NCBI GenBank assembly: GCA_903837075.1
Contig: CAILTI010000030.1
Span: forward strand, 1 to 33,455
Length of the DNA: 33,455 bases
Source: an uncultured bacterium
GTDB lineage: Bacteria > Patescibacteriota > Minisyncoccia > Phycocordibacterales > PALSA-1337
Reading direction: 5' to 3'
In this document: piece by piece, positions 1 through 33,455 of the stretch
Numbering within the stretch: the stretch's first letter is position 1
Layout: the number at the start of each line of letters is the position of its first letter
The notes under the pieces: generated by a model
The model's database searches: none
Told to the model about the DNA's origin: nothing
What the model saw: only the letters and a program-made list of their open reading frames with translations
Translations under genes and position numbers: made by a program

Positions 1-399
1 CTTGGATATGTTCAAGAAGAAAATCAGGAATTGTATGATGAAATACAGAAGGCTGGTTTTATTCTTAAATTTCGAGAACATAATCCGGCCATGATTGGAA
101 AGAAGAGGGGCAATGTGGATTCTGACATTATTTTTTACATAATGAAGAAGATGTACAAAAAGGAAGATTTTGAAAAAATTGTCCTTGTGTCCGGAGATGG
201 TGATTACAAACTCGTGGTAGATTTTCTGATAGAAGAAAAGAGGTTTGCGAAGATTTTGTTTCCAGATCTCGATAGGGCGTCTTCTCTATATAAAAAGCTC
301 TCAAACAAATACTTTGCTGATCTGGATAATAATGATACAAGAGCGAAAATATCAATAAATAGATCTAAACAAAAAGAAAAGGGTGCCTTAGGTAGTTAA
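1..399 (+). CDS. NYN-domain (LabA/DUF88-like) putative nuclease, 5' truncated by window edge
   Basis: The reading frame is open from base 1, so the N-terminus lies outside the window; the first internal start-like codon (TTG at 31) is probably not the real start. The visible 132 residues match the second half of a NYN/PIN-like domain: a GNVDSDIIF segment, then a hydrophobic strand ending in the acidic SGDGDY motif, which in LabA/DUF88 proteins holds metal-binding Asp residues, and a later ILFP strand. Members of this family are single-domain proteins thought to be metal-dependent RNases. The C-terminal tail is Lys/Arg rich and low in complexity. No partner gene is visible on the left, and the next gene starts 112 bp downstream behind its own possible promoter. 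Family assignment is fairly secure; the substrate is unknown. Confidence 0.8.
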   Translation, partial: LGYVQEENQELYDEIQKAGFILKFREHNPAMIGKKRGNVDSDIIFYIMKKMYKKEDFEKIVLVSGDGDYKLVVDFLIEEKRFAKILFPDLDRASSLYKKLSNKYFADLDNNDTRAKISINRSKQKEKGALGS

Positions 400-416
400 C
401 CGTTTGGACCCCTTTT
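377..416 (+). terminator. Possible imperfect terminator hairpin at the end of the NYN gene
   Basis: AAAAGGGTGCC (377-387) can pair imperfectly with GGACCCCTTTT (406-416). The stem overlaps the stop codon and its 3' arm ends in four T residues. The pairing has small bulges, so this is weak. Confidence 0.3.
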
Positions 417-493
417 CGTCGTAATGCCTATATACTAGCTAACTGATAGTCAAAAGTCAAGACAAAATCGTCAAACCATCTTTAACCAAAATA

Positions 494-502
494 TGCTAGT
501 AT
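494..502 (+). promoter_or_regulatory. Candidate extended -10 (TGC TAGTAT)
   Basis: TGC followed by TAGTAT ends 9 bp before the ATG at 512. No good -35 is visible. It resembles the TGC-extended -10 elements at hisS, truB and gyrB in this window and would give a transcript with almost no leader. Confidence 0.3.
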
Positions 503-511
503 ATTTGCATC

Positions 512-855
512 ATGAAAGACTCACAAAAAGGGTTCGTTGTGCCATTATTAATAGCGATCATTGCATTGTTGGTTGTAGGCGGAGGAGTGTATGTTTATCA
601 GAATAACAGAACTGAAGTTCTATCGTTGGATCTCGGAATGGATATATGGTTTCCTCGGGCATCGAAGGGTGTGGAGAGGATATTTATTATTTAACTATTT
701 CCCCAACTCGGACACTCGTTATTCATCGTAGCTATGTCTCTGAATTTAATTCTATAAATGCCAATTACCGAACCTATCTCAACCTTCCAGGAACAATTTC
801 TCCCGTTCACAATGAAGAATATTTCAACCATATTTTGTCGACTATGAAATACTAA
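512..855 (+). pseudogene. Small membrane-anchored/exported protein, apparently frameshifted
   Basis: The first frame (ATG at 512) encodes MKDSQKGFVVPLL followed by one hydrophobic helix and a GGGVYVYQ segment. This is a membrane-anchor N-terminus often seen in small CPR proteins. After about residue 35 the frame becomes poor and stops at 694. The -1 frame is open from 616 and continues as a plausible extracellular domain (GCGEDIYYLTIS, then a Tyr-rich tail) to the stop at 855. A single missing base around 614-622 would join them into one protein of about 114 residues. It could be a true pseudogene, a sequencing or assembly error, or two unrelated small genes. The domain itself is not recognised. 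tsaD begins 4 bp after the second stop. Confidence 0.5.
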
Positions 856-859
856 AACT

Positions 860-2113
860 ATGATAACCCTCGGCATAGAAACATCCTGCGATGAGACCGC
901 TCTCGCTCTCATAGAGACACGCGAAGTCGCGAACAAAAGCGGTGGTTTTGATGTTGAGTGTCGAGTGATAGATTCCCTAGTACATTCTCAGGCCGATCTA
1001 CACAGCGCATACGGTGGCGTGTATCCGAGCCTAGCAAAACGTGAACATAGCAAGAACCTGATTCCCCTACTCCACAAACTCCTAGAAGCAACTCAGGATC
1101 CGAATAGCCCACAGATCATACTCGATGACGCAAAATTCACTGAAATATTCAATAGCTTCAGAACTAGCTTCGAAGCTCAGAACGCGGACTTGTGGCAGTC
1201 ATTCACTGGTGCAGACTTCTTGAGGAAGATCCCTCGTATCGACCGCATCGCTGTGACCGAGGGACCAGGACTGGAACCGACTCTATGGGTCGGCATCAGC
1301 TTCGCACGCATTCTAGGGGCACTGTGGAATGTTCCCATCGTTCCGGTCAATCACATGGAGGGTCACATCGTCGGTTCACTTCTCTCGTCAGATGAGCCGA
1401 CTGGTACCTGGCAGAGATTGAAATCGATCGATTTCCCTGCTCTAGCACTACTCATCAGTGGTGGACATACCGAGCTAGTCGATATACAGCGCAAACACGA
1501 GACTGATACTAGATATTCATATACCATACTCGGTCAGACATTAGACGACGCAGTCGGTGAAGCATTCGACAAAGTTGCACGACTCCTCAAACTTCCATAT
1601 CCAGGAGGACCGCATATATCTAGACTGTCAGAGGAAGCCGCGGCGATGCTCACACCATCACCACTCAGATTGCCACGACCCATGATGAAAAGTGGTGATC
1701 TGAACTTTTCATTTTCAGGATTGAAAACAGCAGTACTCTACGCCACCAGAGCAGCAACACAGGCTGACGGATCCATGACCGATGAGTTCAGAAGGGGCCT
1801 AGCACACGAGTTCGAGCTGGCGGTTGCCGAGACCCTGGAATACAAGCTACGGAGCGCTATAGACCAGATAGGGGCAAGGACGCTCATTATCGGAGGCGGA
1901 GTCAGTGCGAACCTGATGCTACGTGAACGATTCACGAAAATAGCCCTAGAATACAACATACCTATATATCTACCATCACGACATATTTCTGGTGACAATG
2001 CCCTGATGATCGCTCTAGCAGGTGCCATAGATACGACCAAACATGATGATGTGAGCGGCATGCTACTCAAGGCCGACGGGACGAAGAAGCTCGGCGTTCA
2101 GAATATAGAATAG
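860..2113 (+). CDS. tsaD: tRNA N6-adenosine threonylcarbamoyltransferase TsaD
   Basis: TsaD transfers the threonylcarbamoyl group from TC-AMP to A37 of ANN-decoding tRNAs, together with TsaB and TsaE, in the cytoplasm. The N-terminal GIETSCDETALALIE is the family signature. The metal site HMEGH follows near residue 168, then LLISGGHTELV, the GQTLDDAVGEAFDKVARLL signature with YPGGP, the LNFSFSGLKTAVL block, GGGVSANL and the C-terminal SGDNALMIA motif. At 417 aa it is longer than the usual 330-345 aa. Most of the excess lies between residues about 75 and 130, between the HKLLEA helix and the strand leading to TEGPGLEP. The start follows the preceding ORF by only 4 bp and has no obvious Shine-Dalgarno sequence, so it is probably read from upstream transcription. 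Neither TsaB nor TsaE is in the window. Confidence 0.96.
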   Translation: MITLGIETSCDETALALIETREVANKSGGFDVECRVIDSLVHSQADLHSAYGGVYPSLAKREHSKNLIPLLHKLLEATQDPNSPQIILDDAKFTEIFNSFRTSFEAQNADLWQSFTGADFLRKIPRIDRIAVTEGPGLEPTLWVGISFARILGALWNVPIVPVNHMEGHIVGSLLSSDEPTGTWQRLKSIDFPALALLISGGHTELVDIQRKHETDTRYSYTILGQTLDDAVGEAFDKVARLLKLPYPGGPHISRLSEEAAAMLTPSPLRLPRPMMKSGDLNFSFSGLKTAVLYATRAATQADGSMTDEFRRGLAHEFELAVAETLEYKLRSAIDQIGARTLIIGGGVSANLMLRERFTKIALEYNIPIYLPSRHISGDNALMIALAGAIDTTKHDDVSGMLLKADGTKKLGVQNIE

Positions 2114-2129
2114 TGAATAGAGAATATAG

Positions 2130-2166
2130 AAAAAGACGCCGTGAACGATGTCAGCGGCGTCTTTTT
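2130..2166. terminator. Bidirectional rho-independent terminator
   Basis: A perfect 12-bp stem pairs AAAAAGACGCCG (2130-2141) with CGGCGTCTTTTT (2155-2166) around a 13-nt loop. It has an A-tract on one side and a T-tract on the other, between tsaD (+) and the convergent gene ending at 2197 (-), so it can serve both strands. Confidence 0.88.
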
Positions 2167-2196
2167 CCTGGAGTAGGAATCTAGATTCCTAGATCA

Positions 2197-3264
2197 TTAT
2201 TTGAACAAACCTAGAAAGAAATTCCAGACTCGTCCTACGATAGATGTATTTCCTACTGCACCTGTTTGAGAAGAAACACTATCAGTAACAGCATCAGGAG
2301 TCGCTGTGTTCGTACCAGTTTCTAGAACTGGACCAACTGGAGCAACCACTGCACCACCTGCAACTACAGCAGTAGTAGCACGTGACTTATATGCATCGAT
2401 GATAGAAGAGTCGACTGGTGTCAAAACAAGTGGAATGTTACAAGCTAACTTGTTGATCAATTTCTGAGTAGTGATGTAAACAGTTCCTGTTGTTTGAGTA
2501 GCATTCCATGGACCCATAACTTCGGTCATATACTTGCTCTGGAAGGCTCGGACAGCAACTTCTGTTTGCTGGTCGAATATGCCATTCACTGCTACGTTGA
2601 TTCCCTGAGAATTTTTCAAGAATGACTGGAGTTTTGTAACCTGACTAGCATCATTCATACCACCGATCTTCATGTATGTGGTTATGAGAGGGCAAGATGA
2701 GGTTCCATAAGTAGTCAAAATGAGATTAGATCCTACATAACTGCCACTTGAACCACCAGAAGATGACCCACCACCTGAAGGAGGAACGACTATCGGAGAG
2801 GGTGCGGCTACTGCTGCGGCACTAGCGTCGGTACCACCAGTTGCTGGGGGGATACGTGCGGCTGCTGCTGCGGCACTAGCGTCGGCACCACCTGTTGCTG
2901 GGGGTCGTGTGATCACTCGATCAGAAGCTGAGCTAGTACTACCACCACCTGTTGCTGGTGGAGCGATGACCGTGGAGTCAACACCATCACCACCTGTAAT
3001 AGGAGCGACTGCGGATGCATCAATACGATCACCACGAGTTGCTGGAGGAGCGATGACCGTTGAGTCAACACCATCACCACCTGTAATAGGAGCTGCTACA
3101 AAGGCTGCGTTAGCAGCATCACCACCTGTACCGGCGACGGCAGCGTTAGCGTCAGCACCTCCTGTTGCGGGTGCTGCACTAGCAGATACGATCACTGGAA
3201 TAGCCATAACCATGACAAATGCTGCTATGATAAGGCTTGATTTCGTTATATTTGTGTTATTCAT
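2197..3264 (-). CDS. Exported repeat-stalk protein with peptidoglycan-binding-like domain
   Basis: The N-terminus has a signal peptide or anchor (residues about 8-32, ending in a VSASAAPATGG segment). Residues about 30-170 are a low-complexity stalk of PATGG/PITGG repeats with Ala, Asp, Val and Ser spacers. A Gly/Ser linker (SGGGSSSGGSSGS) leads to a globular part at about 180-290 containing QVTKLQSFLKN, VNGIFDQQTEVAVRAFQ and TQKLINKLAC, the layout of PG_binding_1-like domains that recur in Parcubacteria surface proteins. The end (VGRVWNFFLGLFK) is a short amphipathic or membrane segment. It probably sits on the cell surface attached to the wall. The stalk is encoded by direct DNA repeats (see the repeat entries). 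The divergent upstream spacer holds no clear promoter. The peptidoglycan-binding role is inferred from fold-like sequence, not from catalytic residues. Confidence 0.8.
   Translation of the reverse strand: MNNTNITKSSLIIAAFVMVMAIPVIVSASAAPATGGADANAAVAGTGGDAANAAFVAAPITGGDGVDSTVIAPPATRGDRIDASAVAPITGGDGVDSTVIAPPATGGGSTSSASDRVITRPPATGGADASAAAAAARIPPATGGTDASAAAVAAPSPIVVPPSGGGSSSGGSSGSYVGSNLILTTYGTSSCPLITTYMKIGGMNDASQVTKLQSFLKNSQGINVAVNGIFDQQTEVAVRAFQSKYMTEVMGPWNATQTTGTVYITTQKLINKLACNIPLVLTPVDSSIIDAYKSRATTAVVAGGAVVAPVGPVLETGTNTATPDAVTDSVSSQTGAVGNTSIVGRVWNFFLGLFK
2811..2904. repeat. Two 40-bp direct repeats (54-bp period) in the stalk coding region
   Basis: Copies at 2811-2850 and 2865-2904 differ at two positions. 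On the minus strand they encode the PPATGG(A/T)DASAA unit. The 54-bp period is 18 codons, so copies can be gained or lost in frame. Confidence 0.85.
2951..3093. repeat. Two 56-bp direct repeats (87-bp period) in the stalk coding region
   Basis: Copies at 2951-3006 and 3038-3093 differ at only two positions and encode the APITGGDGVDSTVIAPPAT unit. The 87-bp period keeps the frame (29 codons). A diverged relative lies at 4598-4653 in the neighbouring gene. Confidence 0.88.
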
Positions 3265-3624
3265 GTTGATATATATGTATAATTTGATAAATGCCTCGAT
3301 CCGACATTACGTGCTGTATACTACTCCAACTATGTAATTTTGTCAATAGCTAGGACATATTCCATGAACTGAGATCGAGATACGATAAATGTAATTTTAA
3401 ATAATAACCTACCTCGCAGCAAGCTGGCGAGGTATTAAGTGAAAGCTCTGCTTCTTTACGCAGCAAGCTGCGGAGTATTTACTCGTTTGTTCTGACTTCG
3501 ACTCAGATGTTGTGAATATAAAAATATTCACACATCTTCGCTTGTCAGAATAAAAAACACTGTCAGGGACCCGTGAAGGTGTGACAGTGTTGTGATTTTC
3601 GGCGTTACCTACGCCGGATGCGAT
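3265..3624. other. Hairpin-rich non-coding spacer
   Basis: No convincing ORF. 3411-3433 forms a hairpin (ACCTCGC / GCGAGGT) and 3459-3472 another (CGCAGC AA GCTGCG). Both contain the same CGCAGCAAGCTG core. 3490-3550 can fold into a long two-part stem (TTCTGAC/GTCAGAA outside, TGTGAATAT/ATATTCACA inside). 3556-3591 is the terminator of the gene to the right. 3265-3410 is AT-rich and would contain the promoter of the gene ending at 2197, but no convincing element was found. Confidence 0.6.
3551..3591 (-). terminator. Rho-independent terminator of the 3625-4755 gene
   Basis: Read on the minus strand, AACACTGTCA and TGACAGTGTT form a perfect 10-bp stem (3582-3591 with 3556-3565) followed by a run of T (the A-run at 3552-3557 on the plus strand). 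It lies 33 bp beyond the stop codon. Confidence 0.78.
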
Positions 3625-4755
3625 TTACTGGAGCTTCGCGCGCCAGTAATTCTTTCCGGCTGCCATCGCCCTCAGAAAGGTGTCTCCACCATTCACCGAG
3701 GCTTCGTCTAGCCAGACCCCGTTCGGCGTTGATGCCGACTGCAATACCCAGGAATCCTGAGCACCGCCAGTCAAACCCAACGCGACAGTGGACGCATCCA
3801 CTTGCTGGATGCTCATGATCCCCAGAGCCGACTGCACCTTGGTGTGCAAGGTGATCGATACACTAGCCGGGTTGTTTGTCCCGTCGTAGTACACCCATTT
3901 CAGGGTGACAGTGTAGTCTGTGAAAGAGTTCAGGTAATTTGCCACCGCAGCCAGGTCATAACTCGGGCTAGTCAAAAAGAATTTTGACGCCGCACCCGCG
4001 CTGATGAACTCATCCAGCGGTGTGTCCTTCCAAAGGCCGGCTGCGTAAACATTGGCCGCCGACCGGTGATCCGATGATTTCCACAGAATTCCGCGCGAGG
4101 CAGAGGTGTAGACGTAGGACGGATTGTTGAACGAGTTTGTCTTGTTCAACAGAACATCCGACGAAGATCCGACGAACGTGAAGTTGCCGGGCAACATTTT
4201 GTATCCTGGTGTCTTGGAGACACCATGGACAGTTGCCCACACAGACAACCCGTAGCCGGAAGCCGGCTGAGCTATATATTCAGCCTTGAGCACGTGGTCC
4301 GAGATTGCTCCCGGAACACTGTTCGACTGATAGATCCCCTCGACAGCTTCGGCCGCCCTGGCGGCGTAGTTACTATTCGTCGGGTACCAATTTAGGTACA
4401 CCGTACTCGTGAGGATTACCGGTCCCTCCGTGTTGGTTACCGACAGTGTGATGCCGCGAGGCGTGATTTCAAATTTCTTTGAAACCTCACTGCCACGGCC
4501 TAGACCACGATTCAGCTTTTTCAAAGCCTCATCTAACAGGATGGGTGTTGCATTCTCCTGTCCACTCCCATCCTTAGCAACCGCACCGGTGACATTATCA
4601 CCATCAGTTGCTGTTGGAGGGATGACCGGTGAGCTATTACCACCATCATCTGGCGACACAGCATAACCGACATTCGCACCGAGCCACACGCCCGCGATAG
4701 CGAGCACCGTCATAGTTGCTTTTCTCATTTTTTTCTTTCTATTTGATTTTCCCAT
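3625..4755 (-). CDS. Exported protein of unknown function with shared PAT-repeat N-terminus
   Basis: The frame could begin at TTG 4770, but ATG 4755 or ATG 4728 are more likely. A basic n-region (KSNRKKKMRKAT) precedes a hydrophobic segment (MTVLAIAGVWLGANVGYA), a good signal peptide. Residues about 40-70 hold one degenerate repeat (SSPVIPPTATDGDNVTG) similar to the stalk of the neighbouring protein. The rest is a beta-rich, Ser/Asn/Tyr-rich extracellular region with no recognised catalytic motif. The C-terminus (SWVLQSASTP, then a Gly-Gly turn and NYWRAKLQ) resembles short C-terminal beta domains of large secreted proteins seen for example in Verrucomicrobia; this is a weak resemblance. The gene is visibly richer in GC than its left neighbour, which may indicate transfer. 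It has its own terminator. Confidence 0.75.
   Translation of the reverse strand: MGKSNRKKKMRKATMTVLAIAGVWLGANVGYAVSPDDGGNSSPVIPPTATDGDNVTGAVAKDGSGQENATPILLDEALKKLNRGLGRGSEVSKKFEITPRGITLSVTNTEGPVILTSTVYLNWYPTNSNYAARAAEAVEGIYQSNSVPGAISDHVLKAEYIAQPASGYGLSVWATVHGVSKTPGYKMLPGNFTFVGSSSDVLLNKTNSFNNPSYVYTSASRGILWKSSDHRSAANVYAAGLWKDTPLDEFISAGAASKFFLTSPSYDLAAVANYLNSFTDYTVTLKWVYYDGTNNPASVSITLHTKVQSALGIMSIQQVDASTVALGLTGGAQDSWVLQSASTPNGVWLDEASVNGGDTFLRAMAAGKNYWRAKLQ
4598..4653. repeat. Diverged copy of the stalk repeat from the neighbouring gene
   Basis: This 56-bp segment aligns without gaps to 3028-3083 at about 43 of 56 positions, counted by eye. It encodes the NSSPVIPPTATDGD part of the exported protein, corresponding to the STVIAPPATRGD unit of the other stalk. 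Confidence 0.65.
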
Positions 4756-4900
4756 CCCAATTCGACGCAAATAGTCGCATTACACGGCTATAACACGTGA
4801 ACTTGTTGAGGATGAGGACAATAGTCCCATACTCCTTCTACCGCAAAGTAGACATAATGTCAATAGGCGCGAGTAATGTGCACACACATACCCGGTTATA

Positions 4901-4929
4901 TTGACGAACAGCTATATGTATGCCATGAT
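4901..4929 (+). promoter_or_regulatory. Candidate promoter for the 5038 gene
   Basis: TTGACG (4901-4906), a 17-bp spacer, then CATGAT (4924-4929) preceded by TGC, an extended -10. The leader of about 100 nt holds a small hairpin (GAGAGT 5001-5006 / ACTCTC 5016-5021) just ahead of the ribosome-binding site. Confidence 0.38.
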
Positions 4930-5024
4930 GATAATTCTAACCAGATTCTCTGGATAGTCTCGGTCACAGAGTATTGTGATAGACTGTTCTTTAACAAAAG
5001 GAGAGTATTATAAACACTCTCAAA

Positions 5025-5030
5025 AAGGAG
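5025..5030 (+). promoter_or_regulatory. Strong Shine-Dalgarno sequence (AAGGAG)
   Basis: AAGGAG lies 7 bases before the ATG at 5038. It is one of only two clear Shine-Dalgarno sequences in the window and fixes the start of this gene. Confidence 0.8.
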
Positions 5031-5037
5031 CAAACAG

Positions 5038-6300
5038 ATGCAATTCCTCTACCCCACTAGTCGACAGTTTCCTGTCGATGAGGTGAGCGAACAAATCGTT
5101 CGCGAACTCGAGAAACGAAACTGGAATGTCCCCGGTATTACTGTGAAATTCAAGGTCCATGGCACCGGCGACCAAAAGTGCAGCGCCGTTTGGTACATCA
5201 AGCACGAAGATTTCGTACTCTGGTTCTGCCGGAAACAGGGGTCAGTGCCGGAAAGTCGCTTGGAAAGTCGCTTGAACGACAAGGCAGCCGTGACTCAAAT
5301 CATAATCCCCAAGAGGGAGCTCCACATCTACGATGACGAATCGGGGCCAACCTTGTACCTCTATGTCGGCAACGACTATTCGAAGGATCGTGAGAAGTTT
5401 ATGAACGACCGGAAGGTCAAGTGCAAGCTCTACAACGAACCGAAGATGTGCCTTCTTTACAGTGGCGGATGCGACTGTCGGGCAACCGGTGGAGCTACGT
5501 TCGATGCTGCTGCGCTAGCTCGGATGCATCACCGTCATTCTGGCTGTCGGTCGCCAGTCCTAGTTCATACGAACGATTTCGGTAACGAGTATGATCCGGA
5601 AGGCGACGAGCCGACGATGTTCAAGACCACAGAGGTCATGGACGACTTCAGGAAGTATCTCACCGACGTTGTGCTGAAGACTATCATGTCACATCCTATC
5701 CTCAAGGAAAAGATCGATGTGCTGGCCCCTCCGGCTACGACACCGTTTCCCGAGTCCGTTGGCCCGATCTTCTGCTTCTGTGGATACGAAGACACCGAGC
5801 GGATCAAGCAAGGTCAGGTTGACGCAAGTCGACTGCATTTAGCGGATCGCTACGGGCTCATCGTAAATGGCAATCGGTTGATATCTCTCAAGTACTCGAA
5901 CGATGGCACTGTGCCAATGATCGCATACGAAAACTTTCTCTGGTGTGGACTCGGTGAAGTGACCAGTAATACACCGATCGAGAAGCTCGAGGTTTACGGC
6001 TACCATCGGTGGCCAGATCGCGATCAATTCGTGATTCGTTTGAAACCCAACAAGGCCGATGCGATCTACGTCGCGGACCACGCTGCCTATGAAAAGCGAC
6101 GAAAGGAAATCGGCGACGCCATGGAAAAGGGTCGCGATCATTTCACCACTGCTGAAGTGGCTGACTTCATCTGTTCACGTGCTTGTACGATCGTCCCGAT
6201 CACCGAGTACAATGGTGGGTATAAACAGCCGGTGGTGTTGGTGAATCGGGAGCTCTCCTTGGACGAAGTCGAGCTGGTCAGCGGACCTCACGGCATATGA
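5038..6300 (+). CDS. Conserved-looking orphan protein with Cys/His clusters, unknown function
   Basis: 420 aa, soluble, with no signal peptide or membrane helix. Not recognised. Cys and His cluster in the middle: SGGCDCRATGG near 142-152, HHRHSGC near 164-170 and IFCFCGYED near 243-251. These could form metal sites. A 12-bp tandem duplication around 5250-5275 encodes ESRLESRL. The gene is a self-contained transcription unit: candidate TTGACG promoter, hairpin leader, AAGGAG RBS and a strong terminator. Its codon use is GC-richer than hsp20 or the right-hand hsdR region, and it contains many CG-ending codons. Similar style (orphan, Cys pairs, own terminator) is seen for the genes at 10398 and 23786. 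It may be lineage-specific cargo; no function can be assigned. Confidence 0.85.
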   Translation: MQFLYPTSRQFPVDEVSEQIVRELEKRNWNVPGITVKFKVHGTGDQKCSAVWYIKHEDFVLWFCRKQGSVPESRLESRLNDKAAVTQIIIPKRELHIYDDESGPTLYLYVGNDYSKDREKFMNDRKVKCKLYNEPKMCLLYSGGCDCRATGGATFDAAALARMHHRHSGCRSPVLVHTNDFGNEYDPEGDEPTMFKTTEVMDDFRKYLTDVVLKTIMSHPILKEKIDVLAPPATTPFPESVGPIFCFCGYEDTERIKQGQVDASRLHLADRYGLIVNGNRLISLKYSNDGTVPMIAYENFLWCGLGEVTSNTPIEKLEVYGYHRWPDRDQFVIRLKPNKADAIYVADHAAYEKRRKEIGDAMEKGRDHFTTAEVADFICSRACTIVPITEYNGGYKQPVVLVNRELSLDEVELVSGPHGI

Positions 6301-6333
6301 TTGAAGGTAAGCAAGGCTGAACAATATTCAACA

Positions 6334-6369
6334 GGGCGTGCGTGGAGCAATCTACGTACGCCCTTTTTT
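6334..6369 (+). terminator. Strong rho-independent terminator
   Basis: A 13-bp stem (GGGCGTGCGTGGA 6334-6346 with TCTACGTACGCCC 6351-6363, two G-U pairs) closes a GCAA tetraloop and is followed by six T. It ends the 5038-6300 unit. Confidence 0.92.
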
Positions 6370-6494
6370 CTCTATTCAAAGGTGAAAAAATGACAGAGTT
6401 GTGGCCAAATAGCGCTACAAATTTCAATTGATATCCAACGGCAACGGTAATGTGCACTTCAACCCATCACCAACCCCACCTCCTTCATTAATAG

Positions 6495-7217
6495 ATGAAA
6501 ATACCATATAATATAGTCATGACACTGAGTTCATTTACCTACGCCCTCATAGCGGGATTACTTCCCTCTCTCATCTGGCTGTGGTTCTGGCTGCGCGAGG
6601 ATAGCGAACATGGAGAACCGAGGTGGCTACTGACCGTATCATTCGCTGGCGGTGTTGTAGTAGTCGTATTCGCTCTGATGCTAGAAAAGATGATAGCTGA
6701 CAACGTTATAGATGATAACCTGAAATATACACTTTGGGCTGCAACAGAGGAAATCCTGAAGTTTCTAGTAGTCGCCGTGATCGTTCTCAAGTCCAAGTAT
6801 AACGATGAGCCACTAAAGGCGATGATATACTGTATAGTTGTCGCCCTAGGCTTTGCCGCTCTAGAGAATGCCCTATTCTTGATGGAACCTATCGCGATGG
6901 GCACGATAGCACAGAGTATCATCACAGGAAACATGAGATTCATAGGCGCAACCCTGGTACACATAGTGAGTTCAGCTGCTGTAGGATTCGCGATAGGGCT
7001 GACATTCTATAGTGGATTTACCAACAAATTGCTCACTGTCTTCCTCGGACTCATTGCTGCCATATCTATACACGCAGCCTTCAATATTTCCATAGTCAAT
7101 GCCGCTTCCAACGATATTTTGAAGGTTTTTGCCTGGATATGGGGCGCTGTCATCATTCTCATCATATTATTCGAAGAAGTAAAGGCGGTCAGGCCACGAT
7201 ATATCCGAGAAAGGTAA
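6495..7217 (+). CDS. PrsW-family intramembrane metalloprotease
   Basis: 240 aa with about seven to eight hydrophobic helices. The PrsW family motifs are present in order: EEILK (residues 85-89, EExxK), GFAALEN (119-125, catalytic-type E and N), RFIGATLVHIVSS with H156, and the late HAAFN (H193, N197). PrsW proteins cleave membrane anti-sigma factors at site 1 in Bacillus subtilis; in CPR bacteria their substrate is unknown. The DEPLKAMIYCIVVALGF block is typical. The start at 6495 is chosen for its N-terminal helix; ATG 6519 is an alternative. No RBS is visible. The preceding terminator and the following hsp20 promoter make it look monocistronic. Confidence 0.87.
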   Translation: MKIPYNIVMTLSSFTYALIAGLLPSLIWLWFWLREDSEHGEPRWLLTVSFAGGVVVVVFALMLEKMIADNVIDDNLKYTLWAATEEILKFLVVAVIVLKSKYNDEPLKAMIYCIVVALGFAALENALFLMEPIAMGTIAQSIITGNMRFIGATLVHIVSSAAVGFAIGLTFYSGFTNKLLTVFLGLIAAISIHAAFNISIVNAASNDILKVFAWIWGAVIILIILFEEVKAVRPRYIRER

Positions 7218-7260
7218 TATTTCAAGGACTCTGTACCCTATAGACTTCTATCCACTTCCA

Positions 7261-7289
7261 TTGTTAACAGTATTAATGTAAAATATACC
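7261..7289 (+). promoter_or_regulatory. Candidate promoter of hsp20
   Basis: TTGTTA (7261-7266), a 17-bp spacer, then TATACC (7284-7289), with the start codon 26 bp further. No CIRCE or other heat-shock operator is visible. Confidence 0.35.
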
Positions 7290-7315
7290 CATAAAGTTAT
7301 TCATAAATAAACATC

Positions 7316-7789
7316 ATGGCAAAAGAAAAAAAATCATTTTTCGAAAGGTTGACGGGAACTGTCCGCATGGAAGAGGAAGCGGAGACGAAACCTGTCAAGA
7401 AAGCTGCGGTGAGCGGTGGTAGTGATCTAGGCACCTGGATGGAAGAAGAAACCGACCAAGAGGGCGAGCTCACTGTCGACGTATACCAGACTCCTGAAAT
7501 GATCATCATAAAGTCCATGATAGCTGGTGTCCGACCAGAGGATCTAGATATCTCTATCACTCGAGACATGATAACTATCCGAGGCAAACGCGAGGAAGAG
7601 CGCATCGCTAGAGATGATGACTACTTTACTCGTGAACTATATTGGGGCTCGTTCTCACGTACCATCTCCCTACCAGAGGAAATAGATGTCGAAGAAGCTG
7701 AAGCTATAGAGAAACACGGCCTACTCATCCTCAAACTTCCGAAACTAGACAAGAAAAGACTGTCGAAGCTCAAAGTCAAGACAGCATAG
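7316..7789 (+). CDS. Hsp20/alpha-crystallin small heat-shock protein
   Basis: 157 aa. An N-terminal arm (KSFFERLTGTVRMEEE) and an acidic stretch lead into an alpha-crystallin domain at about residues 52-150. GELTVDVYQTPEMIIIKSMIAGV is the first strand pair, DLDISITRDMITIRGKR follows, then the Tyr-rich RELYWGSFSRTISLPEEID and the closing HGLLILKLPK, equivalent to the family's A-x-x-x-n-GvL block. Such proteins are ATP-independent holdases in the cytoplasm. It lacks an obvious C-terminal IxI/V oligomerisation motif; the tail is LSKLKVKTA. The stop codon lies at the edge of a 118-bp palindrome shared with the end of gyrB. Confidence 0.93.
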   Translation: MAKEKKSFFERLTGTVRMEEEAETKPVKKAAVSGGSDLGTWMEEETDQEGELTVDVYQTPEMIIIKSMIAGVRPEDLDISITRDMITIRGKREEERIARDDDYFTRELYWGSFSRTISLPEEIDVEEAEAIEKHGLLILKLPKLDKKRLSKLKVKTA

Positions 7790-7907
7790 ATCAAACTTAC
7801 CCTTATTGCCCCTCAGGGTCACGTCGCCGCTTGCTAGCGGCGCGTTCGTTCTCAGTCGCTGTCGCTCCTTCCGAAAGACCCCTCGGGACAATAAGGGTAG
7901 GTTTGAT
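7790..7907. repeat. 118-bp imperfect palindrome between hsp20 and gyrB
   Basis: The ends form inverted repeats: ATCAAAC-T-TACCCTTATTG at the left (from 7790) matches the reverse complement of the right end (to 7907) with two mismatches over 23 positions. Pairing resumes further in through GGGTC/GACCC. A second, perfect hairpin lies inside (CGCCGC 7825-7830 / GCGGCG 7837-7842). It could be a bidirectional terminator, a structured RNA element or a MITE-like insertion. No target-site duplication is obvious and there is no long T-tract. Confidence 0.75.
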
Positions 7908-7926
7908 TGGGATACCAAAACGAGGA

Positions 7927-10170
<2,244 letters not shown>

Positions 10171-10217
10171 TTAAAAGCTTGTTTTGCGGGCCCGAATATC
10201 ACCTAACTTGTATGCAT

Positions 10218-10226
10218 ATTATAGCA
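10218..10226 (-). promoter_or_regulatory. gyrB extended -10 promoter (TGC TATAAT)
   Basis: On the minus strand TGC is followed by a consensus TATAAT. No clear -35 is present at 17 bp. It would give a leader of about 140 nt. Confidence 0.52.
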
Positions 10227-10276
10227 CTTTGAGATGTAAAATGGAAGTCGGTTTTGACCTCAAAATGAGCTGTGAT

Positions 10277-10285
10277 TGTGGATAA
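10277..10285 (-). promoter_or_regulatory. Perfect DnaA-box consensus
   Basis: TGTGGATAA on the plus strand is the exact complement of TTATCCACA. Weaker matches lie at 10301-10309 (TGGGGATAA, one mismatch) and 10130-10138 (two mismatches), all in the same orientation. Confidence 0.55.
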
Positions 10286-10291
10286 GGGATG

Positions 10292-10317
10292 TGGTCGCAT
10301 TGGGGATAATGCGACCA
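10292..10317. promoter_or_regulatory. 26-bp perfect palindrome, candidate operator
   Basis: TGGTCGCATT (10292-10301) and AATGCGACCA (10308-10317) are perfect 10-bp inverted repeats around GGGGAT. The palindrome ends 5 bp before the TTGACT -35 of the next promoter and has no T-tract, so it looks more like a protein-binding site than a terminator. Confidence 0.55.
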
Positions 10318-10322
10318 AATAT

Positions 10323-10351
10323 TTGACTATTACTCGCCTTGATGCTATCGT
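10323..10351 (+). promoter_or_regulatory. Candidate promoter of the 10398 gene
   Basis: TTGACT (10323-10328), 17-bp spacer, TATCGT (10346-10351) preceded by TGC. Confidence 0.5.
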
Positions 10352-10397
10352 TTCGCAGGTGGTAAAATTGATTTAGAACATTAAAAAAAATATAAGT

Positions 10398-10892
10398 ATG
10401 AGTAAAAATGACCTGTTCGTGACCGAGTTTGAATGCCGGGAACGTGGATGTGAATGCATGGTACCTCTGGTGATATGTCCGACCTTTGTCTTGGTGCCAG
10501 TTTCCTCCGCAAGCAATGAGCCGGCATATGCCTGCCCCATGTGCGGACGTCTGCACTGGGAAGATGGCCTTGCTGTACTGAACCGACGGTATGAGAAGGC
10601 GTTCCTTCGTGATGGCTGTATCGAATATCATCTTCTCGACTCAGGAGAGAAGAGTGCCCTCATACTAGAACTGATAAATTCAGTTGACGTAGATAATGAA
10701 GCTGACGAGGCGATCCGTTGCATAGAGGTTATGCGACTCGTCAATAAGGGTCACACGCCTGAATGTGACGCGCGAATATCGTCGCGTTGTAACTGCGGCA
10801 AGGACCTGGCAGTCAACTGGCTCATCAAGAGAGAGGCGACCGACAACGCTGTTTTGGTGATCGAGCAGCCGGCGACCGAGGCAGTGATATAG
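10398..10892 (+). CDS. Cys-rich orphan protein with half zinc-ribbon motif
   Basis: 164 aa, soluble, not recognised. Eleven Cys are visible: CRERGCEC (13-20), C27, CPMCG (46-50, a zinc-ribbon knuckle followed by RLHW), C74, C108 and a C-terminal HTPEC...RCNCG cluster (119-134). At least one zinc site is likely by inference. It stands alone between its own promoter (with an adjacent 26-bp palindrome) and a strong terminator. Start ATG 10398 follows an A-rich tract and lacks a Shine-Dalgarno sequence. The opposite-strand ORF over this region is a shadow. Function unknown; a nucleic-acid or protein-binding role is possible but unsupported. Confidence 0.8.
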   Translation: MSKNDLFVTEFECRERGCECMVPLVICPTFVLVPVSSASNEPAYACPMCGRLHWEDGLAVLNRRYEKAFLRDGCIEYHLLDSGEKSALILELINSVDVDNEADEAIRCIEVMRLVNKGHTPECDARISSRCNCGKDLAVNWLIKREATDNAVLVIEQPATEAVI

Positions 10893-10940
10893 AACAAGCG
10901 CTAGGCTGCGAAATTAGCGCTGCAGCACAGATAGCACAAC

Positions 10941-10972
10941 ACCGAACGCCCCCAAAGACGTTCGGTTTTTTT
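10941..10972 (+). terminator. Rho-independent terminator
   Basis: ACCGAACG (10941-10948) pairs with CGTTCGGT (10959-10966), followed by T residues to 10972. A second small inverted repeat (AGCGCTA/TAGCGCT, 10897-10921) lies just upstream. It ends the 10398 gene before convergent pheT. Confidence 0.9.
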
Positions 10973-10981
10973 ATTCCATGA

Positions 10982-13054
10982 TTACCTCACCTCCCAACCT
11001 GGACCTTTCAGTGCCGCATAGATCGCGGTCATTATCTTGTTCACTTCATCATCTGTCAGCGTTCTCTCCATCGACTGGAAAACCATACGGAAAGCATACG
11101 AAACTTTTCCATCTTTCTCGAAGGTATCGAATAGCGAATGTCTAGCCAGGAGATCCGCCGCATTCATGCCTCCGCTAACATCTACACCTTTCATACCATC
11201 CAAGATCACGTTCCAGACATGGTCAGCAGACGTGGATGCAGGAACGAATACCGCAACATCGCGCACGATGAATGGATATGGTGATAACTTCTGGTAAATA
11301 TTCGGAGATGTTGGCCCGAAACCTAGATCACCATAAGTGGCATCCTTGGGCAACTTGTATGATTTCAATATTTCATTTAGATCGATCTCCATGACCGATA
11401 CAGAACCTTTCTCAACTAGAGATTCAGGGGTCGAGAATACGGAATCATCGACGCCAAGCGCAGTACCGAGTATTCCGACGACATCGCCGAGTAGTTTCTT
11501 TCCATTAACTCCCTTCACCTTCTTCACTTGTGCCGCACCTAGGCAGAGTTTCAGGTATTCGCCAGTGTTGTCAAAGACGCGTCCGATCTCAAATACCTTC
11601 ACAGCTTCTAGTCCGATGAGGTCAGCGTTCAATACATTTTTTTGGACACAGGTGATCATGCCGTCCGTCAGATTGGCTCGGGCGAAAGCTTTGTCCCGCG
11701 CCAGCGGCTTGGCAGTTTCTACTTCACCATGAGCAACCAATGAATACAAACTAACTTCAGAATATCCCTGTGCTATCAATACATTCTTCATCTTCTCAGA
11801 TAGATAATAGCTCGGCAGAATGGCGACCCCTTCTACGGGCCTGGCCAGCGAGACTCCTTTCACATTTTCATAACCATATATGCGGCCAACCTCCTCGACG
11901 ATATCATCGGGAATAGTGAGATCGAGTCTGCTGAATGGGATAGTGAGTTGCCATACTGAACTGTTATCTTCTACTGATTTGTCGTGTATCGGATACCGAC
12001 CATTGACTATGATCGTTATGCCCATATTTTCGAGAATCCCCTTCGCCATCTCTAGTGGAACCTCGATTCCAAGCCTCTTACTGATATATCGCGGATCTAT
12101 CTCTATGACTGTCTGTACTGCTTTTTTCGGATATACGTCAACGATGGGACCAAACTTGGCGGTAGGGATCTCTCGGAGGATCAATGCTGACAACTCGGTC
12201 ATACCTGACATGGCGAGCTCTGGTGTGATCTCATTTTCATATCTTTTGGAAGATTCACTACGCAGATCATACTTCGTCGAAGTGCGTCTCACAGTAGTCG
12301 GCTCGAAGTTTGCCGACTCTAGGATGAGTCTCCTCGTATCTGCGGTGATCGCCGCGCGTTTGCCCCCCTTCACACCGGCTATAGCTAGCGGCCCTTCGTC
12401 GTCGGCGATGACGTGATCTGATATGGATAGCTCTATCTCCCTCGCACCCGCCTGAGGGAGTGTTTCCTGTCCGTTCTCCCCTTGCGGACGTGAAGCGGAT
12501 GATTCCAGTAATACTATCTTCTCACCTTTCCTAGCCTGACGAACAACTATACTACCCTTCACCTTATCAGCATCGAAAGCGTGCAATGGTTGACCGATGT
12601 CGAACATCACGTAGTTCGTCGCATCCACGATGGCGTTGATCGATCTCTGCCCTATAGCATTCAGAGCGTCCTGTATCTCTGGTGTAGCGTCGCCTATTTT
12701 CTCGATTTCCACATACCTACCAACATATCGTCTGCAGAAATTGTCTGCTTCGATAGTGATAGACGGTTTTCCCTCTGTTGATACAGTAACGTCGACTGGA
12801 GCTATCTCTGCGTACGCCATTTCTGTCATAGAAAATACTTCCCCCGCGATGCCTCTGTGGCATAGATCATGATGCGCACGATCTGGTAGAACCTTGAGAT
12901 CTAGTACCGTATCTATAACCTGGCCATTCTCGTCATTCACTTTTTCCACACCCTCAACCTCGAATGCGTGGAATGTAAAGAGTTCATCTAGTCTTTCTGG
13001 ACTCGGAATCGGTTTGGTGAAATATTTTTGTAGCCAATTGTGGGAAATTTTCAT
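10982..13054 (-). CDS. pheT: Phenylalanine-tRNA ligase beta subunit, reduced form
   Basis: PheT forms the alpha2-beta2 enzyme with PheS that charges tRNA-Phe. The start MKISHNWLQKYF is typical. In 690 aa it carries B3/4 (about 95-270), B5 (about 290-400, with DPRYISKRLGI), the catalytic-like domain (DIVEEVGRIYGYENV) and a C-terminal FDX-ACB anticodon-binding domain (YPFIVRDVAVFVP to the end). The EMAP/tRNA-binding domain that normally occupies about residues 40-150 is missing: the N-terminal helix runs straight into LDLKVLPDRAHHDLC. A loop insert within B3/4 (SSASRPQGENGQETLPQAG) is encoded by two short hairpins at 12437-12489. The start follows the pheS stop by 6 bp, so the two form an operon. 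No RBS is evident. Confidence 0.96.
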   Translation of the reverse strand: MKISHNWLQKYFTKPIPSPERLDELFTFHAFEVEGVEKVNDENGQVIDTVLDLKVLPDRAHHDLCHRGIAGEVFSMTEMAYAEIAPVDVTVSTEGKPSITIEADNFCRRYVGRYVEIEKIGDATPEIQDALNAIGQRSINAIVDATNYVMFDIGQPLHAFDADKVKGSIVVRQARKGEKIVLLESSASRPQGENGQETLPQAGAREIELSISDHVIADDEGPLAIAGVKGGKRAAITADTRRLILESANFEPTTVRRTSTKYDLRSESSKRYENEITPELAMSGMTELSALILREIPTAKFGPIVDVYPKKAVQTVIEIDPRYISKRLGIEVPLEMAKGILENMGITIIVNGRYPIHDKSVEDNSSVWQLTIPFSRLDLTIPDDIVEEVGRIYGYENVKGVSLARPVEGVAILPSYYLSEKMKNVLIAQGYSEVSLYSLVAHGEVETAKPLARDKAFARANLTDGMITCVQKNVLNADLIGLEAVKVFEIGRVFDNTGEYLKLCLGAAQVKKVKGVNGKKLLGDVVGILGTALGVDDSVFSTPESLVEKGSVSVMEIDLNEILKSYKLPKDATYGDLGFGPTSPNIYQKLSPYPFIVRDVAVFVPASTSADHVWNVILDGMKGVDVSGGMNAADLLARHSLFDTFEKDGKVSYAFRMVFQSMERTLTDDEVNKIMTAIYAALKGPGWEVR
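12437..12489. repeat. Pair of hairpins inside pheT
   Basis: CTCCCTC/GAGGGAG (12437-12460) and GTCCG/CGGAC (12469-12489) lie in the segment encoding an extra loop of the B3/4 domain. Confidence 0.5.
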
Positions 13055-13060
13055 GTTATT

Positions 13061-13867
13061 TTATTTTTCCGACGAGGTATCACCTTGTCGAAATTGATTT
13101 ACCAATCTTAGATCTCCCGTATATAAGTGCCTAACATCATCGATGCCAAATTTCAGCATGGCGATACGATCTAGTCCGAAACCGAAGGCAAAGCCTTGAT
13201 ATTCGTTCGGATCGATGCCGACAGACCGAAAGACATTTGGATGCACGAGTCCTGCACCACCCATCTCTAGCCAACGACCCTTCCATTGCATATCTACTTC
13301 AACTCCAGGTTCGACGAACGGGAAAAAGCTCGGCCGGAATCTGATATTCACATCATCACCGAAAACTCCCTGAAATAGTGCCCCGAGGACACCTTTCAAA
13401 TGCGCCAATGTCACGTTCTTGTCGACGTATAGCGCCTCCAACTGATAGAACTGCGCCTCATGTGTCGCGTCAGTTGCCTCGTTTCGATAGACTTTCCCCG
13501 GAACGACGATCCTGATCGGCGGTTTGTTGTTCTCCATATATCTGATCTGTACCGAGGAAGTGTGCGTCCGCAGAACCATCCTCTCACTTTTCTTTATGTC
13601 AGCGTTATCGGAATTTGAATTTAAATTTTGAATTTGTTTAGGATTTTGGATTTCGGATCTAGGATCTGCATTTGATTTGATCCAAAAAGTATCCTGCATG
13701 TCCCGTGCCGGATGATCTTTGGGGACATTCAAGGCATCAAAGTTATGGAACTCATCCTCGAGCTCCGGACCATCAGCTATCGCGAATCCCAATTCCTGGA
13801 ATACAGGATATATAGCCCTAACGATCTGAGTTATCGGATGCAAACTCCCTTTTTGTTCGGGCTTCAT
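13061..13867 (-). CDS. pheS: Phenylalanine-tRNA ligase alpha subunit, short form
   Basis: This is the catalytic subunit of PheRS. Motifs: FHNFDALNVPKDHPARDMQDTFW, HTSSVQIRYM, motif 2 (RIVVPGKVYRNEATDATHEAQFYQLE) and motif 3 (GFAFGFGLDRIAMLKFGIDDVR). The frame is open to 13951, but MKPEQKGSLHPITQ at 13867 is the most family-like start; ATG 13903 is an alternative. With either start, the approximately 85-residue N-terminal coiled coil that grips tRNA in other bacteria is absent. Between DTFWIK and VLRTHTSS there is an insert of about 33 residues (13577-13675), Asn/Ser/Gln-rich and encoded by AT-rich near-repeats. E. coli has only a few residues there. The loss of the coiled coil matches the loss of the EMAP domain in PheT. 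Confidence 0.95.
   Translation of the reverse strand: MKPEQKGSLHPITQIVRAIYPVFQELGFAIADGPELEDEFHNFDALNVPKDHPARDMQDTFWIKSNADPRSEIQNPKQIQNLNSNSDNADIKKSERMVLRTHTSSVQIRYMENNKPPIRIVVPGKVYRNEATDATHEAQFYQLEALYVDKNVTLAHLKGVLGALFQGVFGDDVNIRFRPSFFPFVEPGVEVDMQWKGRWLEMGGAGLVHPNVFRSVGIDPNEYQGFAFGFGLDRIAMLKFGIDDVRHLYTGDLRLVNQFRQGDTSSEK
13577..13675. repeat. Repeat-derived in-frame insert in pheS
   Basis: The plus strand reads as near-repeats of GGATTT/GAATTT words (for example GAATTTGTTTAGGATTTTGG, then GATTTCGGATC and TAGGATC). It encodes DPRSEIQNPKQIQNLNSNS between two conserved PheS blocks. Confidence 0.6.
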
Positions 13868-13929
13868 AACTATAACTTTAGCAATAAAATCGGTAGTTGT
13901 CATGCATATGTACACACTATAAATAGACA

Positions 13930-13938
13930 TGTTATAAT
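13930..13938 (+). promoter_or_regulatory. Extended -10 (TGT TATAAT) for the 13965 gene
   Basis: Consensus TATAAT with an upstream TG, 26 bp before the ATG at 13965. No convincing -35. A minus-strand TATAGT at 13916-13921 may serve pheS in the same short divergent spacer. Confidence 0.45.
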
Positions 13939-13964
13939 ATTTCCATATCAATTAACCCTATTTT

Positions 13965-16190
13965 ATGAACCCAAACAATTCATCACCAGATCTAGACCTC
14001 TCCTCACAAATATACCCAAACCGACAAAATATTCCGACTCCTCCGCCGGTTCCTCCAACGATATTGCCGGCCACGCCTATCGAGGTGCCGACCATAGTCA
14101 ATACTCCGAATATTCCTCCTCGGGCCTTTATGTCAAATTTGCCACCAAATCAGGGCAAGAAAGGTAAAGGTTGGCTGTTATCGATACTGGTGATCGTGAT
14201 ACTAGTGATCGGTGGCATTGCTGCATATGCCTATTTTGAAAAGATCGGGCCTTTCGCCAATCCTCCCTACAAAACTACTGCGATGGCGTCCAGCATCTTT
14301 GCTGGGATAGGAAATATTCGCATGGCTTCATATTCTCTACATATGAATGTCGTATCCGAAACTAGAGCAGCAGATGCGAAACCTTTTCAACTAGCGGTAG
14401 ATGATTCTGAACAAGCTCTAGCCTACAAGAAGGACCTCGACACCGTACGTGACCTGCAATCCATTTTCAGGTCTCTTATGAACTACTACGATTTGAAAAA
14501 GTCATATCCATCGTCCATCCCAAAAGACGCCAATATTTCCACGACTCGTCTTTCCCTATATCAGTACTATGCTTCTAGTGACCTGAGTGACTATAGCCTG
14601 ACCGTAACCTTCCAATCATTGGCCGCAGTAAGTGCTGTCAAGAAGAATATTGATATGTATAGTCCAGGTGCGAGTAAGGCCAAATTGGCTTCCACTGGAA
14701 AAACTATAACGTTCAACAAGAATATTTACAGTTACTATGTCAGTATTCCAGCTGAGCCACCACAACCATTTTTCGCAAATTTAACAGGCATGCAGCAATA
14801 CCTGGGCTATATTCCTGGAGATTTTGAACTCGATGGAACACTTTCAGGCGCAACAGCAAAAACAGCGGACAATAAATACGATAGTCAAGCTCGCATTTCC
14901 GGTAGTGCGAATTATTCTGATATCAGTGCCGCAGTCGATACCCAATTCAAGAAAGTCGGTGACAATATATATGTACTCGTCAGCAAATTTCCTGCCATCA
15001 TAGGGAGTATTTCAAAGGTCAAAGACAAGTGGATAGTTCTGACCCCACAGGATATGGCGGCATATGGATCTAGTTACCTAGGATCTTCCGCCGGTACCCC
15101 ACAGGATCAGATCGCAGCGACGAAAGAAAAGACGATCCAGGGTATCAAAACATTTTTAACCGTGGCTGATGAGAACCAGGCTCTGGTCGTAACGAACAAA
15201 CCAACTATTGAGACTGTAAACGGTATGCGCGCATATCGCTATGAACTCGAATTCAACAAGGAAACGATGCCGAAATTCTATAGTGATCTGACCAGCCGAC
15301 TCTCATCACAATTCACTGAGAAGAATCCTATGGTATTCGATCAGAATACCATGGACTATTTGGGTAGTCCGCAATTCAGTCAGGCTTTTGATTATTTCCG
15401 CAAAAATACAACTCTCACTCTGTGGGCAAATGGTGCTGGTATACCTGTACAAGTAATGTACAAGATCCGAATGGTCCCGAACGCTGATGCCAAGAATTCC
15501 GATAGGCAGATAATCTTAACAACGACTCTTTCCTTGAATGATATCAACAAGGTAGTGAATATCGAAACACCTAAAGATAGCATGTCACTCAAAGATGCCA
15601 CCATAGCAGTGACCGGACAGAGCAAGGAACTATATGAATTCAATAAGCAACAATCTTCTATTTCGACGATCAGAAGTATGCTCGATACCTACAAGAGCAA
15701 CGTCGGGATGTATCCAGTGTCACTAGATGAGCTTATAAAGACAGTAACCGGCCCAAAGGGTACGTACACACCGAGAATTACTACACTTCCTGTTGACACC
15801 TACACCGAACAGTCATTTGATTACACAAAAAGTGGCGATGACTATACTCTCAAATATACTTTGAACTTGCCTCCGTACGTGCGAGGTACAATGCCGGTTC
15901 GAATATACTCCTATAACTATGCAGTGACCGCCGCCACAAAACAGTCACTATCACTGACAGCAGTTGATGGATCGAACACGGCCGATTCAAAGATCGTGTC
16001 CCGCGAAGCGGTCAGCCAGTCAAAAATTGATACAGATAAGGATGGGCTACCGGACGCATTAGAAAAGTATCTTGGCACTAACCTAAACAAGAAAGACACT
16101 GACGGCGACGGTTATGATGATTATACGGAACTCAACACTAATACCGATCCATTGGGTCCAGGAAATTTGAAGACTACCAGTAGCTATTAA
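13965..16190 (+). CDS. Large single-pass membrane protein with C-terminal calcium-binding repeats
   Basis: 741 aa. Residues 1-65 are Pro/Asn-rich and presumably cytoplasmic. One TM helix lies at about 70-90 (GWLLSILVIVILVIGGIAAYAY) after a Lys-rich stop. The large extracellular part contains two segments that look like the helix-turn of GspG/type II pseudopilins: LQSIFRSLMNYYDLKKSYPSS near 165-185 and IRSMLDTYKSNVGMYPVSLDEL near 565-590. The C-terminus has DxDxDG calcium loops (DTDKDGLPDALE and DTDGDGYDDYTE), of thrombospondin type 3/dockerin-like kind. The gene lies back to back with pheS and convergent with the pilin gene. A cell-surface or attachment role is inferred; no enzyme motif is visible. 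Confidence 0.82.
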   Translation: MNPNNSSPDLDLSSQIYPNRQNIPTPPPVPPTILPATPIEVPTIVNTPNIPPRAFMSNLPPNQGKKGKGWLLSILVIVILVIGGIAAYAYFEKIGPFANPPYKTTAMASSIFAGIGNIRMASYSLHMNVVSETRAADAKPFQLAVDDSEQALAYKKDLDTVRDLQSIFRSLMNYYDLKKSYPSSIPKDANISTTRLSLYQYYASSDLSDYSLTVTFQSLAAVSAVKKNIDMYSPGASKAKLASTGKTITFNKNIYSYYVSIPAEPPQPFFANLTGMQQYLGYIPGDFELDGTLSGATAKTADNKYDSQARISGSANYSDISAAVDTQFKKVGDNIYVLVSKFPAIIGSISKVKDKWIVLTPQDMAAYGSSYLGSSAGTPQDQIAATKEKTIQGIKTFLTVADENQALVVTNKPTIETVNGMRAYRYELEFNKETMPKFYSDLTSRLSSQFTEKNPMVFDQNTMDYLGSPQFSQAFDYFRKNTTLTLWANGAGIPVQVMYKIRMVPNADAKNSDRQIILTTTLSLNDINKVVNIETPKDSMSLKDATIAVTGQSKELYEFNKQQSSISTIRSMLDTYKSNVGMYPVSLDELIKTVTGPKGTYTPRITTLPVDTYTEQSFDYTKSGDDYTLKYTLNLPPYVRGTMPVRIYSYNYAVTAATKQSLSLTAVDGSNTADSKIVSREAVSQSKIDTDKDGLPDALEKYLGTNLNKKDTDGDGYDDYTELNTNTDPLGPGNLKTTSSY

Positions 16191-16232
16191 GGAATGACAG
16201 AAAATCGCCTGGTATCAAATTCCTTATCCATA

Positions 16233-16697
16233 TCACCTCATCACCGAAATACTAGCCGTCAATTCACCAGTCGAGCTCGCTGTTATACGACCATTCGTGT
16301 CGCGGATGATCTCGTAGCCAGTATTGTACGAATCGATGGAATCAAACTTGGCGTCGGAGATCGACGGGTCGAATGGTAGAGCCGATATATAGTCCGGTAC
16401 CAAACAGTATGCTATATCGCCAGCATCACTACGAGTCCCACTACCCTTCACGACAGTCCAGCTAGTCGGCAAAACCCTCGTCGTACCACTGCACACGAAC
16501 GCGCCCTTGTGCTCTGCCATATTCTGATGAATGGCATTCAAGATCGCGTTTACATTACTCGTGCGCTGAGAATCACGAGCTAGCTTGAATTGGCGGGACG
16601 GGTTTACCGCAACCAGGACAACGGTCGCCAGGATGGCGATGATACCGATGACCACGAGCACTTCGATCAATGTGAATCCTTTGTTTGTTTTTTTCAT
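16233..16697 (-). CDS. Type IV pilin-like protein (probable major pilin)
   Basis: 154 aa. The N-terminus MKKTNKG|FTLIEVLVVIGIIAI has a prepilin-peptidase cleavage site after Gly, Phe at +1 and Glu at +5, followed by the hydrophobic alpha-1 helix. The C-terminal domain holds two Cys (VCSGTT and YCLVP) that could form a disulfide and a D-region-like loop. The NPSRQFKLARDSQRTSNVNAILNAI helix is the typical pilin continuation. It is the last gene of the pilus cluster but has its own promoter and an 11-bp repeat array, which fits a highly expressed subunit. Its approximately 43-nt leader contains a CCACT/AGTGG hairpin. No prepilin peptidase is in the window. Confidence 0.93.
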   Translation of the reverse strand: MKKTNKGFTLIEVLVVIGIIAILATVVLVAVNPSRQFKLARDSQRTSNVNAILNAIHQNMAEHKGAFVCSGTTRVLPTSWTVVKGSGTRSDAGDIAYCLVPDYISALPFDPSISDAKFDSIDSYNTGYEIIRDTNGRITASSTGELTASISVMR

Positions 16698-16746
16698 ATA
16701 TTTTAATTAATAATAATTCCACTACCCCCAAAAGAGTGGTACGGTC

Positions 16747-16755
16747 AGCATATCA
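16747..16755 (-). promoter_or_regulatory. Candidate pilin extended -10 (TGA TATGCT)
   Basis: On the minus strand TGA then TATGCT lies exactly 7 bp downstream of the repeat array. The same spacing is found at pilB (TGA TACGAT). Transcription would start near 16740. Confidence 0.5.
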
Positions 16756-16762
16756 AAGTGGC

Positions 16763-16839
16763 GATAAAGATCTGATGAATTTTCGATGAAGATTTGATAA
16801 AGAAAAGATCAAATTTTGATAAAGAAATGATAAAGAATA
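16763..16839. repeat. Seven tandem 11-bp repeats upstream of the pilin gene
   Basis: Units on the plus strand are GATAAAGATCT, GATGAATTTTC, GATGAAGATTT, GATAAAGAAAA, GATCAAATTTT, GATAAAGAAAT and GATAAAGAATA. All begin with GAT. The first 62 bases match the array at 21025 at about 58 positions. An 11-bp period cannot be coding and roughly equals one turn of the helix, which suggests a multi-site protein-binding platform over the -35 region. Confidence 0.93.
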
Positions 16840-16869
16840 TCCGACAGGGCTAACCTCCATACCACCGCT

Positions 16870-17211
16870 CTATCTATGGCCTGATCGAGAAATGTCAGAA
16901 ATCGATGAAGTGGCATCGACAGTTACGTGACCTGAGAAATCATTATTCACATACACATTACAACCAAATTCGGATAGAAATGTGGCACCAGACATGTAGA
17001 AGTCTCTAGCGATCATAAGTTGAACAGTATCTAAACAGGCTTCGAGGTTATAGGTGGTTTGCGTTCGACGCTCTCTCCGATAGGTCAGATCAGAATACGT
17101 CATAGCTGACGTCAGAGTCACCAACGCAAAGGCCATCACCCCAGTTACGAGGAGGATAGTAGCGATCATCGCTACAAAACCGCGCACCCTAATAGGCTTC
17201 TTCGATGTCAT
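16870..17211 (-). CDS. PilX-like pilus assembly / minor pilin-like protein
   Basis: The start is set at ATG 17211 (MTSKKPIRVRGFVAM); the upstream extension of this frame overlaps the coding part of the previous gene. 113 aa. A short basic leader precedes the helix GFVAMIATILLVTGVMAFALV, then SAMTYSDLTYRRERRTQTTYNLEACLD, a pattern like PilX N-terminal regions (TM helix, then a Ser/Arg-rich helix and an Ala/Glu-Ala turn). It has no Glu at +5, as in PilX-type proteins. Two Cys may pair in the small C-terminal domain. It overlaps the preceding mini-pilin gene by 23 bp. A role in pilus assembly is inferred from position and helix. Confidence 0.7.
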   Translation of the reverse strand: MTSKKPIRVRGFVAMIATILLVTGVMAFALVTLTSAMTYSDLTYRRERRTQTTYNLEACLDTVQLMIARDFYMSGATFLSEFGCNVYVNNDFSGHVTVDATSSISDISRSGHR

Positions 17212-17383
17212 GTGAAAGTTTGATGTTCTGGTAATCGATATCGACCGCGAATTGCATGAATCCGAACAATAGTAATGACAGTAGAACCATGTACAACATC
17301 GTTTCAATGAGCGTCAGGCCACGATCATACATTTCGCGTTCTACCCTTCGAGACTGTATTTGATAGTGGTGGTGCATATTCAT
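17189..17383 (-). CDS. Mini type IV prepilin (helix only)
   Basis: 64 aa. A 21-residue His/Arg-rich leader is followed by RG|LTLIETMLYMVLLSLLLFGFMQF, a textbook class III prepilin signal with Glu at +5. After the helix only about 18 residues remain (DYQNIKLSHDIEEAY), so the usual globular head is missing. The ATG overlaps the stop of the preceding fusion gene as ATGA (17380-17383), implying translational coupling. It could be a PilV/PilW-type minor pilin reduced to its membrane helix, or a gene truncated by the start of its neighbour. Confidence 0.75.
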   Translation of the reverse strand: MNMHHHYQIQSRRVEREMYDRGLTLIETMLYMVLLSLLLFGFMQFAVDIDYQNIKLSHDIEEAY

Positions 17384-18819
17384 AGGTGATGATCGCGAAC
17401 TATTCTGATCTCGTAGATAGCCGGTGAAGTTTTCGATAGGACATATATCACGTCGCGATAACAGGTCATGACCTGTGGTGAAGTTGGCAAAGAAAACTTT
17501 TGTATAGAACTGGCACTGAGGCTCCTATCGAATATCATGAACTCCTCGCCAGCCTTTCTCGAGATGAGGTATGTGTGCCCTCGATCGGCGACAATGCCAT
17601 AGACGCCACCTGGCATGTCCGTAGATACGTAACTAGATAGGTTCTCCTCGCTCGATGTTGAGAATACGAATGCCTCATGATCGGGAGTAACGTTATAGCC
17701 ACCCGACGTACGCCCGAAATTGAGACCATTTTCAAAAAGTGAAATAGCCTGCCCCTCCTGACGTTGCCAACCGGATGGGCTGAAATCTCTGATGACTAAG
17801 AGACCAGAAGGGTCGCGAACATCGACCAGTCTCAATTGACCTTGCCCTGCGGTCGCCATGTAGGCAGTACCGTTGTGAACATATATATCACTCACCCTAC
17901 TACCTATCTCCATACCGGATATTTTATTCGGCGTCGCTGGGTCAGTAATGTCGATGATGGAAAATTCATCACCAACCCACTTCTCAGTTCCCAGATACAC
18001 CTCGTGGTCATGATAGGCGATGCTACTACCCAGTGGTGGAGTGTCAGTAGCATGTAATAGAGGTACTTTGAATCTCCTTACCAATGACAGATGCTGTGAC
18101 TGGTCCATCTGGATCACGTGTAATTGTGCGGCGGTAGATATGGCCGCGGCGTATATATGCTTCCCAGCGAGAGCGAATGCAGCTATTCCAGGACCAGTGT
18201 TGATCGATGAAATCATTGAAAATATCCCCGTCGACCTGTCTAGATGTAGAACGTATAGGTCTGGATCACTCACTACATTCGGATTCGCACTTATATAGAA
18301 TGCATCACCTCTCACTTCTAGATCTGTGAGCGGTATTGATGGATCCAGGGGCAGATCTCGAGTAGTTACATTCTTGCTCAAACTATATGTCGACGTGCTC
18401 TCGGCCTGCTTCTGTATCCAATCATATGATCCGATAGTGCTACTATCAGTGAAATCCTCCGAACAGAGTGCCGACTGATCCAGTGACTCGATAGGCGTGC
18501 CCACGTCCGCCCTAACTATCATGAACGGTATAGTCGATGATCCTGTTTCGATCATATCGTTCCCATACGGTCTGTCATATATATCTCCTGATGAATTCGA
18601 GAGATCAGTCTCGTATCTATCGAGCAATTCGTTTCTCGCTTTCGCACGGTCAAATATGTCTCTCGAATATGATGACGACTGAGCTATGACGACGATGAAT
18701 ATGAGACTCAGCGAAAGAGCTAGGATGATATCTATGAGAATCATTCCCCTTTCATGTATTGGCACACCTTTTTGGGGAGAGAAGTGATTTTCAGTGTTGT
18801 AATGCTTTCGATATATCAT
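17380..18819 (-). CDS. Prepilin-like helix fused to LVIVD beta-propeller (putative pilus tip protein)
   Basis: 479 aa. The N-terminal leader ends IHERG|MILIDIILALSLSLIFIVVIAQ. This is a prepilin-like cleavage site with Asp rather than Glu at +5 and a single hydrophobic helix. From about residue 160 there are repeated beta-propeller blades, several with the LVIVD-type pattern: EFSIIDITDPATPNKISGM, LRLVDVRDPSGLLVIRDF and VYGIVADRGHTYLISRK. LVIVD propellers are extracellular and thought to bind ligands or surfaces. In a pilin operon this suggests a tip or minor pilin carrying an adhesin head, comparable in idea to PilY1. The start overlaps the end of pilC by 29 bp; a GTG at 18765 is an alternative start. 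Confidence 0.83.
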   Translation of the reverse strand: MIYRKHYNTENHFSPQKGVPIHERGMILIDIILALSLSLIFIVVIAQSSSYSRDIFDRAKARNELLDRYETDLSNSSGDIYDRPYGNDMIETGSSTIPFMIVRADVGTPIESLDQSALCSEDFTDSSTIGSYDWIQKQAESTSTYSLSKNVTTRDLPLDPSIPLTDLEVRGDAFYISANPNVVSDPDLYVLHLDRSTGIFSMISSINTGPGIAAFALAGKHIYAAAISTAAQLHVIQMDQSQHLSLVRRFKVPLLHATDTPPLGSSIAYHDHEVYLGTEKWVGDEFSIIDITDPATPNKISGMEIGSRVSDIYVHNGTAYMATAGQGQLRLVDVRDPSGLLVIRDFSPSGWQRQEGQAISLFENGLNFGRTSGGYNVTPDHEAFVFSTSSEENLSSYVSTDMPGGVYGIVADRGHTYLISRKAGEEFMIFDRSLSASSIQKFSLPTSPQVMTCYRDVIYVLSKTSPAIYEIRIVRDHHL

Positions 18820-19864
18820 ATATGGGCATGAGTATTGATAATGCTATAGATCCGACGACGACGCCGAGACATATCATCATGAGCGGCTCGATGAGTGAAG
18901 TCAGCTTCTTTAATGAATGCTCGATGTCGCGGTCGAGAATATTGGCGGCACGTATGATAGAGACACCGAGAGTTCCTGAGAGTTCCCCGGCAGTAACGAG
19001 CGCGACCACGTATGGTTCCATCTGACTTTTTTCCAGAGTATTCCCTAGCGAGAGACCTCTAGATAGACCCTCGGCTCGTAGAGCCAATGTTTTCTTTATC
19101 GGCAGAAATGTTATGAAGAAAACCGAATCACTGAAGGCTTTGAATACTGACGATCCACTATCTATGAGTGATCCCAGTGATCTGAGAAATATCACAATAT
19201 TGAAATTCCGAAACAATTTTCCTAACAATGGTACGCGGCATAGGACTGATTGTACGAAACATCTGAACGGTGCATTTCTCCTATATGTAATGAAAAGCGC
19301 GACGATGAGAACTGTGAGAATTATCAATATGTACAAACCTGCATGTACCAATACGTTCGATGAGTAGATCATCAGTCTCGTCAAGAGTGGTAACTTTACA
19401 TGCAATCCCTGTAACATCGGGACGATCTGTGGCAGTACGCCGCGTATCAACCCCAAGACAAAGACGATCGAGAATAGTCCTATGACACTAGGATAGATCA
19501 TCGCGCCAACACATTTCTTTGTCAGCTCCTCCTGTTTCTCTATACTCGTTCTCACGGTATTTATCGCCGACACCAATCCCCCCGCCGTTTCTCCGTGAGA
19601 AATTATTCCCGCTAGAGTTTTTGAAAGTTTCATATATTTTACGAGCCCGCCAGAGAGTAGCGACCCCGACTCTGTGTGCACTATCAATGCTTCGACATCT
19701 ACTCTATGCGACTTTGTGACTCCTACTTTGCACAATTTCAGTGCTGCATCGATCGCCAATCCTGACGTCAGATACAGTTCTAGTCGCTCGAAAAATATCG
19801 CCTTGTCTCGTGCATTCCAGTTCTTGTGGTGATGTAATTTGGGAAATTTCATACTTCTATACAT
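18791..19864 (-). CDS. pilC: Type IV pilus inner-membrane platform protein PilC/GspF family
   Basis: 357 aa, two T2SSF repeats. The first half has FFERLELYLTSGLAIDAALKL and a HGETAGGLVSAI motif, then a membrane helix (IYPSVIGLFSIVFVLGLI). The second half has FLRSLGSLIDSGSSVFKAF and TAGELSGTLGVSI, ending in the last TM helix (PLMMICLGVVVGSIALSIL). PilC couples the cytoplasmic ATPase to the growing pilus. The ATG at 19864 overlaps the pilB stop (8 bp); MKFPKLHHHK at 19852 is an alternative start. At 357 aa it is a little shorter than the usual ~400. Confidence 0.94.
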   Translation of the reverse strand: MYRSMKFPKLHHHKNWNARDKAIFFERLELYLTSGLAIDAALKLCKVGVTKSHRVDVEALIVHTESGSLLSGGLVKYMKLSKTLAGIISHGETAGGLVSAINTVRTSIEKQEELTKKCVGAMIYPSVIGLFSIVFVLGLIRGVLPQIVPMLQGLHVKLPLLTRLMIYSSNVLVHAGLYILIILTVLIVALFITYRRNAPFRCFVQSVLCRVPLLGKLFRNFNIVIFLRSLGSLIDSGSSVFKAFSDSVFFITFLPIKKTLALRAEGLSRGLSLGNTLEKSQMEPYVVALVTAGELSGTLGVSIIRAANILDRDIEHSLKKLTSLIEPLMMICLGVVVGSIALSILMPIYDISKALQH

Positions 19865-21002
19865 TCAATACCCTCAGAACTTCCTCCCTCGAAGTTATGC
19901 CCCACTCGACCTTTTCCATGCCATCCTCGATGATGGGACAGAATCCATCGACCAGTGCGTGATCGAACAACGCAGCAGCAGTCGATTTTGTCGATATGAG
20001 ACTGCGCATCTCACTATCTATCTCACATACTTCGGCGATGACAGAACGACCTTCATAACCAGTATCACGGCATTTCTCACAGCCGAGGGCGAAACATTCT
20101 CGACACATCGTCCTGACCAGCCTCTGTGCCACGATCAGACGCAGAGTCGAAGCCAGCAGGTAGTGATCAACACCCATATCGACCAACCTAGGTATCGCTT
20201 CTATAGCCGAGTTCGTATGTAAGGTCGACAAAACCAGATGACCAGTCAACGCTGTATGTACGGCGACTCTAGCTGTTTCACTATCACGTATCTCGCCTAC
20301 CATGATGACGTCCGGATCTTGACGCAGCGCAGATCGGAGCCCACTTCCAAATGTCACGCCCTGAGCATTACGGATGTGTACTTGGCGGACTCCAGGAATC
20401 TCATACTCGACAGGATCTTCCAATGTGATGATAGACAATGGTTCTCGAGCCTTGAGAGACAAACAAGTATGCAGTGTTGTAGTTTTGCCAGAACCAGTCG
20501 GACCAGTTACCAGTATGAGACCGTTGGTATTTTTCATAGCATCATGCATCAGTCGCACATGATCTGGAGTAAACCCGAGTTTGGCGAATGACAGATCCGT
20601 ACTAGTAGCCGCAGGTAGTAGTCGGATAACGGCATTCTCGCCATGATATGTTGGCATGAAGGATATGCGTATGTTGCACTCGAGACCGTCCAACACTGTC
20701 CGCCACCGACCATCCTGTGGTACGGCATGTATGTCTGTTCGTGCGCCGGAAAGGATCTTTAGTCTAGAGATCATCTCGTCATGCAGTCTCCCTGGTATCG
20801 TACCGACCTCACCGATCTGCCCATCGACGCGAAACCTGATGACAGTATCGTCCCTCCTAGGGTCACAATGTACATCCGACGCCCGTACACATGAGGCGAA
20901 ATTCAGAACTTGGTCGATCGCTTCGGCCGCAGTATGTGGATCGACCGGAAAATGTACCGAAAACTTTTCAGATGAATTGTCTATATCCGTTTTTGTATTC
21001 AT
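19857..21002 (-). CDS. pilB: Type IV pilus assembly ATPase, PilB/GspE family, N-terminally reduced
   Basis: 381 aa. It shows ASDVHCDPRRD, RFRVDG, PQDGRW, Walker A GPTGSGKTTT (167-176), the Asp box TLEDPVEYEIPG, Walker B DPDVIMVGEIRD and the His box TALTGHLVLSTLHTNSA. A C-terminal CRECFALGCEKC is a compact version of the PilB/GspE tetracysteine zinc site. The first about 150-200 residues of typical PilB (MshEN/N1 domain) are absent, so it starts directly with the N2-type domain. The zinc motif favours extension (PilB) over retraction (PilT). It is the first gene of a tightly overlapping operon. The ATG is 6 bp after an extended -10, so the mRNA is probably leaderless. Confidence 0.92.
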   Translation of the reverse strand: MNTKTDIDNSSEKFSVHFPVDPHTAAEAIDQVLNFASCVRASDVHCDPRRDDTVIRFRVDGQIGEVGTIPGRLHDEMISRLKILSGARTDIHAVPQDGRWRTVLDGLECNIRISFMPTYHGENAVIRLLPAATSTDLSFAKLGFTPDHVRLMHDAMKNTNGLILVTGPTGSGKTTTLHTCLSLKAREPLSIITLEDPVEYEIPGVRQVHIRNAQGVTFGSGLRSALRQDPDVIMVGEIRDSETARVAVHTALTGHLVLSTLHTNSAIEAIPRLVDMGVDHYLLASTLRLIVAQRLVRTMCRECFALGCEKCRDTGYEGRSVIAEVCEIDSEMRSLISTKSTAAALFDHALVDGFCPIIEDGMEKVEWGITSREEVLRVLNV

Positions 21003-21008
21003 ACGAAC

Positions 21009-21017
21009 ATCGTATCA
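21009..21017 (-). promoter_or_regulatory. pilB operon extended -10 (TGA TACGAT), leaderless
   Basis: On the minus strand TGA then TACGAT is followed by six bases and the ATG at 21002, so transcription should begin at or next to the start codon. The -35 position falls inside the 11-bp repeat array and has no consensus. Confidence 0.55.
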
Positions 21018-21024
21018 GACAGGA

Positions 21025-21123
21025 GATAAAGATCTGATGAATTTTCGATGAAGATCTGATAAAGAAAGGATCAAATCTAGATAAAGATCTGATAAAATCC
21101 TGATGAAGATCCGATGAAGATTT
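21025..21123. repeat. Nine tandem 11-bp repeats upstream of the pilB operon
   Basis: Units on the plus strand are GATAAAGATCT, GATGAATTTTC, GATGAAGATCT, GATAAAGAAAG, GATCAAATCTA, GATAAAGATCT, GATAAAATCCT, GATGAAGATCC and GATGAAGATTT. All start with GAT and none is out of phase. Units 1-6 correspond in order to units 1-6 of the array at 16763. The array ends 7 bp before the TGA-extended -10, the same as at the pilin gene. Confidence 0.94.
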
Positions 21124-21151
21124 GTCCATGACTTTTCCCCACCATACAACT

Positions 21152-21179
21152 TTGCATTATTCAACTTTCATGATAATAT
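21152..21179 (+). promoter_or_regulatory. Candidate promoter of the micro-operon
   Basis: TTGCAT (21152-21157), 16-bp spacer, TAATAT (21174-21179) preceded by TGA. Confidence 0.3.
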
Positions 21180-21234
21180 CATACGCGGATGTTCTTTCTT
21201 ACAACTAGAAAGAGCAAGGAAAATCGACTAACAC

Positions 21235-21240
21235 AAAGGA
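21235..21240 (+). promoter_or_regulatory. Shine-Dalgarno sequence (AAAGGA)
   Basis: AAAGGA lies 7 bases before the ATG at 21248, the same spacing as at 5038, and supports translation of this short ORF. Confidence 0.65.
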
Positions 21241-21247
21241 ATCGTAT

Positions 21248-21451
21248 ATGGCAAAATTGTCCGATACCCACACAGGGAACGCGGTTGGCAATGGATCACA
21301 TGGCACGACCTCCGGCGTCACAACAGGTCAGTTACCCACATATAAGCACGGCTGCAAGCTTCAAGGAAACAGCTGCCGCCTGAGCACATTAGGACTCATA
21401 CTAGACAATATGCGTGCCCGCCACTCCAACGAGTGCCGGCAGAGATCATGA
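21248..21451 (+). CDS. Small hypothetical protein 1 of a two-gene micro-operon
   Basis: 67 aa, Gly/Ser/Thr-rich N-terminal half (TGNAVGNGSHGTTSGVTTG), then a part with three Cys (HGCKLQGNSCRLSTL and NECRQRS). Not recognised. Support for its reality comes from context: a Shine-Dalgarno sequence at correct spacing, a stop codon that overlaps the next ATG as ATGA, and a strong terminator after the second gene. No signal peptide or TM helix. It lies immediately upstream of the pilus operon on the opposite strand, separated by the 11-bp repeat array, so the array could in principle act on both directions. Confidence 0.6.
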   Translation: MAKLSDTHTGNAVGNGSHGTTSGVTTGQLPTYKHGCKLQGNSCRLSTLGLILDNMRARHSNECRQRS

Positions 21452-21651
21452 ATGCAAAACTATCTAAACATAGGAGTCCGCATTCGCGTAGGAATTCGCG
21501 TCACAACGTGAGTTCTCTCAAAGGTCACCCTCCGTCCGCACACAAGTCACTGGTTCCTAAGATGGATAATAGCGACGAAGCGTGGAAGGAATCATTTCTC
21601 ACAGGCTACACAGTTGATCCGAAAATTGCTGCCGCAGTGGCAATGTTCTGA
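21448..21651 (+). CDS. Small basic hypothetical protein 2 of the micro-operon
   Basis: 67 aa. The N-terminal half is strongly basic and His/Ser-rich (KLSKHRSPHSRRNSRHN), and the C-terminal half is mildly acidic, then hydrophobic (DEAWKESFLTGYTVDPKIAAAVAMF). Not recognised; nucleic-acid binding is possible from charge alone. The ATG overlaps the previous stop (ATGA at 21448-21451), a common sign of translational coupling, and a terminator follows 23 bp after the stop. Confidence 0.6.
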   Translation: MNAKLSKHRSPHSRRNSRHNVSSLKGHPPSAHKSLVPKMDNSDEAWKESFLTGYTVDPKIAAAVAMF

Positions 21652-21673
21652 TCAGTTCGATCGATACCCTACA

Positions 21674-21704
21674 CCCCCGCGCGCTACGAGCCGCGGGGGT
21701 TTTT
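21674..21704 (+). terminator. Rho-independent terminator of the micro-operon
   Basis: CCCCCGCG (21674-21681) pairs with CGCGGGGG (21692-21699) and is followed by five T. Confidence 0.9.
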
Positions 21705-21721
21705 CATACACTTTTTCCACC

Positions 21722-21751
21722 TTGACTCCAATACCATTTTTATGCTTTACT
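21722..21751 (+). promoter_or_regulatory. Candidate typA promoter
   Basis: TTGACT (21722-21727), 18-bp spacer, TTTACT (21746-21751) preceded by TGC. Confidence 0.42.
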
Positions 21752-21806
21752 TACAGCATCGAGCCAGAGGCTCTTATTTTAATCCTCCAATATCACGCCA
21801 ACTCCC

Positions 21807-23741
21807 ATGGAAATCAGAAATATCGCCATAATAGCCCACGTCGACCACGGCAAAACAACCCTCACAGACGCCATCATGACCCAATGTGGTCATGGAGATG
21901 AAGGAACGATGGATTCCAACGCCCTAGAACAAGAGCGTGGTATTACGATATATGCCAAGAACACCTCCGTTAATTACAAAGGTACCAAGATCAATATCGT
22001 TGACACTCCTGGTCACGCGGACTTTGGATCAGAGGTTGAACGCGTACTTCGCGCTATCGACGCAGTCTTACTCGTCGTCGATGCTCAGGAAGGTCCGATG
22101 CCTCAGACACGCTTTGTGCTAAAGAAATCACTAGAACTAGGTCTGAAACCTATCGTCGTCATTAACAAGATAGACAAGCCTGCCGCCAATCCTACCCGCG
22201 TTCACGATGAGGTCCTGGAGCTTTTCATGGAACTCGGTGCGCATGATTCTCAGATCGACTTCCCTACGATCTACGCCATCGGCCGCACCGGTGTGGCAAA
22301 AAAGTCATTAGCTGATGATTCGAAAGATCTCACACCTCTCCTTGACACTATATTGGAGTATGTACCGGCGGCTAATAGGACAGGTAGTACAGCAGTTTCC
22401 GGAAGTCCTGCGGAACTCACTTCGCAAAACCGTAAGGTCTTGCGGTCCGGCCAGGAGGAGTCCTCAGACCTAACGGTTTTAGCTCGTTCAGACAGTCCTC
22501 GGACTCCCGAAAACTCTGTACCGTCCGCCCTCACCGCCCAAGTATTCAATCTAGGCTATGATAACTTCCTCGGCCGTCTCGCCGTTTGTCGTATATATTC
22601 TGGCACGATCAAGGATGGACAGAACATATGGATCAAGGATGTCAGCGGCAAATCATTTACAGGCAAAGTTACGAAACTATTTACATTCGAAGGAAAGAAA
22701 CGTCTAGAAACACCCCAAGCAGAAGCTGGAGACATCGTCACAGTCGCAGGCGTGCCTGAAATATTCATCGGTGAGACGATAACTGACAGCGAGTCGATAG
22801 ATCCATTACCAGCGATCAGTGTTGATGAACCAACGATCTCCCTCCAATTCCTCGTTAACAATTCCCCATTTGCCGGCAAGGAAGGCACTTTCGTCACTGG
22901 CCGCCAGATCCGTGAGCGACTCGAACGTGAGCTCGAAACGAACGTCGGGCTAAAGGTGGACTTTGGTGCAAATGAATACTTCACCGTTTTTGGTCGTGGA
23001 GAACTACACATCGGCATACTTCTAGAAAATATGCGCCGTGAGGGTTATGAACTACAGGTCTCTCAACCAAAAGTCATCATAAAGGAAGAGACAGGTGCAG
23101 ATGGTAAAACGAAAACTCTCGAACCTTTCGAGGAAGTCATCATCGATACACCGCAGGAATTTTCCGGTACCATCATCGAAACATTGGGCAAGCGCAAAGG
23201 TATCATGTCCAACATGACCACACATGGCAATCAGGTGCGCATGGTTTTCGATATCCCCACTCGAGGTCTCCTAGGATATCGCAATGCTTTTACCATCGAC
23301 ACCAAGGGTGAAGGTATCATGTCGAGTCGTGTCACAGGTTTCAGAGATCACGTTGGTGAGATCGAGAAACGCGAAACAGGCTCTATGACTTCTATGGTTT
23401 CTGGCAAATCATTTGGTTTCTCTCTATGGAATCTCCAGGACCGCGGCAGACTATTCATCATTCCTGCTATGGATATATATGAAGGTATGGTCATCGGCGA
23501 CACATCGAAAGGTGATGACCTCGAGGTCAATCCTTGTAAGGGCAAACAGCTTTCAAATATGCGTTCATCCGGAAAGGATGAGGCGCTAACATTGGTGCCA
23601 CCATTCATCTTGAGTATAGAACGCGGCCTAGAACTGATGCGCGATGATGAATACCTAGAGATCACCCCGAAAAATATCAGACTTCGCAAGAAGTTTCTCA
23701 CCGAACTAGATCGAGCAAGATCGAGAAGGAAGGATTTGTAA
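21807..23741 (+). CDS. typA: GTP-binding ribosome-associated factor TypA/BipA
   Basis: TypA is a translational GTPase of the EF-G/LepA class that binds the ribosome and supports growth under stress. G1 AHVDHGKTTL (10-19), switch region QERGITI, G3 DTPGHADFG, G4 NKIDKP. The beta-barrel domain 2 begins YDNFLGRLAVCRI, then come the domains with NNSPFAGKEG, VFGRGELHIGILLENMRREGYE, GTRG-equivalent PTRGLLGYRN and the C-terminal TypA-specific region ending RKDL. At 644 aa it exceeds the usual ~605-615. The excess is an insert at about residues 190-240 between the G domain (LEYVPAA) and domain 2, encoded by a nested palindrome (22394-22515). No RBS is seen. Confidence 0.95.
   Translation: MEIRNIAIIAHVDHGKTTLTDAIMTQCGHGDEGTMDSNALEQERGITIYAKNTSVNYKGTKINIVDTPGHADFGSEVERVLRAIDAVLLVVDAQEGPMPQTRFVLKKSLELGLKPIVVINKIDKPAANPTRVHDEVLELFMELGAHDSQIDFPTIYAIGRTGVAKKSLADDSKDLTPLLDTILEYVPAANRTGSTAVSGSPAELTSQNRKVLRSGQEESSDLTVLARSDSPRTPENSVPSALTAQVFNLGYDNFLGRLAVCRIYSGTIKDGQNIWIKDVSGKSFTGKVTKLFTFEGKKRLETPQAEAGDIVTVAGVPEIFIGETITDSESIDPLPAISVDEPTISLQFLVNNSPFAGKEGTFVTGRQIRERLERELETNVGLKVDFGANEYFTVFGRGELHIGILLENMRREGYELQVSQPKVIIKEETGADGKTKTLEPFEEVIIDTPQEFSGTIIETLGKRKGIMSNMTTHGNQVRMVFDIPTRGLLGYRNAFTIDTKGEGIMSSRVTGFRDHVGEIEKRETGSMTSMVSGKSFGFSLWNLQDRGRLFIIPAMDIYEGMVIGDTSKGDDLEVNPCKGKQLSNMRSSGKDEALTLVPPFILSIERGLELMRDDEYLEITPKNIRLRKKFLTELDRARSRRKDL
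22394..22515. repeat. Nested palindrome inserted in frame in typA
   Basis: Inner arms AAAACCGTAAGGTCT (22426-22440) and AGACCTAACGGTTTT (22466-22480) are inverted repeats with one mismatch. Outer arms 22394-22408 and 22501-22515 pair at 13 of 15. The encoded segment is Ser/Arg/Thr-rich, lies at the G-domain/domain-2 junction and contains no stop codon. Confidence 0.82.
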
Positions 23742-23767
23742 AAAAGGCGCTGTGATAAGCAGCGCTT
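23740..23767 (-). terminator. Terminator of the 23786-24055 gene
   Basis: On the minus strand AAGCGCTG (23760-23767) pairs with CAGCGCCT, and the A-run at 23740-23745 gives a trailing T-tract. It overlaps the typA stop codon; on the plus strand there is no T-tract. Confidence 0.7.
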
Positions 23768-23785
23768 GGACATGTATATATCATA

Positions 23786-24055
23786 CTAATTCGATGCGGG
23801 GATTCGCGGATCGATCTTCCGACGGACCTCGATCTTGTGTGAGGAGAAAGCCTGGTCATTCTTGGCAGAGCAACGGCAACTTTCGCATCGTTTGATCGCT
23901 TCTTCGAGCGCCTGATAGAATGTTCTGACTTTCGCCAGAACATCTGAGTCCACGAGCATCCATTCATCCCATTGATCCGTGAGACTTTGTAATGGACCGA
24001 CGGCCGTCAGACAAACGTTGGCTAGAACGCAAGTATGCAAATTTTCTTCATTCAT
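23786..24055 (-). CDS. Small orphan protein with CxxCxC motif
   Basis: The start is set at ATG 24055 (MNEENLHTCVLANVCL); the frame extends to 24115 but passes through a T-rich stretch that looks like leader. About 89 aa, soluble, helical (ALEEAIKRCESCRCSAKNDQ), with Cys pairs at HTC/NVC and CESCRC that may bind metal. Tail RRKIDPRIPASN. Not recognised. It has its own terminator and sits alone between convergent typA and truB; it shares the Cys-containing orphan style of the genes at 5038 and 10398. Confidence 0.65.
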   Translation of the reverse strand: MNEENLHTCVLANVCLTAVGPLQSLTDQWDEWMLVDSDVLAKVRTFYQALEEAIKRCESCRCSAKNDQAFSSHKIEVRRKIDPRIPASN

Positions 24056-24162
24056 AAAAAAGAACTGTGTAAGGGATTGTTTCATCAAGGATAGCGCTGT
24101 CCAGGTAATTGTCAACGACAGTTATCAACAGCTATCCCCTCACAGAGACATGAGTTCAGCTA

Positions 24163-25017
24163 CTAGCCTATCGCCGTTCTATTTATCGATAGAGCGAAGG
24201 CGCCAGTACCCAGATCTACCCCTATTCTCTGCGCCAGTGAACGCATATAGGTACCACTCGAACATCTGACGAGTAATCTGATGACTGGAGAATTTGAGAC
24301 GCCACCTTCCTTACAGTCCTTACAGTTTTTGCCACATAGGGAATCTGAGACGCCATCTTCCTTACAGTCCTTACAGTTTTTGCCACGTAGGGAATTTGAC
24401 GAAAAATTCGTCAAAACTTCCCGCCACCGTTTCCCTATCACCTCCTGTCGGAAATCCCCTTTTACCAGATCAATATTCCCGACCATTCTCGCCAGCAACC
24501 CCTCTGCCGTGATAGTCCCAGTATCTATCACTCGAATAGAGTATATTTCCACCTCTCTCGTCGGCATAACTTCTGGCAATGCACCACTCCTCGCCAGTTC
24601 GTGCAGCTGCCGTCCATTTACTGTTTTCGACGAATACGGCGGGTATTCCTGAGCAAATTTCCCCACATATTTCTGCAACCAGTCCTGCGCCGGGTAAGCC
24701 CACAGATCATTTACACCCTGCGCATCCTGAACGATTCCCAACGCATCATAGGTATCTGTCGAGATACCTATCAGGATTTCAACCTCATACTCTTTGTCCA
24801 TGCCGAGATATTTTTCCTTGTCCTTACATTCATCACCTATCAAGATCAAGATTTTCCCCTCCGCCATAGGATCCAGTCGTCCAGCATAGGTCATCGGCAC
24901 ATTTTCCCAAGTATATCCGGTGACACAAGCCTCCGATGTACGTATCTTTCCTGCACGAAATCTCTCCAACGCCTCGAGAGGCGTCTCGCCTACCAACTTT
25001 TCTATGATCTCGGACAT
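24163..25017 (-). CDS. truB: tRNA pseudouridine(55) synthase TruB, divergent with repeat insert
   Basis: TruB makes pseudouridine 55 in the T-loop of tRNAs. The catalytic Asp is in YAGRLDPMAEGKILILIG (residue about 49, family consensus GxLDPxAxGvL). YEVEILIGISTDTYDALG and AQEYPPYSSKTVNGRQLHELARSG follow, then the C-terminal RCSSGTYMRSLAQRIGVDLG block. The N-terminus lacks the usual LLIDKPxGxTS segment and instead starts MSEIIEKLVGETPLEALERFR. An insert at about residues 206-243 is made of two copies of a 17-residue unit with GKNCKDCKE. The start is 6 bp after an extended -10 (TGC TAACAT), so probably leaderless. It is divergent from hisS. Confidence 0.9.
   Translation of the reverse strand: MSEIIEKLVGETPLEALERFRAGKIRTSEACVTGYTWENVPMTYAGRLDPMAEGKILILIGDECKDKEKYLGMDKEYEVEILIGISTDTYDALGIVQDAQGVNDLWAYPAQDWLQKYVGKFAQEYPPYSSKTVNGRQLHELARSGALPEVMPTREVEIYSIRVIDTGTITAEGLLARMVGNIDLVKGDFRQEVIGKRWREVLTNFSSNSLRGKNCKDCKEDGVSDSLCGKNCKDCKEGGVSNSPVIRLLVRCSSGTYMRSLAQRIGVDLGTGAFALSINRTAIG
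24289..24415. repeat. 51-bp tandem repeat plus 9-bp palindrome inside truB
   Basis: Copies at 24290-24340 and 24341-24391 are nearly identical, with the first bases of a third copy. A perfect inverted repeat TTTGACGAA/TTCGTCAAA (24395-24415) follows directly. The 51-bp unit is 17 codons, so the frame is preserved. Confidence 0.88.
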
Positions 25018-25023
25018 AGGGTG

Positions 25024-25032
25024 ATGTTAGCA
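25024..25032 (-). promoter_or_regulatory. truB extended -10 (TGC TAACAT), leaderless
   Basis: On the minus strand TGC TAACAT is followed by six bases (CACCCT) and the ATG. No consensus -35. Confidence 0.5.
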
Positions 25033-25052
25033 CGAATCACGATACGCTTCAG

Positions 25053-25100
25053 CCAATGCAATATCCAATGCAATATCCAATGTAATATCCAGCGATATTT
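25053..25100. repeat. Four 12-bp tandem repeats between truB and hisS
   Basis: CCAATGCAATAT, CCAATGCAATAT, CCAATGTAATAT and the degenerate CCAGCGATATTT run head to tail in the divergent spacer, upstream of the -10 elements of both genes. Confidence 0.88.
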
Positions 25101-25137
25101 TACCAACGATATTTAACTTTTAGATTCTCCAACTTCC

Positions 25138-25146
25138 TGCTACAAT
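25138..25146 (+). promoter_or_regulatory. hisS extended -10 (TGC TACAAT), leaderless
   Basis: TGC TACAAT is followed by GTATAC and then the ATG at 25153, so +1 should be at the start codon. No -35 consensus. Confidence 0.55.
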
Positions 25147-25152
25147 GTATAC

Positions 25153-26529
25153 ATGGCAGATAAAGCCAAAAAACTCAATACTGAGGCCTACAAAGGCGTT
25201 CGTGATTTCTTTCCGAAAGATATGTCTGTGGAAAAGAGCATTTTTGGCATCTGGAGAAATGTAGCCGAGAAATACGGTTACGAGGAATACGGTGCATCCG
25301 TACTGGAACCAGCTGAACTCTATCGTGCAAAATCCGGCGAAGAGATCGTCAACGAACAAACATACACCTTTACAGATAGAGGTGATCGCGAAGTGACACT
25401 GCGCCCAGAGATGACACCAACAGTCGCACGCATGGTCGCCGCCAGGAAACGTGAACTGGTATTCCCTCTACGCTGGTACTCGATCCCAAATCTATTCAGA
25501 TACGAACAACCACAGAGAGGACGAGTTCGAGAACATTGGCAGCTCAATGTCGATATTTTTGGCATAAATTCTATAAACGCAGAGATCGAGGTTATCAACA
25601 TCGCCTATGACATCATGCGGAGTTATGGTCTCAAGAATACTGATTTTGAGATCCGCGTGAACAGTCGCAGACTGATGAACTATATTATCGGCGAGTTTTT
25701 CGGCACGGACGAGGTTTCTATAAAGAAGATAACCAAACTGATCGACAAGAAAGACAAGATGCAGCCAGAACTATTCAGTATCGCTGTCCGAGACGTATTC
25801 TTCTCCGCACGTGACACTATCAAAAACCCGATGGGTGGTAGCAGTTCAGAAGCACCGAGTCCTGATGCAGCTACAGACGGACTGCTCACACTACTCAACT
25901 CTGGCAATTTCGCAGAGTTCGCTTCCAGATTGCCTCAAACTGTCGATGAACATGTCGGACTAAAGGAAGTCCGCGAAGTCATAGCTGGACTAGAGAATCT
26001 AGGTATCACCAACGTCAGATTTGATCAGACACTGATGCGTGGTTTCGACTATTACACTGGGATCGTATTCGAAGTGTTCGATCTGAACCCAGCGAACCGT
26101 CGCGCCGTCTTTGGTGGAGGCAGATATGACGATCTGCTCGCATTGTTCGGTAATGAGAAAGTCTCCGGAGTAGGTTTCGGTGCCGGCGACGTCACAGCCC
26201 GCGACATCATGGAAACGTATGGCAGATTACCCGTATGCGCCGCTCCAGCAGAGATAGCTATATGTATAGTTGGAGAACAGAATATTCCCTACGCTATGGA
26301 TGTTGCACAGGAACTGCGTGAAAAAGGTACCCGAGTGATGGTTGATTTTTCCGGCAAGAAACTCGGCGATCAGATCAGCAACGCGGACAAACGTGGTGTA
26401 GCGAAAGTGATATGCATAGGAGATGAGGAGGTGAAGACTGGTAAGCTGATAATAAAGGACTTGCAATCAGGTAATGAAATGGAAATGGCGGCAGATAAAC
26501 TTCCAGGTACGGTCGACGAGAGTCGATAG
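25153..26529 (+). CDS. hisS: Histidine-tRNA ligase
   Basis: A class II synthetase that charges tRNA-His. Motif 1 region GVRDFFPKDMSVEKSIFGIWRNVAE, the TLRPEMTPTVAR block (82-93), motif 2 FRYEQPQRGRVREHWQLNVDIFG (115-137), HisA MRGFDYYTGIVFEVFD, HisB GGGRYDDLL and motif 3 VSGVGFGAGDV. The C-terminal anticodon-binding domain starts at PAEIAICIVGEQ. 458 aa, slightly over the usual ~420-430. The start at 25153 is supported by the -10 placed exactly at leaderless distance. Confidence 0.96.
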   Translation: MADKAKKLNTEAYKGVRDFFPKDMSVEKSIFGIWRNVAEKYGYEEYGASVLEPAELYRAKSGEEIVNEQTYTFTDRGDREVTLRPEMTPTVARMVAARKRELVFPLRWYSIPNLFRYEQPQRGRVREHWQLNVDIFGINSINAEIEVINIAYDIMRSYGLKNTDFEIRVNSRRLMNYIIGEFFGTDEVSIKKITKLIDKKDKMQPELFSIAVRDVFFSARDTIKNPMGGSSSEAPSPDAATDGLLTLLNSGNFAEFASRLPQTVDEHVGLKEVREVIAGLENLGITNVRFDQTLMRGFDYYTGIVFEVFDLNPANRRAVFGGGRYDDLLALFGNEKVSGVGFGAGDVTARDIMETYGRLPVCAAPAEIAICIVGEQNIPYAMDVAQELREKGTRVMVDFSGKKLGDQISNADKRGVAKVICIGDEEVKTGKLIIKDLQSGNEMEMAADKLPGTVDESR

Positions 26530-26602
26530 TGTAGTGATGATTTCAAATTTGATTTTGTAACGGCATTTTCCATTTTTACTTTTCCATTTTCCATTATCTA
26601 CC

Positions 26603-27178
26603 ATGCGTAAAATAACATTCGATATCGAAACGAAGAACTTTTTTCAAGATGTCGGATCCAATGATCCTGTAGATCTAGATATTTCTGTGGTGTGTATTCA
26701 CGATTCCCTCGACGATAGCTATCAGAGTTTTCTGGAGAAGGATTTCAAGAAGCTCTGGCCGATCATCGAGCAGGCTGATATTCTGATCACCTGGAACGGT
26801 GACCATTTCGATATTCCATTACTCAACAAATACTATCCGGGAGATCTGAAGAAGATAAAGAGTCTCGATCTGATGAAAGAGGTTCAGAAAACTCTAGGTA
26901 GACGCCTGAAGCTCGACAGCGTCGGCGAAGCGACTCTCGGTAGGAACAAATCTGGTAATGGCGCTGACGCCGTGGAGTGGTGGAGAACTGGCGAGATAAA
27001 CAAGATCATCAAGTACTGTATAGAAGATGTCAGACTGACGAAGGATCTCTATGATTTCGCGGTGCAAAATGGTCATCTAAAGTTCAAAGATTTTGGCAAC
27101 CTGAAAGATATCAAACTCGATACTTCCAGTTGGGAGGTTCCCGCATCATCTGCGATGACTTATACATTGCCGTTTTAG
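26603..27178 (+). CDS. DEDD-type 3'-5' exonuclease (ribonuclease H-like, DNA pol B exo-like)
   Basis: 191 aa. Exo I: FDIETK (D and E, residues 6-8). Exo II: LITWNGDHFDIPLLNKY (N and D). Exo III: YCIEDVRLTKDLYDF (Tyr and Asp with the YxxxD spacing). This is a stand-alone RNase H-like exonuclease domain as in YprB-type and PolB proofreading domains; no polymerase part follows. It may act in DNA repair or RNA turnover; the substrate cannot be told. The 73 bp after hisS are T-rich without a clear terminator, so it could be read through from hisS. It is convergent with the FtsK-like gene. Confidence 0.88.
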   Translation: MRKITFDIETKNFFQDVGSNDPVDLDISVVCIHDSLDDSYQSFLEKDFKKLWPIIEQADILITWNGDHFDIPLLNKYYPGDLKKIKSLDLMKEVQKTLGRRLKLDSVGEATLGRNKSGNGADAVEWWRTGEINKIIKYCIEDVRLTKDLYDFAVQNGHLKFKDFGNLKDIKLDTSSWEVPASSAMTYTLPF

Positions 27179-27233
27179 GATGCGAAGTTATTGCGGGGAG
27201 AATATTTCGGCTTATCCATGATAGTTTATATGA

Positions 27234-28346
27234 TCAAACCTCTGCCGCCAGAACCTTCCTCGGCTCCGCACCATTCGCGGGACCGATAACTCCCCTATCC
27301 TCGAGCAGATCCAGTAATTTAGCAGCTCTAGAATAACCTATGCCGAGTGCACGTTGGATGAATGACGTAGACGCATTGCCTCGCGAAACTACCAGCTCCC
27401 TAGCCGGTTCATACATTTCGTCATTATCCTCTAGAGACTGCCTATTCATAGCATCAAATGCGCTCGCCACTAGAGCTCCCAGATCGATGCTATCTACAGT
27501 TTGCTCTTCATATTGTTCACATGCTGTTTTTACTATCGATTTCGCCTCCTCGTATGTGAACATATTGACCTGTCCACGAATAATATACTTCTTACCATCC
27601 CGGAATAGCATATCTCCAGGACCGTGCAGTAGACACGCCTCAGTAGTACCTATGACGAGTCTGGCATCAGCCGTCGCTGACATCTGTAAAGCTATACGCG
27701 CACTCATAGCACTTTGCAATTCTTTGCCAAACATCTTCGTATTGACCCTAGTTGAAGTGATGATGAGATGAACTCCGACAGAATGGCCAGTTTCTATGAC
27801 TCGCAATATGGCAGATATGGTTTCCTTTGGATATGTTTGTTCTAGGCTGGATAGGTCGTCTATGACAATAACTATTCGTGGCATAGTCTCTGGTAAAACG
27901 GGCTTCTCAGGATTCGATAGAACAGGCTCTAATACATTCTTATAATACATACTGATATCTTTGCAATGACAATTCTTCAATGTACTAAACCTTCGATCCA
28001 TCTCTTTGCTAGCCCATTTCATGGCCAATATCGCCTTCTTTGGGTCGATGATCACTGGCGTAAGGAGATGAGGGGTACTGTTATATACACTGAGCTCTAC
28101 ACGTTTCGGATCGATCAGGATACATCGCAATACATCTGGATCATTGTTAGCGATCAGTGTACTCAAGATATTGTGTAATACAGTAGACTTGCCCGATCCA
28201 GCCATCCCAGCGATGAATATATTCTTCAGTGTGACAAGGTCGATCACGAGATCATGGCCATATTCGTCTTTCGCAATGTTTACTTTTAGGTTTGTTTTCA
28301 TAGGTTTATTATATATGGTTATTTCCTTGTTTATAGGTTTTTTCAT
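27234..28346 (-). CDS. FtsK/SpoIIIE-family DNA translocase, soluble short form
   Basis: 370 aa. Walker A IAGMAGSGKSTVLHNIL (about 45-61), ILIDPKRVELSVYN, Walker B IVIVIDDLSSLE (about 158-169), the TSTRVNTKMFGKEL block (Q/T-rich sensor equivalent) and GPGDMLFRDGKK. The C-terminal about 60 residues form a winged-helix gamma-like domain (STSFIQRALGIGYSRAAKLLDLLEDRGVIGP), which in FtsK reads KOPS sequences. The N-terminal four-TM domain and linker are absent, so this is only the motor. It could work with a separate membrane partner, in DNA transfer, or as the cell's streamlined chromosome pump. Walker B has DD in place of the usual DE. Start 28346; MKTNLKVN at 28301 is an alternative. Confidence 0.9.
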   Translation of the reverse strand: MKKPINKEITIYNKPMKTNLKVNIAKDEYGHDLVIDLVTLKNIFIAGMAGSGKSTVLHNILSTLIANNDPDVLRCILIDPKRVELSVYNSTPHLLTPVIIDPKKAILAMKWASKEMDRRFSTLKNCHCKDISMYYKNVLEPVLSNPEKPVLPETMPRIVIVIDDLSSLEQTYPKETISAILRVIETGHSVGVHLIITSTRVNTKMFGKELQSAMSARIALQMSATADARLVIGTTEACLLHGPGDMLFRDGKKYIIRGQVNMFTYEEAKSIVKTACEQYEEQTVDSIDLGALVASAFDAMNRQSLEDNDEMYEPARELVVSRGNASTSFIQRALGIGYSRAAKLLDLLEDRGVIGPANGAEPRKVLAAEV

Positions 28347-28396
28347 AAAGGCTGGTTACGTGTAACACACTATACTATGGATTGCATTTCTCCACA

Positions 28397-30022
28397 TTAT
28401 CTAGCACCCTGTTCTTCCACCAAATCAGTAAAATACTTCCAGATGATATACATGATCTCCGTATCATATTTACAATACTCTAGCATTTCGAGTCTCTTCT
28501 TTTCAACTTCAGTACCAGTTAATTCCCCTACTGATATTTGTCTGTAGGCTTCTATAGCATCTGTACCATTCTGCACCCCGAGGTTCTTGTATGAGAAATC
28601 AGGCGCGATGACAGGCTGTACCTTCTTGATCGAAGCGCTTCCTCTGAAGCCGTGATGGACATAGTATTGATCATGCACGATACCCATGAGGTCATATGTA
28701 CGTAGAACTAGATCATTCAGGAAGTCCCTATCATCCTGTAGTGACATGAGGTTTGCCAGCTCATGATTGCGAGAGTTCTCAAAATTTTTGTACCATGAGA
28801 TAACTGTTCCGACCTTGCCTATATTTTTGCGTAGACTTTCCACTATCTTCTGAGCTGGGTCACCTTCTAGGATGATACATTCTAAATGCTCAGGTTTGGA
28901 ATGTTTGTCTCTCAATATATGCAGTGAGTACTGGAATACGATATGCTGGTACGGATGGTATCCGTCAAATGGTGGGATAGCAGTCGGATATGTTTCGTAG
29001 TCTAGGAAATACAGTGGAAACCGCAGCGAATCCAATTCCCTCTTTATGGCATCGATATCTACTATAGGCTGCTGGGATTTGTGCACTCTGACTTGATTGA
29101 GTTTTCTCGGTTTACTCGGTTCCTTACCTTTCGTGGGCTTCTTGGGCTTGAGACGGTCATCTTCTAGTACGTGAGCTATATCGATCGTACCCTCAGCCAA
29201 AAGCTCCGCCAAATATGCCTTGCTGTTTCCTATCTTATATAGATCATGAACGCTGTACGCTGGTACAGTAGGATTGCTGATACCAAATGAAGTGCAGTGT
29301 GCTGAACGGCCTCGAGTATAGTAACAAGAGCAATTCCCGACTGGTTCATTTTCTTGTGAGAGATATTCGTAAGCACTAGTCATGTGCGTCATCGCGACTG
29401 ATAGGAATGTATCATTGATAGACTCAGTCTTGTCAGTTATCTCAAATAGTTTCCCGAGATCGAGTTTACCCATACGAACATAATGTTTATCCAGTCGGAC
29501 GAGGTATTTCTTATTGAAATCAACTCCACACAGTTTCGCCACATTTGTCTGAAATGCCAGGTCGTATTCGTACTGTAGTTCCTTCTTTTTGTTCACCTTC
29601 TTGGGTTTGCCGTCTTCCTCCTCATCCTCGTCAAATACGCCACATTCTTCCTGACTGGTAGTCGACGACATCTTTATCTCGTATATGTCATAGGCGCTAG
29701 CTTCAGGATTCCATTTCAGAACATCGCATGCCGCCAGATATTCATCTGTGCTAAATACTGCCTGATATATGACAGGATGATGTTCACTGATCAGCTTCTT
29801 GGTCAGTTCCTGCGCACCAGCGCTCCTCTTTTCTATCAAATAACCGCCAGAAAACAAACCTCGTGCCAATTCCTCCACATCATTTCCCATAACACCCAAA
29901 GCCTTCTCGAAAGCGGATATCTCAAACTTGCGGTACTCCTCAGGCTTGTGCCATTTTATCCAGACGTTTTTGGCACATTCGCGGTATAGGATGAAGTCGG
30001 TTTTGGTGAGGTGGGTAGACAT
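28397..30022 (-). CDS. Cas4/RecB-like nuclease fused to DUF2779 (RNase H-like) domain
   Basis: About 541 aa from ATG 30022 (frame open to 30037; numbering below from 30037). The N-terminal half looks like a Cas4/AddB-type PD-(D/E)xK nuclease: LYRECAKNVWIKW with C21, DVL (D105), YEIK (E120, K122) and QYEYDLAF for the QhxxY-like helix. A late Cys cluster (C236, C238, C248 in CSCYYTRGRSAHC), together with C21, gives the four ligands of a Cas4-like iron-sulfur cluster. An acidic-basic linker interrupts the nuclease core. The C-terminal half is DUF2779: FLDYETYP (D346, E348), ISWYKNFENSRN and YCKYDTEIMY (D525), a DEDD RNase H-like layout. It follows hsdR by 39 bp on the same strand, suggesting co-transcription in a defence or repair locus. 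Confidence 0.83.
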   Translation of the reverse strand: MSTHLTKTDFILYRECAKNVWIKWHKPEEYRKFEISAFEKALGVMGNDVEELARGLFSGGYLIEKRSAGAQELTKKLISEHHPVIYQAVFSTDEYLAACDVLKWNPEASAYDIYEIKMSSTTSQEECGVFDEDEEEDGKPKKVNKKKELQYEYDLAFQTNVAKLCGVDFNKKYLVRLDKHYVRMGKLDLGKLFEITDKTESINDTFLSVAMTHMTSAYEYLSQENEPVGNCSCYYTRGRSAHCTSFGISNPTVPAYSVHDLYKIGNSKAYLAELLAEGTIDIAHVLEDDRLKPKKPTKGKEPSKPRKLNQVRVHKSQQPIVDIDAIKRELDSLRFPLYFLDYETYPTAIPPFDGYHPYQHIVFQYSLHILRDKHSKPEHLECIILEGDPAQKIVESLRKNIGKVGTVISWYKNFENSRNHELANLMSLQDDRDFLNDLVLRTYDLMGIVHDQYYVHHGFRGSASIKKVQPVIAPDFSYKNLGVQNGTDAIEAYRQISVGELTGTEVEKKRLEMLEYCKYDTEIMYIIWKYFTDLVEEQGAR

Positions 30023-30061
30023 TGTTATATATTGCATAATAATCTCAATAAGCTATTCTAA

Positions 30062-33031
30062 CTATTTATTAATCTTATTTACCACAAACTCAAATACACG
30101 TTCCTGAACAAATTTTTTCAATTCTGGACTCTTATCGAGTTTTTGATAAAGACTAAAGTGATCATCCAACATATCAACCAATTCATCTTGAAATAGTTCG
30201 TTGAATTTTAATTTCGCCGCATCTTTACTATTATTCATCACAGATCCCTGCAAGGTGTCACTTTTTAATAGTCTCATCGTAATACTGTTCAAAATTATTT
30301 TGTCCTTATCATTAAAATCTGTTCCGTATCTTTCATTAATCTCCTTAATAATTTTAGACAGAATATCCCACTCGTCAATATCAAATGATTTACTATCACC
30401 TGTTCCCATAGGATCAATAGTGCCTTCAGAATTTTCCAAAGTAATTGATGTACTTCCTCTCTTCTCAATCTTGTACGTTTCCATATCTATTGCTTCGAGT
30501 ACCTCATATGGAAGTGGGTTCTCTCGCTTTGGTAACTTTCTGATCAAATACTTCAGGAATATAAATAACTTCTCAAGCTGTGGGTCCTCGAAGGTTACAA
30601 TTTGTGAAATAAATGCGTACTTCTTGAGGTAATCAAATACGGTTGTTTTGAAACTCTCCATTTCTTCTTCTGTAAGATTCTCATCATTGATTCGAGAAAC
30701 TACTCCATCAATAATGTGATTGAGTTTATCCGGTGTTGCTTTGGCGTATAGCTCATCAACAAAACCATTCACTTCAAAGTCAGTAAAGAATTTAAATCCA
30801 CGTACATCACGTTCTAAGTCATGGAGGATGTTTGGATCAGTAGCTTCTGATAATACCGTAGTTGTGTAGTAGGGTTGGAATGATTCTTTTATATCATCAG
30901 TTTCATTTACAAAGTCGAGCACGAATGTATCATCCTTGCCATACGTTGTTCTGTTGAGACGAGACAATGTCTGAACCGCACCAACACCACCAAGCTTCTT
31001 ATCGACATACATCACTGAAAGTAATGGCTGATCGAATCCTGTCTGGAACTTCTCTGCAACAATTAAGAATTTATATTCATCATTTTTGAATTCTTCAGCT
31101 GTCTGACGTTCTGGGACCTTATTCATTTGACCTTCTGTATATTCAAGCTTGGTATCAATATCTTTGACGGTACCAGAAAAGGCTACAAGGGCTTTATGTC
31201 CATATCCCTTTTCCTTGAGATACTTATCAAAAGCAAGCTTGTATCGCACAGCATGAAGTCGTGACTTAGTTACCACCATAGCTTTTGCTTTACCAGCAAT
31301 AAGTGAAACAATCTTCTCTTCAAAATGTTCCACCATTATCGCTGTCTTTTTATCGATAGCATGCTCGTGTCGTTCAACATATCCAACCATTAGTCTTTGA
31401 GCTTTCTTTTTATCAAACTCTGGATCGTCTTCAACTTTTTTCAAAAGTCCAAAGTATGTCTCGTATGTTGTGTAATTCTTTAGCACATCAAGAATAAACT
31501 TCTCCTCGATAGCTTGCTTCATTGAGTATAGAGAGAACGGACCAAATTTACCTGTAAGTGGATCTTCTGTTCCAAAGAGTTCAAGAGTCTTTTGTTTTGG
31601 TGTTGCGGTAAATGCAAAAAAGCTTAGATTTGGTGATGCAACCTTTCGAGCTTTCATACGTTCAATGATTTGGTCTTCTACAGTCTTGAATGCTTTCTCT
31701 TCGTTCTCTGTTTCTTTTTCAGCCTCATCAAGTGTTAGGACCTGACGTAAATCAGCCGCAGATTCACCAGACTGTGATGAGTGAGCCTCGTCAATAATCA
31801 CAGCAAATTTTTTACCTTCCACCTTGTCTACGGCATCAACTATTACTGGGAACTTTTGCAAAGTGGTAGTAATAATCTTGACCCCTGATTCAAGTGATTC
31901 TTTGAGTTCCTTACCGCCATTTTCAATATGCTTAACCAAGCCCGTGATCTGACTAAAGCTATCAACTGTATTTGAAAGCTGTCTATCAAGTACACGACGG
32001 TCCGTAACCACGATTACACCATCAAATATATTCTTTCCTTCGTCATTGTGTAGTTCTGCAAGACGATGAGCGGTCCAAGCGATAGTATTACTTTTACCGG
32101 ACCCTGCACTGTGTTGAATAAGATAGTTTTTTCCTGAGCCATTCTTCTGTGCATCAATCACAATATTCTTTACTGTTTCGAGTTGATGATATCGAGGAAA
32201 TATGATCTTTTCTATCCTAGTTACTCTTCCATTGTCTCCTATTTTCTCTTCAGTCACTTCCTGTATAAAGTTTCCAAGCAAATCAAATACGCTGTCTTTG
32301 GACCAGATCTCTTCCCAAAGGTAATAAGTCTTATATTTACCTTCAGGTGCCACAGGATTAACTGAAGAATTTTCACTTCCTTTATTGAATGGTAAGAACC
32401 GTGTAGAAAGGCCACTAAGCTGAGTGGCCATGTGTGCCTGCTCGGTATCTACAGCAAAGTGAGTGAGGCATCGTTTGAATGATAGAAGTTTTTCTTTCTG
32501 GTCTCGGTCCGTTTTGTATTGAGATATGGCATTGATAACATTTTGACCAGTAAACTGATTTTTGAGTTCCGTTGTAAAGAGTGGGAGACCATTTACAAAA
32601 ATAACCATATCAATTGAATTTTCATTCTTGGCACTGTATTTTACCTGACGCATTACACTTAAAATATTTCCAGCATAATCTGCAAGTGTTTCTGGGTTCT
32701 TGTCATTCTCAGGCTTCCAATATGCTAGGCGAATATTTACTCCTCGATCCTTTACACCTTCACGTAAGACGCTCAATAGACCGCGAGAAAGAAGCTCTTC
32801 ATCTAGTCTAGCTAAGAATCTATTAGCCACATCACCACCGTATTGTTCAACTAATTTGTTCCAACTATCCTTTTGGGTAGTCTGAATAAACTCGAGAACC
32901 AACTCTGTATCCATACAAAGGTCTTTGTTATATGAGGAACTTGGTCGTGATCTATATTTATGTAGACTCACCAGCTGTTGCTCGATGAATTCTTCAAATC
33001 CTGATTCTTTTGTGTTTGTTTTTGTGGTCAT
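30062..33031 (-). CDS. hsdR: Type I restriction endonuclease subunit R (HsdR)
   Basis: 989 aa, the translocase/nuclease of a type I restriction-modification system. The N-terminal nuclease has SIDMVIFVNGLPLFTTELKNQ (D141, E155, K157). SF2 motor: QHSAGSGKSNT (Walker A, 309-315), VVTDRRVLDRQL, VIIDEAHSSQ (414-417), FFAFTATP, KFQTGFDQPLL and QTLSRLNRTTYGK. The C-terminal region is helical, with a short DUF3387-like part. Normally it works with HsdM and HsdS, which are not in the window; they may lie beyond the right edge. The gene is clearly more AT-rich than the housekeeping genes to its left, consistent with horizontal acquisition. An unknown gene ends 9 bp upstream on the same strand. Confidence 0.95.
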   Translation of the reverse strand: MTTKTNTKESGFEEFIEQQLVSLHKYRSRPSSSYNKDLCMDTELVLEFIQTTQKDSWNKLVEQYGGDVANRFLARLDEELLSRGLLSVLREGVKDRGVNIRLAYWKPENDKNPETLADYAGNILSVMRQVKYSAKNENSIDMVIFVNGLPLFTTELKNQFTGQNVINAISQYKTDRDQKEKLLSFKRCLTHFAVDTEQAHMATQLSGLSTRFLPFNKGSENSSVNPVAPEGKYKTYYLWEEIWSKDSVFDLLGNFIQEVTEEKIGDNGRVTRIEKIIFPRYHQLETVKNIVIDAQKNGSGKNYLIQHSAGSGKSNTIAWTAHRLAELHNDEGKNIFDGVIVVTDRRVLDRQLSNTVDSFSQITGLVKHIENGGKELKESLESGVKIITTTLQKFPVIVDAVDKVEGKKFAVIIDEAHSSQSGESAADLRQVLTLDEAEKETENEEKAFKTVEDQIIERMKARKVASPNLSFFAFTATPKQKTLELFGTEDPLTGKFGPFSLYSMKQAIEEKFILDVLKNYTTYETYFGLLKKVEDDPEFDKKKAQRLMVGYVERHEHAIDKKTAIMVEHFEEKIVSLIAGKAKAMVVTKSRLHAVRYKLAFDKYLKEKGYGHKALVAFSGTVKDIDTKLEYTEGQMNKVPERQTAEEFKNDEYKFLIVAEKFQTGFDQPLLSVMYVDKKLGGVGAVQTLSRLNRTTYGKDDTFVLDFVNETDDIKESFQPYYTTTVLSEATDPNILHDLERDVRGFKFFTDFEVNGFVDELYAKATPDKLNHIIDGVVSRINDENLTEEEMESFKTTVFDYLKKYAFISQIVTFEDPQLEKLFIFLKYLIRKLPKRENPLPYEVLEAIDMETYKIEKRGSTSITLENSEGTIDPMGTGDSKSFDIDEWDILSKIIKEINERYGTDFNDKDKIILNSITMRLLKSDTLQGSVMNNSKDAAKLKFNELFQDELVDMLDDHFSLYQKLDKSPELKKFVQERVFEFVVNKINK

Positions 33032-33040
33032 AAATTTATT

Positions 33041-33455
33041 TTATTTTTTACAATCCTTCTGTTTTGTGCGTAACCAACTTAAAATTTCAGAGGAAAGTAT
33101 TTCTGGTCTTTGTGTTTCAACCAACTCAAAGAAGACCCAAAGATTGGCTTGATTATTATCTTTGTGTTTATTAAATAATATTTTAATATCTTCGTCTTTA
33201 AAGTATTTAAGTAGCAATTCCATTCCAGCAAAAAATACATCACTATTTGCGTAACTTCCTATTCTTGCGTGATTAATCCATGTTTTTAAAACTGAATTTA
33301 ATTTTTTTTGACTAAAAGATTTAACTTCTCTGTTTATCGCATGGTCATATAGATATGGTTTAGATTCATTAAACCTATTATGTCTACCTGCATGCAATTC
33401 ATTAATTCTCTTTTCAAGCATTGAATATGCTTCATATACATCATATTCAGTGTTC
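33041..33455 (-). CDS. Unknown gene upstream of hsdR, 5' truncated by window edge
   Basis: The frame is open through the right edge beyond ATG 33421, so the start lies outside the window. At least 138 residues are visible: a helical, basic and Asn/His-rich sequence (MLEKRINELHAGRHNRFNE, SFSQKKLNSVLKTWINHA, DVFFAGMELLLKYFKDEDIKIL and a C-terminal SEILSWLRTKQKDCKK). No catalytic motif is recognised. It is 9 bp from hsdR on the same strand and equally AT-rich, so it is probably part of the restriction operon, perhaps an accessory or regulatory protein. Confidence 0.7.
   Translation of the reverse strand, partial: NTEYDVYEAYSMLEKRINELHAGRHNRFNESKPYLYDHAINREVKSFSQKKLNSVLKTWINHARIGSYANSDVFFAGMELLLKYFKDEDIKILFNKHKDNNQANLWVFFELVETQRPEILSSEILSWLRTKQKDCKK

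Follow-up and report, generated by a model that had tools for sequence, protein, structure and literature searches.

Repeat arrays at two pilus promoters

The window, that is, the whole 33,455-nt stretch of DNA that was analysed, carries a pilB operon and a type IV pilin-like gene on its minus strand, each preceded by an array of 11-bp repeats and an extended -10 element. The features are as follows.

21025..21123, minus strand: array 1, nine 11-bp units, proposed operator of the pilB operon without binding data (sequence; TRF; orthologous arrays)
21009..21017, minus strand: extended -10, TGA TACGAT, with the hexamer TACGAT at 21014-21009 (sequence)
19857..21002, minus strand: pilB, short PilB/ComGA-like traffic ATPase, 381 aa (Pfam T2SSE 3e-107; NCBIfam)
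18791..19864, minus strand: pilC/comGB-like inner-membrane protein (Pfam T2SSF; NCBIfam GspF/PilC/ComGB)
17380..18819, minus strand: operon gene 3, 479 aa, without Pfam or NCBIfam match
16870..17307, minus strand: operon gene 4, 145 aa, N-terminus pilin-like by eye, without Pfam or NCBIfam match
16763..16839, minus strand: array 2, seven 11-bp units upstream of the pilin gene (sequence; TRF)
16747..16755, minus strand: extended -10, TGA TATGCT, 10 bp from array 2 (sequence)
16233..16697, minus strand: type IV pilin-like protein (GFTLIEVLVVIGIIAILATVVLVAVNPSRQF), 154 aa (Pfam N_methyl 4e-09)

Read directly, the units of array 1 are GATAAAGATCT GATGAATTTTC GATGAAGATCT GATAAAGAAAG GATCAAATCTA GATAAAGATCT GATAAAATCCT GATGAAGATCC GATGAAGATTT, all in phase without a slip as originally predicted, and the array was picked up independently by TRF. 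The unit is GATNAANNNNN on the plus strand and NNNNNTTNATC on the sense (minus) strand, with GATNAA constant in all units and positions 7-11 variable. The original prediction was thus right that every unit starts with GAT, but GATAAAGATCT, which it gave as the consensus, holds only loosely, and the A or G that it placed at position 4 is found in eight of the nine units and is replaced by C in the other one. The first promoter-proximal unit lies 10 bp from the pilB -10, which is itself only 6 nt from the ATG at 21002, and the leaderless pilB transcript that had been proposed is plausible at this distance. The claim that a matching array occurs within the window only at the pilin promoter was also borne out; the pilin promoter array is present in G001, G002, G006, G011 and G017 as well. 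The pilin-gene 5′ leader (16698-16746) can form a small hairpin (CCACT...AGTGG), and 5′ leader hairpins were seen at further array promoters, for example those of pilin and comEC in G017.

A protein-coding repeat was ruled out as the origin of the arrays, which are intergenic and have a period that is not a multiple of three. The window separately contains two coding tandem repeats, a PATGG-type repeat at 2802-3093 inside the ORF 2197-3264 and a 51-bp duplication at 24290-24399 within the gene 24163-25017.

Against NCBIfam, the pilB product matched GspE/PilB (1e-118) and ComGA (2e-72), both under the curated cut-offs, and three further PilB/PilT-type ATPases are encoded elsewhere in the window's genome. 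Because the PilB is short and ComGA-like and the next gene is PilC/ComGB-like, the predicted products suggest a DNA-uptake pilus.

Genome-wide distribution and target genes

Whole-genome distribution was assessed by pattern searches together with extracted regions. Allowing three mismatches at most, a search for (GATNAANNNNN)x4 gave 36 overlapping, clustered matches in the 730-kb genome of the window (G000) and 0 matches for the reversed-pattern control. When 60 related genomes were searched with at most one mismatch, matches were found in 12, all of one genus, which is labelled in our counts, by inference, as Candidatus Taylorbacteria-like Paceibacteria.

The DNA-uptake targets in the window's genome are the pilB operon, the pilin gene, comEC and rpsF-ssb-rpsR. 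A short and weak array also precedes the gene after comEC, which occupies the place of the ComEC C-terminal part and whose G001 orthologue aligns with ComEC/Rec2 positions 415-633. Arrays further precede a PemK-like gene and a small coiled-coil gene that diverges from dnaB; the last two loci are a small-gene/RAYT locus and an unidentified one close to groES. Both pilus promoters therefore carry arrays as noted in the original prediction, but the genome holds at least seven further array loci and the element is not limited to the pilus. The proposed search of relatives for tandem 11-mers likewise found them upstream of pilB and pilin genes and also at other competence genes: the same target list recurs, with the addition of comM, dprA (alone or behind a PemK-like gene), a secreted LCAT-like protein, RmuC and a site directly 3′ of a response-regulator gene.

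A relaxed three-unit search of the whole G017 genome, which is 99% complete, returned 11 loci, all of them promoters, and no others. They are pilB, pilin, comEC, the ComEC C-terminal part, comM, rpsF-ssb, the 3′ side of the regulator gene, the coiled-coil gene, the secreted LCAT-like protein and two tRNA-like RNAs. A random or genome-wide repeat, which had been named as a refuting outcome, was excluded by this promoter-only location (11/11) together with the absence of reversed-pattern matches. A pilus-only regulon was also ruled out, most targets being other competence genes. A competence regulon should have a common promoter element at the DNA-uptake pilus, ComEC, DprA, SSB and ComM, and this was met, without expression data. 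The array carriers outside competence are PemK-like proteins, LCAT-like proteins, RAYT transposase, RmuC and tRNA-like RNAs.

Two separate genes encode ComEC, one for the membrane part and one for the C-terminal part (L076:8165-9577 and 10705-11649; L089:9366-10832 and L330:3801-4637), each with its own array promoter in several genomes. PemK/MazF-like proteins were found repeatedly under array promoters, at times directly before dprA (L318:5145-5573, L328:5365-5751, L090:15291-15704, L084:6818-7135 and L335). Large secreted-looking proteins of 940-980 aa with an LCAT-like/esterase domain were also found under array promoters (L101:5930-8821, L320:2385-5306, L326:2028-4841 and L324), and possibly have a lytic or host-lipid function tied to competence.

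Conservation, unit structure and spacing

We extracted the promoters upstream of pilB from 30 genomes and of comEC from 28, and the 3′ side of the regulator gene from 29. Without any motif, an 11/22-bp periodicity was detected against dinucleotide shuffles at p ≤ 0.05 in 29/30 pilB, 26/28 comEC and 27/29 regulator-3′ regions, and in 1/19 comEC promoters from other genera. A motif model scored arrays at all pilB (30/30) and comEC (28/28) promoters of the genus and directly 3′ of the OmpR/PhoB-type regulator gene in 29/29 genomes, so that absence from homologous pilB promoters, a second outcome that would have spoken against the original prediction, was not seen. The model was trained on the promoters that it scored and is partly circular, a weakness of which the periodicity test is free, and all of these counts come from related MAGs and are not independent events. 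Since outside the genus the same model scored 5/19 comEC promoters, in which the runs are shorter (2-5 units), a short box may have come first and been lengthened later in this genus.

The sense-strand unit is NNNNYTTNATC and ends 9-10 bp before the -10, at the expected position of the -35. Arrays have 4-9 units as scored (median 5), and information content is 1.4-1.6 bits at the TT and A of the TTNA core and about 0.5 bits or less elsewhere, spacer included. A direct-repeat operator is expected to have head-to-tail repeats, here with an 11-bp period, and a short conserved core with a variable spacer, here of 4-5 bp, and the arrays meet both. Outside the core, units two steps apart are more similar (0.468) than neighbours (0.386), a 22-bp alternation that fits regulator dimers.

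Among the promoters with a clear TGNTANNNT, 44/48 have the array 9-10 bp from the -10, as expected of a box that replaces the -35; another 39 promoters without such an extended -10 match were left unscored for spacing. A lack of conserved spacing, the last of the refuting outcomes, was accordingly not observed. At pilB, the distance from -10 to ATG in 20 scored promoters is 6 nt in 16, 8 nt in one and 1 nt in three, and because these distances are short, leaderless initiation looks conserved, as far as predicted promoters can tell.

Several near-identical copies of the array are dispersed in one genome, as in G017, which would be compatible with a mobile or selfish repeat or with an assembly artefact. 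We regard this explanation as practically eliminated, since the arrays occupy orthologous promoters in 30 separate assemblies, in a single orientation to the gene and at a fixed spacing to the -10, and no flanking inverted repeats or duplicated flanks were seen.

A candidate regulator and its co-variation with the repeat core

In a PF00486 search for a cognate OmpR-family regulator, almost all genomes of the genus proved to encode an OmpR-type regulator, which falls into one of two classes, A and B. Class B, which has a SNTVEAHIRNLRKK helix, occurs almost throughout the genus and comprises Response_reg and Trans_reg_C domains; its nearest solved relatives by sequence are DrrD, M. tuberculosis PhoP and PmrA, and its predicted fold is clear. 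In several genomes the class B gene, together with the array and -10 on its 3′ side, is followed by a histidine kinase gene.

Class A was found in few genomes, including the window's assembly. That assembly (77% complete) has no class B gene, and its sole OmpR-type regulator is of class A (L136:3566-4270, on G000 C38); we infer that its class B gene sits in the unassembled part. Taken at face value, the assembly would favour the idea that the arrays are used by another DNA-binding protein, either class A or an unrelated repeat-binder, with class B a mere neighbour. Class A is, however, missing in G001, G006 and most array-bearing genomes, whereas in every genome read an array and a -10 lie within about 0-170 bp past the class B stop codon.

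The class B recognition helix is also the part of the protein that best tracks the repeat core. It is near-uniform (AHIRNL) save in a few genomes, among them G009 (AHMARL) and G013 (AHIAHL). In these two, 10/34 units have A at the N of TTNA, compared with 0/443 elsewhere; G replaces the first core T in 15/17 units of G009 and in 1/460 elsewhere, and in G029 (SNAVES) the same T is mostly A (6/10 units). The regulators of G009 and G013 are mutually nearest, and their shared core change may be one event. Over 28 genomes, a Mantel test of core distance against helix distance gave r = 0.56 (p < 2e-4), which remained at r = 0.55 (p < 2e-4) when the rest of the regulator was partialled out; the rest of the regulator itself gave r = 0.11 with core distance. 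When 218 windows of 14 residues were scanned, the top windows all overlapped the recognition helix, with the outliers in or out. Dependence of the site sequence on the recognition helix, a further property of direct-repeat operators, was hence met as a correlation among related MAGs. We consider this co-variation the strongest evidence that class B may read the arrays, but it is correlational, the genomes are related and there are no binding data. Use by another binder is in our judgement improbable, though not negligible.

The same results bear on a regulator-free explanation, in which phased A/T tracts would bend the DNA or bind the polymerase alpha subunit in the manner of an UP element. 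The units are AT-rich and in helix phase, and 226/497 contain a run of four A or T; more than half do not, the information sits in TTNA, and the G009 arrays (GTTATC, GTAATC) have no tracts. Neither curvature nor an UP element would change in step with the helix of a response regulator, and the restriction to competence genes would be left unexplained. We therefore give it very little credence.

Proposed mechanism

The arrays, their positions, spacing, conservation and target genes and the core-helix co-variation are direct computational observations, and our preferred reading, to which we assign a probability of roughly 0.8, is that the array serves as operator for a competence regulon, which the class B OmpR/PhoB-family regulator activates by binding there. 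No binding, footprint or expression data are available, and regulator binding, activation over repression and control by phosphorylation, or phosphorylation-enhanced binding, are all inferred.

Under this model, each 11-bp direct repeat would be occupied by one class B subunit, in a head-to-tail arrangement with probably a dimer for every 22 bp, and all subunits would lie on the same side of the helix. Those closest to the promoter, at the -35 position, would bring sigma-70 RNA polymerase to the extended -10 located 9-10 bp away or fix its placement there, and because they sit in place of a -35 the promoter should fire only with active regulator. With 3-10 units, occupancy would be cooperative and switch-like. 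The putative targets would be the pilB-pilC operon, pilin, both ComEC halves, SSB (rpsF-ssb-rpsR), ComM and DprA, together with the transcript that begins immediately 3′ of the regulator gene and with a small number of accessory genes. A regulator that activates or binds cooperatively, occupies one helix face and replaces the -35, as first envisaged, fits all of the findings.

The array overlaps the -35 position, and geometry alone cannot separate activation from repression; the arrays could instead be repressor sites, at which bound regulator would keep the promoter shut until released by a signal. The promoters lack a -35 consensus, however, and the 9-10 bp spacing is typical of -35-replacing activator boxes, while a repressor site has no need of a fixed spacing. 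Repression is accordingly the alternative that we take most seriously, though we think it unlikely, and activation by class B remains our preferred reading.

RNAs under array promoters

The predicted transcript 3′ of the class B gene has a hairpin near its predicted start with the 5′ loop GTCGA (L094, L102, L141, L142, L145 and others). It is perfect in 24/29 genomes and slightly imperfect in the remainder, and is often followed by a strong terminator-like hairpin. Its stem co-varies, with 91.9% of cells paired and 21 cells changed on both sides compared with 5.9 in shuffles. None was found in the window's own genome. The hairpin is a candidate for a new small RNA or leader, as judged from base pairing alone.

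In G001 and G017, array promoters are also found ahead of ∼75-nt tRNA-like sequences (L068 about 2328-2570, L075 about 4750-4950, L093:11127-11198 and L099:9281-9351), whose anticodon arms are irregular and which have the pattern GGGCCCG...GGGTTCGA.TCCC...CGGGTCCAC. ARAGORN called them tRNA-??? or Asp(atc), or missed them, and their score is under the Rfam tRNA threshold. An Rfam search of the window and ten related loci found no family at the hairpin RNA or at the tRNA-like transcripts. A broader proposal, which we put forward only tentatively and hold to be less probable than its negation, is that of a dedicated patescibacterial competence two-component system with long arrays that drives its own non-coding RNAs, namely the tRNA-like transcripts and the GTCGA hairpin-led RNA, which follows the regulator gene in every genome of the genus that was read, and so combines a transcriptional with an RNA layer.

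Implications and comparison with known systems

DNA-uptake genes are enriched in Patescibacteria, of which at least one group can be transformed naturally, but the papers found describe no competence regulator for the phylum. A named regulator with an operator code and a gene list would allow competence control in an uncultured lineage to be tested both in vitro and in heterologous hosts. The genus further offers a natural series of operator/recognition-helix pairs (TTNATC, GTNATC and others) for studying specificity evolution in OmpR-type regulators, and the array target list tells which genes these reduced genomes count as competence.

In the Saccharibacteria (Southlakia epibionticum), ComEC, DprA and type IV pili take part in natural transformation (PMC10633639), and these components of Patescibacteria are common to that Com system and ours. 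That paper gives no regulator or promoter element ('regulat' is absent from its text); PMC10633639 and PMC11665869 name ComEC, DprA, pili or general machinery and no regulator, and no CPR competence regulator was found in the literature, limited to open-licence PMC papers.

PHO boxes consist of 11-nt direct repeat units (PMC4415409), and the direct repeats bound by M. tuberculosis PhoP are of 7+4 bp, with extension of the protein to tandem trimers and tetramers (PMC4832192). The 11-nt direct repeats of the PHO boxes of PhoB (E. coli) and PhoP (B. subtilis, Streptomyces, M. tuberculosis) are thus shared with the arrays, as are ∼7 conserved and 4 less conserved nucleotides, head-to-tail OmpR/PhoB binding and cooperative extension. 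The arrays differ in their competence-gene targets, in their core TTNATC and in commonly having 5-10 units, compared with two in a classical box. A PHO regulon would place phosphate genes beside the arrays, and none was found in the six genomes in which arrays were annotated.

The CiaR boxes, TTTAAG-N5-TTTAAG at distance 10 from the -10 (PMC3091779), resemble the arrays in their direct repeat of a 6-bp core with N5 and in that distance. The CiaR regulon includes small RNAs, and the CiaR system affects competence (PMC3091779). CiaR belongs to another phylum, uses two repeats and differs in core and recognition helix (VVEVYVSKVRKKL vs TVEAHIRNLRKKL); its competence effect is pleiotropic, whereas the arrays sit on the DNA-uptake machinery genes themselves. 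A CiaR regulon proper was rejected, the TTTAAG-N5-TTTAAG with its invariant G not being met by the array core TTNA(T)(C).

Because the 6-7 bp core, the 11-bp repeats, the distance of ∼10 bp to the -10 and the lack of a -35 are as in PHO and CiaR boxes, the operator appears to be of a known type. The pilus regulator of an undescribed kind that the original prediction had in mind should be amended on both counts, as the target is a competence regulon and the operator type has been described. In sum, by this comparison the kind of operator would be a known one with OmpR/PhoB geometry, while the array seems unusually long and its lineage and role appear to be new.
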